Source: Crossiella sp. CA-258035
GTDB lineage: Bacteria; Actinomycetota; Actinomycetes; Mycobacteriales; Pseudonocardiaceae
DNA length: 64,000 nucleotides
Reading direction: 5' to 3'
Assembly: GCF_030064675.1 (NCBI RefSeq)
Contig: NZ_CP116413.1
Span: forward strand, 2,140,001-2,204,000
Notes under the pieces: model-generated
What the model saw: the letters and a program-made list of their open reading frames with translations, nothing else
Database searches by the model: none
What the model was told of the DNA's origin: nothing
In this document: positions 1-64,000 of the stretch, in pieces
Numbering within the stretch: the stretch's first letter is position 1
How the letters are laid out: each line of letters starts with the position of its first letter
Translations under genes and position numbers: made by a program

Positions 1-7
1 GGAGCAC

Positions 8-397
8 ATGGAGTCGGAGAACCGGCACGAGTTCGACGTGACCCTGGGCACTTTTGAGCACCCGCGCTACGAGATCATGGCCACCGGGGACGTCTACGAC
101 GGGGCCGAGGCGGTCAGCCGGTACTTCGAGGAGAGCCGCACCGCCTTCCCCGACCAGCGCAACGAGCTGATCGCTCTGCACCACGCCGACGACGCGGTGA
201 TCGTGGAGTTCCTGCTCAAGGGCACCCACCAGGGCCCGCTGCGCGGCATCCCGGCCACTGGCAAGTCCTTCACCGTGCCGGCCACCGCGTTCTTCGTCTT
301 CGAGGGCGCGGACCTGGTCTGCGAACGGGTCTACACGGACATGCTCAGCATCCTGGTGCAGCTCGGCATCATCCCCATCCAGGGCCTGTCGGGGTAA
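8..397 (+). CDS. SnoaL-like / ester cyclase family protein (NTF2 fold)
   Basis: The 129-residue protein has the size and pattern of a SnoaL-like or ester-cyclase NTF2-fold domain: a strand/helix start, the stretch GDVYDGAEAVSRYF, then alternating strands containing FLLKGTHQGPL and GKSFTVPATAFFVFEG. Members range from polyketide cyclases to proteins of unknown role, and nothing here identifies a substrate. GGAG lies three bases before the ATG, at the very edge of the window, so an upstream partner cannot be seen. It is 9 bases ahead of the deacetylase gene and probably shares a transcript with it. The fold assignment is fairly secure; the function is unknown. Confidence 0.7.
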   Translation: MESENRHEFDVTLGTFEHPRYEIMATGDVYDGAEAVSRYFEESRTAFPDQRNELIALHHADDAVIVEFLLKGTHQGPLRGIPATGKSFTVPATAFFVFEGADLVCERVYTDMLSILVQLGIIPIQGLSG

Positions 398-406
398 GTT
401 CGGGCC

Positions 407-1582
407 ATGGGAGAGCGGGTCGCGGTCGTGTGGGACGAGTCCTTTCTGAGCTACGACCTCGGCGGGGACCATCCGCTCAACCCGGTCCGGCTCGACCTCA
501 CCGTGCGGCTGGCCCGCGCGCTGGGCGTGCTGGACGGGGTGCCGTTCCACCAGCCGGTGCCGGCCACCGAGGCCGAGCTGGAACGGGTGCACGAACCCAG
601 CTACCTGGCCGCGGTGCAGGCCGCGCCCACCTCGGCCTGGGAGGTCGGGCACGGCCTGGGCACCCCGGACAACCCGGTCTTCGAGCACATGCACGAGGCA
701 TCGGCGCTGGTCGCGGGCGGTTCGCTGGTCGCGGCCCGTGCGATCGCGGAGGGCCGGGCCGACCGCGCGGTCAACCTGGCGGGCGGCCTGCACCACGCGA
801 TGGCCGGGCACGCGGCCGGGTTCTGCGTCTACAACGACTGCTCGGTGGCCATCGCCGACCTGCTCGCCAACGGTGTCGAGCGGGTGGCCTACCTGGACGT
901 GGACGTGCACCACGGCGACGGCGTGCAGGCCGCCTTCTACGACGATCCACGCGTGCTCACCATCTCCCTGCACCAGCACCCGCTGACCCTGTGGCCGGGC
1001 ACCGGCTACCCCCGTGAGCTGGGCATCGGCGAGGCCGAGGGCACCTCGGTCAACATCGCGCTACCGCCGCGCACCACCGACGCGGGCTGGCTACGCGCCT
1101 TCCACGCCACCGTGCCCTCACTGCTCCAGGCGTTCCGTCCCCAGGTGCTGGTCACCCAGTGCGGCGCGGACACCCACCGGGAGGACCCACTGGCCGACCT
1201 GTCGCTGTCGGTGGACGGGCACCGGGCCACCTACCAGGCGCTGCGCGAGCTGGCCGAGACCTACGCCGGCGGCAAGTGGCTGGTGCTCGGCGGTGGTGGG
1301 TACGCGCTGATGCGGGTAGTCCCGAGGTCGTGGACCCACCTGCTCGCCACCGTGCTGGACCGCGACCTGGACCCGGCTACCGCACTGCCGGCCGAGTGGA
1401 TCGCGCACACGGCGCGACTCGCGCCACACGTGCCGCTGCCGACCTCGATGACCGACGAGTGCGACCCTGTGTTCGTGCCGTGGGACGACACCGCCGGTGA
1501 CGCCGTGGACTCCGCCATCAGGGACACCCGGCGGGCGGCCTTCCCCTTGCACGGCCTCGACCCCGATGATCCACGCGACTGA
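407..1582 (+). CDS. acuC: AcuC-type protein deacetylase (histone deacetylase superfamily)
   Basis: This 391-residue protein is a zinc-dependent arginase/deacetylase-fold enzyme of the AcuC group, which in Bacillus removes acetyl groups from acetyl-CoA synthetase. Visible signatures are the histidine pair at about 129-130 in GGLHHAMAGH, the metal-binding segment DVDVHHGDGVQ (about 164-174), a further metal-site aspartate in CGADTHREDPL, and the glycine-rich loop LGGGGYAL near the C-terminus. The length is normal for the family. The next gene, seven bases on, encodes a GNAT acetyltransferase fused to an acyl-CoA-synthetase-like module, so this is probably the eraser paired with that writer. It acts in the cytoplasm. 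Confidence 0.88.
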   Translation: MGERVAVVWDESFLSYDLGGDHPLNPVRLDLTVRLARALGVLDGVPFHQPVPATEAELERVHEPSYLAAVQAAPTSAWEVGHGLGTPDNPVFEHMHEASALVAGGSLVAARAIAEGRADRAVNLAGGLHHAMAGHAAGFCVYNDCSVAIADLLANGVERVAYLDVDVHHGDGVQAAFYDDPRVLTISLHQHPLTLWPGTGYPRELGIGEAEGTSVNIALPPRTTDAGWLRAFHATVPSLLQAFRPQVLVTQCGADTHREDPLADLSLSVDGHRATYQALRELAETYAGGKWLVLGGGGYALMRVVPRSWTHLLATVLDRDLDPATALPAEWIAHTARLAPHVPLPTSMTDECDPVFVPWDDTAGDAVDSAIRDTRRAAFPLHGLDPDDPRD

Positions 1583-1589
1583 GGGACCG

Positions 1590-4304
1590 ATGAGCGAGAC
1601 CGAGCCGGACCCGTTCGACTACCCGCGGCAGTGGGAGGCCGACGTCGTGCTGTCCGACGGCGGCACGGTGCACCTGCGGCCGATCACCCCCGACGACGCC
1701 GAACGCCTGCGCGCCTTCCACGGCAGGCTCTCCGAGCGCACCCGCTACCTGCGCTACTTCGGGCCGTACCCGCGCATCCCGGACCGCGATCTGAAACGGT
1801 TCACCACGGTGGACCACCAGCACCGGGTGGCGCTGGTCGCGCTGCTCGGCGACGAGATCGTGGCGGTGGGACGGTTCGACCGACTGAGCGGCACCGGCAA
1901 GGCCGCGCTGATCAAGTCACCGGTCAGCGCGCAGGCGCCTGATGGCGAGCTGGCCGAGGTCGCGTTCGTGGTGGAGGACCCGCACCAGGGCCGGGGCCTG
2001 GGCTCGATCCTGCTGGAACACCTCACCGCGGCCGGGCGCGAGGTCGGGGTACGGCGGTTCGTGGCCGAGGTGCTCGCGGAGAACCGCCAGATGGTGCGGG
2101 TGTTCCGGGAGGCCGGCTACGAGGTCAGCCGGGCCTTCGACGAGGGCGTGCTGCACCTGGAGTTCGCCATCGACCCCACCGAGGAGTCACTGGCCGTCGC
2201 GCACTCCCGGGAGCAGGCCGCCGAGGCGCGCAGCGTGCACAACCTGCTGCACCCGCGCTCGGTGGCGGTCATCGGCGCCTCCACCGACCACGCCAAGGTC
2301 GGCCACGCGGTGCTGAGCAACCTGCTGGTCGCCGACTTCGCCGGACCGGTCTACCCGGTCAACGCCGAGCACCGCTCGGTGCGCGGGGTGCGCGCCTACC
2401 CGACGGTGCTGGACATCCCCGACGACGTGGACCTGGCGGTGGTCGCGGTGCCTGCCGCCAGGGTCGGCGAGGTGATGGACGCCTGCCTGGCCAAGGGGGT
2501 GAAAGCCCTGGTCGTGGTCAGCTCCGGGTTCGCCGAGACCGGCACCGAGGGCGCCACCCGGCAGCGCGAGCTGGTCACCGAGGCGCGGGCGCACGGCATG
2601 CGGGTGGTCGGGCCGAACGCGCTCGGCGTGGTCAACACCGACGGCGCGGTGCGGCTCAACGCCAGCCTCGCGCCCACCCTGCCCGGCCGCGGCCGCACCG
2701 GCTTCTTCTGCCAGTCCGGCGCGCTGGGCAGCGCGATCCTGGCCACCGCGGCCGAACGCGGGCTGGGCCTGTCCACCTTCGTCTCCGCGGGCAACCGCGC
2801 GGACGTCTCCGGCAACGACCTGTTGCAGTACTGGGAGACCGATCCGGCCACCGATGTGGTGCTGCTGTACCTGGAATCCTTCGGCAACCCGCGCAAGTTC
2901 GGGCGGCTGGCCCGGCGGCTCGGCCGGTCCAAACCGATCATCGCGGTCAAGTCGGGACGGCACGCGGTGCGGCCCGGCCTGGCGGCCACCTCGGTGGCGG
3001 TGGACGAGGCCAGCGTGCAGGCGCTGTTCGAGCAGGCCGGGGTGGTCCGGGTCGAGTCACTGGCCCAGCTGTTCGACACCGCGCTGCTGTTCGCGCACCA
3101 ACCACTGCCCGCCGGACCCCGGGTGGCGATCGTGGGCAACTCCTCGGCGCTGGGCATGCTCGCCGCCGATTCCGCGCTGGCACAGGGACTGGAGCTGGCC
3201 GCGGAGCCGATCGACGTCGGGCCCTCGGCCACGCCTGAGGTCTTCGCCGAGGCGGTGCGCGCGGCGGTCTGCCGGGAGGACGTGGACGCGCTGGTGGCGG
3301 TGTTCGCGCCACCGGTCGCGGTGCCGGGCACCGCCTACGCGCGGGCGCTGCGTGAGGCCGTCTCGCAGGGCTGCGGCGCACGCAAGCCGGTGGTGTCCAC
3401 GTTCCTGGCGGTGGAGGGTGTGCCTGCCGAGCTGGCGGTGCCCGGACCGGACGGCTCACCAGGACCTGGCTCGCTGCCGTCCTACCCGAGCCCGGAGCGC
3501 GCGGTGCTGGCGCTGTCCAGGGCGGTCCGGTACGCGCAGTGGCGATCCGCGCCGCAGGGCCACTTCCACCGCCCATCGGACCTCGACCCCGGCCGGGCCC
3601 GCGCCCTGGTGGAGCAGTGGGTCAGCGCCGAGGAGGTCGAGCTCACCGACGACCAGGCGCGCGATCTGCTGGCCTGCTACGGGATCTCGATCGTGCCCTA
3701 CCGGGTGGTGTCCGATGTGGACGAAGCGGTGGCCGCGGCGGCCGAGCTCGGCTATCCGGTGGCGCTGAAGTCGGTGAGCGAACGCCTGCGGCACCGCACC
3801 GACTTGGTGGGCGTGCGCCTTGACCTGCCCGGGAAGTACGCGGTGCGCTCGGCGTATGAGGACCTGCGCGCGGTCTCCGGGGTGGCCGAGGTGTACGTGC
3901 AGCGGATGGCCCCCAAGGGCGCGTCCTGTGTGATCGGCCTGCAGGACGACCCGTCCTTCGGCACGCTGGTCTCCTTCGGACTGTCCGGTGTGGTCAGTGA
4001 CCTGCTCGGCGACCGCGCCTACCGGGCGGTGCCGCTCACCGACGTGGACGCCGACCGCCTGGTCCGCGCGCCCAAGGCCGCCCCGCTGCTCACCGGCTAC
4101 CGCGGCGCCGAGCCCGCGGACCTGGACGCGCTGGCCCAGCTCGCGCTCCGGGTGGCCGCGCTGGCCGAAGACCTGCCGGAGGTCCGATCCCTTGCCCTGG
4201 AACCGGTGCTGGCCTCCGCGGCCGGCGCGTTCGTGACCAGCGCGCGGGCCTGCCTCGGGCCGCCACCGTCCCGGCCGGACAGTGGGCCGCGCCGACTTCG
4301 CTGA
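1590..4304 (+). CDS. Protein lysine acetyltransferase: GNAT domain fused to inactive NDP-forming acyl-CoA synthetase
   Basis: The ATG at 1590 follows the deacetylase stop closely and gives 904 residues; an upstream in-frame start would overlap acuC. Residues about 20-190 form a GNAT domain (FVVEDPHQGRGLGSILLEHL is the acetyl-CoA loop). Next come a CoA-binding Rossmann domain (HPRSVAVIGAS), a succinyl-CoA-synthetase-like domain and an ATP-grasp domain (ACYGISIVPY, GYPVALKS). This matches Pat/AcuA-type enzymes that acetylate acyl-CoA synthetases. The catalytic phosphohistidine motif SHTG of true ADP-forming synthetases is absent; the equivalent stretch reads AATSVAVDEASVQALF. The synthetase half is therefore probably a regulatory acyl-CoA or nucleotide sensor, as in known Pat proteins. 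With acuC it suggests reversible lysine acetylation. Confidence 0.85.
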   Translation: MSETEPDPFDYPRQWEADVVLSDGGTVHLRPITPDDAERLRAFHGRLSERTRYLRYFGPYPRIPDRDLKRFTTVDHQHRVALVALLGDEIVAVGRFDRLSGTGKAALIKSPVSAQAPDGELAEVAFVVEDPHQGRGLGSILLEHLTAAGREVGVRRFVAEVLAENRQMVRVFREAGYEVSRAFDEGVLHLEFAIDPTEESLAVAHSREQAAEARSVHNLLHPRSVAVIGASTDHAKVGHAVLSNLLVADFAGPVYPVNAEHRSVRGVRAYPTVLDIPDDVDLAVVAVPAARVGEVMDACLAKGVKALVVVSSGFAETGTEGATRQRELVTEARAHGMRVVGPNALGVVNTDGAVRLNASLAPTLPGRGRTGFFCQSGALGSAILATAAERGLGLSTFVSAGNRADVSGNDLLQYWETDPATDVVLLYLESFGNPRKFGRLARRLGRSKPIIAVKSGRHAVRPGLAATSVAVDEASVQALFEQAGVVRVESLAQLFDTALLFAHQPLPAGPRVAIVGNSSALGMLAADSALAQGLELAAEPIDVGPSATPEVFAEAVRAAVCREDVDALVAVFAPPVAVPGTAYARALREAVSQGCGARKPVVSTFLAVEGVPAELAVPGPDGSPGPGSLPSYPSPERAVLALSRAVRYAQWRSAPQGHFHRPSDLDPGRARALVEQWVSAEEVELTDDQARDLLACYGISIVPYRVVSDVDEAVAAAAELGYPVALKSVSERLRHRTDLVGVRLDLPGKYAVRSAYEDLRAVSGVAEVYVQRMAPKGASCVIGLQDDPSFGTLVSFGLSGVVSDLLGDRAYRAVPLTDVDADRLVRAPKAAPLLTGYRGAEPADLDALAQLALRVAALAEDLPEVRSLALEPVLASAAGAFVTSARACLGPPPSRPDSGPRRLR

Positions 4305-4312
4305 CTGGACAT

Positions 4313-5092
4313 ATGGTTGATCACATGCCACCTGCCCAGCCAGCGCACCGTGCCGGGGAACCGGTCCGCGACGGAATCCCCGAGCACGGACGGATCCCCC
4401 GTTACTACGCGGTGAAGGTGCAACTGCGCGCGGTGATCGAGGAGCTGGGTCCGGGCGCGATGCTGCCCAGCGAGCGCGAGCTGGCCGAGCGGTTCGGCGT
4501 GTCCAGGGTCACGCTGCGGCAGGCCGTCGGCGAGCTGGTGCTGGAGGGCAAGCTCCAGCGCAGGCACGGCAGCGGCACCAGCATCGCGCCGCCCAAGCTG
4601 AGCCAGCCGCTGTCGCTGTCCAGCTACACCGAGGGCATGCGCGCCCAGGGCGTCCGCCCCGGCCGCAACCTGATCACCCTGGAACGCCTCACCGCCGACT
4701 CCGGCCTCGCTGATGATCTGCGGATCGAGCTGGGCGCGCCGGTGGTGCACATCGAACGGGTGCTGCTGGCCGACGACGAGCGGGTCGGCCTGGAGTCGAC
4801 TTACCTGGCCGAGCAGCGCTACCCGGGCCTGCTGGAGGTCTTCGACCCGGCCGAGTCGCTCTACGCCTGCCTGCAACAGCAGCTGGGCGTGGTCTTCGCC
4901 GAGGCCGAGGAACGGGTGGAGACGGTGCTGGCCACCCCGCGCGAGGCGCTGCTGATCGGCACCAACCCGGCCCTGCCCATGCTGCTGCTGCACCGCATCT
5001 CGGTCGACCCGGACGGCAACCCGATCGAACGGGTCCGCTCCCTGTTCCGCGGCGACCGGTTCAGCTTCGTCACCCGCCTGCGACCGAACTGA
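4313..5092 (+). CDS. GntR/HutC-family regulator with UTRA domain, probable aminophosphonate regulator
   Basis: The 259-residue regulator has an N-terminal winged helix (GAMLPSERELAERFGVSRVTLRQAVGELVLEGKLQRRHGSGT, about residues 44-90) and a C-terminal UTRA ligand domain ending in FRGDRFSFVTRL. An internal ATG at 4325 is an equally possible start. It lies 8 bases after the acetyltransferase gene and converges, with a 23-base overlap, on the alpha/beta hydrolase. Beyond the hydrolase is an aminophosphonate uptake and degradation operon, and GntR/UTRA proteins commonly govern such operons. A candidate operator for it is at 5858-5877. The link to phosphonates rests on neighbourhood. Confidence 0.82.
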   Translation: MVDHMPPAQPAHRAGEPVRDGIPEHGRIPRYYAVKVQLRAVIEELGPGAMLPSERELAERFGVSRVTLRQAVGELVLEGKLQRRHGSGTSIAPPKLSQPLSLSSYTEGMRAQGVRPGRNLITLERLTADSGLADDLRIELGAPVVHIERVLLADDERVGLESTYLAEQRYPGLLEVFDPAESLYACLQQQLGVVFAEAEERVETVLATPREALLIGTNPALPMLLLHRISVDPDGNPIERVRSLFRGDRFSFVTRLRPN

Positions 5093-5804
5093 GGAACCCC
5101 AGCACCAGCCCCGCCCACTCCGGGCCGCGTTCCACCGCCACCGCGTGCCCGCAGTCCAGCTCCACCAGTCGAGAGCCGGGGATGCCCTCGGCCAGCACCC
5201 GCGAATGTCCAGGCGTGGCAAGGGCATCGGCGCGGGCGGGGATCACGAGTGTGGGCACCCGGATGCCGGCCAGCTCGGCCCGGACGTCCACCGCGAGGGC
5301 CATCTCCAGCTGGTGCAGCACGCCCGGCGTCGGGTCCTCGGCCAGCCACTTGGCCAGCCCCGAGACCATGGCTGGCACGTCGTTGGTGGCGAGGTGGGAC
5401 TCGCTGTGGCACATCAGGGTCAGGTACTCGGCCAGGGCGTCGCGGTCACCGGACTCGACCAGTCGCCGCCAGAGGGTGAGGGCCAGGCGGAGGTGTGGTT
5501 CGGGGTAGGCGAAACCGGCGGTGAGGACCAGGCCGGTGACCCGGTCCGGGTAGCGGCTGGCGATGCGCACGGCGACGGCGGAACCGGTGGAGAAGCCGAG
5601 CACCGTGAAGGGGCCGGTGACCTCGGCGACCAGGCGGTCGGCGAGGCGGTCCAGGGTGAGCGGCTCGGCGGGGGTGGCGCCGGAGCCGGGGTAGTCGCGG
5701 GCGATGACGTTGTGGTCGCGGGACAGCGGGGTGAGGAGGGGGCCGAAGCTGTCCTCGATGGTGCTGCCGACGCCGTGGGTCAGCAGGACGGTGGGGCGGG
5801 TCAT
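5070..5804 (-). CDS. Alpha/beta hydrolase
   Basis: The 244-residue alpha/beta-hydrolase fold enzyme shows a nucleophile elbow GFSTGS, a likely acid in PARADALATPGH and the catalytic histidine in LDCGHAVAV near the end. The HGVG segment after the first strand forms the oxyanion region. I chose the ATG at 5804 (MTRPTVLL) because a promoter with an AT-richer -10 box ends seven bases before it, which implies a leaderless mRNA; longer in-frame starts run through that promoter. Its promoter is strikingly like that of the MFS pump at 54056, so the MerR-family protein at 53578 probably controls it. The substrate is unknown; detoxification of an ester or lactone would fit. Confidence 0.78.
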   Translation of the reverse strand: MTRPTVLLTHGVGSTIEDSFGPLLTPLSRDHNVIARDYPGSGATPAEPLTLDRLADRLVAEVTGPFTVLGFSTGSAVAVRIASRYPDRVTGLVLTAGFAYPEPHLRLALTLWRRLVESGDRDALAEYLTLMCHSESHLATNDVPAMVSGLAKWLAEDPTPGVLHQLEMALAVDVRAELAGIRVPTLVIPARADALATPGHSRVLAEGIPGSRLVELDCGHAVAVERGPEWAGLVLGFLSSVAGG

Positions 5805-5811
5805 GATCGCG

Positions 5812-5844
5812 ACGGTAAACGCTGACATTGCTGTGAGGGTCAAG
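5812..5844 (-). promoter_or_regulatory. MerR-type leaderless promoter of the alpha/beta hydrolase
   Basis: Read on the minus strand the site begins CTTGACCCTCACA, continues through ATGTCAG and ends TTTACCGT. This gives a -35 box TTGACC, a 20-bp spacer and a -10 box TACCGT (TANNNT). The ATG follows seven bases later, so the transcript would be essentially leaderless. A 20-bp spacer is too long for a normal promoter but typical of MerR-activated ones. Within the spacer CTCACA and TGTCAG form an imperfect dyad around four bases. Of 33 positions, 27 match the promoter at 54015-54047 beside the merR gene. Confidence 0.6.
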
Positions 5845-5857
5845 CCCAAAAATCACG

Positions 5858-5877
5858 AACTGGTAACTGGTCTAGTT
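5858..5877 (+). promoter_or_regulatory. Candidate GntR/HutC operator upstream of the aminophosphonate operon
   Basis: Two AACTGGT units abut (5858-5864 and 5865-5871). The second continues into the 13-base imperfect palindrome AACTGGTCTAGTT (5865-5877), in which five of six base pairs match. The GTCTAG core resembles the GT-N-TA-N-AC sites of HutC/UTRA regulators. It sits in the gap between the hydrolase promoter and the FAD oxidoreductase start and could act on both. The regulator at 4313 is the obvious candidate; this is inferred from position and symmetry only. Confidence 0.45.
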
Positions 5878-5954
5878 CTCCTTTGGCTGGGAGTTCACCC
5901 CCAGTTGGGCTGACCGTCCCGGTCTGTTCGGTTGCGCCGACAAGCGTGTGGCTC

Positions 5955-7070
5955 GTGCGAGTACTGATCGTGGGCGGTGGCGTGCTGGGCACCATGCACG
6001 CCTGGCAGGCCCTCAGCCGGGGCCATGACGTCATCCAGCTGGAGCGCGAGCCGGAGGCGCGGGGCGCCTCGGTGCGCAACTTCGGGCTGGTCTGGGTGAG
6101 TGGCCGGGCCGACGGCGCTGAGCTGGCCACCGCGGCGCGGGCCCGGGAGCTGTGGGCGGAACTGGGTGCGGCGGTGCCGGGGCTGGGGTTCCGGGCCGCC
6201 GGGTCGCTGACCGCGTTGCGGACCGATGCGGAGCTGGCGGTGGCTGAGGCGTTCGTCGCCTCGGGTGCGGCGGCGCAGCGGGGCACCACGCTGCTAGACC
6301 CGGTCGAGGCTCGGCTGCGAAATCCGGTGCTGCGCGGAGACTTCCTGGCCGCGTTGTGGTGCGAGCGGGATGCCGTGGTGGAGCCGCGGACCGCGCAGCC
6401 CGCGTTGCGGGAGCACCTGCTCGCCACTGGGCGCTACGCCTGGTTGCCGGGGCGGGAGGTGCGGGAGCTGACCGCGAACGGGGTGCGGGACGATCACGGG
6501 CAGGTGCACGAGGCCGATCTGGTGCTGTTGTGCATCGGGGCGCAGCTGGGCGGGCTGGCTCGGGAGATTGCCGGGGAGCTGCCGTTGCGGCGGGTGCGGT
6601 TGCAGATGATGCAGACCGAGCCGCTGGGGGAGGAGTTCCCGACCGCGCTGGCCGATGCGGACAGCCTGCGCTACTACCCGGCCTACGCGGGTCCCGCACT
6701 GGATGAGCTGCGGGTCAGGCAGCCGCAGCCCGCGGTGGCCGATGAGCACGCCATGCAGCTGCTGGTGGTGCAGCGGCGGGACGGCGGGCTGACCATCGGG
6801 GACACCCACGGCTATGCGGAGCCGTTCCCGTTCGACACCGACGAGCAGCCCTACGAGTACCTGCGCGAGGTCACCGAATCCCTGCTGGGGCGGGAGCTTC
6901 CGCTGATCCGGCGGCGCTGGGCCGGGGTGTACGCGCAGAGCCTGACCGGTGAGATCGTGCACCGGGCGCGGCTCACCGAGCGGGCCTGGGTCATCGCCGG
7001 GCCCGGCGGGCGGGGCATGACCTGTTCGCCCGCGATCGCCGAAACCACCGCGCTGGAGGCCGGACTGTGA
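5955..7070 (+). CDS. FAD-dependent amine oxidoreductase (TIGR03364-like), aminophosphonate catabolism
   Basis: From the GTG at 5955 the protein is 371 residues and opens directly with the FAD-binding motif GGGVLG at residues 7-12. A TTG 72 bases upstream would add residues that do not look like the family. DAO-type features continue (GASVRNFGLVWVSG, then IAGPGGRGMTCSPAIAE at the C-terminus). It matches in kind the oxidoreductase family (TIGR03364) that accompanies phosphonatase-like HAD enzymes and is proposed to deaminate aminophosphonates related to 2-aminoethylphosphonate. The next gene is exactly such a HAD enzyme, overlapping by four bases. No PhnW-type transaminase is present, so this oxidase probably supplies the aldehyde. 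Cytoplasmic. Confidence 0.82.
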   Translation: MRVLIVGGGVLGTMHAWQALSRGHDVIQLEREPEARGASVRNFGLVWVSGRADGAELATAARARELWAELGAAVPGLGFRAAGSLTALRTDAELAVAEAFVASGAAAQRGTTLLDPVEARLRNPVLRGDFLAALWCERDAVVEPRTAQPALREHLLATGRYAWLPGREVRELTANGVRDDHGQVHEADLVLLCIGAQLGGLAREIAGELPLRRVRLQMMQTEPLGEEFPTALADADSLRYYPAYAGPALDELRVRQPQPAVADEHAMQLLVVQRRDGGLTIGDTHGYAEPFPFDTDEQPYEYLREVTESLLGRELPLIRRRWAGVYAQSLTGEIVHRARLTERAWVIAGPGGRGMTCSPAIAETTALEAGL

Positions 7071-7750
7071 CGATCACCTTGGCAGTGCTGGACATGGCGG
7101 GCACCACCGTGCTCGACGGCGGGCTGGTCGAGCAGGCGTTCACCGCCGCGGTCGGCGCGGTCGGTGTGCGGCCGGAGGATCCCGCCTACCCCGGCATGCT
7201 CGACCACGTGCGCGCCACCATGGGCGAATCCAAGATCACCGTGTTCCGGGCCTTGCTGGACAACGACGAGGACCGGGCGCAGGCCGCGAACCAGGCGTTC
7301 GAGCTGGCCTACGCGGACCTGGTCGACGCCGGGCACTGCGCGCCGGTGCCCGGTGCGGCCGAGGCGATCGCCCGGTTGCGGGACAACGGGATCCGGGTCG
7401 CACTGGGCACCGGGTTCGCCGCGCCGACCCGCGATCGGCTGCTGGACGCGCTGGGGTGGCGGGGCCTGGTCGACCTGAGCCTCACCCCGGCGGAGGCCGG
7501 GCGCGGGCGACCCTACCCCGACCTGGTGCTCACCGCGGTGCTGCGCCTGGGGATCGAGGACGTGCGCCAGGTCGCCGTGGTCGGCGACACCGCCTCCGAT
7601 GTCCACAGTGGACTGCGTGCCGGGGCCTCGGTGGTCGCCGGGGTGCTCACCGGTGCGCACGACCGGGAAGCGCTCAGTGCCGCCGGAGCGACCCACGTGC
7701 TCGACTCCGTTCGTGACCTACCCGATCTGCTGATCAGCCAAAGTCGTTGA
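7067..7750 (+). CDS. Phosphonatase-like HAD hydrolase (TIGR03351-like)
   Basis: The 227-residue enzyme carries the phosphonatase variant of the HAD nucleophile motif, LDMAGTT with Asp9, instead of DxDxT. It also has the cap-domain lysine of MGESKITVF (Lys56), which in PhnX forms a Schiff base with phosphonoacetaldehyde, an arginine in GRGRPYPDL where HAD enzymes usually have lysine, and the final acidic motif VVGDTASDVHSG. These features define PhnX and its TIGR03351 relatives, which cleave the C-P bond of phosphonoacetaldehyde or a close analogue to phosphate and an aldehyde. The GTG overlaps the oxidoreductase stop as GTGA, so the two are probably translationally coupled. Confidence 0.85.
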   Translation: MTITLAVLDMAGTTVLDGGLVEQAFTAAVGAVGVRPEDPAYPGMLDHVRATMGESKITVFRALLDNDEDRAQAANQAFELAYADLVDAGHCAPVPGAAEAIARLRDNGIRVALGTGFAAPTRDRLLDALGWRGLVDLSLTPAEAGRGRPYPDLVLTAVLRLGIEDVRQVAVVGDTASDVHSGLRAGASVVAGVLTGAHDREALSAAGATHVLDSVRDLPDLLISQSR

Positions 7751-7761
7751 GGGAGAACACC

Positions 7762-8787
7762 ATGCGTCGTGTGCTGGCCGCCGCCGCCACACTGCTCCTG
7801 CTCGCCGCCACCGGTGCCTGCGGCGGCACCGCGGCGGGTGGGGGAACCGAGGGCACCGTGGTCGTCTACAGCGCGGACGGCCTGAAGGACTGGTACGGCA
7901 AGCGGTTCGCCGAGTTCACCAGGAAGACCGGCATCGGGGTCAACCTGGTGGAGGAGGGCTCCGGCGGGATCGTGTCCCGGATGGAGCGGGAGCGGACCAA
8001 CCCGCAGGCCGACGTGGTGGTCACGCTGCCGCCGTTCGTGCAGCGCGCCGCCCAGCAGAACCTGTTGGCCGAGCACGTGATCCCGGGCAGTGACCAGGTC
8101 AGGGACCGGGACCCGAAGAACCGGTACGCCGCGATGCTCAACAACTACCTGGTGATGGCCTACAACCCGGACCACGCCAAGCCCGCCCCGGTCACCTGGG
8201 ACGACCTGCTGGACCCCCGGTTCAAGGGCAAGCTCCAGTACTCCACGCCCGGCCAGGCCGGGGACGGCACCGCGATGCTGTTGCAGCTCCAGCACGTCTA
8301 CGGCGAGCAGGGCGCGCTGGACTACCTCAAGCGCCTGGAGGTCAACAACGTCGGCCCGTCCGCCTCCACCGGCAAGCTCCAGCCCAAGCTGGCCAAGGGC
8401 GAGCTGCACGTGGCCAACGGCGACCTGCAGATGAACCTCGCCCTGGTCAACAACGACAAGGCGAACATGCGGCTGTTCCTGCCCGCCGGTCCGGACGGCA
8501 GGCGCTCCACCTTCGCCATCCCGTACCACGCCGGGCTGGCCGCGAACGCCCCGCACGGCGAGGCCGGGAAGAAGCTGCTGGAGTTCCTGTTCTCCACCGA
8601 GGTGCAGCGCACCGCGCCGGAGAGCTTCGGCGCGCCCGGCCGCGCGGACGTCAAGGCCGAGGGGTCGCTGGCCGAGCAGGTCAGCGCGCAGCTGGCCGGG
8701 GTGGACATCTGGCAGCCGGACTGGGACGCGGTGCTGGCCCGGCTGGACGCCGACCTGGCCGCCTACGGCAAGGCGGTCGGCCGGTGA
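7762..8787 (+). CDS. 2-aminoethylphosphonate ABC transporter, substrate-binding lipoprotein
   Basis: Starting at the ATG at 7762 (GGAGAA 5-10 bases before it), the 341-residue protein begins with a lipoprotein signal, a hydrophobic stretch ending AATGACGG with the lipobox cysteine near residue 20. The mature part has the signature of the 2-aminoethylphosphonate-binding protein family TIGR03261: VYSADGLKDWYGKRF, TGIGVNLVEEGSGG and NPQADVVVTLPPF. It would be tethered outside the membrane and deliver the aminophosphonate to the permeases that follow. It is separated from the HAD gene by only a few bases and overlaps the ATPase gene by four. Confidence 0.88.
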   Translation: MRRVLAAAATLLLLAATGACGGTAAGGGTEGTVVVYSADGLKDWYGKRFAEFTRKTGIGVNLVEEGSGGIVSRMERERTNPQADVVVTLPPFVQRAAQQNLLAEHVIPGSDQVRDRDPKNRYAAMLNNYLVMAYNPDHAKPAPVTWDDLLDPRFKGKLQYSTPGQAGDGTAMLLQLQHVYGEQGALDYLKRLEVNNVGPSASTGKLQPKLAKGELHVANGDLQMNLALVNNDKANMRLFLPAGPDGRRSTFAIPYHAGLAANAPHGEAGKKLLEFLFSTEVQRTAPESFGAPGRADVKAEGSLAEQVSAQLAGVDIWQPDWDAVLARLDADLAAYGKAVGR

Positions 8788-9851
8788 GCGCGGTCCGCCT
8801 CGAACAGGTCAGCGTCCACTTCGGACGGACGGTGGCGCTGGCCGGGCTGGACCTGGAGGTCGCGGTCGGTGAGACGCTGGCCCTGCTCGGTCCCTCCGGC
8901 TCCGGCAAGTCCACCGCGCTCAAGGCCATCGCCGGATTCCTGCGGCCCAGCGGCGGCCGGGTGTTCCTCGGCGGCGAGGACGTCACCGACCTGCCGCCGC
9001 ACCGGCGCGGGCTCGGCGTGGTGGTGCAGAGCTACGCGCTGTTCCCGCACATGCGGGTCTTCGACAACGTGGCCTTCGGCCTGCGCGCCCGCCGCGCCGG
9101 CCGCCGGGAGGTCGAGCACCGGGTGAGCGAGGTGCTGGAACTCGTTGGTATGGCGGGGTTCCGGGACCGTTATCCGCGGGAGCTCTCCGGCGGGCAGCAG
9201 CAGCGGATCGCGATCGCCCGCGCGCTGGCCATCCGGCCGCCGGTGCTGCTGCTGGACGAACCGCTCTCCGCGCTGGACGCGGCGCTGCGTGAGGACATGA
9301 TCGCCGAACTGCTGCGGCTGCGGGCCGAACTGCCGGACACCGCGATCATCCACGTCACCCATGACCAGGGCGAGGCGCTCGCGCTGGCCGACCGGATCGC
9401 GGTGATGCGGGAGGCCAAACTGGTCGACATCGGCCCGGCCCGCGAGCTGTACCAGCGGCCGCCCTCGGCGTTCACCGCCTCCTTCCTCGGCTCGGCCAAC
9501 CTGCTGCCGGTGCGGGTGCTGGACATCGCCGCCGACGCCGCCGAGGTGCGGCTCGGGCAGCTGGTCGTGCGCGCGGCGGCCAACGGCACGATCCAGACCG
9601 GGCAGGAAGCCACGCTCGGCGTTCGGCCGCACCGGCTCAGCGTGCACGCCGATCCGGCCGGTGGGCTGCCCGGCAGGCTGGTCGGGGTGCAGTGGCGCGG
9701 CACCGGGTTCCGGCTCGACCTGGAGCTGGACGACCTCGGCCCGGCCCGCGCCGAAGTGTCCACAATGGACGGACTGCCCGCGCTCGGCGAGCGGGTCGGG
9801 GTGACCGTGGCCGACGGTTGTCCGCTGGTACCGGCCGGGGGCACCTGGTGA
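8784..9851 (+). CDS. 2-aminoethylphosphonate ABC transporter, ATP-binding protein
   Basis: The 355-residue ATPase has Walker A GPSGSGKST (about residues 35-43), signature LSGGQQQR, Walker B LLLDEPLSALD, the switch histidine in IHVTHDQGEA and a C-terminal TOBE-like domain from about residue 240. The order of genes and the binding protein indicate a PhnT-type role powering aminophosphonate import. The GTG start overlaps the preceding stop as GTGA, and its own stop overlaps the next GTG the same way. Confidence 0.87.
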   Translation: MSAVRLEQVSVHFGRTVALAGLDLEVAVGETLALLGPSGSGKSTALKAIAGFLRPSGGRVFLGGEDVTDLPPHRRGLGVVVQSYALFPHMRVFDNVAFGLRARRAGRREVEHRVSEVLELVGMAGFRDRYPRELSGGQQQRIAIARALAIRPPVLLLDEPLSALDAALREDMIAELLRLRAELPDTAIIHVTHDQGEALALADRIAVMREAKLVDIGPARELYQRPPSAFTASFLGSANLLPVRVLDIAADAAEVRLGQLVVRAAANGTIQTGQEATLGVRPHRLSVHADPAGGLPGRLVGVQWRGTGFRLDLELDDLGPARAEVSTMDGLPALGERVGVTVADGCPLVPAGGTW

Positions 9852-10648
9852 GACGACTGCTGTGGCTGTTGCCGCCGCTGCTCGTGGTGCTCGGCTTCTT
9901 CTGCTATCCGCTGGTGCTGGTGGCCCAGCAGTCCTTCACCGGGGACGCCTGGGCGCAGGTGCTCTCCTCCGCGGAGTTCGGCCAGGCGGTGTGGCGGACC
10001 GTGCTGCTGGCCGTGGCGGCCACCGCGGGCTGCCTGCTGCTGGGCACGTTCCTGGCGCTGGTGCTGGCCTTCGCGCCGTTTCCCGGGGCCGGGCTGGCGG
10101 TGCGGCTGGTGGACGCGGTGCTGGCCTTCCCGTCCTTCCTGATCGCGCTGTCCTTCACCTTCCTCTACGGCAGTGCCGGGGTGCTCAACGCGGTGCTCGG
10201 CCAAGGGACGCTGGACTTCCTGTACACGCCCTGGGGTGTGCTGCTCGCGGAGGTCACCTTCTACACGCCGTTCGTGCTGCGGCCCGCGCTGGCCGCGTTC
10301 CGCCAGCTGCCCGGCGCGCAGCTGGACGTGGCCGCCAGCCTGGGCGCACGGCCGTGGCGGGTGCTGTGGCGGGTGGTGCTGCCCGAGGCCAGGCCCGCGC
10401 TGGCCGCTGGGGCCTGCCTGACCCTGCTGCTCACCATGAACGAGTTCGGCATCGTGCTGTTCATCGGCGCCAAGGACGTGGTCACGCTGCCGATGCTGGT
10501 CTACACCAAGGGAATCATCACCTTCGACTTCCCGCAGGCCAGTGTGGTCGCGGTGGTCAACGTGGCGCTGTCCCTCGCCCTGTACGGGCTGTACCGCTGG
10601 GTCTTCAGCAGGACGGGAGCCGACCGTGTTGGTCTGGACAAGGCGTAG
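9848..10648 (+). CDS. 2-aminoethylphosphonate ABC transporter, permease 1
   Basis: From the GTG at 9848, which overlaps the ATPase stop, this is a 266-residue inner-membrane permease with about six transmembrane segments. It has the EAA-loop motif of binding-protein-dependent permeases, DVAASLGARPWRVLWRVVLPEARPAL. An upstream in-frame start would run far into the ATPase gene and is rejected. It is the PhnU-type half of the transporter; the second half follows with a 23-base overlap. Confidence 0.85.
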   Translation: MRRLLWLLPPLLVVLGFFCYPLVLVAQQSFTGDAWAQVLSSAEFGQAVWRTVLLAVAATAGCLLLGTFLALVLAFAPFPGAGLAVRLVDAVLAFPSFLIALSFTFLYGSAGVLNAVLGQGTLDFLYTPWGVLLAEVTFYTPFVLRPALAAFRQLPGAQLDVAASLGARPWRVLWRVVLPEARPALAAGACLTLLLTMNEFGIVLFIGAKDVVTLPMLVYTKGIITFDFPQASVVAVVNVALSLALYGLYRWVFSRTGADRVGLDKA

Positions 10649-11423
10649 CCGGATCATCCTGTGGCTGGTGTTCGCGCTGCTGTTCGGCGTGATCGTGCTG
10701 GCCCCGCTGGCGATGATCGCGCTGGCCGCGGTGGCGGGCAGCTGGAACGGCGTGCTGCCAGGGGAGCTCACCGGCGACCACCTGGCCGCCGCGGTCTCCG
10801 GCGACGGCCTGGCCAGCGCGCTGGTCAGCTTGCAGACCGCGACGCTGGCCTCGCTGGCCGCGGTGCTGCTGGGTTCCTGGGGCGCGATCGTGGTGCGCGG
10901 CCTGCCCAAGCTGCCGCGCCGGATCGTGGACCTGGTGCTGCACCTGCCGATCGCGGTGCCCTCGGTGGTGCTGGGCCTGGCGCTGCTGGTGGCGTTCAGC
11001 CGGCCGCCGTTGCTGCTCAACGGAACCCGGTGGATCGTGCTGCTGGCGCACCTGGTGATCGTGCTGCCGTTCGCCTACAGCATGGTCGCCGCCGCCCTGG
11101 ACCGCGCCGACCCCGCGCTGAACCAGGTCGCGGCCAGTCTGGGCGCGCGGCCGGGCCGGGTGCTGTGGCGGGTGCGGCTGCCGCTGCTGCTGCCCGCGAT
11201 GTCCGGCGCGGCCGGGCTGGGACTGGCGCTGTCCATGGGCGAGGTCGGCGCGACGATCATGCTGTACCCGCCGGACTGGCGCACGCTGCCGGTGAGCATC
11301 TTCGCGCACACCGACCGCGGCGCGGTGTTCCTGGCCGCGGCCAGCACGATCCTGTTGCTGGCGTTGACCGTGGCCGGGCTATTCGGGCTCAGCGCGGTGA
11401 AACCCCGTGGCGTGCAACGCTGA
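10626..11423 (+). CDS. 2-aminoethylphosphonate ABC transporter, permease 2
   Basis: The GTG at 10626, preceded by GGACGGGAG, gives a 265-residue permease with about six membrane spans and an EAA loop QVAASLGARPGRVLWRVRLPLL very like that of its partner. It is the PhnV-type subunit and the last gene of the aminophosphonate operon. Its 3' end overlaps the convergent MFS gene by 35 bases, so no terminator fits between them. Confidence 0.84.
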   Translation: MLVWTRRSRIILWLVFALLFGVIVLAPLAMIALAAVAGSWNGVLPGELTGDHLAAAVSGDGLASALVSLQTATLASLAAVLLGSWGAIVVRGLPKLPRRIVDLVLHLPIAVPSVVLGLALLVAFSRPPLLLNGTRWIVLLAHLVIVLPFAYSMVAAALDRADPALNQVAASLGARPGRVLWRVRLPLLLPAMSGAAGLGLALSMGEVGATIMLYPPDWRTLPVSIFAHTDRGAVFLAAASTILLLALTVAGLFGLSAVKPRGVQR

Positions 11424-12537
11424 ACCGGCCGGAGAGCAGGAACAGCACGGTCACCGCGGCCAGCGCCAGCATCAGCCCGTCCGGCCGCAGCAGCTCCACC
11501 GCCAGCCCGCCCAGCGGCGGCCCGGCCAGGCTGCCCAGGCCCCACAGCGTGGTGGCGCAGGCGTTCGCGGTGACCAGGTCCGCGCCGCGGAACCGTTCGC
11601 CGATGCGCACCAGGCCAAGGGTGTAGACGCCACCGGCCGCACCGCCGAGCAGCACCAGCGCGGGCCACAGCAGCACCGGGTGCGGCATCAGCAGCGGCAA
11701 ACCCAGTGCCAGCACCAGCACCACGGCCCCGCAGGCCAGGTGCAGCCTGCCCCGGTCCACCCGGTCGGCCAGCCAGCCCAGCGGCACCTGGAGCAGCGCG
11801 TCCCCGGCGAAGACCGCGCCGACCAGCAGCACCGCGATCCGCTCCGGCTGCCCGTAGGCCATGCCGTACAATGGGAACAGCGCGAGCACCACGCTGTCGA
11901 AGAAGGAGAACAGCAGCACCGCCAGCACGATCACCGGCGCGGCACGGGCGAAACCCAGCAGCCCGAAGGACCGTGGCCCGTGGCCGACGTCGATCTCGCA
12001 GCGGGTGAACGCGAGCAGCGCCAGGCCGGGCAGGTGCGCGGCCACCGTGACCAGGATCGGCGCGGACCCGCCGGAACCCAGCCAGGCCAGCAGTCCCGGC
12101 CCGGACACCTGGCACAGGGTGAACACCGAGGTGTACACCGCGACCCAGCGCCCGCGCACCCCGTCGGCGGCCACCGCGTTGATCCAGGTCTCACCCAGCG
12201 CGAGCAGCACGCCAGCGGCCGCGCCCACGGTGAACCGCAGCACCAGCCAGGCGAGCAGGTCCGCGGTCGTCGTGAGCAGCAGTAGGCTCAGCGCCGAGGC
12301 CAGCAAAGCGCCCAGCAGCACGGTTCTCACCGGCCAACGCCGGGTGAGCGGACCGGTCAGCGGGGCCGCGCACAGGATGCCCAGCGCGGGCAGCGCGGCG
12401 GCCGCGCCGACCACCGCGCTGCTCGCGCCCGCCGCGGCCAACCGCAGCGACACCAACGGAATCGCCAGTCCGGTGGCCAGGCCGACCACCGCGACCGTGC
12501 TGACCGCGGCGACCGGCTCCCAGCGGCGGCTCAGCAT
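11389..12537 (-). CDS. MFS transporter
   Basis: The 382-residue membrane protein has about twelve hydrophobic segments and the length of a small major-facilitator efflux pump; PLTGPLTRRWPVRTVLL after the second segment and GWLADRVDRGRL in the middle are the two loop motifs of such pumps. The ATG at 12537 overlaps the stop of the upstream aldehyde dehydrogenase gene by seven bases, so it is translated from the same message as that gene and probably lysS. Export of the product, or of a toxic lysine-related compound, is a reasonable guess; the substrate cannot be read from the sequence. Confidence 0.82.
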   Translation of the reverse strand: MLSRRWEPVAAVSTVAVVGLATGLAIPLVSLRLAAAGASSAVVGAAAALPALGILCAAPLTGPLTRRWPVRTVLLGALLASALSLLLLTTTADLLAWLVLRFTVGAAAGVLLALGETWINAVAADGVRGRWVAVYTSVFTLCQVSGPGLLAWLGSGGSAPILVTVAAHLPGLALLAFTRCEIDVGHGPRSFGLLGFARAAPVIVLAVLLFSFFDSVVLALFPLYGMAYGQPERIAVLLVGAVFAGDALLQVPLGWLADRVDRGRLHLACGAVVLVLALGLPLLMPHPVLLWPALVLLGGAAGGVYTLGLVRIGERFRGADLVTANACATTLWGLGSLAGPPLGGLAVELLRPDGLMLALAAVTVLFLLSGRFSVARHGVSPR

Positions 12538-13775
12538 GCCAGCCGCGGCGCCACGAGGTGCTGGAAGATGTCCCGCTGCGGGGAGGTCGCGCCCGGCACC
12601 CGTTCCCCGTCCACGTACCGGCAGGAGGCGGCCGGGCCCTGGCCGCCGTAGGGCAGGTAGCCCTTCTCGGTCAGGTGCAGGTCGGTGTCGCGCAGGATCG
12701 AGTCCGGTTCGTGCAGCGGGGTGTCCAGCAGCGAGTCCACGTACGGGCTCTCGCCGAACAGCGAGATGTACATGGCGTTGTTGCGGTAGCGGTGGTCGGT
12801 GAAGTAGGTGGCCAGCTCGGCGTCGGTGTCGTAGGGCTGGAGGTAGAAGACCGGGGCGAAGAACTCCTGGTAGTTGCCGCCCAGCGCCAGGTCCTTCTGG
12901 AACACGGTGGGCCGGATCATCCCGGTGACCGGGTTGATGTCGCCGCCGTAGACGCAGAACTCGCGGTCCTCCTTGAACATTCGGATGATCTTCACCGGGT
13001 GGTCGGGGTCGCTGTTCGGGCCGACCAGGTTGTCCGGGTCGGCGTAGGGCCCCACCCGGTGTGCCAGGCCGCGCAGCCGGAGCACCAGCGCCTCCCGGAA
13101 CTCGGCCAGCCGGTCCCGGTGCACCAGGATCGCGTTCGGACCGGCGCAGTCCTGGCCCTGGTTGTAGAGCACCACCCGCAGCGCGCTGTCCACCGCCCGC
13201 GCCAGGTCCGCGGATTCGGTGACCACCAGGGGGTTGTGGCCGGAACCGTTGAGGATGAACAGGGTCCGCTTGAGGAACAGCCGCCGGACCTTGGCCGCGT
13301 TGTCCGGCGAGCCGGTGAACACCACCGCGTCGGTGCGCCGGGCGCGCTGGGCCACGAACACCTCACGGTCCTGATAGGACACCCGCAGGTTCGGGAAGTA
13401 CTCCGGCAGGTCAAGGACTTCGGCGAGCTTGCGGTAGTGCGGGTGCATCACGGTCGGCGGCCGGAGCGCGGCCTCCTCGGCCAGCAGCGAGGGGATCACG
13501 CCGAAGCACACCGTGGCGTACAGCGGCTGGTTGAGCGGCAGGAAGCTGGTCACGCCCTGCACCCGGCCCTGGAAGTACTCCCGGTTGCGGTGCAGGTTGG
13601 CCAGGAACTCCACCGAGCGGTCGATCTCGTCCAGGGCCACGTTGGCGCACTGGTAGCCGGACAGGCTGCGCACGACGTCCTCGGCGCGGTTCTGTAGATG
13701 CGCGGCGAAGGCGGCGGCGCGCTGCCGGATCTCGGTGAAGTCCACAGTGGACACAGGGAGGGAGGTGACGGTCAC
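12531..13775 (-). CDS. Atypical aldehyde dehydrogenase family protein lacking the catalytic glutamate
   Basis: From the GTG at 13775 (AGGTGG just upstream) this is a 414-residue ALDH-fold protein, about 60-80 residues shorter than typical enzymes. The NAD-loop motif FTGS (153-156) and the nucleophile Cys210 in NQGQDCAGPN are present. The usual ELGGKSP segment carrying the general-base glutamate instead reads LNGSGHNP with Asn176. Loss of that glutamate is seen in CoA-acylating members such as methylmalonate-semialdehyde dehydrogenase, so an acyl-CoA/aldehyde interconversion is more likely than plain aldehyde oxidation. It lies between a class I lysyl-tRNA synthetase gene and an efflux gene, a pairing I do not recognise. 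Confidence 0.75.
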   Translation of the reverse strand: MTVTSLPVSTVDFTEIRQRAAAFAAHLQNRAEDVVRSLSGYQCANVALDEIDRSVEFLANLHRNREYFQGRVQGVTSFLPLNQPLYATVCFGVIPSLLAEEAALRPPTVMHPHYRKLAEVLDLPEYFPNLRVSYQDREVFVAQRARRTDAVVFTGSPDNAAKVRRLFLKRTLFILNGSGHNPLVVTESADLARAVDSALRVVLYNQGQDCAGPNAILVHRDRLAEFREALVLRLRGLAHRVGPYADPDNLVGPNSDPDHPVKIIRMFKEDREFCVYGGDINPVTGMIRPTVFQKDLALGGNYQEFFAPVFYLQPYDTDAELATYFTDHRYRNNAMYISLFGESPYVDSLLDTPLHEPDSILRDTDLHLTEKGYLPYGGQGPAASCRYVDGERVPGATSPQRDIFQHLVAPRLAC

Positions 13776-13791
13776 GGCGAACCACCTTGGG

Positions 13792-15366
13792 TCAACGGGC
13801 GAGGGTCTCGCGGAGCAGGCGGAGGGTGCGTTTGGGTCCGGTGATCCGGATCCAGGTGGCCAGGCGCGGGCCGTGCGGGCGGCCGAGCAGGGCCAGGTAG
13901 AGGACCCGGCAGGCGGCGGGCCTGCCGAGCGGGGAGACGGTGAGCAGGAGGTGCAGGCGGACCGGGAGCTCGGCGGGCGGGGCAAGCTCGATGACCTCGG
14001 CCGCGCGTTGCAGGAGGGCGGCCTCCGCCGACGCGAAAGCCCGCGGCTCCGCGACGGGTTTGCGCGCCTCGTGGAAGTTCCAGGCGCGCACCAGCGTCTC
14101 GTGCTCGATCCCGTCGCCGAAGTACCGCCGCGCGAACTCCACCGCGGCCGCGAAGTCCACCGGCGCGCAGGCGTCCAGCACCCGGCACAGCTTCCCGAAC
14201 CCCGGCCCCGTGATCCGGGCCGTCGCGCCGATCCGGTGCAGCCGGACCCTGGCGCCCGCGCCCCGCTCGGGATCGGCCGCGCGGCGGGCCTCCTGCCGGA
14301 CCGCGTCGTTGAGCCGGGGCGTCAGCGCGGGGCCGAACCGCTTGGGGCGGCGCGGTTTCCGGTAGAGCAGCAGGCGCAGGGCCTCCTGGCTGAGGTAGTC
14401 CTGGGCCTCGGTCAGGGAGAAGCCGTTGCCGCGGGACTTGGAGATCTTGTGCCCGCGCTCGTCGGTGAACAGGCCGTAGCCGAAGAGCACCGGTGGTTCC
14501 CGGCGCAGCCGGTGGAAGATCCGCCGCACCACCTGGGCGGAGGCGGCCAGGTCCTCACCGTGCATCTCGTAGGCCACGCCGCCGGCCAGCAGCCGCATCG
14601 CCCAGTCGGCCTTCCACTGGAGCTTGCAGGCCCCGCCCAGCGCGGACACCGTGACCGGTTCGCCGATCGGCTCGCCCGCGTAGTACTCCTGCGGCTCGAT
14701 CCCGTAGTCCAGGCCCGGCCGCTGGATGATCACATCGGCCGGGATCTCGTAGGTGAGGGTGCCCGTCACCGGGTCCACGTCCAGGACCCTGGTGTGCTCG
14801 ATGACCCGGCCGGTGCTCGCGGACACCGGCATCAGGATGCTGTACGAGCCACGGCGCACCGGACCCACCGAAGCGCCGACCAGCTCGTTGAAACCGGCCA
14901 GGTCGGCCAGCAAGGCGCTGATCGTGTCATCGTACTTACCAGATGCGTACGCGGCCGAGCTGCACACCAGCTCGTAGTCCAGCTCGAAGGCGTCCAGCAC
15001 TCGCCGCAACCGGGCGTTGATCCCCGTGGAAAGGCTTTCATGCTGCTCAAAAGGGTCCGGTACCCGGTGCAGTGGCATACCCAGGTGTTGTTCCAGGAGT
15101 GCGCGGTTCGGGAAACCGTCCGGGACTTTTCGCAGCGCGTCCATATCGTCGGAAACCAGCACCAGCCTGGTCGGACGGCCGGTGGTCTCGGCGAACGCGG
15201 TCCGCACGAAACCGGTGCGCATGACCTCGCACAACGTGCCGATGTGCGGTAACCCGGACGGGCCGAACCCGGCGCCGAAAAGCACCTCTCCGGTAGTTTC
15301 CCCGCGTTTGTCCAGCAACGCGCTGACTTTGGCTGACTCGGCGACACACCAGTCTCGTGGCGGCAT
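13792..15366 (-). CDS. lysS: Class I lysyl-tRNA synthetase
   Basis: The ATG at 15366, with GGGGAGCAGG upstream, gives 524 residues. The Rossmann-fold class I signatures are clear: GPSGLPHIGTL (HIGH-type motif at 41-44), WKADWAMR (251-258) and KISKS at 307-311. They identify the archaeal-type class I LysRS, not the class II enzyme most bacteria use. It would charge tRNA-Lys in the cytoplasm. In actinomycetes a class I copy may be the only LysRS or an extra one. Its operon partners, an odd aldehyde dehydrogenase and an MFS pump, suggest a specialised job such as tolerance to a lysine analogue or supply of Lys-tRNA to a biosynthetic enzyme. That role is inference. Confidence 0.88.
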   Translation of the reverse strand: MPPRDWCVAESAKVSALLDKRGETTGEVLFGAGFGPSGLPHIGTLCEVMRTGFVRTAFAETTGRPTRLVLVSDDMDALRKVPDGFPNRALLEQHLGMPLHRVPDPFEQHESLSTGINARLRRVLDAFELDYELVCSSAAYASGKYDDTISALLADLAGFNELVGASVGPVRRGSYSILMPVSASTGRVIEHTRVLDVDPVTGTLTYEIPADVIIQRPGLDYGIEPQEYYAGEPIGEPVTVSALGGACKLQWKADWAMRLLAGGVAYEMHGEDLAASAQVVRRIFHRLRREPPVLFGYGLFTDERGHKISKSRGNGFSLTEAQDYLSQEALRLLLYRKPRRPKRFGPALTPRLNDAVRQEARRAADPERGAGARVRLHRIGATARITGPGFGKLCRVLDACAPVDFAAAVEFARRYFGDGIEHETLVRAWNFHEARKPVAEPRAFASAEAALLQRAAEVIELAPPAELPVRLHLLLTVSPLGRPAACRVLYLALLGRPHGPRLATWIRITGPKRTLRLLRETLAR

Positions 15367-15384
15367 CGGACCTGCTCCCCGGAA

Positions 15385-15414
15385 ATTACGCGATGGGGTG
15401 ATGGGATGTGTCAA
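15385..15414 (-). promoter_or_regulatory. Sigma-70-type promoter of lysS
   Basis: On the minus strand TTGACA (15409-15414) is followed after 18 bases by CGTAAT (15385-15390), 18 bases before the ATG at 15366. The -35 box is a perfect consensus match in otherwise GC-rich DNA. The resulting leader would be very short, leaving no room for a T-box or lysine riboswitch. Confidence 0.45.
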
Positions 15415-15649
15415 AATCTACGCAGCTTTTCCGTGCGCTGTCCATGGCGTCCCACTAACGGGGTAAGCCCTCGGTTGCTGGTCAGGAAACCGGGAAGGTA
15501 AAGAACTGGTATAAGAAATCCACCCGACATGCCAGGGTGATCCGGGCGAAATGGATCGCAACAGCGCGAATCGGACAGCGTAAACGGCGAAAAGCTGTGA
15601 AGATCGCGTAAGGAGCCAGAATTGCTTTAGTCGACGGCTGTGAAACGTC
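15415..15649 (-). other. Intergenic region of visibly lower GC upstream of lysS, no gene seen
   Basis: About 235 bases between the lysS promoter and the stop of the next minus-strand gene. It is noticeably AT-richer than the surroundings (for example GTAAAGAACTGGTATAAG near 15517-15534). I found no credible reading frame, T-box or lysine-riboswitch elements. It may hold extra promoters or the decayed end of a former gene. Confidence 0.4.
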
Positions 15650-16063
15650 TCACCGCGGCTTGCGGTGCAGCAGCCCGGTGGCGGCCAGCAGCAGCCCCAG
15701 CACCACGAACCAGGCGGTGTGCAGCGCCTCGGCGCCGATCGGGCCGTACACGTCGTAGCCCGCCTGCCCGAAGGCCAGCGCCGCCCCGGTCCACACCACG
15801 GTCAGCAGCAGCGGCCGGGGGAAGTTCGCGCCCCAGGGCTGGGTCAGCGCCAGCGCGATCACCCCGCCCGCCGGGATCAGCAGGCTGGCCGCGAGCTGGA
15901 GCAGCCACAGCGTCGGCGAGTCACCGGCGGGCAGCAGGGTCAGGCCCCAGCCGTGCTCGGGCGAGCCGGTCAGGAACACCACCACCGCGAAGCCGAGCGC
16001 CCACACGCAGGCCGCGTAACCGAGCCAGCGGGTGCCGCGGGCCGAGCGCTGGGACGTGGGCAT
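15650..16063 (-). CDS. Small four-helix membrane protein of unknown function
   Basis: The 137-residue protein contains four hydrophobic helices (about residues 14-33, 47-70, 82-99 and 112-131) with short polar loops, basic ends and nothing resembling a signal peptide or catalytic motif. It resembles small actinobacterial DUF-type integral membrane proteins, but I cannot name the family with confidence. It is transcribed away from the sensor kinase gene that starts 158 bases beyond its own start, so the two might share regulation. Coding status is supported by codon bias and a clear ATG. Confidence 0.65.
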   Translation of the reverse strand: MPTSQRSARGTRWLGYAACVWALGFAVVVFLTGSPEHGWGLTLLPAGDSPTLWLLQLAASLLIPAGGVIALALTQPWGANFPRPLLLTVVWTGAALAFGQAGYDVYGPIGAEALHTAWFVVLGLLLAATGLLHRKPR

Positions 16064-16220
16064 GATGGCGTGACCTCCGGTTCACAGTGTGCCTCCAGGG
16101 TGCCCCAGCCCCCATCCCGGGGCATCCCGCCGACGGCCGAGCGAACTCCCCCGCGCGGGGGAACGCCGCGCTTCCCCGGAGTGAGCCCCGGCGGCCGCCG
16201 GACGTGTCAGGATCGTCCGC

Positions 16221-17480
16221 GTGCCCGGTCTCCTCGGCAAGCTGCTCACGCCACTGACGAGCAGGTCCACCCTGTTGCGGTGGATCTACCTCGTGCTGGG
16301 CGGGGCGCTGCTGACCCCCTACTTCATCGCGGGCACCGCGGTGGCCGAGCTGCTGCGCGGCGAGATCCCGCCGCTGCCGCTGCCCGAGGGCTGGACCCTG
16401 GGCGCGCTGGCCACCTTCTTCGCCCTGGGCACGCTGGTGCTGACCACGTTCATCCCGGCGCTGGGCGTGCTGGAGACCACCGCGGTGCGCACCCTGCTCG
16501 GCGTCCAGGTCACCGACCTGGCCGGCGGTCACCGGCCGGGCATCCGCTGGCGGGTGGCGGCCTGGCTGATCATCCACCTGATCACCGGGTTCCTGGTCAG
16601 CCTGCTCACGCTGATCATCCCGGTGTTCGTGGTCGGCGCGTTCACCCTGCCGTTCAGCCGGTACACCACGCTGTTCATCGCGCAGGCGTTCCCGATCACC
16701 GGCGGCCCCGACAAGTGGTGGGCGCCGCTGGCCGCGCTCGGCGTGGCCCTGGTCGCGGTGTACCTGGTGGCCGCGGTCGGCTGGCTGCTGGCCCGGCTGG
16801 CCGGGTTCTTCCTCGGCCCCACCCCGGCCGAGCGGCTGGCCGAGCTGGAGCGCAAGGCCGAGCAGCTGGCCCAGCGCAACCGGCTGGCCCGCGAGCTGCA
16901 CGACTCGGTGGGACACGCGCTCAGCGTGGTCACCATCCAGGCCGCGGCCGCCGGGCGGGTGCTGGACACCGACCGGGACTTCGCGCGGGCCGCCCTCGGC
17001 GCGATCGAGGAGGCCGCCCGCAGCGCGCTGGCCGACCTGGACCACGTGCTCGGCATCCTGCGCGAGGAGTCCCGCGGCACCGCCCCGCAACCCACCCTCG
17101 CCGACCTGGACGGCCTGCTGCGCACCACCAGGCTGGCCGGGGTGGAGATCACCGCCGAACTCGGCGCCGACCTGGACCGCGTGCCCAAGGCCGTGTCCAG
17201 GGAGGCGTACCGGATCGTCCAAGAAGGACTCACCAACGCGATGCGGCATGCCGGCAAGGTCCCGGTGACCCTGCGGCTGGCCGTGCGCGCGGACCACCTG
17301 GAGCTGGAGATGACCAACCCGTTGGGGGAGCGGCCTGCCGGTCGCGGACATGGCGGCGGGCGCGGCCTGCGCGGTATCGGGGAGCGGGTGACCGTGCTGC
17401 GCGGTCAGCTCACCGCAGGCGAGCACGAGGGCGGCTGGCGGGTCGCGGCCACCCTGCCGATGCGGGCGGCCACCTCATGA
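16221..17480 (+). CDS. Sensor histidine kinase (NarL/DesK class)
   Basis: The 419-residue kinase starts with a membrane sensor region of about four helices (residues about 20-200), related to the putative-sensor domain common in actinomycetes. A HisKA_3 dimerisation helix follows with the phospho-acceptor histidine in RLARELHDSVGHAL. The ATPase domain ends with the glycine-rich GRGLRGIGERV. It would autophosphorylate in response to an unknown membrane signal and pass phosphate to the next gene's product. Its stop overlaps the response-regulator start as ATGA. Confidence 0.87.
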   Translation: MPGLLGKLLTPLTSRSTLLRWIYLVLGGALLTPYFIAGTAVAELLRGEIPPLPLPEGWTLGALATFFALGTLVLTTFIPALGVLETTAVRTLLGVQVTDLAGGHRPGIRWRVAAWLIIHLITGFLVSLLTLIIPVFVVGAFTLPFSRYTTLFIAQAFPITGGPDKWWAPLAALGVALVAVYLVAAVGWLLARLAGFFLGPTPAERLAELERKAEQLAQRNRLARELHDSVGHALSVVTIQAAAAGRVLDTDRDFARAALGAIEEAARSALADLDHVLGILREESRGTAPQPTLADLDGLLRTTRLAGVEITAELGADLDRVPKAVSREAYRIVQEGLTNAMRHAGKVPVTLRLAVRADHLELEMTNPLGERPAGRGHGGGRGLRGIGERVTVLRGQLTAGEHEGGWRVAATLPMRAATS

Positions 17481-18124
17481 CCAGCGTGCTGCTCGTCGAC
17501 GACGAGGACCTGATCAGGGCCGGCCTGCGCGCGATCATCAACGCCGAACCCGACCTCACCGTGGTCGGCGAGGCCGCCGACGGCGCCGAGGTGCCCGGCC
17601 TGGTGCACCGGCTGCGGCCGGAGGTGGTGCTGATGGACGTGCGGATGCCCGCGGTGGACGGCATCCAGGCCACCCGGCACCTGTTGGACACGGTGGCCGA
17701 ACCGCCGAAGATCCTGGTGGTGACCACCTTCGAGAACGACGAGTACGTCTACGACGCGCTTCGGGTGGGCGCCAGCGGCTTCCTGCTCAAGCGGGCCCGG
17801 CCGGAGGAGATCGTGCACGCGATCCGCATCGTGGCCGGTGGCGACACGCTGCTGTTCCCCTCGGCGATCCGGTCGCTGGCCGCCGAGCACCACAGCAAAC
17901 GGGCCGCGGACACCCTGGCCAGGGCGCAGCTCACCGAACGCGAGGAGGCGGTGCTGCGGCTGATGGCCACCGGGCTGTCCAACGCCGAGATCGCGGAGAA
18001 GCTGTTCGTGGGCTTGCAGACGGTGAAGACGCACGTGGGCAACGTGCTGGCGAAGCTGCAGGCCAGGGACCGCACGCAGGCGGTCATCGCGGCCTATGAG
18101 TCCGGCTTCATCACGCCGCGATAA
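17477..18124 (+). CDS. LuxR/NarL-family response regulator
   Basis: The ATG at 17477 overlaps the kinase stop and gives 215 residues. The receiver domain (about 1-120) has the acidic pair in LLVDDEDLI and the phospho-acceptor aspartate in VVLMDVRMPAVDG. The C-terminal LuxR-type helix-turn-helix begins LTEREEAVLRLMATGLSNAEIA. Target genes are not evident; the divergent small membrane protein and the downstream SGNH hydrolase are the nearest candidates. Confidence 0.89.
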   Translation: MTSVLLVDDEDLIRAGLRAIINAEPDLTVVGEAADGAEVPGLVHRLRPEVVLMDVRMPAVDGIQATRHLLDTVAEPPKILVVTTFENDEYVYDALRVGASGFLLKRARPEEIVHAIRIVAGGDTLLFPSAIRSLAAEHHSKRAADTLARAQLTEREEAVLRLMATGLSNAEIAEKLFVGLQTVKTHVGNVLAKLQARDRTQAVIAAYESGFITPR

Positions 18125-18137
18125 CGTGGAGGACGTG

Positions 18138-18890
18138 GTGTGGCACAGGTTCGTCGCCGTGGGCGACAGCGTGACCGAGGGGCTCGGGGATCCGGACGCC
18201 CACGGCGGTTTCCGGGGCTGGGCGGACCGGCTCGCCGAGGCGATCGCGGACCGGCAAGGGAGTGTGCGGTACGCGAACCTCGCGGTGCGCGGGCTGACCA
18301 CCCGGCGCGTGCTGGAGACCCAGCTGGCCCCGGCCCAGGAACTGGCCCCGGACCTGGTGACCGCGGTGGTCGGCATGAACGACGTGATCCGGCCCAGCCT
18401 CAACCCGCTGGAGCTGGCCGCGGACCTGGACGCCCTCTTCGGCGGCCTGCGCGCCACCGGCGCCACCGTGCTGACCGCGACCATCCCCGCGCCCGGCCTG
18501 TTCGCCCCGTTGCCGCCTGCCCTGCGCGGCCGGATGGACCGCCGGATCACCCGGATGAACGCGGTGATCACCGCCGCCGCCCGCAGGCACGGGTTGCTGT
18601 GCATGGACCTGGCGGCGCTGACCCCGTCCGGTATGGCCGCCTGGGCGGAGGACCGGCTGCATCCTGGACCTGCCGCGCACCAGGCGATGGCCGCGGCGGG
18701 TCTGGCGGTGCTGGACGGAGTGGCGCCCGCGCTGGAGGTCAACGTGGCCGAGCCGGTGGACGCGGACCACCTGCGGTGGCTGCGCACGTTCCTGTGGCCG
18801 TGGCTGGTGCGCCGGTTGCGCGGGCAGAGCAGCGGCGACGGCCGGGTGGCGAAGCTCCCCGCCTACCGCGCCCTGCCCGCGACCAGCTGA
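18138..18890 (+). CDS. SGNH/GDSL hydrolase
   Basis: The GTG at 18138 sits four bases after GGAGGA and gives 250 residues beginning just before the block I motif AVGDSVTEG, where the serine is the nucleophile. The block III asparagine is in GMNDVI and the catalytic Asp/His pair is in EDRLHPGP. No signal peptide is present, so it should act in the cytoplasm as an esterase or lipase-like enzyme. It follows the response regulator by 13 bases and may be part of that operon. Confidence 0.84.
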   Translation: MWHRFVAVGDSVTEGLGDPDAHGGFRGWADRLAEAIADRQGSVRYANLAVRGLTTRRVLETQLAPAQELAPDLVTAVVGMNDVIRPSLNPLELAADLDALFGGLRATGATVLTATIPAPGLFAPLPPALRGRMDRRITRMNAVITAAARRHGLLCMDLAALTPSGMAAWAEDRLHPGPAAHQAMAAAGLAVLDGVAPALEVNVAEPVDADHLRWLRTFLWPWLVRRLRGQSSGDGRVAKLPAYRALPATS

Positions 18891-18891
18891 C

Positions 18892-19302
18892 TCAGTCCCA
18901 CCCGTAGTCGTACTCGTCCACGTCCAGCTCGGCCCCGGTGGCGACCAGGAACTCGAGCACCGGCAGGTCGAGGTGCCAGCCCAGCGGGGTGTGCCGGTCC
19001 TCGTCGTCGCGGAAGTAGCGCACGACCTGCATGACCGGGACGACGTTGCCCTCGGCGACCAGCGCGATCAGCGGTTCCCGTACCGGACGCAGTCGGTCGA
19101 CGATGTGCTCCAGCTGTTCGTCGACCGACTCGTCGCTCCGGCGCACGATCTCCCACGAGTGGCAGCGCGGCCGCACGCGCTCAGGATCCCGGCTGCCCAT
19201 CACCATGACCTCGTCCGGCGGCATCCGCAGCCGGTCGGCGATCTGCGCGGCGGAGAGCTTGGTGCTCTTGAGCGCGAAGTAGCTGTACTGCCAGGTCGAC
19301 AC
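18892..19302 (-). CDS. DUF4279 domain-containing protein
   Basis: The 136-residue protein begins with STWQYSYFALKSTKLSAAQIADRLRMPPDEV and contains CHSWEIVRRSD and GWHLDLPVLEFLVATGAELDVDEYDYG. This is the pattern of the DUF4279 family, small proteins often considered toxin-neutralising or immunity-like but not characterised. The GTG at 19302 lies two bases after the RtcB stop, so the two are cotranscribed and probably coupled. I saw no toxin gene nearby; a role alongside RNA repair is possible but unproven. Confidence 0.68.
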   Translation of the reverse strand: MSTWQYSYFALKSTKLSAAQIADRLRMPPDEVMVMGSRDPERVRPRCHSWEIVRRSDESVDEQLEHIVDRLRPVREPLIALVAEGNVVPVMQVVRYFRDDEDRHTPLGWHLDLPVLEFLVATGAELDVDEYDYGWD

Positions 19303-19304
19303 GC

Positions 19305-20498
19305 TCAGCCCTTGACGCAGACGACCTGGCGGAGCTTGGCCACCACTTCCACCAGGTCGGCCTGGTTGGCGATGACCTGGTCGATGTCCTTGTACGCGGC
19401 CGGGATCTCGTCCACCACCCCGGTGTCCTTGCGGCACTCCACGCCCGCGGTCTGCGCCGCCAGGTCCTCGGCGGTGAACCGCTTGCGCGCCTGGTTCCTG
19501 GACATCCGCCTGCCCGCGCCGTGGCTGGCCGAGCAGAAGGAGTCCGGGTTGCCTAGGCCGCGGACGATGTAGGAGCCGGTGCCCATCGAGCCGGGGATGA
19601 TGCCCAGGTCGCCCTGGCCGGCGCGGATCGCGCCCTTGCGGGTGACCAGCAGCTCCTCGCCGAAGTGGGTCTCCTCGGCGACGTAGTTGTGGTGGCAGGA
19701 GATCGGCTCCTCGAACCGCGCCTGGGGGAACTGCTTGCGCAGCACCTCGCAGGCCAGCCGCATCATCACCGACCGGTTCCGGCGCGCGTAGTCCTGCGCC
19801 CAGTACAGGTCGTGCCGGTAGGCGGCCATCTGCGGGGTCTGCGCGATGAACACGGCCAGGTCGGGGTCGGGCAGCGCGGCGTTGTGCGCCAGGCCGCGGG
19901 CGACCTCGATGTGGTGCTGCGCCAACAGGTTCCCGATGCCCCGGGAGCCGGAGTGCAGCATCAGCCAGACCTGGTCGTCCTCGTCCAGGCAGACCTCCAG
20001 GAAGTGGTTGCCGCCGCCGAGGGTGCCCATCTGCAGCAGGGCGCGCCGGGTCTCGGCCTTCACCGCCGTGCTGAGGTCGTCGAAGCTCGCCCAGAACCGG
20101 TCCCAGTCCTTGGCGTCCTTGTCCCCGAAGGCGACATCCTTGTGCATGCCGAAGCCGACCGGCACCGCCTTCTCGATCCCGGACCGCAGGCGGCGCAGGT
20201 CATCCGGCAAGTCGTTGGCGCGCAAGGAGGTGCGGACCGCGGTCATGCCGCAGCCGATGTCCACGCCGACCGCGGCCGGGGACACCGCGCCCTGCATCGC
20301 GATCACCGAGCCGACCGTGGCGCCCTTGCCGTAGTGGACGTCGGGCATCACGGCGACGTGCTTGTACACCCAGGGCAGCGCGGCGATGTTGTGCAGCTGA
20401 CGCATTGCCTGGTCCTCGACCTCGGCGGCCTTGGTCCACATCCGGATGTCGACGTGTGCGCCAGGGATCACGTCTCCCTGGAACGACTTCTGTGCCAT
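19305..20498 (-). CDS. rtcB: RtcB family 3'-phosphate/5'-OH RNA ligase
   Basis: The 397-residue protein carries the RtcB landmarks: DVHYGKGATVGSVIA, the metal-site cysteine in VGVDIGCGMTAVR, GGGNHFLEV, HSGSRGIGN, and the guanylylated histidine in ASHGAGRRMSRNQA. RtcB joins RNA 2',3'-cyclic-phosphate ends to 5'-hydroxyl ends using GTP and manganese, repairing RNAs cut by toxins or stress nucleases. Length fits the shorter bacterial type. No archease gene is adjacent; a DUF4279 gene follows instead. Confidence 0.9.
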   Translation of the reverse strand: MAQKSFQGDVIPGAHVDIRMWTKAAEVEDQAMRQLHNIAALPWVYKHVAVMPDVHYGKGATVGSVIAMQGAVSPAAVGVDIGCGMTAVRTSLRANDLPDDLRRLRSGIEKAVPVGFGMHKDVAFGDKDAKDWDRFWASFDDLSTAVKAETRRALLQMGTLGGGNHFLEVCLDEDDQVWLMLHSGSRGIGNLLAQHHIEVARGLAHNAALPDPDLAVFIAQTPQMAAYRHDLYWAQDYARRNRSVMMRLACEVLRKQFPQARFEEPISCHHNYVAEETHFGEELLVTRKGAIRAGQGDLGIIPGSMGTGSYIVRGLGNPDSFCSASHGAGRRMSRNQARKRFTAEDLAAQTAGVECRKDTGVVDEIPAAYKDIDQVIANQADLVEVVAKLRQVVCVKG

Positions 20499-20547
20499 GC
20501 GTTAGAGGCTAGGGGCGGTCGCGGGAATCCGCTCGTGAATAAGTGAA

Positions 20548-20592
20548 AGGCCCGGTTCGCGCGGGGTCGGGGTCACCGCGCGAACCGGGCCT
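20548..20592 (-). terminator. Strong inverted repeat downstream of the semialdehyde dehydrogenase gene
   Basis: AGGCCCGGTTCGCGCGG (20548-20564) and its exact complement (20576-20592) form a perfect 17-bp stem with an 11-base loop. It lies 12 bases past the stop of the minus-strand dehydrogenase gene, and on that strand it is followed by a partly T-rich stretch (TTTCACTTATT). It therefore probably ends the uronate transcript before rtcB. Confidence 0.75.
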
Positions 20593-20603
20593 GGCTCAGA
20601 GCC

Positions 20604-22118
20604 TCAGTCGGTGCCGAGCACGCCGTCCCGGCGGCGCGGGATGCCCAGCGGGTTGGCGTCCTGGAGCTCCTGCGGCAGCAGCGCGTCCGGCCAGGACTGG
20701 AAGGTCACCGGCGCGATCCAGCGGCGGATCGCGGTGGCGCCCACCGAGGTGTGCAGCGCGGAGGTGGTGGCAGGCCACGGACCGCCGTGGTGCTGGGCCC
20801 AGCTCACCGCGACGCCGGTCGGCCAGGCGTTGAACACCAGCCGGCCCGCGATGCGGCGCAGCACGGCGGACAGCTCGCCTGCCGCCTCGTGGTCGCCCTC
20901 CGCCGCGTGCACGGTCGCGGTCAGCGTGCCCGCCAGCTTGGCCAGCACCGGAACCAGCTCGGCCGGGTCGGTGTAGGTGACCACGATGCCGGCCGGGCCG
21001 AAGCACTCCTCGCCCAGCTTCTCCTGGTTGGCGGCGAAGTTCGCCACCGTGGTGCGGTACAGCCTCGGCGCGACCGTCCAGCCGCCCTCGGGCGCCTCGC
21101 CGACCGCGACCAGCTCGACCTCCTCCGCCGAGGACAGGCCGTCCACAATGGACTCATACGAGTCGCGCATGCGGGCGGTCAGCATCGCGCCGCCGCCGGT
21201 CCCGCCGATCGCCTTGCCGAGAGCGTCCACAATGGACTCCGGCGCGAACACCAGGCCCGGGTTGGTGCAGAACTGGCCGACGCCCATGGTGAGCGAGGCG
21301 GCGAAGCCGGTGGCCAGTTCCTCGGTCTGCTCGGCGGCCGCGCCGGGCAGGATCACCGTCGGGTTGACGCTGCCCAGCTCGCCGTAGAACGGGATCGGGT
21401 CCGGCCTGCCGACCGCGAGGTCGAACAGCGCCCGCCCGCCACCGGTGGACCCGGTGAAGCCGACCGCCTTGATCTCCGGGTGCTTGACCAGCAGCGAACC
21501 GGCTGGCGTGCTGTAGACGATGTTGAACACCCCGGCGGGCAGCCCGGCCGCGGCGATCGTCTCGATCAGCACCTCGGCGGTGGCCACCGAGGTGTTGGGG
21601 TGCGCGGAGTGCGCCTTCACCAGCACCGGGCAGCCCGCGGCCAGCGCGGAGGCGGTGTCGCCACCGGCCACCGAGAAGGCGAACGGGAAGTTGCTGGCGG
21701 AGAACACCGCGACCGGGCCCAGCGGTTGCAGCATCCGGCGCAGGTTGGGCCGCGGCGGGATGATGTCCGGGTTGGGCGAGTCGATGGTGGCCTCGGTGTA
21801 GCTGCCCTCGCGCAGCACCTCGCCGAAGAGGCGGAGCTGGTTGGTGGTGCGCTTGAGCTCCACAGTCAGCCGGGGCACGCCGAGCGCGGTCTCGGTGTCC
21901 GCGATCTCGATCAGCCGCTCACTGCGCGCGTCCAGCGCGTCCGCGATCTGCTCCAGCACCTCGGCGCGGCGCTGACCGGAGAGCCCGGCGAAGACCGGGA
22001 ACGCCTCGGCCGCGGCCTTGGCCAGCCGGTCGACCTCGGCCTCCGGGGTGGCCGGGACCGGCTCGCCGTAGGTGGCCCCGGTCCTCGGGTTGTAGCCCTG
22101 CACGCCCTGGACGGTCAC
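20604..22118 (-). CDS. 2-oxoglutarate semialdehyde (2,5-dioxovalerate) dehydrogenase
   Basis: From the GTG at 22118 (overlapping the previous stop as GTGA) the protein has 504 residues and a complete ALDH fold: NFPFAFSVAGGDTASALAAGCPVLVKAH, FTGSTGGGR, the general-base glutamate in PFYGELGSVNP and the nucleophile in GVGQFCTNPG. These motifs fit the 2-oxoglutarate semialdehyde dehydrogenase group that ends aldarate breakdown, producing 2-oxoglutarate with NAD(P)+. The neighbouring uronate dehydrogenase, aldarate dehydratase and KDG dehydratase supply exactly its substrate. Confidence 0.86.
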   Translation of the reverse strand: MTVQGVQGYNPRTGATYGEPVPATPEAEVDRLAKAAAEAFPVFAGLSGQRRAEVLEQIADALDARSERLIEIADTETALGVPRLTVELKRTTNQLRLFGEVLREGSYTEATIDSPNPDIIPPRPNLRRMLQPLGPVAVFSASNFPFAFSVAGGDTASALAAGCPVLVKAHSAHPNTSVATAEVLIETIAAAGLPAGVFNIVYSTPAGSLLVKHPEIKAVGFTGSTGGGRALFDLAVGRPDPIPFYGELGSVNPTVILPGAAAEQTEELATGFAASLTMGVGQFCTNPGLVFAPESIVDALGKAIGGTGGGAMLTARMRDSYESIVDGLSSAEEVELVAVGEAPEGGWTVAPRLYRTTVANFAANQEKLGEECFGPAGIVVTYTDPAELVPVLAKLAGTLTATVHAAEGDHEAAGELSAVLRRIAGRLVFNAWPTGVAVSWAQHHGGPWPATTSALHTSVGATAIRRWIAPVTFQSWPDALLPQELQDANPLGIPRRRDGVLGTD

Positions 22119-22939
22119 CGTCCGGCCTCCTTCTTCGCGGTGTCGTAGTCGGCGGAGCACCAGATGCCGCCGACCAGGTGGTGCGGCGGTGCGGTCACAT
22201 CCGGCTCGCCGTGCTCGGCGATCAGCTCCGCCGCGTAGGTCTCCGAGTCGTCCTGGGAGACGTAGCCGATTGCCTTGGCCTCCGCCAGGGAGAACCAGCG
22301 GCGGGTGTTGTCCGAGACGCCCCACAGCACCCGGAAGCCGGGGTCCGGAGTGGACAGACACGCCTCGAGGAGCCTTGCCCCGTCGGCGGGGGAGAGCCAG
22401 GTGGAGAGCATGCGCAGGTCCTTCGGCCGCTCGAAGCAGGAGCCGATGCGCACGCACAGCACGTCGATGCCGTAGCGGTCGGCGTAGTGGCTGGCGATCG
22501 CCTCACCGGCCACCTTGCTCACGCCGTAGTTGGTGTCCGGGCGCGGGAACGCGTCCCCGGCCACCTCGCCGTCGGCGCGCGGCGCGAAGCCGACCGCGTG
22601 GTTGGAGCTGGCGAAGACCACCCTCGGCACGCCCTGCCGCCTGGCCGCCTCGAACACCGTGTAGGTGCCGTTGATGTTGACGTCCAGGATGTCCGCCCAC
22701 GGCCGCTCCAGGCTGTGCCCGCCGAGGTGGATCACCGCGGACACCCCGGCGCAGGCCGCCTCCATCGCCGCCAGGTCGGTCACCGAGCCCGTCACCAGCT
22801 CGACCGCCTCGCCATCGCCCGCTGGTGGCTGCTCGGCGATGTCCAGCAAGCGCAGGATGCGGCCTTCGCGGGCCAGGCGTGGCCGCATCAGCGTGCCAAC
22901 GCCACCGGCCGCGCCGGTGATCAGAATGCGTTCGGTCAC
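22115..22939 (-). CDS. udh: Uronate dehydrogenase
   Basis: This 274-residue short-chain (extended-type) dehydrogenase has TGAAGGVG at 8-15, catalytic Ser111/112 in FASSNH, and Tyr138/Lys142 in TNYGVSK. IHLGGHSLE and SADYDTAKKE are characteristic of uronate dehydrogenases, which oxidise D-glucuronate or D-galacturonate with NAD+ to the aldarolactone. It is first in a two-gene minus-strand operon with the semialdehyde dehydrogenase. No aldarolactone isomerase or lactonase gene is visible nearby, so lactone opening is spontaneous or encoded elsewhere. Confidence 0.86.
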   Translation of the reverse strand: MTERILITGAAGGVGTLMRPRLAREGRILRLLDIAEQPPAGDGEAVELVTGSVTDLAAMEAACAGVSAVIHLGGHSLERPWADILDVNINGTYTVFEAARRQGVPRVVFASSNHAVGFAPRADGEVAGDAFPRPDTNYGVSKVAGEAIASHYADRYGIDVLCVRIGSCFERPKDLRMLSTWLSPADGARLLEACLSTPDPGFRVLWGVSDNTRRWFSLAEAKAIGYVSQDDSETYAAELIAEHGEPDVTAPPHHLVGGIWCSADYDTAKKEAGR

Positions 22940-22968
22940 TCCGAAGCCCTTCGTACGTCCTGAAATTG

Positions 22969-22987
22969 ACTGTCCTGAGTGGACTGT
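22969..22987. promoter_or_regulatory. Dyad between udh and the IclR gene, candidate IclR operator
   Basis: ACTGTCCTGAGTGGACTGT is a 19-base imperfect palindrome with GTCC and GGAC arms, located upstream of udh. A related sequence, CTGTCCAGTGGGCAG, occurs at 23933-23947 in front of the transporter operon. The shared arms suggest that the same regulator may bind at both transcription units of the uronate locus. This rests on symmetry and position only. Confidence 0.35.
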
Positions 22988-23003
22988 GCGCCGGTGGCCG
23001 GGC

Positions 23004-23810
23004 TCACAGCGGGGTGAGGCCGGGCTGGCGGAGCAGCTCGGTGAGCGTGCGGGCCGCGCCGAGCAGCGCGTCCACGATCTGCTTCTCGTGCTCGGGGGTG
23101 AGCCGGGCGACCGGCACCGAGCAGCTCATCGCGTCGGTGACCGGGTTGCGGTAGGGCAGCGCGACCGCGAAACAGCCCAGGCCGGGGGTGTTCTCCTCGC
23201 GCTCGTAGGAGTAGCCGACCCGCCGGAAGTCCTCCAGCTGGGCCAGCAGCGCGTCCCGGTCGGTGATGGTGTTCGCGGTCAGCGGCGTGATCGCCTCCGG
23301 CACCAGCACCGCGGCGTCGGCGGCCGGGCGGGCCGAGAGCAGCGCCTTGCCCAGCGCGGTGCTGTGCGCGGGCAGGCGGCGGCCGACGCGGGAGACCACG
23401 CGCAGGTGGTGCTCGGACTCGCGGCTGGCCAGGTACACCACGTCATCGCCTTCGAGCCGGGCGAGGTGGACGGTCTCGTTGATCTCCTGCCGGACCTGCT
23501 CCATCACCCGGATCGCGGTGCGCACCACGGGATCGTGGTCCAGGTAGGAGGTGCCGACCAGCAGCGCGCGCACGCCGATGCCGTAGGTGCCCCGGTCCGG
23601 TTCGACCTCGACCCAGCCGCGGTTGACCAGCGTCTGCAGCAGCATGTACAGGCTGGACTTCGGGTAGTTCAGCTCCCGGTGCAGCTCGGTGAGCGTGAGC
23701 CTGCGGTCGAAGGAGGCCAGGACCTCCAGCAGCTCCACCGTGCGGTCGGCGGACTTGACCGCCGCCGGGCGGGTGGGGGCGACCGCGGCGTCCTTGACGG
23801 CTTCCGTCAT
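23004..23810 (-). CDS. IclR family regulator of the uronate/aldarate locus
   Basis: The 268-residue protein has the IclR winged helix (VELLEVLASFDRRLTLTELHRELNYPKSSLYMLLQTLVNRGW, about residues 24-66) and a GAF-like effector domain (HSTALGKALLSARP, CFAVALPYRNPVTDAMSCSVPVAR). I chose the ATG at 23810 because GGAGG precedes it at good distance; an upstream TTG is less convincing. It sits between the catabolic pair udh/dehydrogenase and the divergent transporter-dehydratase operon, the usual position for a local repressor responding to an aldarate or KDG-like ligand. Confidence 0.83.
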   Translation of the reverse strand: MTEAVKDAAVAPTRPAAVKSADRTVELLEVLASFDRRLTLTELHRELNYPKSSLYMLLQTLVNRGWVEVEPDRGTYGIGVRALLVGTSYLDHDPVVRTAIRVMEQVRQEINETVHLARLEGDDVVYLASRESEHHLRVVSRVGRRLPAHSTALGKALLSARPAADAAVLVPEAITPLTANTITDRDALLAQLEDFRRVGYSYEREENTPGLGCFAVALPYRNPVTDAMSCSVPVARLTPEHEKQIVDALLGAARTLTELLRQPGLTPL

Positions 23811-23852
23811 CTCGGCCTCCAGGTCCAATCGGGGTTCTCCCGTGCCGCCCTC

Positions 23853-23881
23853 TTGACAGGCGCACGGCTTGATTTTTACAG
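23853..23881 (+). promoter_or_regulatory. Promoter of the uronate transporter-dehydratase operon
   Basis: TTGACA (23853-23858) is followed after 17 bases by TTACAG (23876-23881) on the plus strand, in an unusually AT-rich stretch, about 105 bases before the ABC transporter start. This is a good sigma-70-type promoter for the operon extending to 30581. The hexamers are surrounded by CTTGAT...ATCAAG inverted arms (23868-23892). Confidence 0.5.
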
Positions 23882-23909
23882 TCCGGCATCAAGGTTCACA
23901 AGTACGACT

Positions 23910-23925
23910 CAGATTCACATATCTG
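23910..23925 (+). promoter_or_regulatory. Palindrome CAGAT-N6-ATCTG downstream of the operon promoter
   Basis: CAGATTCACATATCTG is a 16-base inverted repeat, also readable as TTCA-N6-TGAA, located just after the promoter. Its location suits a roadblock operator for the IclR protein. A second element, CTGTCCAGTGGGCAG, lies at 23933-23947 and resembles the dyad in front of udh. Confidence 0.35.
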
Positions 23926-23986
23926 AACGGATCTGTCCAGTGGGCAGTTCGGGTGAACCCACCGCCGAAGTCGAATGGAGCCGGGC

Positions 23987-25318
23987 ATGCAGCGTCGCAC
24001 CGCCAGAACACGCGCCGCGTTCGCCGCTGGCGCGATGGCCGTCGGGCTGGTGGTCTCCGCCTGCTCGGGCGGCGCGCCGCAGGGCGATCCGAACGCGCCG
24101 ATCGAGGTGTGGACGCGCAGCCAGGACGACACCAAGAAGGTCTACGAGAAGATCTTCAAGGCGTTCACCGACAAGACCGGCATCCCGGTCAACTACAACC
24201 CGCCGCCCTACAACGACTTCGACAAGCGGGTGCAGGAGCGGGCCCAGGCCAAGGACCTGCCGGACCTGGTGATCACCGACACCGGATCCCTTGGCCCGTA
24301 CCGCAAGCAGGGCTTCCTCCTCGAGGTCGACCGCAACGCCTTCGCCGGTCAGGCCGACCTGGTCGAGCGGGCCTGGAACAACGGCAAGACCGCCGACGGC
24401 AAGTACTTCGCGGTGCCGTTCTCCACCCAGGCCCAGGTGCTGCTGGTGCGCAAGGACTGGCGGGAGAAGCTGGGCAAGCCGGTCCCCAAGACCTGGGACG
24501 AGCTGGCCGCGCTGGCCAACGACTTCACCACCAAGGACCCCGACGGCAACGGCGACGCCAAGGACACCTTCGGCATCGTCGCGCCCGGCTCCACCGACCG
24601 CGGCTACCTGGCCTGGTGGGCGGCCAACTACATCTGGCAGGCCGGCGGCGACATCCTCAGCGAGTCCGGTGGCGAGTACAAGGTCGCGGTGAACACCCCG
24701 CAGACCGTGCAGGCGGTGAACTGGCTCAAGGGCCTGTTCTGCGACAGCAAGGTCACCCTGCCCAACGCGCTGACCATGGTCACCAACGACGCGCACAACT
24801 ACTTCGAGCAGGGCAAGGCCGGCATCTACCTGACCGGGCCGTACATGTTCACCCGCTTCGACAAGGCGCCGGGCAAGGACAAGTACGAGGTCATCCCCTC
24901 GCCCGCCGGGCCGAGTGGCTCCACCGTGCTGGGCGAGGGCGAGGTCATCTACCAGATGGCCGGTTCGGTGAAGACCGCCGAGCAGAAGAAGCTGGCCGAG
25001 TTCCTGGTCTCCCAGCAGGCCCAGGAACTGGGCATGAAGGTCGACGCCGGGCAGCGCCAGGTGGTGCGGCTGTCGGTGAACAAGAACGTCGACGTCAAGA
25101 CCGTCTACAACGACCCGCGCTGGGACACCGTGGCCAAGGTCTACGCCGACAGCGCCCGGCCGTTCCCGAACGTGCCGAACTTCCAGCCCTTCCGGCAGCA
25201 GACCGCGGAGACGCTGAACAGCCTGTTCGCCAAGTGCGGCAACGATGTCGCCGGTGAGCTGAACAAGCTCGCGGGCAACCTGGACAAGGAGCTGAAGTCG
25301 CAGAAGGCGGCTCAGTGA
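23987..25318 (+). CDS. ABC sugar transporter, family 1 substrate-binding lipoprotein
   Basis: The ATG at 23987, six bases after GGAG, yields 443 residues with a lipoprotein signal ending VVSACSGG. The mature protein is an extracellular solute-binding protein of the maltose-binding cluster (VWTRSQDDTKKVYEKIFKAFTDKTGIPV near the start, GIYLTGPYMFTRF later). As first gene of the operon with the aldarate dehydratases it most likely binds a uronate, aldarate or uronate-containing oligomer. Two permease genes follow; no ATPase gene is in the operon, so a shared MsiK-type ATPase elsewhere would be needed. Confidence 0.82.
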   Translation: MQRRTARTRAAFAAGAMAVGLVVSACSGGAPQGDPNAPIEVWTRSQDDTKKVYEKIFKAFTDKTGIPVNYNPPPYNDFDKRVQERAQAKDLPDLVITDTGSLGPYRKQGFLLEVDRNAFAGQADLVERAWNNGKTADGKYFAVPFSTQAQVLLVRKDWREKLGKPVPKTWDELAALANDFTTKDPDGNGDAKDTFGIVAPGSTDRGYLAWWAANYIWQAGGDILSESGGEYKVAVNTPQTVQAVNWLKGLFCDSKVTLPNALTMVTNDAHNYFEQGKAGIYLTGPYMFTRFDKAPGKDKYEVIPSPAGPSGSTVLGEGEVIYQMAGSVKTAEQKKLAEFLVSQQAQELGMKVDAGQRQVVRLSVNKNVDVKTVYNDPRWDTVAKVYADSARPFPNVPNFQPFRQQTAETLNSLFAKCGNDVAGELNKLAGNLDKELKSQKAAQ

Positions 25319-26262
25319 CCATCACAGACGTGGGTTCGGCGGCTAGTGGCGGCGGTGCCGTCGAGTCCCACACCGCGAGGCGGCGCCCTCCTCGGCGCCG
25401 CCTCGCGGTCACCATGGTCCCGTGGCTGTTCCTGCTGCCCGCGCTGCTGCTGTTCCTGGTCTTCAAGTACATCCCGATGGCCGAGGGCATCCGGCTCAGC
25501 CTGTTCGAGGTGCGCCCGTTCCTCGGCGACCTGTGGGTGGGCCTGGACAACTACGCCAGGGTGCTCAGCGACGAGCGCTTCCACAACGCGCTGAACAACA
25601 CGCTCATCCTGGCCGTCGGGCAGACCGCGGGCGCGATGCTGATCGGCTTCGGCCTGGCCCTGCTGCTGGAGGGCACCGCGCGCTCGCTGTGGTTCGTGCG
25701 CTCGGCGGTGTTCCTGCCGGTGGTCGCGGCCACCGCGGTGGTCGGCGAGATCTGGCGGCTGCTGTACTACCCGGCCGAAGGCGGCTTCCTCAACTCGCTG
25801 CTGTCTTGGGTGGGCCTGGGCCCGTCGACCTTCCTGGACCACCCGGACACCTCGCTGTGGTCGGTGATGGCGGTGGGCATCTGGAAGGGCGCGCCGTACG
25901 ACATGGTGATCCTGCTGGCCGGGCTGGCCGGGATCGACCGCCAGCTCTACGAGTCCGCCGCGATCGACGGCTGCACCACCTGGCAGCGCATCCGCTACAT
26001 CACGCTGCCCGCGCTGCGCCCGGCGATCACGATCCTGCTCACCCTGGCCTCGATCCGCGGCCTGCGCGTGTTCACCGAGGTCTACGTGCTCACCGGCGGC
26101 GGCCCCGCCGGTTCCACCGACGTCTGGATGACCAGGGTGTTCTCCCTCGGTTTCGAGACCAGCGAGCTGGGCGTGGCCTCGGCCGGTTCGGTGGTGCTGT
26201 TCCTGGTGACCCTGCTGCTCACCCTGTTCGTGCAGCTGCTGCGCCGGCGTCGGGAGGCGTGA
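25315..26262 (+). CDS. ABC sugar transporter permease (MalF-like)
   Basis: The GTG start overlaps the binding-protein stop as GTGA. The 315-residue protein has a basic N-terminal tail, six membrane spans and the EAA motif YESAAIDGCTTWQRIRYITLPAL typical of CUT1 permeases. An internal ATG at 25414, just past a strong stem-loop in the message, is an alternative start. It pairs with the next gene to form the membrane channel. Confidence 0.82.
   Translation: MTITDVGSAASGGGAVESHTARRRPPRRRLAVTMVPWLFLLPALLLFLVFKYIPMAEGIRLSLFEVRPFLGDLWVGLDNYARVLSDERFHNALNNTLILAVGQTAGAMLIGFGLALLLEGTARSLWFVRSAVFLPVVAATAVVGEIWRLLYYPAEGGFLNSLLSWVGLGPSTFLDHPDTSLWSVMAVGIWKGAPYDMVILLAGLAGIDRQLYESAAIDGCTTWQRIRYITLPALRPAITILLTLASIRGLRVFTEVYVLTGGGPAGSTDVWMTRVFSLGFETSELGVASAGSVVLFLVTLLLTLFVQLLRRRREA
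25372..25409 (+). other. Perfect 16-bp stem-loop over the start of the permease gene
   Basis: ACCGCGAGGCGGCGCC (25372-25387) and its exact complement (25394-25409) enclose a six-base loop, about 55 bases after the binding-protein stop and just before an in-frame ATG at 25414. Stem-loops at this place in transport operons commonly stabilise the binding-protein mRNA and lower permease output. If the GTG at 25315 is used, the element also encodes an arginine-rich cytoplasmic tail. Confidence 0.6.
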
Positions 26263-27206
26263 TGACCACCACCGAGCTCCGTCCGGCCACACCGTCCACT
26301 TCGGACAGTCCAGCCTCGGCACGCAAGCCGATCGGGGTGGCCCAGCGCTGCGAGACCGCGCTCGGCTGGGCAGGCCTGCGCGCCTCGTCCGGTGGCGGGA
26401 TCGGCCGGATCCTGTTGTGCGTGGCGGTGTTCCTGGTCTTCTGCGGGCCGCTGATCACGGTGATCTCCGGCGCGTTCGACTTCAGTCCGGACCCGACCAA
26501 GCTGTCCCTGCTGCCCAACCGCCCGTCGCTGGTCAACTTCGACGTGGCCACCGAGAAGGGCATCTGGGGCTACCTGCTCAACTCGCTGATCATCGCCGGT
26601 GGCGGCCTGCTGCTCCAGGTGAGCGTGAGCGTGTTCGCCGCTTATGCGTTGGCGCGCAAGAAGTTCCGCGGCCAGGTGATCGTGATGCTGGCCATCCTGA
26701 CCACCATGATGCTGCCGGAGGAGGTCATCGCGATCCCGCTGTCGATGGTGATCGGCGACCTCCCGCTGCTCAACCTCAGCCTCAAGGGCACCCTGCTCGG
26801 CGTGATCCTGCCGTTGGGCGCCTGGGGTTTCTCCATCTTCGTGATGACCGAGTTCATGCGGGAGATCCCGCTGGAGCTGGAGGAGGCCGCCCGCGTCGAC
26901 GGCGCAGGCGAGCTCCGGATCTTCGCCCAGATCGTGGTGCCGCTGTGCCGCCCCGCCCTCGGCGTGGTCGCGGTGTTCGGCTTCACCATGATCTGGGACC
27001 AGTACCTGCTGCCGTTGATCGTGGCCACCGATCCCGGCGACTACACGCTCACCGTCGCACTGGCCACCCTGCGCTCCGACGACATGGTCGGGCCTGGCGT
27101 GGTGCTGGCCGGTGCGCTGCTCGCCCTGGTACCGAGCCTGATCGTGTACCTGTCATTGCAGAAATCGTTCCTGCGCGGCATCACCAGTGGTGCTGTGAAG
27201 GGATAG
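26262..27206 (+). CDS. ABC sugar transporter permease (MalG-like)
   Basis: The ATG at 26262 shares one base with the previous stop (TGATG). The 314-residue permease has six spans and the EAA loop LELEEAARVDGAGELRIFAQIVVPLCRPAL. It is the second CUT1 permease of the uronate-locus importer. The long N-terminal tail of about 45 residues before the first span is somewhat unusual. Confidence 0.83.
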   Translation: MTTTELRPATPSTSDSPASARKPIGVAQRCETALGWAGLRASSGGGIGRILLCVAVFLVFCGPLITVISGAFDFSPDPTKLSLLPNRPSLVNFDVATEKGIWGYLLNSLIIAGGGLLLQVSVSVFAAYALARKKFRGQVIVMLAILTTMMLPEEVIAIPLSMVIGDLPLLNLSLKGTLLGVILPLGAWGFSIFVMTEFMREIPLELEEAARVDGAGELRIFAQIVVPLCRPALGVVAVFGFTMIWDQYLLPLIVATDPGDYTLTVALATLRSDDMVGPGVVLAGALLALVPSLIVYLSLQKSFLRGITSGAVKG

Positions 27207-27259
27207 GGGACCCTGTATGGGTTTCCGCCATCGCCGGTCTCGACGTCGTGAGGTCTGAC

Positions 27260-28159
27260 ATGCAGCTGGATGGAGTTCTGTTCTTCCCGGTGACCCCGTT
27301 CACCGGGACCGGCGAGGTGGCCGAGGACGTGCTCGCCGAGCACGTCAAGCGTGGGGTGGACGCCGGGCCCGGTGGCGTCTTCGTGGCCTGTGGCACGGGC
27401 GAGTTCCACGCGCTGGAACCGGGTGAGTACGAGCGCGTGGTCCAGGTGGCGGTGGAGGCCACCGCGGGCCGGGTGCCGGTGCTGGCCGGTGCGGGCGGTT
27501 CGCTGCCGCTGGCCAAGCAGTTCGCCGCCGCGGCCAAGCGGGCCGGCGCGGACGGCCTGCTGCTGCTCCCGCCGTACCTGGTGGGCTCGCGGCCGGAGGG
27601 CCTGGCCGAGTGGGTTCGCCAGATCGCCGCGAGCACCGACCTGCCGGTGATCGTCTACCAGCGCAACAACGCGGTCTTCTCCCCGGAGACCGCGGTCGAG
27701 GTGGCCAAGCTGCCCAACGTGGTCGGCTTCAAGGACGGCCTCGGCGACCTGGACCTGATGCAGCGCATCGTGCTCGCGGTCCGGGCCGAGGTGGACACCC
27801 CGTTCCAGTTCTTCAACGGCCTGCCCACCGCCGAGATGACCGTGCCCGCCTACCGCGGCATCGGCGTGGCGCTGTACTCCTCCGCGGTGTTCTGCTTCGC
27901 CCCGGAGATCTCGCTGGCCTTCTACCGCGCGGTCGAGGCCGGGGACACCGAGAAGGTCGGCGCGCTGCTGCACGGCTTCTACGGCCCGCTGGTCGCGCTG
28001 CGGGACAAGTCCCCTGGCTACGCGGTGTCGCTGGTGAAGGCCGCGGTCAGGCAGCGCGGCCTGGACTGCGGCGGCGTGCGCGCCCCGCTGACCGACCCGG
28101 CCCCGGAACACCTGGCCGAGCTGGAGAAGATCGTGGCCGCCGGACTGGAGCTGGTGTGA
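27260..28159 (+). CDS. kdgD: 5-dehydro-4-deoxyglucarate dehydratase (KdgD)
   Basis: The 299-residue protein is a DapA-superfamily TIM barrel. FFPVTPF, GTGEFHALEPGEY, the tyrosine of IVYQRNNAV (Tyr133) and the Schiff-base lysine in VGFKDGLGD (Lys158) match 5-keto-4-deoxyglucarate dehydratase. That enzyme decarboxylates and dehydrates its substrate to 2-oxoglutarate semialdehyde. It takes the product of the glucarate dehydratase encoded next and feeds the dehydrogenase at 20604. GAGG precedes the ATG at 27260; its stop overlaps the next GTG by four bases. Confidence 0.88.
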   Translation: MQLDGVLFFPVTPFTGTGEVAEDVLAEHVKRGVDAGPGGVFVACGTGEFHALEPGEYERVVQVAVEATAGRVPVLAGAGGSLPLAKQFAAAAKRAGADGLLLLPPYLVGSRPEGLAEWVRQIAASTDLPVIVYQRNNAVFSPETAVEVAKLPNVVGFKDGLGDLDLMQRIVLAVRAEVDTPFQFFNGLPTAEMTVPAYRGIGVALYSSAVFCFAPEISLAFYRAVEAGDTEKVGALLHGFYGPLVALRDKSPGYAVSLVKAAVRQRGLDCGGVRAPLTDPAPEHLAELEKIVAAGLELV

Positions 28160-29427
28160 GCACCGGCACCCGGATCCAGCGGATCACCATCACCCCGATC
28201 GCCTTCCACGATCCGCCGCTGCTGAACTCGGCCGGGGTGCACGAGCCGTGGGCGCTGCGCTCGATCATCGAGGTGGTCACCGAGGACGGCGTGCTGGGCC
28301 TGGGCGAGAGCTACGGCGACGCCGGGCACCTGGCCAGGATGGAGAAGGTGATGCCGCGCCTGATCGGCGTGGACGTGTACGCGCTCAACCGGATCCACGC
28401 GCTGGTGGCCGAGGGGCTCGGCGGCGCGACCGGCTCGGACCACCACGGCCTCACCGGTGACTTCACCTCCGGCGGCACCGTGGACCGGGTGTTCTCGCCG
28501 TTCGAGGTGGCCTGCCTGGACATCCAGGGCCACATCCTGGGCCGCCCGGTGCACGACCTGCTGGGCGGCAAGGTCCGCGACGCGGTGCCCTACAGCGCCT
28601 ACCTGTTCTACAAGTGGGCGGGGCACCCCGGCGCCGAGGACGACGAGTGGGGCGCGGGCCTGGACCCGGCCGGGATGGTCGAGCAGACCCGGAAGATGGT
28701 CTCCGAGTACGGCTTCGGCTCGATCAAGCTCAAGGGCGGGGTGTTCCCGCCCGAGCAGGAGATCGCCGCCATCCACGCGCTGCGCGAGGCATTCCCCCAC
28801 CACCCCTTGCGGATCGACCCGAACTGCGCCTGGTCGGTGCCGACCTCGTTGCGGGTGGCCAAGGAGCTCGACGGCGTCCTGGAGTACCTGGAGGACCCGA
28901 CCCCCGGCATCGACGGCATGGCCGAGGTGGCCAAGCAGGCCACGATGCCGTTGGCCACCAACATGTGCGTGGTCTCCTTCGACCAGCTGCCCGAGGCGGT
29001 GGCCAAGGACGCGGTGCAGGTCATCCTCTCCGACCACCACTACTGGGGCGGCCTGACCCGCTCCCGGCACCTCGGCGCGATCTGCGAGACCTTCGGCATC
29101 GGGCTGTCCATGCACTCCAACTCGCACCTGGGCATCAGCCTGACCGCGATGACCCACCTGGCCGCGGCTACGCCGAACCTGTCCTACGCCTGCGACACGC
29201 ACTACCCGTGGAACGCCCAGGACGACGTGGTCGAGTCCGGCGTGGTGTCCTTTGTGGACGGATCGATGCCGGTGCCGGTCACGCCGGGCCTCGGCGTCAC
29301 CCTGGACCGCGACCAGCTGGCGCGGCTGCACGAGAACTACCTCAGCTGTGGCCTGAAGGTGCGGGACGACACCGGCTACATGAAGAAGTTCCAGCCCGAC
29401 TACGAGAGGAAGCGGCCCCGGTGGTGA
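28156..29427 (+). CDS. gudD: Glucarate dehydratase (enolase superfamily)
   Basis: The 423-residue protein has the glucarate dehydratase signature of the enolase superfamily: base motif KLK at Lys191/Lys193 (GSIKLKGG), metal ligands Asp221 in RIDPN and Glu246 in EYLEDP, and the histidine of SMHSNSHLGIS (His324) with Asp293 in LSDHHYWGG. It dehydrates D-glucarate, and often the idarate epimer, to 5-keto-4-deoxyglucarate. The protein is slightly shorter than the E. coli enzyme but complete. Overlapping GTGA starts couple it to genes on both sides. Confidence 0.88.
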   Translation: MSTGTRIQRITITPIAFHDPPLLNSAGVHEPWALRSIIEVVTEDGVLGLGESYGDAGHLARMEKVMPRLIGVDVYALNRIHALVAEGLGGATGSDHHGLTGDFTSGGTVDRVFSPFEVACLDIQGHILGRPVHDLLGGKVRDAVPYSAYLFYKWAGHPGAEDDEWGAGLDPAGMVEQTRKMVSEYGFGSIKLKGGVFPPEQEIAAIHALREAFPHHPLRIDPNCAWSVPTSLRVAKELDGVLEYLEDPTPGIDGMAEVAKQATMPLATNMCVVSFDQLPEAVAKDAVQVILSDHHYWGGLTRSRHLGAICETFGIGLSMHSNSHLGISLTAMTHLAAATPNLSYACDTHYPWNAQDDVVESGVVSFVDGSMPVPVTPGLGVTLDRDQLARLHENYLSCGLKVRDDTGYMKKFQPDYERKRPRW

Positions 29428-30581
29428 AGTCGGTCGCCCACGTCTACCCGTGGGACATCATCGGCGATCCCGGTGCGGTGCAACGGATCCTCGACCTCGG
29501 CGTGGACGCGGTCGCACTGGCCGCCTCGTACCACACCGTGCGGGCGGCCACCCCGTTGCACCCGGAGCACCGCCTCGTCGACGCCCGGCACGCCGCGCTG
29601 TACGTGCCGGTCCGCGAGCAGGCATGGGGCGGGCGCAGGCTCACCCCGGCCGAACCGTCCTGGGTGGACGGTCCGGACTCCTACGGCCAGGCCCGGGACG
29701 CGCTCAAGGCCGCCGGCCTGCCGGTGTACGCCTGGACCGTGCTCACGCACAGCAGCCGCCTCGGCGACCTCGCGCCAGAGGTGGTGGTGCGCAACGCCTT
29801 CGGCGACCGCTACCCGTACGCGCTGTGCACCGCGCAGCCGGAGGTGGTGGAGTACGCGCTGACCCTGGTGCGCGAGATCGTCGAGCAGGGGCAGCCGGAC
29901 GGCGTGGTGCTGGAGGCCTGCGGGCCGCTCGGCTTCTTCCACGGCGGGCACCACGAGAAGACCGAGGGCGGCGACTGGGGCAAGGTCCGCCAGGCCCTGT
30001 TGTCGATCTGCTTCTGCACGGCCTGCGCCGCCCGTTGCACCGAGGCCGGTATCGAGGTGGACACGCTGCGTGCCCAGGTGCGCAACGCGGTGGACGCCGG
30101 TGAGCCGGACAGCGTGGAGTCCGCGCTGGGCGCCGAACTGGCCAGCGCGCTGGCCGCCGTACGGACCAGTGTGGTCGCGCAGTTGCGCGCGCTGCTGGTC
30201 GGCGAGGTCCGCGAGTTGGCACCGCAAGCCAGGGTCATCGTGCACGCCAGCGCCGACCCGTGGGCCACCGGCCCGTTCGCCACCGCCGCGCCCGAGCTGG
30301 GCGTGGAAGTGGACGCGGTCGTGGCGATGTGCTGGCCCGGCCCGGAAGCGAGCATCCCCGGTATCGAGGCGCTGCGGAAGCTGGCCCCAGGAACCAGGAT
30401 CGCCGGGTACGTGCTGGCCTTGCCGCCCAAGCCGATCGAGGCCGCCGCCATGCGCGCGGAGCTGGCCGCGCTGGCCGCGGCCGGGGTGCAGGAGTTCCAC
30501 CTCTACCACGCCGGACTCGCCTCCGGGGCCAGGTTGGCCGTGGTCCGGGAAGCTTTGGACTCGCTCGGGCAGCGCCCCTGA
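29424..30581 (+). CDS. Unknown TIM-barrel-like protein of the uronate operon (glycoside-hydrolase-like)
   Basis: Starting at the GTG at 29424, which overlaps the gudD stop as GTGA, the protein is 385 residues with no signal peptide. It opens with VAHVYPWDIIGDPGAVQRILDLGVDAVALAASYHTVRA and has repeated strand-helix blocks ending in LPVYAWTVLTH, GVVLEACGPLGFFHGGHHE and VQEFHLYHAGLAS. The acidic residues near strand ends suggest a glycoside-hydrolase-like barrel. A cysteine pair in CFCTACAARC could bind metal. Being last in the operon, it could open a lactone, release a uronate from a conjugate, or process another sugar acid. I cannot name the family. Confidence 0.6.
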   Translation: MKSVAHVYPWDIIGDPGAVQRILDLGVDAVALAASYHTVRAATPLHPEHRLVDARHAALYVPVREQAWGGRRLTPAEPSWVDGPDSYGQARDALKAAGLPVYAWTVLTHSSRLGDLAPEVVVRNAFGDRYPYALCTAQPEVVEYALTLVREIVEQGQPDGVVLEACGPLGFFHGGHHEKTEGGDWGKVRQALLSICFCTACAARCTEAGIEVDTLRAQVRNAVDAGEPDSVESALGAELASALAAVRTSVVAQLRALLVGEVRELAPQARVIVHASADPWATGPFATAAPELGVEVDAVVAMCWPGPEASIPGIEALRKLAPGTRIAGYVLALPPKPIEAAAMRAELAALAAAGVQEFHLYHAGLASGARLAVVREALDSLGQRP

Positions 30582-30597
30582 CGCCTGCCCTGGCGAT

Positions 30598-30653
30598 GCC
30601 GTGGGATCGACCGCTCCTGCCGGGCGGTCGATCCCACGGCTGTTTTTCTGTTT
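30598..30653 (+). terminator. Rho-independent terminator of the uronate operon
   Basis: GCCGTGGGATCGACCGC (30598-30614) pairs perfectly with 30624-30640 to give a 17-bp stem and nine-base loop, followed at once by TGTTTTTCTGTTT. It is a textbook intrinsic terminator, starting 16 bases after the last gene of the operon. Confidence 0.92.
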
Positions 30654-30699
30654 AACCCGCGCGTGCAACCCGCCGTGGCTACCGTTCCGTCCTGTGCAC

Positions 30700-31173
30700 A
30701 TGAGACGTCTAGCAACCGTGGTCGGCGCCGGGGCGGCGCTGGTGCTCGCACTGAGTGCCTGTGCGGAGCCCACGGCGGGATTCGGCGGACAGCCGACCCC
30801 GCCGCCCTCCTCCTCCGCCCAGCAGCCGACGTCAGAGGTCGGACCCGAACCCGAACCGCCGCAGGGCGGAAAACCGTTGGCGAAGAACAAGGCTGATCTG
30901 TCAGCCCTGCCCGCGGACTTCCCCAAGCGGGTGTGGACCGAGGGTGACGGCAGCGTGGTCGGCACGTTCGGCAAGGAAGGCGGCTGCAGCAAGGTGCGCG
31001 CCGACCTGACCGAGCAGACCGACACCGCGGTGAAGATCACCCTGGTGGAGACCACTCCAGCCAACAGCGAGGCCTGCACGATGGACCTGCGCTTCCCGCC
31101 GGTCACGGTGAAGCTCGCCAAGCCGTTGGGCGAGCGCACGGTCAGCGTCACGGCCAAGCAGGAGACCAAGTAA
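30700..31173 (+). CDS. Secreted lipoprotein of unknown function
   Basis: The 157-residue protein has a lipoprotein signal (VVGAGAALVLALSACAEP, lipobox LSAC), then a low-complexity Pro/Ser/Gln linker of about 40 residues, then a compact domain with two cysteines (KEGGCSKV and NSEACTMD) that could form a disulfide. It resembles small actinobacterial cell-surface lipoproteins without an assigned role. A GTG six bases upstream is an alternative start. It stands alone after the operon terminator, and the 22-bp repeat array lies downstream of it. Confidence 0.75.
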   Translation: MRRLATVVGAGAALVLALSACAEPTAGFGGQPTPPPSSSAQQPTSEVGPEPEPPQGGKPLAKNKADLSALPADFPKRVWTEGDGSVVGTFGKEGGCSKVRADLTEQTDTAVKITLVETTPANSEACTMDLRFPPVTVKLAKPLGERTVSVTAKQETK

Positions 31174-31228
31174 CCCGACCACCCACATGCACGGCGCCCC
31201 GGCAGGCGCGGACCCCAGCCGGGGCGCC

Positions 31229-31395
31229 GTGTTGGCCGTTGTCGTACCTCGTGTTGGCCGAAGTCGTACGCAGTGTTGGCCGTTCCGGACCTCGTGTTGG
31301 CCCCGCGGTGCCGACTTCAGCCAACATCCCGTACGAGTTCGGCCAACACGGGGTACGACTTCAGCCGAGACCCTGTACGAGTTCGGCCAACACGG
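31229..31395. repeat. Inverted array of 21-22 bp GTGTTGGCCG repeats (locus A)
   Basis: Units begin GTGTTGGCCG and continue with TTGTCGTAC, AAGTCGTAC or TTCCGGACC. Direct units start at 31229, 31251, 31273 and 31294. From about 31310 the units run in the opposite orientation (GTACGAGTTCGGCCAACAC and variants), giving four reverse units up to 31395. The array fills the gap between the convergent lipoprotein and membrane-protein genes. Related arrays lie at 38034 and 59920, and one 21-base unit is identical at 31273 and 59942. Transcribed, the opposing units could fold into a long hairpin acting as a two-way terminator. Confidence 0.8.
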
Positions 31396-31399
31396 CGGG

Positions 31400-32638
31400 T
31401 CAGCTCTGCGCCCAGAACGCCACCGAGGCGCTGGCGCTGATCGCCACCGCCCAGCAGGCGAGCAGGGACACCCGGTCCGCCACCTGCCAGAAGCGGTGCG
31501 CGGGACCCCAGGACAGTCGTTCCACCGGTGACTCCGTTGGCACGCCGAGGCTTTCCAGCAGTGGGCGGAGTGGCCGGTCGGACAGGTCGGTCCCGGTCGC
31601 GGCGAACAGCAGCGCGGTGCGCGCGGTGCCGGAGAGCTCCGGCCACGCGCCAGCTGTCAGCCGGGGCGCCTGTTCCGCCGCCGGACCCAGCGTGTCCAGC
31701 CGCCGCAGCCACCGGTCGGTCCACTGTGGAGTGACCGGGACCGCCACGCCGTGTTCCCGTTCCCAGGCCAGGTCCCGCTCACTCTGGGCCAGGACCTCCG
31801 CGCGCAGCACCGCGATCCGCTCGGCCACCGGCAGCGCCCGCACCTCCGCGGGCGGCAACGTGTCCATAATGGACGCCCAGCCCCGCGGCAAACCCAGCGC
31901 CAGCACCAGATCCGCCTCGGTCGGCTGCGCGTACCGGTCGAAGGCGGCCTCCAGCCGGTGCGCGGGCGCGACCCCGGCCCTGGCCAGCGCGCGGACATCG
32001 TCGAAGGTGACCCTGGTGACCGTGGGCGCGTGCCGCTGCGCGGGCAGCTCCTCGCGCGGCACGCCCAGCCACTCGAACGGCAGTGTCCCGGTCCGGTCCT
32101 CGGCGCTGGGCGGCAGGTGGTACCCCGGCACGCCCACCGCGCCCCGCCGGTCGCGCAGCACGTAGCCGGGCAGCGGGCCGGGTTCGTCGTCGTCCTCGTC
32201 CCAGGCGGTGATGTTCGCCGGGTCGGCCAGCCCGGCCGCGTCCAGGACCCGCTCGGCCGCGCCCTCCACCGCCACCGCCCAGGACCGCTGCCAGATCTGG
32301 GTTTCCGCGCTGTGCAACCAGGTCACCGTGGCCGGCGCCGGACCGGTGACGTCCTCGTCGCCGGCGCGGACCAGCCCGATCCGCTCGGGCTGGCGGACCA
32401 GCCAGCTGGTCGGGTAGGCGGGCCGCCGCCCGTAGGCGAAGGCCACCGTGGCGAGCACGGCCAGGCCGGCCACCACCAGCAGCCAGGCCCAGCGCGGCAG
32501 CACCAGCGGCTGCGCCATCAGCACCAGGGTGGCCACGCCCAGTCCGAGGTACCGGCCGACCGGCCGGCCCTCGGGTTCGCCATGGCTGAACGGCACCGCG
32601 CCCGTGGGCAGCCAGCGGTAGCTCGGGAACTTGCGCAC
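31400..32638 (-). CDS. Membrane-anchored protein of unknown function
   Basis: The 412-residue protein has two hydrophobic segments near residues 30-70 (GRYLGLGVATLVLMAQPLVL and AWLLVVAGLAVLATVAFAYG) and one near the C-terminus (VSLLACWAVAISASASVAFW). Between them is a large soluble region with helical repeats rich in Ala, Leu and Arg. No catalytic motif is visible. The GTG at 32638 is the first reasonable start. It could be an actinobacterial envelope or scaffold protein; I do not recognise a family. Confidence 0.65.
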   Translation of the reverse strand: MRKFPSYRWLPTGAVPFSHGEPEGRPVGRYLGLGVATLVLMAQPLVLPRWAWLLVVAGLAVLATVAFAYGRRPAYPTSWLVRQPERIGLVRAGDEDVTGPAPATVTWLHSAETQIWQRSWAVAVEGAAERVLDAAGLADPANITAWDEDDDEPGPLPGYVLRDRRGAVGVPGYHLPPSAEDRTGTLPFEWLGVPREELPAQRHAPTVTRVTFDDVRALARAGVAPAHRLEAAFDRYAQPTEADLVLALGLPRGWASIMDTLPPAEVRALPVAERIAVLRAEVLAQSERDLAWEREHGVAVPVTPQWTDRWLRRLDTLGPAAEQAPRLTAGAWPELSGTARTALLFAATGTDLSDRPLRPLLESLGVPTESPVERLSWGPAHRFWQVADRVSLLACWAVAISASASVAFWAQS

Positions 32639-32686
32639 CGCGACAGTATGCGGTCAGCACCCCCGCGCGGGCAGCCGGATATCGGC

Positions 32687-33724
32687 TCAGCCGGGTTTGC
32701 GCGCCACCACCAGGTCGCGGATGATCGACTGGTCCACCCGGTGCTCGAACTCCCGCCACGGACCGTCATCAAGCGGCTGCAAACCGTTGTCCGCCAGGAT
32801 CTTCACCAGATCGTCGCGACCGGCCACGTGCGTGTTCCAGGAGATGCCGATCGCGCCGCCCGGTCGCAGGATCTGGCTCCAGCCGGGGACCGCGTTGAAC
32901 AGCAGCTCCAACGGGCTGCGGGACAGGTGCTTCTGGGTGGGCCGGGACCCGTGCTGCACGCCGTAGGGCGCGTCGGTGACGATCGCGTCCACGGTCTCCG
33001 CGCGGAAGAACTCCCGGCTGCGCACGGTGTCGGCGTTGACCACCATGAGCTGGTTGACCTCGCCGGCCTTGTACAGCTCCTTGGTCAGCCCCAGCTTCAC
33101 GCTGAGCCGCTTGCCGATCAGCGCCTTGTCCCGGCGGATCGGGGTGACCTCGTGCTGGTGCTTGACCCGGTGGTTCTTCAGCCAGGTGGCCAGGAAGTGC
33201 GCGTAGGCGTCGAAGTCCTTGCCGTCCAGGTCCATGCCGTAGGCGTCGTAGCCGTACATCAGCGCCTGGTTGAGCGTGGTGCCCCGCCCGCACATCGGGT
33301 CGAACACGGCCAGCCGCTTCGCCAGCAGCTCGGTGGGTTCGGCGCGGGCCAGCAGGGTGACGTTGAGCAGCAGCTTGGTGAAGTGCTCGTTGGTCTTGCC
33401 CGAGTACTTCTGGATGGTCAGCAGGTCGCTGCTGAACTTGTCCACAGGGGACACTCGCAGCGGCCGCAGCAGCTCGCCCTCCACCGCGAACAGCGCGTAC
33501 ACCGAGGACAGGTTGGACAGCAACGAGATGTCGTACTCGTCCAGTTCCCCGGCTTCGAACGTGACGTAGGGAACGCCGCCGATATCCGTCTCGGCGACCT
33601 CCCCGACCTCGCTGTGCAACGCGGTCTCGCTGAACACCGCCAGCTCGGTGCGGGTCAGCCGGACGGCCGACTCCCCGTACACCCGGTTGAACGCGGGCAG
33701 AATCAGCAGCGCGTACCTTGCCAT
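32687..33724 (-). CDS. TRM11/THUMP-like SAM-dependent methyltransferase
   Basis: The 345-residue protein ends in a Rossmann methyltransferase domain with motif I as FDPMCGRGTTLNQAL, an acidic SAM-ribose loop (YGMDLDGKDFD) and the catalytic motif IVTDAPYGVQHG, a DAPY variant of the N/D-PPY motif for amino or guanine N2 methylation. This pattern belongs to TRM11-like enzymes that methylate RNA. The N-terminal half (about 1-130) has no THUMP motif that I can recognise. Substrate is likely tRNA or rRNA, but DNA is not excluded. It lies 30 bases after the fumarase gene and is probably cotranscribed with it. Confidence 0.78.
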   Translation of the reverse strand: MARYALLILPAFNRVYGESAVRLTRTELAVFSETALHSEVGEVAETDIGGVPYVTFEAGELDEYDISLLSNLSSVYALFAVEGELLRPLRVSPVDKFSSDLLTIQKYSGKTNEHFTKLLLNVTLLARAEPTELLAKRLAVFDPMCGRGTTLNQALMYGYDAYGMDLDGKDFDAYAHFLATWLKNHRVKHQHEVTPIRRDKALIGKRLSVKLGLTKELYKAGEVNQLMVVNADTVRSREFFRAETVDAIVTDAPYGVQHGSRPTQKHLSRSPLELLFNAVPGWSQILRPGGAIGISWNTHVAGRDDLVKILADNGLQPLDDGPWREFEHRVDQSIIRDLVVARKPG

Positions 33725-33754
33725 GTGCTCACAATCGTTCTGGGGTAAGGAAAA

Positions 33755-35416
33755 TCAGCGGTGGAAGGACACCTGCAGCGTCGGCTGGCTGGTGCCCGCG
33801 AAGAAGTCGTTGCCCTTGTCGTCGACCACCACGAACGCGGGGAAGTCCTCCACCTCGATCTTCCACACCGCCTCCATGCCCAGCTCGGCGTACTCCAGCA
33901 CCTCGACCTTGCGGATGCAGTCCTGGGCCAGCCGCGCCGCCGGGCCGCCGATCGAGCCGAGGTAGAACCCGCCGTGGCTCTGGCAGGCCTCGGTCACCTG
34001 CTTGGACCGGTTTCCCTTGGCCAGCACGACCAGTGAGCCGCCCGCGGCCTGGAACTGCTCGACGTAGGAGTCCATCCGGCCCGCGGTGGTCGGCCCGAAC
34101 GAACCCGAGGCGTAGCCCTCCGGCGTCTTGGCCGGGCCCGCGTAGTAGACGGGGTGGTCGCGCAGGTACTGCGGCATGCCCTCGCCCGCGTCCAGCCGCT
34201 CCTTGATCTTGGCGTGCGCGATGTCGCGGGCCACCACCAGCGGACCGGTCAGCGACACCCTGGTCTTCACCGGCAGCTGCGACAGCGTCTCCCGGATCTC
34301 CGCCATCGGGCGGGTCAGGTCGATCCGCACCACCTCGTCGGAGAGCTCGCCGTCGCCGACCTCGGGCAGGAACCGCGCCGGGTCCCGCTCCAGCTGCTCG
34401 ATGAACACGCCCTCCGGGGTGATCTTCGCCTTGGCCTGCCGGTCCGCCGAGCAGGACACCGCCACACCGACCGGGCAGGAGGCGCCGTGCCGCGGCAGCC
34501 GGATCACCCGCACGTCGTGGCAGAAGTACTTGCCGCCGAACTGCGCGCCGATGCCGAACTGCCGGGTCAGCTCCAGCACCTGCTGTTCCAGGTCGACATC
34601 GCGGAAGGCGTGCCCCAGCGGCGATCCCTCGGTGGGCAGCTCGTCCAGGTAGCGCGCGGAGGCCAGCTTGGCCACCTTCAGGTTCTGCTCCGCGGACAGG
34701 CCGCCGACCACCACCGCCAGGTGGTAGGGCGGGCAGGCCGCGGTGCCCAGGCTGCGCAGCTTCTCGTCCAGGAACTTGGCCAGCCGCGCCGGGTTCAGCA
34801 GCGCCTTGGTCTCCTGGTACAGGAAGGTCTTGTTCGCGCTGCCGCCGCCCTTGGCCATGAACAGGAACTCGTACTTGGGTTCCTGGCCGGGCTTGGTGAA
34901 GACCTCCACCTGCGCGGGCAGGTTGGAGCCGGTGTTCTTCTCGTCCCAGAAGGTCACCGGGGCCATCTGCGAGTAGCGCAGGTTCAGTTCCTGGTAGGCG
35001 TCGAAGATGCCCCTGGACAGCGCCTGCTCGTCCGCGCCGCCGGTGAGCACGGTCTCGGTGCGCTTGCCCATCACGATCGCGGTGCCGGTGTCCTGGCACA
35101 TCGGCAGCACCCCGCCCGCGGCGATGCAGGCGTTGCGCAGCAGGTCCATCGCCACGAACCGGTCGTTGCCGCTGGCCTCCGGGTCGTCGATGATCGCGCG
35201 CAGCTGAGCCAGGTGCGAAGGCCGCAGCAGGTGCTGGATGTCCTTGATCGCCTCCCGGGCGAGCAGGGTCAGCACCTCGGGGTCGACCTCGAGGAAGCGC
35301 CGCCCGGCCGCCTCGACCAGCCGCACGCCCTCGGTGGTGACGAGGCGGTACTCGGTCTGGTCCGGGCCCAGCGGCAGGACGTCGGTGTAGTTGAACGCCG
35401 TGGTGGTGGCAGTCAC
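33755..35416 (-). CDS. fum: Class I (iron-sulfur) fumarate hydratase
   Basis: The 553-residue protein is a FumA/FumB-type fumarase. The cluster cysteines are visible in [10 protein letters not shown] (Cys107), in [10 protein letters not shown] and in [16 protein letters not shown]. The C-terminal domain contains [17 protein letters not shown]. It interconverts fumarate and malate in the citric acid cycle with a [4Fe-4S] cluster. Many actinomycetes carry this oxygen-sensitive enzyme as well as class II FumC. The ATG lies in a clear gap from the divergent aldo/keto reductase gene. Confidence 0.9.
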
Positions 35417-35584
35417 GCCGGCTCCCTTGCCTGCGGTTCGGGTATCTCATGAAACTACCGCGTGCGCTCGGCCGCCCCGCGCTGACCGGGTGTGATCCAT
35501 GTCCGGATCGTGCAGCGGCGCTGGACCGGGCAGTCCGCTGACGGTGCACCCACGGCCCGGCTGAGCTGGGCAGAGTCTCCGGAC

Positions 35585-36373
35585 ATGACGATCAGTGACT
35601 TCCGGATGGGGTTCGGCGCGATGCGGCTCACCGGCTGGGACCGGCCCGCCGACCCGGCCCAGGCGATCGGGGTGGCCCGCCACGCGGTGGAGCTCGGCGT
35701 GGACTTCATCGACACCGCCGACGCCTACGGACTCGGCGCCAACGAGGAGCTCCTGGCCCAGGCCCTGCACCCCTACCCGGCGCACCTGGTGATCGGCACC
35801 AAGGCAGGCCAATGTCGGCCGGGGCCGGGGGAGTGGGTGCCGCTGGGCCGCCCGGAGTACCTGCGCCAACAGGTGGAGCTGAGCCTGCGGCGGCTGCGGG
35901 TGGAGTGCCTGGACCTGTTCCAGCTGCACCGGATCGACCCGAAGATCCCGGCGCAGGAACAGTTCGGCGTGCTGGCCGACCTGGTGCGCGAGGGCAAGGC
36001 GGCCAGGGTCGGGCTGTCCGAGGTGAGCGTCGAGCAGCTGGCGCTGGCCCGTGAACAGGTGGAGATCGCCAGCGTGCAGAACCGGTACAACCTGGCCGAC
36101 CGGCGGCACGAGGACGTGCTGGCCTGCTGCGAGGCGGCGGGGATCGCGTTCGTGCCCTGGCTGCCGGTGGCCAACGGCGCGCTGCCCCAGCCGGTGACCG
36201 AGGTGGCGCGGGAGCTCGGCGCGACACCGGCGCAGGTGGCGCTGGCCTGGCTGCTGCACCGCTCGCCGGTGGTCGTGCCGATCCCCGGCACCAGCTCGCG
36301 GGCGCACCTGGCGGAGAACGTGGCCGCGCGGGAGATCACGCTGACCGCGGCGCAGCTGGCCAGACTCGGGTGA
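35585..36373 (+). CDS. Aldo/keto reductase
   Basis: The 262-residue protein shows the AKR tetrad region: Asp and Tyr in VDFIDTADAYGLGANEELL, Lys in LVIGTKAG and His in LFQLHRIDP. NADPH-loop residues are near the end (VPIPGTSSRAHLAEN). The length is at the short end for the family. It begins about 170 bases from the divergent fumarase start and its stop abuts the convergent LysR gene. The physiological carbonyl substrate is unknown. Confidence 0.86.
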   Translation: MTISDFRMGFGAMRLTGWDRPADPAQAIGVARHAVELGVDFIDTADAYGLGANEELLAQALHPYPAHLVIGTKAGQCRPGPGEWVPLGRPEYLRQQVELSLRRLRVECLDLFQLHRIDPKIPAQEQFGVLADLVREGKAARVGLSEVSVEQLALAREQVEIASVQNRYNLADRRHEDVLACCEAAGIAFVPWLPVANGALPQPVTEVARELGATPAQVALAWLLHRSPVVVPIPGTSSRAHLAENVAAREITLTAAQLARLG

Positions 36374-37261
36374 TCAACCAGCCAGCTCCAGCGCCGCCAG
36401 GTCGACGGCTTCCAGCACCGCCCTGATCGCCGGTCGCCGCGCCGACTCCGGCCGCCACACCGCGTACACGTGCCGGTGCGGCGCGGGATCCAGCTCGACC
36501 ACCCGCACGCCCGGCGGCAGCTCGCCCCGGCCCAGCCTCGGCATCATCGCCACCCCCAGCCCGCGCGCCACCAGCGCCAGCTGGGTGTGGTGCTCGCCCG
36601 CGGTGTGCAGCACGTCCGCGCCGCCGGTGATCCGGTGCAGCCAGGCGTGGCACCCGGTCCCGTCCGGCCAGCTGACCCAGCCCTCCCCGGCCAGCTCGGC
36701 AAGGGACACGGTGCCGGTCAGCCTGTGCCCCACTGGCACAGCGAGGTCGACCACGTCGTCCAGCAGCGGCGCGCGGTCCAGGCCGGTCGGCAGGTCCAGG
36801 GGTTCGTCCGGCCAGTCCTGCAGGATCGCCAGGTCCAGCTCGGCGCGGGCGACCAGCGGCAGGCACTCGTGCGGTTCCAGCTCGCCGAGCCGGACCCGCA
36901 GCTCGGGGTGGCGGGCGCGGAGCAGGGCCAGCGCGGGCGGCAGCAGGGCGCGGGCCGCGGTGGAGAAGGCCGCCACCGACACCCCGCCCAGCACCGCCCC
37001 GGCGTGGTCCTCCACCGCGGCCTCCGCCTCGGCGACCGCGGCCAGGATGCGTTCGGCGTGCTCGACCAGCACCAGCGCGGCCTCGGTCAGCCGCACCCCG
37101 CGCCCGGTGCGCTCCAGCAGCGGCCGCCCCAGCTCGCGCTCCAGCCTGGCCAGCCGCTGGGACACCGCCGAGGTGGTCAGGTGCAGCACCCGCGCGGCCG
37201 CCCGCACCGAACCCTGGGCGTGCACCGCGTGCAGGGCTTGCAGCTGGGGCAGGTCGAGCAC
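36374..37261 (-). CDS. LysR family transcriptional regulator
   Basis: The 295-residue protein has the LysR helix-turn-helix (LDLPQLQALHAVHAQGSVRAAARVLHLTTSAVSQRLARLE, residues 2-41) and a periplasmic-binding-protein-like effector domain (LRVRLGELEPHECLPLV, GLGVAMMPRLGRGELPPGVRVVEL). It is divergent from the tyrosine phosphatase gene, 52 bases away, and may control it. An ArgP/GltC-like role cannot be settled. Confidence 0.86.
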   Translation of the reverse strand: MLDLPQLQALHAVHAQGSVRAAARVLHLTTSAVSQRLARLERELGRPLLERTGRGVRLTEAALVLVEHAERILAAVAEAEAAVEDHAGAVLGGVSVAAFSTAARALLPPALALLRARHPELRVRLGELEPHECLPLVARAELDLAILQDWPDEPLDLPTGLDRAPLLDDVVDLAVPVGHRLTGTVSLAELAGEGWVSWPDGTGCHAWLHRITGGADVLHTAGEHHTQLALVARGLGVAMMPRLGRGELPPGVRVVELDPAPHRHVYAVWRPESARRPAIRAVLEAVDLAALELAG

Positions 37262-37313
37262 CGCTGATCTCCCGCGTAGGTTTGGGTGTCAACTCAACTT
37301 AGTCGAGGGGGAC

Positions 37314-38027
37314 ATGATGACGACCGGCTTGGCCAACGGCAGGGACCTGGGCGGACTGCCCACCGAGGACGGCAGGCAGACCCGCCCCGGCGTGCTGCTG
37401 CGCAGCGAGGCGCCGATGGCCGGCGACCCGGTGCCGGAGCTGGCCGGCTGGCCGCCCGCGGTCGTGCTCGACCTGCGCGGCGCCAAGGAGGGCAACCCGG
37501 AGCACCCGCTGCTGCTCGACGGCGCGCAGGTGCACCGCATTCCGATGCTGGACCTGGTGATGGCCGCCGCGGCCACCGATCCCGCCGCGCTGGACCTGGG
37601 CAAGCTCTACCTCCAGCTGCTGGAGGAGTCCGCGGCCGGGCTGGTCGAGGTGGTCCGGCTGGCCGGGTCGGCGCCGGGCGCGGTGCTGGTGCACTGCTCG
37701 GTCGGCAAGGACCGCACCGGGGTGTCGGTCGCGCTGCTGCTGCGGGTGGCCGGGGTGCCGAGGGAGGTCGTGGTCGCCGACTACGTGCGCACCGAGGCCA
37801 ACATGAGCGGGGTGATCCGCCGGGTCGCGCTCAGCCTCGGCCGTCCCGAGCCCACCGAGGAGCAGCTGGCCGCGATGAAGCACCTGCTGGCCGCCCCCGC
37901 CCCGGCGATCGAGGGCGTGCTGGACGTGCTGGACAACCACGAAGGCGGCCCCCGCGGCTGGCTGCTCGCCCACGGCGCCACCGAGCAGGAGATCAACCGC
38001 TGGATCACCCGCATCCTGGCGGACTGA
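37314..38027 (+). CDS. Tyrosine-protein phosphatase (PtpB/DUF tyrosine phosphatase 3 type)
   Basis: The 237-residue protein opens with NGRDLGGLPTEDGRQTRPGVLLRSE, the start typical of MptpB-like phosphatases, and has the P-loop VHCSVGKDRTG with catalytic Cys and Arg around residues 126-133. It could dephosphorylate phosphotyrosine, phosphoserine or phosphoinositides. GAGGGG precedes tandem ATG codons at 37314 and 37317. A short pair of the 22-bp repeats begins six bases after its stop. Confidence 0.84.
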   Translation: MMTTGLANGRDLGGLPTEDGRQTRPGVLLRSEAPMAGDPVPELAGWPPAVVLDLRGAKEGNPEHPLLLDGAQVHRIPMLDLVMAAAATDPAALDLGKLYLQLLEESAAGLVEVVRLAGSAPGAVLVHCSVGKDRTGVSVALLLRVAGVPREVVVADYVRTEANMSGVIRRVALSLGRPEPTEEQLAAMKHLLAAPAPAIEGVLDVLDNHEGGPRGWLLAHGATEQEINRWITRILAD

Positions 38028-38033
38028 CCCGGC

Positions 38034-38077
38034 GTGTTGGCCGAACTCGTACGGGGTCTTGGCCGATCCGGGACGTC
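38034..38077 (+). repeat. Two tandem 22-bp GTGTTGGCCG-family repeats (locus B)
   Basis: The unit GTGTTGGCCGAACTCGTAC (plus three bases) at 38034-38055 is followed by the variant GTCTTGGCCGATCCGGGAC at 38056-38077. Both belong to the same family as the arrays at 31229 and 59920. They lie directly after a gene's stop codon, as at the other loci. Confidence 0.78.
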
Positions 38078-38268
38078 GGCCGGCTGACCGGCCCCGGACA
38101 TGTCGGAAGGCCGGACCCGCCCCCGACGGGTCCGACCTCCCGGGGTGTGCAGTCCGGCCGCAGTGGTACGTCCGGGCTGCGCAGTCTGTGTTGGTTCTTG
38201 AGAACCGTGCCGTGAGGCAGGTCACAAGTCAACGCGGCTATCTGGGTGAGACGGGGGACTACTCAGCG
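38078..38268. other. Hairpin-rich gap between phosphatase and sigma factor genes
   Basis: GGCCGG-CTGA-CCGGCC forms a tight hairpin at 38078-38093. CGGACCCG pairs with CGGGTCCG a few bases further on. The 14-base near-perfect palindrome GGTTCTTGAGAACC lies at 38193-38206. The hairpins probably terminate the two convergent transcripts. The isolated palindrome looks like a protein-binding site but has no obvious gene to control. No reading frame is evident. Confidence 0.45.
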
Positions 38269-39255
38269 TCAGCTGGCGTAGGCGCGCAGGCGTTCGGCGC
38301 GGTCACCCTGACGGAGCTTGGACATGACCTCCCGCTCGATCTGGCGCACCCGCTCCCGCGAGAGGCCGAACCGGCGGCCGATCTGGTCCAGCGTCCTGGG
38401 CTGGCCGTCGTCCAGGCCGTAGCGCAGGCGGATCACGTGCTGCTCCCGGTCGTCCAGGGTGGCCAGCACCCGGCGCAGGTCGTCCTGGAGCAGGCCCGAG
38501 ATGACCGCGCTCTCGGCGTCGGTGGCCTCGGAGTCCTCGATGAAGTCGCCCAGCGGGGCGTCTTCCTCGGCGCCCACCGGCATGTCCAGGCTCACCGGGT
38601 CCCGCGCGTGGTCGAGCAGGTCGGCGATCTTGTCAGCGGGCAGGCCGGACTCGGCGGCCAGTTCCTCGTGCGTGGCCTCGCGGCCCAGCTGCTGGTGCAG
38701 GTCGCGCTTGATCCGGGCCAGCTTGTTCACCTGTTCCACCAGGTGCACGGGCAGCCGGATGGTGCGGCCCTGGTCGGCCATGCCGCGGGTGATCGCCTGG
38801 CGGATCCACCAGGTCGCGTAGGTGGAGAACTTGAAGCCCTTGCTGTAGTCGAACTTCTCCACCGCGCGGATCAGGCCCAGGTTGCCTTCCTGGATCAGGT
38901 CCAGCAGCGGCATGCCGCGGCCGGTGTAGCGCTTGGCGAGGCTGACCACCAGGCGGAGGTTCGCCTCCAGCAGGTGGTTCTTCGCGGTGTGCCCGTCCCG
39001 GACCAGCGTCCGCAGGTCCGCGCGGCGCTGCGGGGACAGTGACCTGTCCTCATCCAGCATGTGCCGCGCGAATACACCTGCCTCGATCCGCTTGGCGAGA
39101 TCGACCTCCTGCGCCGCGGTCAACAGCGCGGTGCGGCCGATTCCGTTCAGGTAGACTCGAACCAAGTCAGCCGCGGGGCTCTGCGCGTCGAGGTCGTGCG
39201 CCTCGAGAACAACCTCCTGCGGCTCCTGCTCAGTAAGCTTCAGTGGGACGGTCAT
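38269..39255 (-). CDS. sigB: Group 2 RNA polymerase sigma factor, SigB-like
   Basis: From the ATG at 39255 (GGAGGG upstream) the protein has 328 residues. Regions 1.2 to 4.2 are intact: [86 protein letters not shown] (regions 2.1-2.4), and the C-terminal helix-turn-helix [20 protein letters not shown]. It lacks the long region 1.1 of the primary HrdB factor, as expected of SigB/HrdD-type factors used in stress or stationary phase. A probable ECF-type promoter drives it. The gene is preceded by dtd and the methyltransferase gene on the same strand. Confidence 0.88.
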
Positions 39256-39399
39256 CGGAGCTCCCTCCCTGGTCGCGGGCAAACAGGCGTCATGCGGGCA
39301 TGCGTCACCAAGCCGACGCCCCGTTGCGCGGCGGCCCCTTCAGTGCGGGGTTCCGTCCCTGTTCGGATTCCCCGTCCTGTCCTGGCTGGACACTTGGAT

Positions 39400-39425
39400 A
39401 ACGAAGCCGATCGCGGTTTCGTTCC
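39400..39425 (-). promoter_or_regulatory. ECF-sigma (SigR/SigH/SigE-type) promoter of the sigB gene
   Basis: On the minus strand GGAAC (39421-39425) is followed after 17 bases by CGTT (39400-39403), which is equally GGAAC-N18-GTT. This matches the consensus of the oxidative and envelope stress ECF factors. It lies about 145 bases upstream of the sigma factor ATG. In mycobacteria sigB is known to be transcribed from SigE/SigH promoters, which supports this reading. Confidence 0.6.
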
Positions 39426-39461
39426 CGGTACCCACTCTCTATTTGCAAGACGTCAGGCGCT

Positions 39462-39483
39462 CCTGCGGGGTTGCTTCCGCAGG
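39462..39483 (-). terminator. Short stem-loop after dtd
   Basis: CCTGCGG (39462-39468) and CCGCAGG (39477-39483) form a 7-bp stem with an eight-base loop, about 35 bases past the dtd stop on the minus strand. There is no following T-run, so termination would be weak or rho-dependent. Confidence 0.35.
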
Positions 39484-39517
39484 CTGAGGATTCGCTGAGA
39501 AGGCGTAAAGAGAACCC

Positions 39518-39943
39518 TTAAAGATCGACCAGCACGGTGAATGGCCCGTCGTTCACGCTTTCCACCGCCATGGCCGCCCGGAACCGCCCGGTCTCCACCC
39601 GCGCACCCCGGTTGCGCAGGGCTTCTACCACCGCGGCCACCAACGGTTCGGCGGCTTCCGGCCGGGCCGCCCCGGTCCACGAGGGCCGCCTGCCCTTGCG
39701 GGTCTGGCCGTAGAGCGTGAACTGGCTCACTACGAGCAGCGGAGCCCCGGTTTCGGCACAGGACTGCTCGTCCCGCAGCACGCGCAACTCGTGCAGCTTG
39801 CGGGCCATGGTGGCCGCGGTCGCCTCGGTGTCGGTGTGCGTGACGCCGAGCAGGACCAGCAGGCCCGGCTCGTCGATCGCGCCCACCACCTCGCCGTCCA
39901 CGGTCACGCTGGCCCGGCTCACCCGGGAGACGACCGCCCTCAC
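39518..39943 (-). CDS. dtd: D-aminoacyl-tRNA deacylase
   Basis: The 141-residue protein starts [16 protein letters not shown] and contains the two Dtd active-site motifs, VSQFTLYG and NDGPFT (the cross-subunit Gly-cisPro). Dtd homodimers hydrolyse D-amino acids, and mischarged glycine, from tRNA. The GTG start overlaps the stop of the upstream methyltransferase gene as GTGA, so the two are translationally coupled. Proofreading in the cytoplasm is the expected role. Confidence 0.9.
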
Positions 39944-41448
39944 GTGACCACCCAGTCGGCGGGCACCAGCATCCCGTGCCGGATCAGGTTGCGCACCGCG
40001 GGCAGCGCGCCCATGGCCAGCACCTCCGGCGGCAGGTCGTGCGCGGCGGCCAGCAGGCCGAGCAGGTCGGCCAGGTCCAGATGGCCCCGGCAACCGGCCA
40101 GCAGCGCGGCGGCCAGGTCGTCCAGGTCGTGCTGCCAGCCCGGCCCGTCCTGCCGGTGCAGGCGGCGCACCACCGAGGTCCAGCCGTCCTCGGCCGGGCT
40201 GGACACCTCTTCCAGCAGCACCGCGGCCGGCACGGTGAGCCGGGCGGCGAGCAGGTCCTCGTCCGCGCTGTGCTGACGAAGCCAGGCCACCCGGTCCAGC
40301 CAGCCAGCGGTCTCCGGGCCCAGCGGGTCGTCGTAGGCCTGGCGCAGGTCCTCGCAGACGATGTCGGCGGGCCCGGACTGGGTGTGCCGCAAGGTCACGA
40401 AGCCGAACCCGATGCCCTCGACCTGGTTCTCGGCGAACCAGTCCAGCCAGCGCCCCGCCTGCTCCCGGCCCTCCGGCGAACGCGGGTCCACCCCGGCGTC
40501 GCGCAGCCAGGTGCCGACGTAGAGCGCCGGATCAGCCACATCGCGCTGCACAACCCAGGCGTCCAGCCCGGTCTCGGGCAGCCAGGAGGCGACCCGCTCG
40601 GCCCAGTCCTGGCCCTTGACGTGCAGCCAGGAGGCGAGCAGCTGCCCGACCCCGCCGTCGGCCAGATGCGCGGGCAGCTGCCGGATGACCAGCTCGCTGG
40701 CCGAGTCCCCGGACAGCCCGGAGTCGCGGTAGACGTAGTCCACCCTTGGCGGCCCGACCACGAACGGCGGGTTGCACACCACCTGCTGGAACCGCCTGCC
40801 TGCCACCGGCGCGAACCACTCGCCGCGGGCCAGCTCCACGTCCAGCTGGTTGAGCCGGAAGGTGGCCGAGGCCAGCGCGAGCGCCCGGCCGGAGAGGTCG
40901 GTGGCGGTGACGTGCTCGGCGTGCCTGCTCGCGTGCAGCGACTGCACCCCGCAGCCGGTGCCCAGGTCGAGCAGGGTGCCGACCGGACGGCGCGCGGTGG
41001 CCCTGGCCAGGCTGATCGAGGCGTGCCCGACGCCGAGCACGTGGTCGGTCGGCACCGGGCCGCCGAGGGCCTCGGAGTCCAGGTCGGAGATCACCCACCA
41101 GGAGCCCTGGTCGTCGCCGTAGGGCCGGACGTCCAGCGCGGCCCGCACCTGTTCGCCGTCGGCGCGCAGCAGTCCGGCGGTGATCGCCTCGGCCACCGGC
41201 AGCGGCCGCAGTGCCGCCGCGGCCTCGCTCTCCCGCACCGGCTCGTTCAGCAGGAACAGCCGGACCAGCGCGCCCAGCGCGCCGCCGTCGGCGCAGGCGC
41301 GGGCGGCCGGTTCCAGCTCACCGCGGCCCAGCGCGGCGTGCGCGGCCGGGCCGAGCAGCTCGAGCACGCCGTCCGCGTGGTAGTCCGCGGACAGGAAGGC
41401 CGTCCGCAGCCGGTCGCATACCTGGTCATCGATCCCAATGCCGAACAC
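39940..41448 (-). CDS. Large SAM-dependent methyltransferase (RsmC/HemK-like) with actinobacterial flanking domains
   Basis: I place the start at the GTG at 41448, seven bases after GAGGA, giving 502 residues; upstream GTG codons approach the divergent gene. Residues about 30-140 form a helical N-terminal domain. The central Rossmann domain has [29 protein letters not shown] and the catalytic [12 protein letters not shown] motif of N5-glutamine or guanine-N2/adenine methyltransferases. The C-terminal 180 residues are a helical domain typical of the actinobacterial DUF7059/DUF7782 type. RNA or release-factor methylation is plausible. Coupling to dtd points to translation. Confidence 0.75.
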
Positions 41449-41527
41449 GCGAAGATCCTCACACGTTTCGCCGATCCCCACTTCTCCGCCCGTCCGCCTA
41501 GGTTGAAACGCAGGAGGGGGTGATCCC

Positions 41528-42571
41528 ATGTCCGTGGCGCACGCGCACCGCGAGCTGGACGGCCTGCGCTGGGCCGGGCTGAGCGGGCCCCGCCTCGAGG
41601 TCTTCCGCGCGCTCGGCGAGGAGTACCGCGCCGAGATCGCCGAGGCGGTGCACTCGCTGCCGGAGTGGCCCGCGCTGGACCGCTACGCCCGCACCGACAC
41701 CGGCCTGGTCCGGCTGTCCAGGCTCAGCGCGCTGACCAGGGTGAACCACGCTCAGGAATATGCCGAGCTCGCGGCGATGGCCCAGGGCGCGAACCAGTCC
41801 GAGCGAACCCTGCTGCTGGTCAACCTGCGCGGCGACCTGCCCGCGCAGGCCAGCAGCGCGGGCTGTTCGGACCTGGCCTGGCCGGGCCGGGTGTTCGCGC
41901 ACAACGAGGACGGCGGCGCCGAGCTGGCCGGCCGTCTGCTGCTGGTCACCCTGGACTGCGCGGGCGAGGTCCCGGTCACCGCGCTCTGGTACCCGGGCAT
42001 GCTGCCCAGCAACGCCTTCACCCTGACCGGCCACGGCCTGGTCTTCGGCCTGGACCACCTGCCGGTGACCGAACCGGCCATCGCACCGGGCAGGCACTTC
42101 GTGGCCCGCGCGGTGCACCGGGCCCGGGACCTGGACGAGGCCGTCCGGCTGCTGACCGAGCTGCCTTCCGCCGGCGGGTTCGCCTACAACCTGGCCGAGC
42201 TGCGCACCGGCCGGGTCGCGCACGTGGAGGCCGCGGCCGGGTCGAGCGCGGTCGAGGAAGCGGGGGAGGGCCCGTTCTGGCACACCAACCACCTGCGCCA
42301 CCTGGACCTGCCCGAGCTGGTCACCCGGTCCAGCCGGGAGCGGGCGAAGGTCCTCGACGCCCTGGAACCGCCCGCCGAGCCGGATGTGGAGTGGTTCCTG
42401 GACGTGCTGACCAGCCCGCACCCGCGCGGCGTCTGCCGTCAGCCGGCCGAAGGCGACACGGCCACCCTGGCCACCTGCGTGGTGGACCTGGCCGCGGCGG
42501 AGCTGACCGTGGTGCCCAGCAGCGGAAAGCGCTTCACCTGTTCGGTGGCCGCCGCGCTGGCCGGACCGTGA
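41528..42571 (+). CDS. C45-type N-terminal nucleophile hydrolase (acyl-CoA:6-aminopenicillanate acyltransferase family)
   Basis: The 347-residue protein has the family's autoprocessing site AGCSDLAWPGRVFAHNEDGG, in which Cys113 would become the N-terminal nucleophile after cleavage behind Gly112. TALWYPGMLPSNAFTLTGHGL and RAVHRARDLDEAVRLLTE are also family-like. Relatives hydrolyse or transfer amide bonds of penicillins, N-acyl amino acids and peptides; the substrate here is unknown. GGAGGGGG precedes the ATG. It is divergent from the methyltransferase gene and convergent with the PucR unit. Confidence 0.8.
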   Translation: MSVAHAHRELDGLRWAGLSGPRLEVFRALGEEYRAEIAEAVHSLPEWPALDRYARTDTGLVRLSRLSALTRVNHAQEYAELAAMAQGANQSERTLLLVNLRGDLPAQASSAGCSDLAWPGRVFAHNEDGGAELAGRLLLVTLDCAGEVPVTALWYPGMLPSNAFTLTGHGLVFGLDHLPVTEPAIAPGRHFVARAVHRARDLDEAVRLLTELPSAGGFAYNLAELRTGRVAHVEAAAGSSAVEEAGEGPFWHTNHLRHLDLPELVTRSSRERAKVLDALEPPAEPDVEWFLDVLTSPHPRGVCRQPAEGDTATLATCVVDLAAAELTVVPSSGKRFTCSVAAALAGP

Positions 42572-42701
42572 CGCGCCACTGGACCGCCCGGACGGCAAGG
42601 GCGAGGAAGACGAAGCCGCCGATCAGCGCGAGGGTGTAAGGCAGGTTGGCCACGAGCGGAATGGTCGGGCCGCCGACCGGTCGCGGTGAACCCCCGTTCA
42701 C
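42534..42701 (-). CDS. Small single-span membrane protein encoded after the PucR gene
   Basis: A 55-codon frame starts at a GTG at 42701, 15 bases after the PucR stop, with GAGG just upstream. The protein has one strong membrane helix (IPLVANLPYTLALIGGFVFLALAVRAVQW) between a Gly/Pro-rich head and a short basic tail. It overlaps the 3' end of the convergent hydrolase gene by 38 bases. It could be a genuine small membrane protein of the PucR operon or the decayed end of a lost permease gene. No homologue is recognised. Confidence 0.4.
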   Translation of the reverse strand: MNGGSPRPVGGPTIPLVANLPYTLALIGGFVFLALAVRAVQWRVTVRPARRPPNR

Positions 42702-42716
42702 GCCTCGTTGACGCCG

Positions 42717-44264
42717 CTACCAGCGATCTTTACGCGATCCTTGCGCCGGCAGCGCGGCCAGCGCGACGGTCAGGGCCAGCCGCTGGTCGGCTTCGTCCAG
42801 GCGCAGCGCGGTCAGCTGCTCGATCTTGCGCAGCCGGTAGCGCAGGGTGTTGGGATGCACGGCGAGCCTGCGCGCGGCGGCCTTGCCGTCGCCACCCGCG
42901 GCCAGCCAGGCGCGCAGCGTGGCGAGGTAGTCGGTGCCGTGCTCGGTGTCCTGCCGGAGCAGGTCGGCCACCGGCCCGCGCGTGGGCAGCCGCCCGGCCT
43001 CGGCCGCGGTCCGCAGCCGCAGCAGCAACACCTGCGCCCAGTGCTCGTCGTAGTCCACGGTGTCGGTCTCAACCAGCCCCGCCACCCGCGCCGCCAGACA
43101 CTCCTCGGCCTCCAGCCGGCTGGCGGGAAGGTCGCCGGGGTTGGCCCGCCCGCCGATCCCGGCGTGCACGGCCACGTCGGCGGGCAGCTCCCGCAGCAGC
43201 GAACGCAGCCAGTCTCGCGCCGGGTTGTCATCGGGCAGCACGGTGTAAAGAACGTTGCCGAGCAACGCGCTGCGCCCGGGCCGCGACCAGCCGAACCCGG
43301 AGGTGGCCCGCTCGAAGGCGAGCAGCGCCGCCCCGTGCTCGTTCATCCCGGCGTGCGCGTGCAAGGCGACCACCCGCAACGCCCCGGCGGCCAGCCCCAG
43401 CCGCGACAACGTGCCCGGCGCGTCCGCGGTCCCGTCCAACAGACTCAGCACCGCATCGGCTTCGGCCCGCCGCTCCAGATCAGCCCCCGCACGGGCGCGC
43501 AGCAGGTGCAGTGCCGCAGTGCGCGCCCCGTCCACCATGGCCGAGTGCGCCTGCGGCCGCACCGGCGGCGTCACCTCGACCCACACCGACCCAAGAAGTT
43601 CCCGCCCAGCCCGAATAGCCACGATCAGGCGACCCAGCAACCCAGGCGTCAGCGCCGGCACCAGCAACGGCTCGTCCGAGTTGGCCAGGTGCTTGAACAC
43701 GCCGTGTTCTTCCAGGGCCTTGAGCACATCCGGCGGCACCCGCCGTCCAAGAATGGTCTGCACCCGCGCCGCGTCCACGTCCTCCTGCCGGTTGGAGTAG
43801 GCCAGCACCCGGGACTGGAGATCCTCGATGGTGACCGGCCCGCCCACCACCGCCGCGATCGCATCCGCCACCGCGAACAGGTCCCCCGGCACATCCCGGC
43901 TGGGCCCCTGCCCACTGAGCACCAACGTGTGAATCAGCCCCGCCAGATGACTCCAAGGCACCGCAGGATCAACCATCAACACGGCCGCTCCGGAACTCCG
44001 AGCCGCGGCCAGCACCCGCTCGTCCAGCTCCGGCGGCCCGTGCAACACCACGGCCGCGGCGGTAGTCCCCCGCACCAGCCGCGCCGCCGCCGTCACCGAC
44101 CCGGTGCCGATGCCCAGCAACACATCGGTCGGACTGGTCGGATGCGACTCGGTCGGATCATGCAGCGACAACCCCCGCAGCTCAACCTCCCGCCCCCGAG
44201 GCGCACAACCCAGCCGAGTGCCCAGCCCGCCAAGTACATCGACCAGTCGCTCAAGCGTGACCAT
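42717..44264 (-). CDS. PucR family transcriptional regulator
   Basis: The ATG at 44264 gives 515 residues. The N-terminal PucR-type sensory domain (VTLERLVDVLGGLGTRL, DVLLGIGTG) is followed by a central GGDEF-like region and the C-terminal helix-turn-helix LAVHPNTLRYRLRKIEQLTALRL. Such regulators activate purine, amino-acid or glycerol-type catabolic genes. Its start lies inside the end of the CGNR gene (14-base overlap), so the two regulators share one message. The target could be the C45 hydrolase or the small membrane protein. Confidence 0.84.
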   Translation of the reverse strand: MVTLERLVDVLGGLGTRLGCAPRGREVELRGLSLHDPTESHPTSPTDVLLGIGTGSVTAAARLVRGTTAAAVVLHGPPELDERVLAAARSSGAAVLMVDPAVPWSHLAGLIHTLVLSGQGPSRDVPGDLFAVADAIAAVVGGPVTIEDLQSRVLAYSNRQEDVDAARVQTILGRRVPPDVLKALEEHGVFKHLANSDEPLLVPALTPGLLGRLIVAIRAGRELLGSVWVEVTPPVRPQAHSAMVDGARTAALHLLRARAGADLERRAEADAVLSLLDGTADAPGTLSRLGLAAGALRVVALHAHAGMNEHGAALLAFERATSGFGWSRPGRSALLGNVLYTVLPDDNPARDWLRSLLRELPADVAVHAGIGGRANPGDLPASRLEAEECLAARVAGLVETDTVDYDEHWAQVLLLRLRTAAEAGRLPTRGPVADLLRQDTEHGTDYLATLRAWLAAGGDGKAAARRLAVHPNTLRYRLRKIEQLTALRLDEADQRLALTVALAALPAQGSRKDRW

Positions 44265-44844
44265 GCGCGGCTCCCTGCCGTCCGCGCTGCTTGGCCCGGT
44301 TGCCACACCGCTGCATCGAGCACCAGCGCCGCTGACCGGGCCGGGAGGTGTCCACGAAGATCAGCTCGCAGTCACTGCCCGAACAATGCCGAACACGGTC
44401 GATGTAGGGCCCCCCGAACAACTCAATGGCATCCCTGGCAAAGGCGGACAACACGGCCGCCCCGGCAACCGGCTCCTGCCACTGCCGCCCATTGCTGGTC
44501 AACTTGGGCACCGGCGGCGGCGCGGCGGCCAACCGGTTCCAGTCGGAGAAGTGCACCCGCCGAATCGGCTCACGCCGCGCGGCCCGAACCGCACACTGCC
44601 AGACAGACTCCCGCAACTTCTTCAGCTCACCCAGCTCCGCAGCGCTCAACTCGATCCGCGCCTTACCGAACCGGGTGTCGGTCAACCACCGCCGGAAGTC
44701 CTCAACCTCACCCAGCACCTCCCAGGTGCCGCGCTCATCCTCCCCACTGCTGACCAGCAACTCCAGACACAACGCACCAGGATTGAACCGATACCGCTGC
44801 CCGTCATGCCCAACCATCGGCAGCCCAACCGCCTCGTCACCCAT
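44251..44844 (-). CDS. CGNR zinc-finger (ABATE) DNA-binding protein
   Basis: The 197-residue protein starts at the ATG at 44844 with MGDEAVGLPMVGHDG. It has an ABATE-type N-terminal domain and the C-terminal zinc finger VRHCSGSDCELIFVDTSRPGQRRWCSMQRCGNRAKQ, whose CGNR motif and four cysteines are intact. Such proteins are putative ligand-responsive regulators. It is the first gene after the 19-bp repeat array, so its promoter must lie inside or at the edge of that array. Confidence 0.83.
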   Translation of the reverse strand: MGDEAVGLPMVGHDGQRYRFNPGALCLELLVSSGEDERGTWEVLGEVEDFRRWLTDTRFGKARIELSAAELGELKKLRESVWQCAVRAARREPIRRVHFSDWNRLAAAPPPVPKLTSNGRQWQEPVAGAAVLSAFARDAIELFGGPYIDRVRHCSGSDCELIFVDTSRPGQRRWCSMQRCGNRAKQRGRQGAAHGHA

Positions 44845-44850
44845 ACCCGC

Positions 44851-45557
44851 CACCCTAACCGGTATAACCGGTACCCACCCCTCAAACCGGTAGCCCCACT
44901 TAAACCGGTTACCACCGGTCGTACAGACGGCCACCACCGATACAGGTGAACACCACTTGCCAGGGCGACCACCACTCGTGCACCCAGCCACCACTCACAA
45001 GGCCGACTGCCACTCAGAGAGTCGCCCGCCACTCATACGGTTGGTCAGTCGCCACGCACTCGGCCGCCACCCGCGAGCCTGACCTCCACCCGCGACGTTG
45101 CCCTCCGCCCGCGACGTGCCCTCCGCCCGCCACATTGGCCTCCGTCCTCGGCCTTGGTCGCCGCCCTCGGTCTTGGTTGCCACTCGCGAGATGGCCTGCA
45201 TCCGCGCCGTTGGCCGCCATTCGTGCGGTCGATCGCCGCTGGTGGTCGGCAGCCCTCAAGTGGTTGATCAGCGGTCGCCATGCTGGCCGCCACCCCGCAC
45301 GGTTGATCACCGCTCGCACGGTCAGCCACCGGCCGTGCCGGTGGCCACCGGTCATAGCAGTGCCCACCGGTTTAAGCGGTATTCACCGGTTAAACCAGCG
45401 GGCACCCGTTAAACGGGGACGCACCGGTTGGACCGGTGTGCATCGGTTGAACCGGTGTGAGCCGGTTTAACGGGTGCCCGCTGGTTAAAGCGGCGCGTCC
45501 CGGTCTAACCGGCACGCCCGGTTGAACCAAGCGCCCGGTTTGGACCGGTACTTCCGG
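44851..45557. repeat. Degenerate tandem array with a 19-bp period (about 32 units)
   Basis: Anchoring on the core CCACTC/CACCGG, successive units start at 44972, 44991, 45010 and 45029 on the left. On the right, cores start at 45346, 45365, 45384, 45403, 45422, 45441, 45460, 45479 and 45498. These are steps of exactly 19 bp; a few units elsewhere are 17, 18 or 20 bp. The right third (45340-45557) keeps the unit TGNNCACCGGTTNAACCGG, which is itself nearly palindromic. Similar AACCGG boxes recur at the left edge (44855-44920), while the central units have drifted to GCCGCCACTCG-like sequence. Because 19 is not a multiple of three, no frame can be conserved, and the region appears non-coding. 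Confidence 0.85.
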
Positions 45558-45939
45558 CGCTCTCAAAGGCGCCCACCTGCCCGCCTCTCCTGTCCACCTC
45601 GCCGGCCCGTTGGCCCTGGCAGCCCGACCCGCCCATCCGCCCGCCTGCCGATGGCCCCACCCACCCGGTCTGCCCGCCCTGCCCGGCGGCACCGCCGCCC
45701 TGCCTGCCCGTTCATCCCGGCCTGCCCTTCCTCCCCGCCTGCCCGCCTGCCCCGCTCGCCTGACCTGTCCGGCTCACCCCGCTCGCCCGGCCTGCCCGGC
45801 TCGCCCGGCTGCGCGCTCGCACCGCTTACCTAAGCGCCCGCCCGAACACCCCCACCCCGCGCTCGCCCAGCCCGCCCCAACCTGCCGATCCCCGCCCCAC
45901 CCGCAAGCACCCCCGCGCCACCGGCCTACTGTCGCGGAC
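45558..45939 (+). other. C-rich, strand-asymmetric intergenic tract
   Basis: This 380-base stretch on the plus strand is dominated by C and by short motifs such as CCTGCCCG, CCCGCCTGCC and GGCTCGCCCGG at irregular 9-12 base spacing. G is much rarer except in CCGG contexts. Open frames through it encode only Pro/Ala/Arg-rich low-complexity strings with no start or ribosome site, so I call no gene. Together with the 19-bp array it makes a 1.1-kb gene-free block before the next ATG at 45940. Confidence 0.6.
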
Positions 45940-46497
45940 ATGACACAGGTTCCGGTCTGGGTGCCGGTGGTCGTGGGGCTGCTGGGGCTCCTCGGTGTGC
46001 TCGGCGCCCAGTTCATCGCCGCCTGGCGGGAGGACCGCCGGTGGAACCGGGAGAAGCGCCGGGATGAGGACAACAAACGATTTGACGCCCGGCGTGAGGC
46101 TTATGCCCAGGTGATCGGCGCACTGGAGTCCTGGGACTGGGTGATGCACCCGCACAAGGACAAGGCGCGCGGGGTGGACTTGGTTATCGGCGAACTCGAA
46201 CTTGTCGATCTGCGCACAGCCTGGATCGAAGCCAAGAATGTGCTTGGCCTGATCAATCTGGTGGGTACCCCCGAGATTCGGGATTTGTTGCGCACCGCAA
46301 TGATTTCACGGTCCCGGCTCTCCCGTGAACTGACCCGGCCCGACAAGGACGGCATCCGGCTGGAGCTGGTCGAAAAGTACTGGTCCGAAGCCCAGGACAC
46401 CTATGCGCGACTGCGCAATCTCATGCGGTCGGATCTCGGCTTCGAAGCTGTCGATCCCAAAGGCTCTCCCGCCCGGCCCGACCTGGTGGAAAGATGA
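45940..46497 (+). CDS. Membrane-anchored coiled-coil-like protein of unknown function
   Basis: The 185-residue protein has a single N-terminal membrane helix (WVPVVVGLLGLLGVLGAQFIAAW, residues 6-28), then a highly charged helical segment (REDRRWNREKRRDEDNKRFDARREAY) and a mostly helical cytoplasmic part. The codon pattern becomes AT-richer in the second half (around 46060-46270) than in neighbouring genes. The layout resembles phage- or actinomycete-type membrane-tethered proteins of unknown role. It is 19 bases ahead of the DUF3099 gene. Confidence 0.65.
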   Translation: MTQVPVWVPVVVGLLGLLGVLGAQFIAAWREDRRWNREKRRDEDNKRFDARREAYAQVIGALESWDWVMHPHKDKARGVDLVIGELELVDLRTAWIEAKNVLGLINLVGTPEIRDLLRTAMISRSRLSRELTRPDKDGIRLELVEKYWSEAQDTYARLRNLMRSDLGFEAVDPKGSPARPDLVER

Positions 46498-46516
46498 CGA
46501 AAGGAGGTGGTGTCGG

Positions 46517-46834
46517 ATGACCACACATCGGGACGGCACCCCGGTCCTGATCACTGAGGCGCAGCAGTCCTACGAGGACCAGTTCGCGGCTCGGAAGCGC
46601 AAGTACTTCCTGATGATGTCGATGCGTATCCCGTGCCTGGTGGCGGCCGCGGCCTGCTACCAGATCCCGTGGCTGGCGATCGGTCTGCTGGTGTTGTCGG
46701 TGCCGCTGCCGTGGATGGCGGTGCTGATCGCCAACGACCGCCCGCCGCGAAAGGCGGAGAAGGTGAACCGGTTCCGGCGGGTGCGTGACGATACCGCCAT
46801 CGAATCGAAACAACATCCTGTAATCGAGGGCTGA
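46517..46834 (+). CDS. DUF3099 membrane protein
   Basis: The 105-residue protein matches the actinobacterial DUF3099 pattern: PVLITEAQQSYEDQFAARKRKYF, then MMSMRIPCLVAAAACY and two membrane helices ending LPWMAVLIANDRPPRK. AAGGAGGTGG, a near-perfect ribosome site, precedes the ATG at 46517 and makes this start secure. The function of the family is unknown. Confidence 0.82.
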   Translation: MTTHRDGTPVLITEAQQSYEDQFAARKRKYFLMMSMRIPCLVAAAACYQIPWLAIGLLVLSVPLPWMAVLIANDRPPRKAEKVNRFRRVRDDTAIESKQHPVIEG

Positions 46835-46954
46835 TCTCCACCCGGAGTGGCGGTATGGTTACGTTCCGCTCAATCACAGGGGGCTCAGGTGGACGGTGCG
46901 GAAACTCGCCCAGTAGTTGTAGGTGCGGAAACTGGTCAGAGTCCGAGGTCAGGG

Positions 46955-47518
46955 ATGTGCGGAGCGATCCATTGGGACCGGACCAACGACCTGGTCGTCG
47001 GGAACTTCACCGCGGCGCAGGCCAGTTGGCTCCGGCGGCACCTGTCCGGGTTCGCCTCACTGGTGCAGTGGCGAATGGATCAGTACCACACGGACTACCC
47101 GCTCGGTGCTGAGCTGGGCCTGCCGCTGCCGACCGAGGCCACCGAGGACCGCAGGCTGAACGCGATCCTGGACTGGCACTGTTGCGAGGAAGAGTCGGAA
47201 GAGGTCCGCCTCTGGCACGAGCCGGACCTGTTCGCCGGTCTGTACAAGGACATCAACCTGGTGTGGGCGACGCTGCCCGAGCGCGGCGGCATGGTCGTGC
47301 TGCGCGAGGAACGCCACATGCGTGCCTGGTTCCGGGTGCTGCTCGACTACCGGATCACCGCGGCGATCAGCTGGCGGGTGCCGGATGCGATCTACGACCT
47401 GCGCCGGGAACAGCCCGAGGCCGGCGACGAGCTCGGCCGCGCGTTCTACCTCACCACCTGGCTGTGGGACGTGGCGCACGAACTGGCCGAGATCAGCAAG
47501 ATCACCGTTTCGCGCTGA
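46955..47518 (+). CDS. DUF2017-like protein
   Basis: From the ATG at 46955 (GAGG upstream) the protein is 187 residues; a longer frame from 46847 is possible. FTAAQASWLRRHLSGFASLV at the start and MRAWFRVLLDYRITAAISW in the second half resemble the actinobacterial DUF2017 pattern. No catalytic motif is recognised. The family call is tentative. Confidence 0.55.
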   Translation: MCGAIHWDRTNDLVVGNFTAAQASWLRRHLSGFASLVQWRMDQYHTDYPLGAELGLPLPTEATEDRRLNAILDWHCCEEESEEVRLWHEPDLFAGLYKDINLVWATLPERGGMVVLREERHMRAWFRVLLDYRITAAISWRVPDAIYDLRREQPEAGDELGRAFYLTTWLWDVAHELAEISKITVSR

Positions 47519-47774
47519 CGCACCGCGGATTCTCCGCCCGGGTATCCGCTGTAGCACCCAGCGCACACTGACGTCGCGGCCGCGCTCGATGCCCCGCCCG
47601 CACCGAGCGCCCCGCCATCACCCGCTGCCAGGATCGCGCGGGGCCGCCCGCCCAGCGGCCGACACCGCATCGCCTGCCCCGCAGTCGCGCCGCCCGCGCC
47701 ATCGGCAGCCAGCGCCGGGGCCGTGCCGCCCGCCCGGTCGAGCGGGCCACGCCACCAGCTCCGCACCCGCCCGC
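47519..47774. other. Gene-free stretch between convergent genes
   Basis: The 256 bases between the DUF2017-like gene and the pseudouridine kinase gene are GC-rich and hold several short palindromes. I see no start with a ribosome site and no repeat family. It probably contains terminators for the two convergent transcripts. Confidence 0.4.
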
Positions 47775-48674
47775 TCAGCCCCGCACGTTCAGCGGACTCG
47801 GCGGCTGCGCACCCACCACCTGCACCGCCCGCGCCCCAGCCGCCACCCCGGCCGCCAGCGCCGCCGCGATCTCCGACCCGCCCCGCCAGGCCGCCAGCAG
47901 CCCCGCGTTGAAGGCATCGCCCGCGCCGGTGGAGTCCACGCAGTCCACCACCGGGGCGTCCGCGTTCACCGTCGCGTCGGCCGCCACCCAGTGCGCCCCG
48001 CCGTCGCCCGAGGTCACCGCCACCGCACCGACCACCGCCAGCAGCTCCCGCGCCGACTCCGGATCCGTGGACCCGGTCAGCACCGCCAGCTCGTCCGCGT
48101 TCGGCAGCAGCAGGTCGACGCCGGCCACCAGCTCCAGGAACCTCGTCGCGCCCAGCCGGGTGATCAGTGTGGCGGCCTGTGGGTCCACCGAGGTGGTCAG
48201 GCCCGCCGCCCGGGCCGCGGCCAGCGCCGCCACGCCCGCGGGGCGCGAGCCCTCGTCGAGCAGGACGTAGCCGGACAGGTGCAGGTGGTCCGCGCCGAGC
48301 AGGGCGCTGGGGGCGATGTCGGCGGGGGACAGGCGGGCGTTGGCGCCCCGGTCGGGCAGCATGGTGCGCTGGCCGGCCTCGTCCACCAGGACCACCACAC
48401 AGCAGGTCGGAGCGCTCTCATCGACGACCAGCGCGGTGGTCACGCCCGCCGCGTCGAGTTCCGCGCCGACCCGGTGACCGGCGATGTCGCCGCCGATCCG
48501 GCCGATCAGCACCGCCTCGGCCCCGCAGTGGGCGAGCCAGGCCGCGGTGTTCGCGCCCGCGCCGCCGACCACCATGCGCACCGCCGAGCGGGTGTCGCCG
48601 CCGTGCACCAGGGGTCCGTCGTGCCGGGCCACCACGTCCAGGCCGGCATCGCCGACCACCACGATCCGCGCCAT
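47775..48674 (-). CDS. psuK: PfkB-family pseudouridine kinase
   Basis: The 299-residue protein has PfkB features: the N-terminal GGAGANTAAWLAHCGAEAVLIGRIG and the C-terminal catalytic signature DSTGAGDAFNAGLL with its base aspartate. By itself it could be any ribokinase-family enzyme. The gene before it, one base away, encodes pseudouridine-5'-phosphate glycosidase, which identifies the substrate as pseudouridine. It phosphorylates free pseudouridine for breakdown to uracil and ribose 5-phosphate. Confidence 0.82.
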   Translation of the reverse strand: MARIVVVGDAGLDVVARHDGPLVHGGDTRSAVRMVVGGAGANTAAWLAHCGAEAVLIGRIGGDIAGHRVGAELDAAGVTTALVVDESAPTCCVVVLVDEAGQRTMLPDRGANARLSPADIAPSALLGADHLHLSGYVLLDEGSRPAGVAALAAARAAGLTTSVDPQAATLITRLGATRFLELVAGVDLLLPNADELAVLTGSTDPESARELLAVVGAVAVTSGDGGAHWVAADATVNADAPVVDCVDSTGAGDAFNAGLLAAWRGGSEIAAALAAGVAAGARAVQVVGAQPPSPLNVRG

Positions 48675-48675
48675 C

Positions 48676-49587
48676 TCAGCTCACCCCGCCCAGTTCGACC
48701 GCCACCCGCGCCGCCAGGTCCGCGTTGGACAGCACCAGCGCCGCGTTCGCGTCCAGACTCACACCCGCGCTGGCCTGGTGGAAATGGGCCAGCAGCACCG
48801 GCGTGACGTCCTTGCCGTGCACGTTCCGCTCGGCCAGCAGGGCCAGGCCCTCGGTCAGCAGCCGGTCGTGCAGGGCGCGGTCCATCTCCGCCCCGGCCGG
48901 GATCGGGTTGGCCAGCAGCACCCCGGCCGAACCCGGCACCTGGGTGCGGTGCGCGGCCACCACCGCGGCGGCCTCGGCTGGGGTGTCCACCCGCCAGGGC
49001 ACCTCCAGCTCGGACTCGCGCAGGTAGAAGGCGGGGAAGCGGTCCGTGCGGTAGCCGAGCACCGGCACCGAGGAGGTCTCCAGCAGCTCCAGGGTGGCCG
49101 CGATGTCCAGCACCGACTTCACCCCGGAGCACACCACCAGCACCGGGGTCTGGGCCAGCACCGCCAGGTCGGCGGAGACGTCCCAGCTCTCCCGCGCGCC
49201 GCGGTGCACCCCGCCCAGCCCGCCGGTGGCGAACACGCCGATGCCGGCCCGCTGCGCCAGCGCGGCCGTGCTGGCCACCGTGGTCGCCCCGCTGCGGCCG
49301 AGGCCGATCGCCACGCCCAGGTCCCGGCGGGAGAGTTTGGCCAGGTCAGCGGCTGGGTCGCAGACCAGTTCCAGCTCCGCGGGGGACAGGCCGACCACCG
49401 GTGTGCCGTCCAGCACGGCGATGGTCGCGGGCACCGCACCGGCGGCGCGCACCACGTCCTCCAGCTCCCTGGCCACGCTCAGGTTGCGGCCGGGCGGCAG
49501 TCCGTGCGCGAGGATGGTGCTCTCCAGCGCGACCACGGCGCCCCCGTCTGCCAGCGCCGATCGCACCTCGTCACTCACCCGCAGCAC
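48676..49587 (-). CDS. psuG: Pseudouridine-5'-phosphate glycosidase
   Basis: Starting from the GTG at 49587, five bases after GGAGG, the 303-residue protein matches PsuG throughout: VVALESTILAHGLPPGRN, GVFATGGLGGVHRGA, and the Schiff-base lysine in VVCSGVKSVLDIAATLELLET. It reversibly splits pseudouridine 5'-phosphate to uracil and ribose 5-phosphate. An ATG further upstream would run into the divergent DUF3039 gene. It forms an operon with psuK. Confidence 0.9.
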   Translation of the reverse strand: MLRVSDEVRSALADGGAVVALESTILAHGLPPGRNLSVARELEDVVRAAGAVPATIAVLDGTPVVGLSPAELELVCDPAADLAKLSRRDLGVAIGLGRSGATTVASTAALAQRAGIGVFATGGLGGVHRGARESWDVSADLAVLAQTPVLVVCSGVKSVLDIAATLELLETSSVPVLGYRTDRFPAFYLRESELEVPWRVDTPAEAAAVVAAHRTQVPGSAGVLLANPIPAGAEMDRALHDRLLTEGLALLAERNVHGKDVTPVLLAHFHQASAGVSLDANAALVLSNADLAARVAVELGGVS

Positions 49588-49630
49588 CGCTGCCTCCTTC
49601 TCGCTGAACTCCGCCTGTCCGTGAGGCATC

Positions 49631-49888
49631 ATGGTGCACGTGAGTACCCAGACTCTTCCCGAGGTCGACACCACCCCGGACGCCACCGACAGCACCAGCG
49701 ACGACTCGCCGAAGATGTTCCACTACGTGCGCAAGGCCAAGATCGCGGAGAGCGCGGTCATGGGCACGCACGTGGTGGCGCTGTGCGGCGAGGTGTTCCC
49801 GGTGACCAAGTCGGCCAAGCCCGGTTCGCCGGTCTGCCCGGACTGCAAGAAGATCTACGAGAGCCTGCCGCCCGGCGGCGGTGCGTGA
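49631..49888 (+). CDS. DUF3039 protein
   Basis: The 85-residue protein contains the DUF3039 pattern FHYVRKAKIAESAVMGTHVVALCGEVFPV and CPDCKKIYESL. The conserved CxxC plus an upstream cysteine suggest a zinc site. The family is confined to Actinobacteria and uncharacterised. A GTG at 49640 is an alternative start. It diverges from psuG with a 43-base gap and overlaps the monooxygenase-like gene by four bases. Confidence 0.82.
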   Translation: MVHVSTQTLPEVDTTPDATDSTSDDSPKMFHYVRKAKIAESAVMGTHVVALCGEVFPVTKSAKPGSPVCPDCKKIYESLPPGGGA

Positions 49889-50190
49889 GCGCGGTTCTCG
49901 AACACGCTCAGCTCTCGGTCCGGCCAGGTGCGGAGGCGGCCTTCCTGGACGCCTTCGCCCAGGCCCGGCCGCTGATCTCCGGCCAGCCCGGGTTCCGTTC
50001 GCTGCGGTTGTCCCGCTGTGTGGAGCGGCCCAGCGAGTTCCTGCTGCTCGTGGAGTGGGACAGCGTGGCCGCGCACGAGGAGGGCTTCCGGCGCTCGCCG
50101 GAGTACCCGAGGTGGCGTGAGCTGCTGCACCACTTCTACCAGCCGTTCCCGGTGGTCGAGCACTACCTCGACGCGCTCCCCGGCGTTTAG
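49885..50190 (+). CDS. Antibiotic biosynthesis monooxygenase (ABM) domain protein
   Basis: The 101-residue protein is a ferredoxin-like ABM domain with the usual core AQARPLISGQPGFRSLRLSRCVERPSEFLLLVEWDSVAAHEEGFRRS. ABM proteins include quinone-forming monooxygenases and heme-degrading enzymes, and many are just small binding proteins. Its GTG overlaps the DUF3039 stop as GTGA. Function uncertain. Confidence 0.8.
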   Translation: MSAVLEHAQLSVRPGAEAAFLDAFAQARPLISGQPGFRSLRLSRCVERPSEFLLLVEWDSVAAHEEGFRRSPEYPRWRELLHHFYQPFPVVEHYLDALPGV

Positions 50191-50447
50191 GCCCGCAGCA
50201 GCACGCAGGCCGCGGTGCCGGTGGCGAGCAGGGTCCCGCCGACCACGAGCCACCACTGGCCGCGGGCCGGGTCCAGCAGCGCCGCCGAGCCGAACAGGGA
50301 CGCGGCCACCCCGCTGCTCGCGCCCGCGAGGGTCGCCGCCAGGGGTCCGGTCACGCCCGCGGCGATGACGAGCAGCACACCGAGCACGACCACCGACCAT
50401 CCCCAGGCGCGGGCCGGGCGGCCCGCCACGCCGATCAGATCCTCCAC
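50187..50447 (-). CDS. Small two-to-three-helix membrane protein
   Basis: The 86-residue protein has hydrophobic helices at about 16-38, 40-55 and 64-84 and no recognised motif. Its stop overlaps the convergent ABM gene by four bases. The GTG at 50447 has only a modest ribosome site. It is probably a real small membrane protein but without a known family. Confidence 0.55.
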   Translation of the reverse strand: MEDLIGVAGRPARAWGWSVVVLGVLLVIAAGVTGPLAATLAGASSGVAASLFGSAALLDPARGQWWLVVGGTLLATGTAACVLLRA

Positions 50448-50595
50448 CCGGATGACGGTAGTCGCCGAACACGCTGCGCTGTCACCACATCAGGGATTCC
50501 GCACCTCCGGTCGCGATCTTTGCCCGATCGGTGTCTCAACCGTTTCCCCGCCGGTGCCGATGGTGATCAACATTGGTCCACGGAAGGAGACGCTG

Positions 50596-52116
50596 ATGCC
50601 CGCCAGTCGTGCTGTGCTCGCCTCACTCGGCGCCGTGGCGCTGGCCGCCTCGGTGCTCAACGCGCCGTCGGCGGCCGCGCAGGCCCGGGAGTACCACCTG
50701 GACTGCTCAGCACGGAGTGTCGGCACAGGCACCGCGGAGTCGCCGTGGAACCGGCTGGAACAGGCGAACGCGTTCACCTTCTCCCCCGGTGACCGGCTGC
50801 TGCTGCGCCGCGGCACCGAGTGCGGCGGCGTGCTCAGCCCGCGCGGTTCCGGCTCCCCGACCAGGCCGATCCAGCTCGGCGCCTACGGTGAGGGCGGCAA
50901 GCCGCACATCGCCGGCGGCGGCGCGCGGGCCGCGGTGCACCTGAACAACGTGCAGTACTGGGAGATCAGGGACCTGCGGGTGAGCAACTCCGGCCCGCAA
51001 CCCGGTCCCGAGCAGCGGCGTGCCGGCATCCACGTGACGCTGACCGACTTCGGGGTCGGCCATCACTACGTGGTCGCCGATGTCGAGGTGCACGACGTCA
51101 ACGGCTCCGACCACAAGGACCCCGACCCCAGCGGCGGCATCCTGTTCAGCGCGCTCGGCTCGAAGCGGCCGACCCGGTTCCAGGGCGTCCTGATCGAGCG
51201 CAACAAGGTCACCAGGGTGGATCGCACCGGGATCGGCACCACCTCGCTCTGGGCCAAGCGGTCCGAGCACCCGGCCGGGCCCGGCAGCTCCTTCGCGCCG
51301 ATCCGCGGCCTGGTGGTGCGGGACAACGTGGTCACCGACGTCGGCGGCGACGGGATCGTGCCGCAGAACACCCTGGGCGCGCTGGTGGAGCGCAACCGGG
51401 TGCACAAGTTCAACATGCGCTCCAGCGGCTGGAACGCCGGGATCTGGGCCTGGAACTCCGATGAGGCGCTGTTCCAGTACAACGAGGTCTCCGGCGGCTT
51501 CGGCGTCAAGGACAGCATGGCCTTCGACTTCGACGGCGCGTCCAGGAACGTGCTGTACCAGTACAACTACAGCCACGACAACGACGGCGGCGCGCTGCTG
51601 GTGTGCAACGCCGAGGGCGCGGTCAACGACGGCGGCATCTTCCGGCACAACATCAGCCAGCACGACGGGCACCCGGACGTCGCGGTGATCAACATCTCCT
51701 GCGCGAAGGCGACCAACGTGCGGATCCACCACAACACCTTCTTCACCGCCCGCAACACCAGGATGGTGGCCAACTACATAGACACCCAGGTGGTGGCCGC
51801 CAACAACGTCTTCGCCCGCGCCGACGGCAACTCCGCCATCCAGGACCAGCACGGCCGCTACCTGGCCAACGCCTACCTCAACGTGCCGGTGCCGGAGCGG
51901 GACGCCCGCGCGGTGAACGGCGACCCGCGGCTGGTCAACCCCGGCTCGGCCAGCGGGCTGCTGGACCTCGGCGGCTACCGGCTGCGCTCGGGCTCGCCCG
52001 CGCTGCGCGCCGGGCAACCGGTGCCCGCGGCCGGCAACCGGGACGTCTTCGGCAACCCGATGCCCAGCGTGCCCAACATCGGCGCGTACCAAGGGCCAGG
52101 GGTGAACGGGGCCTGA
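50596..52116 (+). CDS. Secreted right-handed beta-helix protein
   Basis: The 506-residue protein begins with a Sec signal (AVLASLGAVALAASVLNAPSAAAQA, cleavage near residue 29). It is then built of repeating short strands typical of parallel beta-helices: GLVVRDNVVTDVGGDGIV, GALVERNRVHKFN, NVLYQYNYSHDNDGGALLVCN, NVRIHHNTFFTARN. Such proteins are mostly polysaccharide lyases or glycoside hydrolases acting outside the cell. The overall look is of the pectate-lyase-like group, but I see no assignable catalytic set. AAGGAGA precedes the ATG. Confidence 0.82.
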   Translation: MPASRAVLASLGAVALAASVLNAPSAAAQAREYHLDCSARSVGTGTAESPWNRLEQANAFTFSPGDRLLLRRGTECGGVLSPRGSGSPTRPIQLGAYGEGGKPHIAGGGARAAVHLNNVQYWEIRDLRVSNSGPQPGPEQRRAGIHVTLTDFGVGHHYVVADVEVHDVNGSDHKDPDPSGGILFSALGSKRPTRFQGVLIERNKVTRVDRTGIGTTSLWAKRSEHPAGPGSSFAPIRGLVVRDNVVTDVGGDGIVPQNTLGALVERNRVHKFNMRSSGWNAGIWAWNSDEALFQYNEVSGGFGVKDSMAFDFDGASRNVLYQYNYSHDNDGGALLVCNAEGAVNDGGIFRHNISQHDGHPDVAVINISCAKATNVRIHHNTFFTARNTRMVANYIDTQVVAANNVFARADGNSAIQDQHGRYLANAYLNVPVPERDARAVNGDPRLVNPGSASGLLDLGGYRLRSGSPALRAGQPVPAAGNRDVFGNPMPSVPNIGAYQGPGVNGA

Positions 52117-52163
52117 GCCGCTCCTGCTCCGGTCCGGCCGCGTCCGCCCCCTATGCTCAGCGC

Positions 52164-53588
52164 GTGCGACTGGGTGGATGGACACGGCGGATCGGGATCA
52201 CCGCGGGCGTGCTGGCCGGGCTGGGCAGCGTGCTGGCCTCACCGGAGGTGGCGGCGGCCGACCCGGCGCCCGGCCAGCTGGTGCTGCCGCACGTGGTGCT
52301 GGGCAAGGCGAACCCGGCCGGAGCCTGGTTCGCCGAGCGGGCGGTGCGCGCCGCCGGGGGCACCGTGGTCGCCAGCTATCCGCGGATCGGCGTCGTGGTG
52401 GCGTACTCGCCAAGGGACGACTTCGCCGCCACCGTGCGCGGGGCCAGGGGAGTGCTGGAGGTCGGCGCGACCCGGACCACCAAGCTGCCGGTCGAGCACT
52501 TCAAGCCGCGCCGCGACCTGCGCTACACCGGCCCCGGCTCGCCGGCCAGCGGGCAGGTCCCGCCGGAGGGCACCGCGTGGGACGTCCCCGCGCTCGGCCT
52601 GGCCGAGGCGCACCGGGTGACCACCGGCAGCCGCCGGGTGGTGGTCGGCGTGCTGGACACCGGCGTCGACGACACCCACCCCGACCTCGCCGGCGCGGTG
52701 GACACCCGGCGGTCGGTCTCCTGCGTCTCCGGCTGGGCCGACCGCAGCCCCGGCGGCTGGCGGCCGACCCTGGACGGCCACGGCACGCACGTGGCAGGCA
52801 CCATCGCCGCGGCCCGCAACGGGTCCGGCGTGCTCGGCGTCGCGCCGGGCGTGCGGCTGGCCGCGGTGAAGCTGGCCGAGAAGGACGACACCGAGACCGC
52901 GGAGAGCATGGTCTGCGGCTTCATGTGGGCCGCCGAGCACGGCTTCCGGATCACCAACAACAGCTACCGCGCGACCCCGTGGCGCTACCACTGCCCGGAC
53001 CAGGCCGACCAGTCCGCGATCCGCGCCGCGGTGGGCCGCGCGGTCGCGCACGCCCAGTCCCGCGGCGTGCTGGTGGTCGCCTCCGGCGGCAACGGCGCGC
53101 TCGACCTGCACAACCGCACGGTGGACACCGAGAGCCCGGCCGACGGCGCCCCGGTGCGCAGGGAGATCGGCAACGACTGCGTGCGGTTGCCGCACGAGCT
53201 GCCCGGCGTGCTCGGCGCGGGCGCGGTGGACGAGCAGCTGCTCAAGGCCCGCTTCTCCAACCACGGCATCGGCCCGATCGGCCTGGCCGCGCCCGGCGTG
53301 CGGGTCTGGTCCACCGTGCCGAACGGGCAGTACGCGGCCTACAGCGGCACCTCGATGGCCGCCCCGCACGTCAGCGGGGTGGCCGCGCTGCTGGCCTCCC
53401 GGCACCCGTCCTGGCGCGGCGACCGGCTGCGCGCCGAACTGCTGGCGAGCGCGAAACCGTTGCCCTGCCCCGAGTTCTACGACCCCAACGGCGACGGCAA
53501 GGCCGATGCCACCTGTGTCGCCGACGGCGAGCGCACCAGCTTCTACGGCACCGGCCTGAGCCACGCCGGGGCCGCGCTCACCCGTTGA
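52164..53588 (+). CDS. Secreted subtilisin-family (S8) serine protease
   Basis: The 474-residue protein has a signal peptide (GITAGVLAGLGSVLASPEVAAADP), a propeptide-like region of about 100 residues, then the S8 catalytic triad: Asp in VVGVLDTGVDDTHPDL, His in DGHGTHVAGT and Ser in SGTSMAAPHVSG. The oxyanion asparagine falls in TNNSYRA-like sequence. It should be exported and self-processed. Near the end, FYDPNGDGKADATC resembles a calcium-binding loop. Its 3' end overlaps the merR gene by 11 bases. Confidence 0.88.
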   Translation: MRLGGWTRRIGITAGVLAGLGSVLASPEVAAADPAPGQLVLPHVVLGKANPAGAWFAERAVRAAGGTVVASYPRIGVVVAYSPRDDFAATVRGARGVLEVGATRTTKLPVEHFKPRRDLRYTGPGSPASGQVPPEGTAWDVPALGLAEAHRVTTGSRRVVVGVLDTGVDDTHPDLAGAVDTRRSVSCVSGWADRSPGGWRPTLDGHGTHVAGTIAAARNGSGVLGVAPGVRLAAVKLAEKDDTETAESMVCGFMWAAEHGFRITNNSYRATPWRYHCPDQADQSAIRAAVGRAVAHAQSRGVLVVASGGNGALDLHNRTVDTESPADGAPVRREIGNDCVRLPHELPGVLGAGAVDEQLLKARFSNHGIGPIGLAAPGVRVWSTVPNGQYAAYSGTSMAAPHVSGVAALLASRHPSWRGDRLRAELLASAKPLPCPEFYDPNGDGKADATCVADGERTSFYGTGLSHAGAALTR

Positions 53589-53961
53589 CGCAGCTGAACC
53601 GCGCGCGCAGGTCGGCCATGAACCTGATCAGCTGGTCCCGGCTGGTCACCAGGTCCTCGATGCGGGTGTTGATGGTGGCCAGCTGGGCGTCCAGCATCTC
53701 CATCAGCGGCGGGCAGTCCTCGGCGCTGACCGGGTAGGCGCACTCCTGCCCGTCCATCGCCTGCAGCACCGGCCCGACCAGGTGCGAGGGCAGCGCCGAG
53801 GAGATCATGCAGCGGATCTTGCCGACCCGCTCCACGTCGGCGTCGGCGTAGATCCGGTACCCGGCCTCGGTGCGGTTCGGCTGGAGCAACCCCTGTTCCT
53901 CGTAGTACCGGAGCATGCGGATGCTCACCCCGGTACGCTTGCTCAGCTCCCCGATCCGCAT
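53578..53961 (-). CDS. MerR family regulator
   Basis: The 127-residue protein starts with the MerR winged helix MRIGELSKRTGVSIRMLRYYEEQGLLQP, followed by the family's GYRIYADADVERV, a coiled-coil dimerisation helix (residues about 80-115) and a short tail. The cysteines at about 51, 74, 82 and 124 do not form a metal site I recognise, so the ligand is probably an organic compound. It is divergent from an MFS pump gene with a MerR-type promoter in between, and the same promoter type precedes the hydrolase at 5804. Confidence 0.87.
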   Translation of the reverse strand: MRIGELSKRTGVSIRMLRYYEEQGLLQPNRTEAGYRIYADADVERVGKIRCMISSALPSHLVGPVLQAMDGQECAYPVSAEDCPPLMEMLDAQLATINTRIEDLVTSRDQLIRFMADLRARFSCVNG

Positions 53962-54014
53962 CTGACCTCCCGTTATTCCCGGCCCGGCACAAGAGAGCCA
54001 AGGGTCACGGCGAC

Positions 54015-54047
54015 CTTGACCCTCACACTCATGTCAGACTTTAGCGT
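54015..54047 (+). promoter_or_regulatory. MerR-type leaderless promoter of the MFS gene
   Basis: The site runs CTTGACCCTCACA, then CTC, ATGTCAG, and ends TTTAGCGT. It contains -35 TTGACC, a 20-bp spacer and -10 TAGCGT. The GTG start codon comes eight bases later. CTCACA and TGTCAG within the spacer form a dyad. The long spacer is the hallmark of MerR-activated promoters, and the merR gene is adjacent and divergent. Its 27-of-33 match to 5812-5844 supports a two-member regulon. Confidence 0.65.
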
Positions 54048-54055
54048 CTTTTCCC

Positions 54056-55228
54056 GTGATCGCTTTCGTCCTGATGTTGTGCGCGTTCGCTGTGGGGACC
54101 TCCGAGTTCGTCGTGGTCGGCGTGCTGCCGGAGGTCGCGTCCGACCTGGGCGTCCCCCTGTCCGTGGCCGGGTTGCTGGTCACGGGCTACGCCATCGCCG
54201 TCGCTGTCGGTGGCCCCGTGCTGACCGTGTTCACCCGCCGCCTGCCCAGGCGGCCGCTGCTGATCGGCGTGATGGCGCTGGGGGTGGGCGGCAGCCTGTT
54301 CTCCGCGCTGGCCGAGAACTACACCGTGCTGATGGGCGCCCGGATGGTGGCCGCGCTGGCCCAGGGCCTGTTCTTCGCGGTCGCCTCCCAGGTGGCCACC
54401 GCCTCGGTGCCGCCGGAACGCCAGACCGCGGCCATCGCCAAGGTGGTCAACGGCGTCGCACTGTCCACTGTGGCCGGTGTGCCGGTGGGCACCCTGGTCG
54501 GCCAGGCCTACGGCTGGCGGGCCTCCTTCGTGCTGGTGACCGCGCTGGCCTTCGTCGGCATGCTGGGCGTGATCCTGGCCTGCCCCAAGGTCGCGCACGA
54601 GCCGGACGCCGGTTTCCGGGCCAGCATGCACGTCTTCGGCCGCCGTTCGGTCCTGCTCGGCCTGAGCACCACCGTGCTGGCCTTCACCGGCATGATCACC
54701 ACCTTCACCTACGTCACCCCGGCGCTGCGCGAGGTCACCGGCTTCTCGCCGGGCTGGGCGACCGCGGTGCTGCTGGTCTACGGCTTGGGCACGGTGGTGG
54801 GCAGCAACATCGCCGGCCGGGTCCGGCCCGAGCTGATCCCCAGGGTGCTGCCGGTGACCATCACCGCGCTGAGCCTGGTGCTGCTGGTGCAGGGCCTGGC
54901 CATGCACACCAAGGCGACCAGCGTGGTGGCGCTGTTCCTGCTCGGCGCCTCGGCCTTCGCCACCGGCCCGCTGCTGCACACCTGGCTGATGCGGCAGGCC
55001 GAACCGGCGGGTGGCCTGGTCGCCTCGGTGAACATCTCCGCCTTCAACGTGGCCGCCGCGCTCGGCCCGGTGCTCGGCGGCGCGGTGATCGCCAACGGCC
55101 TGGGCTTCGACCTGGTCGGCCCGGTGGCCGCGCTGCCCGCGCTGGCCGGGCTCGGGGTCGCGTTCCTGGTGCGCGGACTGGCCAAGCGGCAGACCGTGGC
55201 ACCGGAGCCGGTGCCGGTGCCTGCCTGA
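54056..55228 (+). CDS. MFS efflux transporter (DHA1, AraJ/Cmx-like)
   Basis: The 390-residue membrane protein has twelve predicted spans and DHA1 motifs: FAVGTSEFVVVGVLPEVASDLGV in span 1, LTVFTRRLPRRPLL in the 2-3 loop and NGVALSTVAGVPVGTLVG in span 5, which is antiporter motif C-like. Relatives export chloramphenicol, purine nucleosides or sugars. The GTG start immediately follows a promoter, so its mRNA is probably leaderless. The MerR protein next door is the likely inducer-sensing activator. Confidence 0.86.
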   Translation: MIAFVLMLCAFAVGTSEFVVVGVLPEVASDLGVPLSVAGLLVTGYAIAVAVGGPVLTVFTRRLPRRPLLIGVMALGVGGSLFSALAENYTVLMGARMVAALAQGLFFAVASQVATASVPPERQTAAIAKVVNGVALSTVAGVPVGTLVGQAYGWRASFVLVTALAFVGMLGVILACPKVAHEPDAGFRASMHVFGRRSVLLGLSTTVLAFTGMITTFTYVTPALREVTGFSPGWATAVLLVYGLGTVVGSNIAGRVRPELIPRVLPVTITALSLVLLVQGLAMHTKATSVVALFLLGASAFATGPLLHTWLMRQAEPAGGLVASVNISAFNVAAALGPVLGGAVIANGLGFDLVGPVAALPALAGLGVAFLVRGLAKRQTVAPEPVPVPA

Positions 55229-55300
55229 TTTGTCCGGATTATCGCTGGGCGGAAACTCGCTCGTTGACCGTCGGCGCCGCCGGTGCCCACGATCAGGACC

Positions 55301-55864
55301 ATGCCGAAGGTCCTGATCGTCACCGGCGACGCCGCCGAGTCGCTTGAGGTCCTCTACCCGTACCAGCGGTTGCGGGAGGAGGGCTACGACGTCGACATCG
55401 CCGCGCCCTCGGCCAAGCGCTTGCAGTTCGTGGTGCACGACTTCGTCGACGGCCACGACACCTACACCGAGAAGCCCGGCTACACCTGGCCCGCCGACCT
55501 CGCCTTCCGCGAGGTGGACCCGACCGGCTACGTGGCGCTGGTCATCCCCGGCGGCCGCGCGCCGGAGTACCTGCGCAACGACGAGCAGGTGCGGCGGATC
55601 GTGGCGCACTTCTTCGACAGCGGGAAGCCGGTGGCCCACCTCTGCCACGGCGCGCTGGTGCCGGCCGCGGCCGGTCTGCTCATCGCCCGGCGCACCGCGG
55701 CCTACCCCGAGTGCGCGCCGGACGTGGTGGCCGGCGGCGGGGAGTTCGTCGACGACGAGGTGGTGGTGGACGGTCCGATGGTGACCGCCCGCGCCTGGCC
55801 GGACCACCCGGCCTGGATGCGCGAGTTCGTGGCTCTTCTGCGGGTCAGGGCGCCCATCGGGTGA
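55301..55864 (+). CDS. DJ-1/PfpI family protein
   Basis: From the ATG at 55301 the protein is 187 residues with the DJ-1/PfpI nucleophile elbow HLCHGALVPAAAG (Cys in the ALCHG-type motif) and the preceding LVIPGGRAPEYLR acid loop. Members are glyoxalase III or deglycase-like enzymes, or stress proteins. It is downstream of the MFS pump by 72 bases and could share its induction, though a separate promoter is possible. Confidence 0.86.
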   Translation: MPKVLIVTGDAAESLEVLYPYQRLREEGYDVDIAAPSAKRLQFVVHDFVDGHDTYTEKPGYTWPADLAFREVDPTGYVALVIPGGRAPEYLRNDEQVRRIVAHFFDSGKPVAHLCHGALVPAAAGLLIARRTAAYPECAPDVVAGGGEFVDDEVVVDGPMVTARAWPDHPAWMREFVALLRVRAPIG

Positions 55865-55923
55865 GCAGGTACTGCCCGGAAGGTCCTTGTGCCGGGCACC
55901 TTCGGGCGGCGACCCTGTCGGGC

Positions 55924-56724
55924 ATGCCCGACCCGGAACCACCGTTGGCCACCCCGGCCGGCCTGCTCGGCTCGGTCCGCCGGGCCCTGCAGGTGCTGGA
56001 GGCGGTGGCCGACTTCGGCGACGGCGTCACCGCCAAGGCGGTCGCCAGGCGGCTCGGGCTGAACCTGTCCACCACCTACCACCTGCTGAACACCTTGGTG
56101 TACGAGGGATACCTGGTCCGGCTGAACCAGCAGCGCGGCTACGGCCTCGGCTACAAACTGACCACTTTGGACAGAGCGCTGCGCAGCCAGCTGGAGGTCT
56201 CACCGGAGGCGTCGGGGCTGCTGCGCGAGGTGCACGAGCAGGCAGGTGTGCCCGCGTACTACACCGTGTTGCGGGACAACGACATCGTGGTCGCCGAGGT
56301 GGCCGACTCGGTGGCCGCGCCCAGGGTGGAGCCGCTGGACGTCGGCTTCCACGAGGCGGCGCAGGGCACCGCGTTCGGCAAGGTGCTGCTGGCCGCGATG
56401 ACCCCGCAGCGCCGGCGCGAGTACTTCGCCGGGGCGGGCATGCGGCGGGCCACCGAGCGCACGCTGACCTCGCTGCCGGAGCTGGAGGAGCAGCTGGCCG
56501 AGGTCCGGCGCAGCGGGGTGGCGACCGAGGTGGAGGAGTTCCGGCCGGAGCTGGCCTGCGTGGCCGCGCCGGTGCGCGACTGCCAGGGGCGGATCGGCGG
56601 GGCGCTGGCGTTCTCGGTGCCGCTGCCGGAGTTCGGGCCGCGACAGGCGGAGCTGACCGAGCTGGCCATGGCCGGGGCGGCGCGCCTGGGCCACCTGCTG
56701 GCGTTGCGCGCGACGCTGGGCTGA
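55924..56724 (+). CDS. IclR family regulator
   Basis: The 266-residue protein has the IclR winged helix (RALQVLEAVADFGDGVTAKAVARRLGLNLSTTYHLLNTLVYEGY) and a GAF-type effector domain with AAQGTAFGKVLLAAMTP and ELACVAAPVRD. There is no adjacent catabolic operon, so its target and ligand are unknown. The gene follows the DJ-1 gene by about 60 bases. Confidence 0.84.
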   Translation: MPDPEPPLATPAGLLGSVRRALQVLEAVADFGDGVTAKAVARRLGLNLSTTYHLLNTLVYEGYLVRLNQQRGYGLGYKLTTLDRALRSQLEVSPEASGLLREVHEQAGVPAYYTVLRDNDIVVAEVADSVAAPRVEPLDVGFHEAAQGTAFGKVLLAAMTPQRRREYFAGAGMRRATERTLTSLPELEEQLAEVRRSGVATEVEEFRPELACVAAPVRDCQGRIGGALAFSVPLPEFGPRQAELTELAMAGAARLGHLLALRATLG

Positions 56725-56740
56725 CCTGGAGCGGCCCCGC

Positions 56741-57964
56741 CTACTTCTCCGGCGTGCCGCCCTGCGCGTCCTGCCCCCTCGGCACCCGCACGGTCGGGTT
56801 GGTGTCCGCGGGCGAGCTGACCGGCGGCAGCTCCACGGTCGGCCCGAGCGGCGACACGCCCGGCCCCGGCGGCGGTTCGGGTGGTTCCGGCACGGGCGTC
56901 GCGCCCGCTCCGGCGGCCGTGTGCCCCGGCTGCTCGGCCGGGTCGTCGTCCTCGGCGACCTGCCGCCACGCCTCCTGCTCGGCCTGGCTGCGCAGCTTCT
57001 CCGCGGTGCGCACCATCTCCAGCCGCCGCCAGCGCCGCCGCTCCCGCCGGGTCATGTTGGCCGGCCACAGCTCCTGGATCGCCGCGTTGAAGTGCGCGCC
57101 CAGCACGATCGCGATGCCGATGAAGAAGGCGAACAGCAGGAACGCGATCGGCGTGGCCAGCGCGCCGTAGGTGAACCCGGTGCCGGTCACCCAGGAGATG
57201 TAGACCCGCAGGCCGTAGCTGGAGATCAGGAAGAACGCCATGGCCAGCGCCGCGCCGGGCAGCCCGCGGTGCCAGGGCAGCTTGCGCGGCAGCGCGACCT
57301 TGTACAGCGTGGCCAGCGCGAGCACCAGCAGCAGGCCGGTGCCGGGGTAGTAGAACCGGCTCACCCACAGGCTCACCGTGGGCTTCCAGCTCTCCGGGAA
57401 CACCTCCGGCAGCAGCTCCGGCCCCAGCGCCAGCACCGGCAGGCCGATGATCAGCAGCACCAGGGTGACCAGGTACAGCAGCAGGGACAGGATGCGCTGC
57501 CAGACCAGGTTGCGCGCGCCGTACTGGCCGTGCGCCACGGTGATCGCGTCCACGAAGGAGGCGGTGGCCGAGGAACCCGCCCACAGCGAGATCAGGAAGC
57601 CGATGGAGACGATCTCGCTCTGGCCCTTGGTCAGGATGTTGGTGACCGTGTCGCCGATCACCCCGTCCACCACGTTCGAGGTGAAGACCTTGCCGGAGAG
57701 CTCCATGATCCGGGCGTGCACGACGTCGATCAGCTCCGGGCCGATCGACTGCGCCACGAAGCCCAGCGAGCCGAGCAGCCCGAGCAGCAGCGGCGGCAGG
57801 GACAGCGTCTGCCAGAACGCGGCCTCGGCGGCCTCGCTGAAGATGGAGTCGTCCCACGCCTTCTGCAGGGTGCGCGCCAACAGCCGCAGCGGCCCGCGTC
57901 GAGCACGCTTCGGCTTCGCGGCGCTCGTACCGCGCTCGTCGGGGTCTGCTTGCGGCGAAGTCAT
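56741..57964 (-). CDS. YihY/BrkB-family membrane protein
   Basis: The 407-residue protein has the YihY core of six membrane helices: SEAAEAAFWQTLSLPPLLLGLLG at the first span, SLWAGSSATASFVDAITVAHG, then GFTYGALATPIAFLLFAFFIGIAIVLGAHFNA. A charged, proline-rich cytoplasmic tail of about 100 residues follows and is longer than usual. The function of the family is not settled. ATG at 57964 is preferred; in-frame ATGs at 57979 and upstream are possible. Confidence 0.82.
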   Translation of the reverse strand: MTSPQADPDERGTSAAKPKRARRGPLRLLARTLQKAWDDSIFSEAAEAAFWQTLSLPPLLLGLLGSLGFVAQSIGPELIDVVHARIMELSGKVFTSNVVDGVIGDTVTNILTKGQSEIVSIGFLISLWAGSSATASFVDAITVAHGQYGARNLVWQRILSLLLYLVTLVLLIIGLPVLALGPELLPEVFPESWKPTVSLWVSRFYYPGTGLLLVLALATLYKVALPRKLPWHRGLPGAALAMAFFLISSYGLRVYISWVTGTGFTYGALATPIAFLLFAFFIGIAIVLGAHFNAAIQELWPANMTRRERRRWRRLEMVRTAEKLRSQAEQEAWRQVAEDDDPAEQPGHTAAGAGATPVPEPPEPPPGPGVSPLGPTVELPPVSSPADTNPTVRVPRGQDAQGGTPEK

Positions 57965-58136
57965 CGCACTGCCAAGCATGCTGCATGGCCTCCCGTCGCG
58001 ATGCGGAACCCCGCAAAACGGGTGTGTCGTCACCCTCATCGGTTACCCACCGGCCGGGTCGTGGAACGGAGCACCCCCTTCGGCGGGGTAGGCTCGCAGA
58101 GCCCTCGGGGACCACTGTCGCGGAGGGCTTTCGCAT

Positions 58137-59909
58137 GTGACCCAATGGGTGTGGATCTTCGAGCGGGAGGGGAGCGCGCGGGCTGTGACAGAGCAACTGG
58201 AGGCAGCGCCACCGGTGGCCACCCGTCCGCTCCGGGCCTGGCAGCGGCGCGCGCTGACCAAGTACCTGACCGCGAAACCGCAGGACTTCCTGGCCGTGGC
58301 GACCCCGGGCGCGGGCAAGACCACCTTCGGGCTGCGGGTGGCGCTGGAGCTGCTGGCCGACCGCACGGTCGAGGCGGTCACCATCGTCACGCCGACCGAG
58401 CACCTCAAGCACCAGTGGGCGGCCGCGGCCAACGAGGTCGGCATCCCGATCGACCCGAACTTCCGCAACACCACCGGCGTCACCTCGCGGGACTACCGGG
58501 GTGTCGCGGTCACCTACGCCCAGATCGCCGCGCACCCCACGCTGCACCGGGTGCGCACGGAGAACCGCAAGACGCTGGTCATCCTGGACGAGATCCACCA
58601 CGGCGGCGACGCCAAGTCCTGGGGCGACGCGGTCCGGGAGGCGTTCACCCCGGCGGTGCGGCGGCTCTCGCTGACCGGCACGCCGTTCCGCAGCGACGAC
58701 TCGCCGATCCCGTTCATCACCTACGAGCGGGACGGCGAGGGCCTGCAGCGCAGCAAGGCCGACCACTCCTACGGCTACGCCGACGCGCTGCGCGACGGCG
58801 TGGTCCGGCCGGTGATCTTCCTGGCCTACTCGGGCGAGGCGAGCTGGCGGAACAACGCGGGCGAGGAGTTCAGCGCCCGGCTCGGCGAGCCGCTGACCCA
58901 GGAGCAGACCGCGCGGGCCTGGCGCACCGCGCTGGACCCCAACGGCGAGTGGATGCCCGCGGTGCTCAAGGCCGCCGACATCCGGCTCACCCAGAAGCGC
59001 GCCGCGGTGCCCGACGCCGGTGGCCTGGTCATCGCCACCGACCACGTCACGGCCAAGGCGTACGCGAACATCCTGACCCAGGTCACCGGCCAGGAGCCGA
59101 CCCTGGTCCTCTCCGACGACCCCAAGGCATCCGGCCGGATCAGCGAGTTCTCCGAGTCCCAGGACCGCTGGCTGGTCGCGGTGCGGATGGTCTCCGAGGG
59201 CGTGGACGTGCCCCGGCTGGCCGTGGGCGTCTACGCCACCAGCCACTCCACCCCGCTGTTCTTCGCCCAGGCCATCGGCCGGTTCGTGCGGGCGCGGCGG
59301 CAGGGGGAGACCGCGAGCGTGTTCCTGCCCAGCGTGCCGGTGCTGCTCGGCCTGGCCAGCGAGCTGGAGGCGCAGCGCGACCACGTGCTGGGCAAGCCGC
59401 ACCGGGAGAAGGACGGCTGGGACGACGAGCTGCTCCAGCAGGCCAACCAGCAGCAGGACGAGCTGGGCGAGGACGAGAAGGCCTTCACCTCGCTGGGCGC
59501 CTCCGCCGAGCTGGACCAGGTGATCTACGACGGCTCGTCCTTCGGCACCGCCGCGATGGCCGGCACCGAGGAGGAGCAGGACTACCTCGGCCTGCCCGGC
59601 CTGCTCGAACCCGACCAGGTGCGCACCCTGCTCCGCCAGCGCCAGGAGCAGCAGCTGGCCAACGCGACCAAGCGCAAGAACAGCCAGCCGGTGGCCGCAC
59701 CCCCGCCACCGCGCTCGGTCTCGGTCGCCGAACGCATCCACAGCCTGCGCAAAGAGCTGAACACCCTGGTCGCGATGATCCACCACCGCACCGGCAAGCC
59801 GCACGGCGTGATCCACAACGAGCTCCGCCGCCAGTGCGGCGGCCCGCCCACCCCCATGGCCAGCATCGAAGAGCTCGAAGAACGAATCGTCACCCTCCGA
59901 ACCTGGTAA
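58137..59909 (+). CDS. DEAD/DEAH-box (SF2) helicase
   Basis: The protein has up to 590 residues with SF2 motifs: Walker A TPGAGKTTF, DEAH variant ILDEIHHGG, motif III LTGTPFR, motif V SEGVDVPRLAV, and motif VI IGRFVRARR. A C-terminal extension of about 170 residues is helical and partly Gln/Glu-rich. It resembles single-gene actinobacterial DEAD/DEAH helicases rather than a restriction subunit, and no methylase or specificity gene is adjacent. GTG at 58185 is an alternative start. A repeat array lies 11 bases after its stop. Confidence 0.82.
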   Translation: MTQWVWIFEREGSARAVTEQLEAAPPVATRPLRAWQRRALTKYLTAKPQDFLAVATPGAGKTTFGLRVALELLADRTVEAVTIVTPTEHLKHQWAAAANEVGIPIDPNFRNTTGVTSRDYRGVAVTYAQIAAHPTLHRVRTENRKTLVILDEIHHGGDAKSWGDAVREAFTPAVRRLSLTGTPFRSDDSPIPFITYERDGEGLQRSKADHSYGYADALRDGVVRPVIFLAYSGEASWRNNAGEEFSARLGEPLTQEQTARAWRTALDPNGEWMPAVLKAADIRLTQKRAAVPDAGGLVIATDHVTAKAYANILTQVTGQEPTLVLSDDPKASGRISEFSESQDRWLVAVRMVSEGVDVPRLAVGVYATSHSTPLFFAQAIGRFVRARRQGETASVFLPSVPVLLGLASELEAQRDHVLGKPHREKDGWDDELLQQANQQQDELGEDEKAFTSLGASAELDQVIYDGSSFGTAAMAGTEEEQDYLGLPGLLEPDQVRTLLRQRQEQQLANATKRKNSQPVAAPPPPRSVSVAERIHSLRKELNTLVAMIHHRTGKPHGVIHNELRRQCGGPPTPMASIEELEERIVTLRTW

Positions 59910-59919
59910 CCCGCCCGGA

Positions 59920-60154
59920 GTGTTGGCCGATCTCGCACAGTGTGTTGGCCGTTCCGGACCTCGTCTTGGCCGAAGCGGACGCCGTGTTGGCCGATCTCGT
60001 ACCGGGCGTTGGCCGTCCCGGGACGGTCGCTGTCCGTTCCTGACATACCCGGCCTCCGCCGCCAGACCCGTTCGCTGCGCCATCCGGGCTACCTCTACGG
60101 CCAACCGGGCGTACGACTTCGGCCAACACCCTGTCCACTTTCGGCCAACACTCG
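59920..60154. repeat. Inverted array of 21-22 bp GTGTTGGCCG repeats (locus C)
   Basis: Direct units begin at 59920, 59942, 59963, 59984 and (variant GCG) 60006, with 21 or 22 bp spacing. After a 70-base spacer, reverse-complement units such as GTACGACTTCGGCCAACAC occur at 60094-60109, 60111 and 60133. The unit GTGTTGGCCGTTCCGGACC (plus two bases) at 59942 is identical to the one at 31273. The array separates the helicase gene from the xylose importer, both on the plus strand. Confidence 0.8.
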
Positions 60155-60290
60155 GTGCGAGGGGCTGCTAGCTGTGTGAATGCGCTCTCACCGGGGTTAC
60201 GGGGTGGTTATCGCGCCGTGGCATCATCGTGTCTCTTCTGGCCTTCTGTAAGGATTCAGAAGCCTTCCGTCTCGCCTATCCGGGGCATAC

Positions 60291-60305
60291 GTTGTGACCC
60301 ACAAC
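60291..60305 (+). promoter_or_regulatory. Inverted repeat GTTGT-N5-ACAAC upstream of the xylose importer
   Basis: GTTGTGACCCACAAC is a perfect palindrome with a five-base centre, 63 bases before the binding-protein ATG, in an AT-richer region likely to hold the promoter. It is a candidate operator for the ROK regulator that begins at 63921. Confidence 0.35.
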
Positions 60306-60316
60306 ATTTCCGGGCT

Positions 60317-60340
60317 GTGACGCTCGTCGCGGAGTGTCAC
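60317..60340 (+). promoter_or_regulatory. 24-bp dyad GTGACGCTC-N6-GAGTGTCAC
   Basis: The two nine-base arms match at eight positions around GTCGCG and end 27 bases before the ATG of the binding-protein gene, just upstream of the AGGAGG ribosome site. The location fits a repressor site or a leader hairpin. ROK-family repression of sugar import is the likely context. Confidence 0.4.
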
Positions 60341-60367
60341 GGCCACGGCAGTAGGAGGAACGGGCGG

Positions 60368-61495
60368 ATGCGGAGCAAGACGCTTGGCCTGATCGCCGTC
60401 GGCTCGGGGCTTGCCCTGGCGCTCTCGGCGTGCGGCGCGAACAGTGCCGGTGGTGGCGGTAGCACCACTGGCGCGAGTGGGTCCGAAGGCAGCGGCCCCA
60501 AGGTCGGAGTGATCCTCCCCGACACCAAGTCCTCGGCCCGCTGGGAGGGCTTCGACCGGCCCCTGCTGGAGAAGGCCCTCAAGGAGGCGGGGGTCACCCC
60601 GCTGATCCAGAACGCCGAGAACGACCCCGGCAAGTTCTCCACCATCGCCGACTCGTTCATCAGCCAGGGCGTGAAGGTCCTGATGATCGCCCGCCTGAGC
60701 AACGAGGGCGGCGCCGCGGTGCAGAAGAAGGCCAAGGCGGCCGGCATCCCGACCATCGACTACGACCGGCTCACCCTGAACGGGTCCGCCGACTACTACG
60801 TCTCCTTCGACAACACCAAGGTCGGCGAGCTCCAGGGCCAGGGCCTGCTGGACTGCCTCAAGGACAAGCCGAACCCGACCATCGTGCAGATCAACGGCGG
60901 TCCCGAGGACTACAACGCCACGCTGTTCAAGAACGGCGCGGAGAAGGTGCTCAAGCCGGCCTACGAGTCCGGCAAGGCCAAGCTCGGCGGCGACCAGTGG
61001 GTCCAGAAGTGGGACAACCAGCTGGGCAACACCATCTTCGAGCAGGAACTGACCCGCAACGGCGGCAAGGTTGACGGCGTGCTCGCCGCCAACGACGGCC
61101 TGGCCTCCGCGGTGATCACCGTGCTGAAGAAGAACGGCCTCAACGGCAAGGTCCCGGTCACCGGCCAGGACGCCGACCCGGCCGCGCTGGCCAACATCCT
61201 GCGCGGCGACCAGTGCATGACCGTGTTCAAGCCGATCGCCGAGGAGGCCACGAACGCGGCCAAGATCGCGATCGCGCTGGCCAAGAACGACAAGGCCTCC
61301 GCCGACGCCCTGGCCACGGGCGTGGAGAAGGACCCGGAGGGCAAGCGCGACGTGAAGTCGGTGCTGCTGTCCGCGCAGACCATCACCAAGGCCAACGTCA
61401 AGGTCGTGGTGGACTCCGGCTTCGTGAAGGCGTCCGAGTTCTGCAAGGACGACCTTGTCGCGAAGTGCAAGGAAGCGGGAATCACCGTCGGATAG
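60368..61495 (+). CDS. xylF: Xylose-type ABC transporter substrate-binding lipoprotein
   Basis: The 375-residue protein has a lipoprotein signal (GLIAVGSGLALALSACGAN), a Gly/Ser linker and a ribose/xylose-binding (periplasmic-binding-protein 4) domain: KVGVILPDTKSSARWEGFD, IPTIDYDRLTLNGSADYYVSFDN and VTGQDADPAALANIL. The IDYDRL segment is typical of xylose-binding XylF. AGGAGG precedes the ATG. It is the first of three importer genes. Xylose is the likely ligand. Confidence 0.85.
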   Translation: MRSKTLGLIAVGSGLALALSACGANSAGGGGSTTGASGSEGSGPKVGVILPDTKSSARWEGFDRPLLEKALKEAGVTPLIQNAENDPGKFSTIADSFISQGVKVLMIARLSNEGGAAVQKKAKAAGIPTIDYDRLTLNGSADYYVSFDNTKVGELQGQGLLDCLKDKPNPTIVQINGGPEDYNATLFKNGAEKVLKPAYESGKAKLGGDQWVQKWDNQLGNTIFEQELTRNGGKVDGVLAANDGLASAVITVLKKNGLNGKVPVTGQDADPAALANILRGDQCMTVFKPIAEEATNAAKIAIALAKNDKASADALATGVEKDPEGKRDVKSVLLSAQTITKANVKVVVDSGFVKASEFCKDDLVAKCKEAGITVG

Positions 61496-61513
61496 TTCCG
61501 GCACCTGAACGCC

Positions 61514-61547
61514 ACGGCAGGGCGGCGCCCCCGACCCGCCCTGCCGT
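61514..61547 (+). other. Intercistronic stem-loop after the binding-protein gene
   Basis: ACGGCAGGGCGG (61514-61525) pairs with CCGCCCTGCCGT (61536-61547), a 12-bp perfect stem with ten-base loop. A T-rich patch (CTTTTTCTC) follows about 16 bases later. It likely attenuates readthrough or protects the binding-protein mRNA, giving excess binding protein. Confidence 0.6.
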
Positions 61548-61592
61548 CGGCTCATGCCTTGTGGCTTTTTCTCGGAATCTGGAGTTCCAGCA

Positions 61593-62363
61593 GTGAGCAA
61601 CATTCTCGAACTGCGCGGCGTGAACAAGAGCTTCGGCCCGGTGCACGTGCTGCACGACGTGGACCTGGTGGTCAAGGCCGGCGAGGTCACCGCTCTGGTC
61701 GGCGACAACGGCGCGGGCAAGTCCACGCTGGTCAAGTGCATCGCGGGGATCCACCCGACCGAGTCAGGCGAGATCCTGTTCAACGGCGGGCCGGTGACCA
61801 TCGGCAGCCCCAGGGACGCCGCCGCGCTGGGCATCGAGGTCGTGTACCAGGACCTCGCGCTGTGCGACAACCTCGACATCGTGGACAACATGTTCCTCGG
61901 CCGGGAGAAGACCAACGGGCTCACCCTGGACGACGCGGCCATGGAGCAGGCGGCCCGCAAGGTGCTCGCCGACCTGTCCGTGCGCACGGTGAAGTCGGTG
62001 CGCACCCCGGTGGCCTCGCTCTCCGGCGGCCAGCGGCAGACGGTGGCGATCGCCAAGTCCGTGCTGTGGGACAGCAAGGTGGTGCTGCTCGACGAGCCGA
62101 CCGCCGCGCTCGGCGTGGCCCAGACCCGCCAGGTCCTGGACCTGGTGCGCAGGCTCGCCGACAACGGGCTCGGCGTGGTGCTGATCAGCCACAACATGAA
62201 CGACGTGTTCGAGGTCTCGGACACCGTGGCCGCGCTCTACCTGGGCCGGCTGGCCGCCCAGGTGCCGACCAAGAGCCTCAGCCACGCTCAGGCCGTGGAG
62301 CTGATCACCTCCGGTCGCACCGGTGACCTCGGCATCGCCAAGCCGGAAGCCGCCACGATCTAG
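61593..62363 (+). CDS. xylG: Xylose-type ABC transporter ATP-binding protein (single cassette)
   Basis: From the GTG at 61593 (GGAG upstream) the protein has 256 residues with one ATPase cassette: Walker A GDNGAGKST (37-45), signature SLSGGQRQ, Walker B VVLLDEPTAALG and the switch histidine in LISHNMNDV. E. coli XylG and RbsA have two cassettes in about 500 residues; this half-size FrcA-like form must dimerise. It powers the import of the sugar bound by the upstream lipoprotein. Confidence 0.85.
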   Translation: MSNILELRGVNKSFGPVHVLHDVDLVVKAGEVTALVGDNGAGKSTLVKCIAGIHPTESGEILFNGGPVTIGSPRDAAALGIEVVYQDLALCDNLDIVDNMFLGREKTNGLTLDDAAMEQAARKVLADLSVRTVKSVRTPVASLSGGQRQTVAIAKSVLWDSKVVLLDEPTAALGVAQTRQVLDLVRRLADNGLGVVLISHNMNDVFEVSDTVAALYLGRLAAQVPTKSLSHAQAVELITSGRTGDLGIAKPEAATI

Positions 62364-62426
62364 CGATCTGGCCAGTCCGCCACCGACTCCTTCCCGCGCA
62401 CCTCTTCCACCCGCAAGGAACTCCGG

Positions 62427-63848
62427 ATGACCGAGACCCAGGCCGAGCCAGGCTCGACCTCGACCGCCGTCGCCGACTTCGGCATCGACAACACCCAGCG
62501 CAGCTTCGGCCAGGCCGTCGGCGACTACGGCGCCCGGCTGCGCGGGGGCCAGCTCGGCGTGCTGCCCGCGCTCGGCGGCCTCGCCGTGCTCTTCGTCTTC
62601 TTCGCCACCCAGTCCAGTGACTTCCTGACGCTGGGGAACCTTTCCAACCTGCTCGCCCAGGGCGCGGGCACCGTGGTCATCGGCATGGGCCTGGTGTTCG
62701 TGCTGCTGCTCGGCGAGATCGACCTCTCCGCGGGCACCGCCTCCGGGGTCACCGCGGCGATCTTCGCGCTGCACCTGTCCACCGGCGGCAACCTGCTCGG
62801 CAAGATGGGCCTCGCGGTCTTCCTGATCACCATCGCCGGGCTGCTGCTGGCCGCGGTGATGGCGGTGCTGACCAGGCTGTGGGTGGCCGCGATCCCCGCG
62901 GTGGTGGCCGCCGGGATCATGGTCCTCGGCGTGCCGGCCAACCCGTGGGTGGAGATCCTGCTCGCGATCTGCTTCGGCACCGCGATCGGCTGCCTCACCG
63001 GGTTCCTGGTCGCCCGCGTGGGCATCCCGTCCTTCGTGGTGACCCTGGCGCTGTTCCTGGCCTGGCAGGGCGTGGTGCTGCAGTACATCGGCGAGGGCGG
63101 CACCCTCGGCGTCGGCGACGGCGTGCTGTTCGAGGTGGCCAACGGCAACCTGTCCACCGGGCTGAGCTGGCTGCTGCTGGTGCTCGTCGCCGGTGGCTAC
63201 GCCGCGGTCGTGCTGACCAGGCACTTCGGCAGGCTCAAGCGCAAGCTGGTGGCCCAGCCCACCTCGCTGGTGCTGGTCAAGGTCGGCGCGGTGGTCGTCT
63301 TCGGCGCGATCGGCACCTACCTGCTCACCCTCAACCGCAGCCTGAACGACTCGATCACCATCTCCGGCGTGCCCTACGTGGTCCCGATCGTGTTGTTCCT
63401 GCTGGTCCTGGGAACTTTTGTGCTCGACCGCACTCGTTATGGCAGGCACGTCTACGCCGTCGGCGGCAACGCCGAGGCCGCCCGCCGGGCCGGCATCGAC
63501 GTGCGCAAGGTCAGGATGTCGGTCTTCGTGATCGCCTCCACCATCGCGGCGATCGGTGCGATCATCTACTCGTCGAAGGTCGGCTCGGTCGACCCGCAGG
63601 CCGGTGGCGGCAACACCCTGCTGTTCGCGGTCGGCGCCGCGGTCATCGGTGGCACCTCGCTGTTCGGTGGCAAGGGCCGGGTGCGCGACGCGGTCGTGGG
63701 TGGCGCGGTGATCGCGACCATCGAGAACGGTCTGCGGCTGCTCGGTGAGCCCGCCGCGGTGGTCTCGATCGTCACCGGTCTGGTGCTGCTGCTGGCGGCC
63801 AGCGTGGACGCGCTGTCCCGGCGGCGGGCGCCGGCGGGCGTGCGCTGA
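62427..63848 (+). CDS. xylH: Xylose-type ABC transporter permease
   Basis: The 473-residue permease has around ten to twelve membrane spans and the signatures of the XylH/RbsC family: GMGLVFVLLLGEIDLSAGTASGVTAAI and RYGRHVYAVGGNAEAARRAGIDVRKVRMSVFV. The size fits XylH, longer than ribose permeases. It forms the channel with the single-cassette ATPase dimer. Confidence 0.87.
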   Translation: MTETQAEPGSTSTAVADFGIDNTQRSFGQAVGDYGARLRGGQLGVLPALGGLAVLFVFFATQSSDFLTLGNLSNLLAQGAGTVVIGMGLVFVLLLGEIDLSAGTASGVTAAIFALHLSTGGNLLGKMGLAVFLITIAGLLLAAVMAVLTRLWVAAIPAVVAAGIMVLGVPANPWVEILLAICFGTAIGCLTGFLVARVGIPSFVVTLALFLAWQGVVLQYIGEGGTLGVGDGVLFEVANGNLSTGLSWLLLVLVAGGYAAVVLTRHFGRLKRKLVAQPTSLVLVKVGAVVVFGAIGTYLLTLNRSLNDSITISGVPYVVPIVLFLLVLGTFVLDRTRYGRHVYAVGGNAEAARRAGIDVRKVRMSVFVIASTIAAIGAIIYSSKVGSVDPQAGGGNTLLFAVGAAVIGGTSLFGGKGRVRDAVVGGAVIATIENGLRLLGEPAAVVSIVTGLVLLLAASVDALSRRRAPAGVR

Positions 63849-63873
63849 GCCGACGCTGATCGGACCGGGTTCG

Positions 63874-63897
63874 GCGGGGGCCGATGTCGTCCCCCGC
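63874..63897 (+). terminator. GC-rich hairpin after the permease gene
   Basis: GCGGGGG (63874-63880) and CCCCCGC (63891-63897) pair across a ten-base loop, 25 bases after the permease stop. No T-run follows, so it may only attenuate transcription into the regulator gene. Confidence 0.4.
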
Positions 63898-63920
63898 GTG
63901 CGTCGAGCAGGGGAGTGACG

Positions 63921-64000
63921 TTGAGCAGCGCGCCCACCGCGGGCACCAGACCGGACGAGGTCCGCAGGCACAACCGGGCCGCGCTGCTCCGCAGGCTGCA
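63921..64000 (+). CDS. ROK-family transcriptional regulator, N-terminus only (cut by window end)
   Basis: The TTG at 63921, five bases after GGGGAG, opens a frame reading SSAPTAGTRPDEVRRHNRAALLRRL before the window ends. The segment RRHNRAALLRRL is the typical beginning of the winged helix in ROK (NagC/XylR) regulators. Its place directly downstream of a xylose-type importer supports a XylR role. Only about 26 residues are visible. Confidence 0.55.
   Translation, partial: MSSAPTAGTRPDEVRRHNRAALLRRL

Follow-up and report, generated by a model that had tools for sequence, protein, structure and literature searches.

A 19-bp tandem array beside the gene of an ABATE/CGNR zinc-finger regulator in Crossiella sp. 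CA-258035 is probably a minisatellite that grew from the regulator's own autoregulatory operator, with edges that are still box-like and a middle that has drifted. We read it as a grown operator because its unit matches a box that footprinting places just ahead of CGNR genes, and matches the 19-bp geometry of the operator in congeners. Such an array would give bacterial satellite DNA a traceable origin, namely a promoter box of the same locus in relatives that was multiplied in one species. The stretch analyzed, here called the window, comprises 64 kb (positions 2,140,001 to 2,204,000 of NZ_CP116413.1, GCF_030064675.1) of a 9.17-Mb genome (G000); Crossiella is a genus of Pseudonocardiaceae. 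The relatives compared were a second genome of the same species (G041) and three congeners (G001, which is S99.2, G002, and G003), making five Crossiella genomes in all. The features are listed in Table 1.

Table 1. Coordinates of the array, its parts, and the neighboring genes (window positions unless a locus is named)
Feature	Position	Strand	Remarks
Whole 19-bp array	44855..45556	.	About 37 unit positions, each a 15-bp box plus a 4-bp spacer
CGNR-proximal box ACCGGTTATACCGGT	44858..44872	-	Covers the presumed -10, 13 bp upstream of the ATG; score 18.2
Other left-edge boxes	44877..44947	-	Starts 44877, 44895, 44933; scores 12.2, 15.3, 12.9
Drifted interior	45062..45308	.	19-bp register kept; boxes scoring at least 9 absent
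Right-edge block, 11 units	45309..45517	+	Boxes of at least 9.0 at 45366, 45385, 45404, 45423, 45442, 45461
22-bp perfect inverted repeat	45393..45486	.	Arms 45393-45414 and 45465-45486; G041 lacks it
Hypervariable C-rich tail, free of the 19-bp period	45557..45900	.	Between the array and the 45940 gene
ABATE/CGNR zinc-finger regulator gene	44251..44844	-	197 aa; PF07336 5.1e-18, PF11706 2.7e-16
Next gene to the right	45940..46497	+	185 aa; occurs in G041, G001, and G002 too
AlkZ-like DNA glycosylase gene, divergent from CGNR	L010 2126-3187		Found in two congeners

The period proposed in the sequence-only reading for 44851-45557 is real. Autocorrelation against 200 dinucleotide shuffles gave an identity of 0.571 at lag 19 (z 18.3), far stronger than in shuffled sequence, with harmonics at lags 38 (z 12.3), 57 (z 8.7), and 76 (z 7.7), and lag 19 exceeded the top z of any shuffle in all four sub-blocks of the array. 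By the same autocorrelation no 19-bp period extends into 45557-45900, where lag 19 lies under the mean. From 44872 to 45556, a phase-tracking parse counted about 37 units, in place of the approximately 32 first read, and four one-base slips of register. Adjacent units, one period apart, are 57% alike overall, and Tandem Repeats Finder, which that reading had recommended, reported only fragments of the array. The two edge motifs that it had described, AACCGG boxes on the left and the ACCGGTT-N-AACCGGT core on the right, are present, and it was right that the block is not a protein repeat: the unit has 19 bp, and gaps of 1, 4, 19, 20, 40, and 91 bp relative to G041 break any frame.

The left neighbor had been taken for a CGNR regulator, in agreement with the two Pfam matches in Table 1. 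Its protein is 97% identical between the two strains, and 20 synonymous and 6 non-synonymous differences among 198 codons indicate that the gene is intact and constrained. A PucR-type gene (42717-44306) runs in the same direction and overlaps it slightly. A solved member of the ABATE/CGNR family is described as a dimer with a treble-clef zinc finger that likely binds DNA (PMC2954205). Among the papers listed under the family's names, no title or abstract opening announces a binding site.

Footprinting of CGNR loci from other genera revealed where the unit may come from. From 224 loci with CGNR relatives we kept 80, and 78 of these lie outside Crossiella. A few bases before the start codon stands a 15-bp dyad box, ACC-N9-GGT, with the TATA of the presumed -10 inside it; a strict expression for it matched in 27 loci. 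With training and test sets kept apart and matrices built from proximal boxes only, the best upstream box was above the 99% level set by random windows at 62 of the 78 non-Crossiella loci (46/62 and 16/16 in the two parts of the split), which are related to each other and are not 78 independent cases; the other 16 did not pass. Two boxes 20 to 23 bp apart occur in 14 of the 78. The divergent neighbor varies between genera (VOC-like, SRPBCC-like, RidA-like, or GNAT-like in a survey of 15 loci by eye, in which several frames were unreadable and one locus gave nothing), so the box appears to go with the CGNR gene itself.

A symmetric matrix served to score the window; of the 28 distinct non-Crossiella sequences behind it, 7 are doubtful because second boxes were admitted under a loose rule. 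In the 64 kb, 18 positions score at least 9.0: 10 fall inside the 707-bp array and 8 elsewhere, one of which (44849) overlaps the first box. The two top scores of the window stand at the two edges of the array (19.0 at 45366 and 18.2 at 44858), and the six right-edge boxes follow one another at exactly 19 bp. The array, then, carries the motif of CGNR genes of other genera and adjoins the CGNR start, as the boxes do in G001 and G002; its proximal box is identical in the alignment with G041. Around the four CGNR paralogues of G000, three regions have no match above 8, and in the fourth a match scoring 11.5 stands some 600 bp ahead of the gene match. The suggestion that a protein binds at fixed spacing fits this origin of the unit from a dyad box upstream of CGNR genes, and on these matches the CGNR protein is the best candidate for the binder. 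ACC-N9-GGT is accordingly offered as a testable candidate operator for the ABATE/CGNR family.

The geometry of the array has its counterpart in the congeners. In G001 and G002, whose CGNR proteins are 71 to 72% identical to that of G000, a divergently oriented neighbor of the CGNR gene encodes an AlkZ-like DNA glycosylase (PF06224, E 1.9e-49 in G001; the G002 protein is 96% identical to it). Between the two start codons lies a palindromic promoter, ACCACTATAACCGGT-GCAC-ACCGGTTATAGTGGT, made of two inverted 15-bp boxes and a 4-bp spacer. Its repeat distance of 15 + 4 = 19 bp is the period of the G000 array. Neither G000 nor G041 has an orthologue of the glycosylase (best match 35% identity, elsewhere in the genome). 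The array and its tail fill the place of that gene and reach the conserved start region of the 45940-46497 gene, which in G001 and G002 stands after the AlkZ-like gene and whose protein has no Pfam match at E 0.01. In G003, the remaining genome of the genus, the nearest match to CGNR has E 4.7e-8, too weak for a close orthologue. Judging from the two congeners, the two-box promoter would be the older state. Moreover, the 10 left-edge units resemble the left box of S99.2 and the 11 right-edge units the right one, by a difference of 2.1 matches (permutation p 0.005), which fits growth from an inverted pair of boxes. The same comparison in G041, which is not independent of G000 and includes one unit out of register, gave a difference of 1.6 (p 0.024).

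From these observations, we propose the following course of events. The ancestor would have had a divergent promoter that served the CGNR and AlkZ-like glycosylase genes through a pair of inverted dyad boxes, each of 15 bp and set at a distance of 19 bp. The glycosylase gene was presumably lost in this species, and slippage or unequal exchange would have multiplied the unit of box and spacer at the vacated site. Dimers of CGNR are predicted to bind the ACC-N9-GGT boxes; the proximal one, covering the -10, would repress the CGNR and PucR genes, and the outer edge boxes might act as extra sites that take up CGNR or aid side-by-side binding. The interior would meanwhile drift and turn over in copy number.

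To see how the array behaves between strains, it was compared with G041. Substitutions amount to 12.3% in the left part, 17.5% in the middle (45076-45308), and 15.7% in the right part, against 9.4% at third codon positions of the genes to the left, 3.8% in those to the right, and 5.2% overall. Since a divergence of 12 to 17.5% exceeds that of the third codon positions beside it, most of the array seems weakly constrained. These positions served as the reference because the 3.6% divergence of the non-coding class is too low for true intergenic DNA. The tail is more variable than the array, with 33% substitutions and nine gaps. Gaps in the array measure 20, 91, 20, 40, and 19 bp, plus 1, 1, 4, and 1 bp; those of 91, 20, 40, 1, and 4 bp fall in the middle, and most of the copy-number difference sits in the drifted interior. 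Copy number thus differs in the manner of a VNTR, as judged from two strains. As an observation in its own right, third-codon divergence from G041 over 41528-48674 shifts across the array, from the higher value on its left to the lower on its right, and this shift could mark a recombination boundary.

Spacing is indeed conserved better than sequence, as the first reading had it, and selection on spacing was considered as the cause. BLAST gives the array 0.120 indels per substitution, and MAFFT 9 gaps for 106 substitutions; the figure for other non-coding DNA, a class defined by a rough gene call that accounts for 72% of the window and misses the CGNR, PucR, and other genes, is 0.042. Relative to substitutions, indels are no less frequent in the array than in this class, so its regular register can persist without selection, and selection on spacing is not supported. 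The companion idea of an old satellite decaying from the middle fits too: the middle has drifted from the box, and some middle units of G041 resemble one another, as would happen in a satellite with turnover in that part.

The evidence for selection on the boxes themselves is mixed. Among aligned boxes scoring above 9, the right edge has 5 in G000 and 6 in G041 where random substitution would leave about 2 (p 0.003), and the left edge has 4 in each where it would again leave about 2 (p 0.062), in a simulation that takes G000 as the ancestor and so overstates selection. Changed sites are distributed as 23 of 165 in boxes versus 9 of 44 in spacers in the MAFFT alignment (p 0.35), and as 24 of 165 and 14 of 44 when units are paired by hand. 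Substitution showed no relation to the information of the matrix (rho 0.008), and a subset of columns chosen by us was slower (4/66 versus 28/143, p 0.012).

These figures bear on what the array does now. One reading, possible if somewhat doubtful in our view, accepts the same origin and takes the array to be inert: a neutral minisatellite seeded by an operator, in which no more than the one or two boxes of the CGNR promoter count, the remainder being repeat DNA that decays in space freed by gene loss. The excess of substitutions over nearby third codon positions, the copy number that differs between two strains of one species, and the indel ratio all agree with it, as do the low scores of the interior, where no unit between 44948 and 45365 reaches 9 with the box matrix, and the position of the right-edge boxes, some 465 to 575 bp from the next gene and more than 500 bp from the CGNR start. 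The persistence of edge boxes in both strains beyond random substitution speaks against it, in a test biased towards selection. The opposite reading, which we consider unlikely, is a working bank of operators, in which some ten edge boxes would bind CGNR dimers at 19-bp steps as a filament or a local sponge, copy number would tune the autoregulatory loop, and strains would differ in switch threshold by slippage after the AlkZ-like repair gene, once under this operator, had been lost. We likewise think it unlikely that the distal boxes have a function today. If the boxes are bound, the locus would offer a natural system for how the number of operators shapes autoregulation.

Since the units are palindromic, they might also work as a structured nucleic acid, with transcript hairpins or DNA cruciforms, an explanation that we regard as very improbable. 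The right block does fold far better than shuffles (z -9.8; whole array, z -5.8), and in G000 the 22-bp inverted repeat was reached by only 2 and 5 of 300 unit-based nulls and the folding energy by none of 100 in either of two runs. In G041, however, the longest inverted repeat has 13 bp, a length reached by 140 and 248 of 300 nulls, and the folding energy was reached by 7 and 27 of 100. In addition, covariation of the dyad among units was not significant (p 0.06, 0.73, and 0.24), and 44000-46500 has no Rfam match at the gathering score. A function as a hairpin was set aside after the comparison with G041, the one relative in which stem covariation could be sought, and where none appeared.

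Dyad sites at fixed spacing resemble iterons, centromere-like sites, and nucleoid-condensing sites in general, and the array has such sites. That it is an element of this kind, as the sequence-only reading had entertained, and is bound by a protein other than CGNR gained no support and seems to us scarcely credible: the unit is explained by the box that precedes CGNR genes of other genera, the array occurs in one species among 297 genomes of the family, and no replication or partition protein appears among the five neighboring proteins with a Pfam match (PucR HTH_30, ABATE/CGNR, DUF3099, AAT, and PfkB).

The rarity of the array was established by pattern searches. The ideal box-N4-box, at three mismatches or fewer, was found in 2 of the 297 genomes, both of this species, at 6 places per strand in G000 and 5 in G041 (one of the latter in apparent coding DNA). 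A backward control pattern matched once per strand in 4 of the 297, so single matches at three mismatches mean little alone; many matches at one locus carry weight. Across the phylum, the pattern was present in 1 of 396 genomes, G000 itself, in a draw that did not contain G041. No second operator array emerged from the pattern searches or among the 42 matches listed by the DNA search, and no title among the literature matches listed concerns genome repeats in Crossiella.

Several candidates for a second array were rejected. The one at 7373772 (and C82 of G041) falls within a LigT/2'-5' RNA ligase-like gene, where a 9-bp repeat is part of the coding sequence. Such a gene, at L047 2336-2932 on the minus strand, has an in-frame 9-bp repeat (Thr, Gly, Ser) whose DNA resembles the array. 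Scattered matches to one or two boxes lie in DNA that looks coding. From the reading frames, we take those at G000 4247311, G041 C1 288747, and G041 C45 227692 to be polyketide synthase acyltransferase-like coding DNA, that at G001 C20 8942 to be gcvT-like, and those at G002 9931753 and G001 C19 36628 to belong to a signal peptidase-like gene.

Compared with known systems, the array shares with the autoregulatory operators of dimeric one-component regulators of the ABATE/CGNR type a dyad box that lies next to the regulator gene and covers the presumed -10. Those operators elsewhere have one or two boxes, whereas the array has about 37 unit positions, 10 of which score at least 9.0. Like bacterial minisatellites (VNTRs), it consists of tandem units and differs in length between strains mostly by near multiples of 19 bp. 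It departs from them in having a unit whose origin is traceable to a defined promoter box that relatives have at this locus, and from a young VNTR in that neighboring units of the latter are much more alike than the 57% seen here at lag 19. Iterons and centromere arrays are repeated protein-size sites at fixed spacing; the array shares this layout, and differs in lacking a replication or partition gene among the neighbors searched and in its restriction to one species. The presence of many possible sites for one regulator also recalls decoy sites that titrate a transcription factor (a subject of PMC7505660, among others); any titration here would be putative.

A separate repeat family was noticed elsewhere in the window. 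Its 22-bp units, with a GTGTTGGCCG core, form short arrays at 31228-31398 and 59920-60150, with one half in either orientation, and the copy at 31235-31398 is missing from G041. Paired GTGTTGGCCG cores, sought on both strands with at most two mismatches, number 0 to 4 in each of the other 56 genomes searched, and 300 in G000, 209 in G001, 715 in G002, and 291 in G003.
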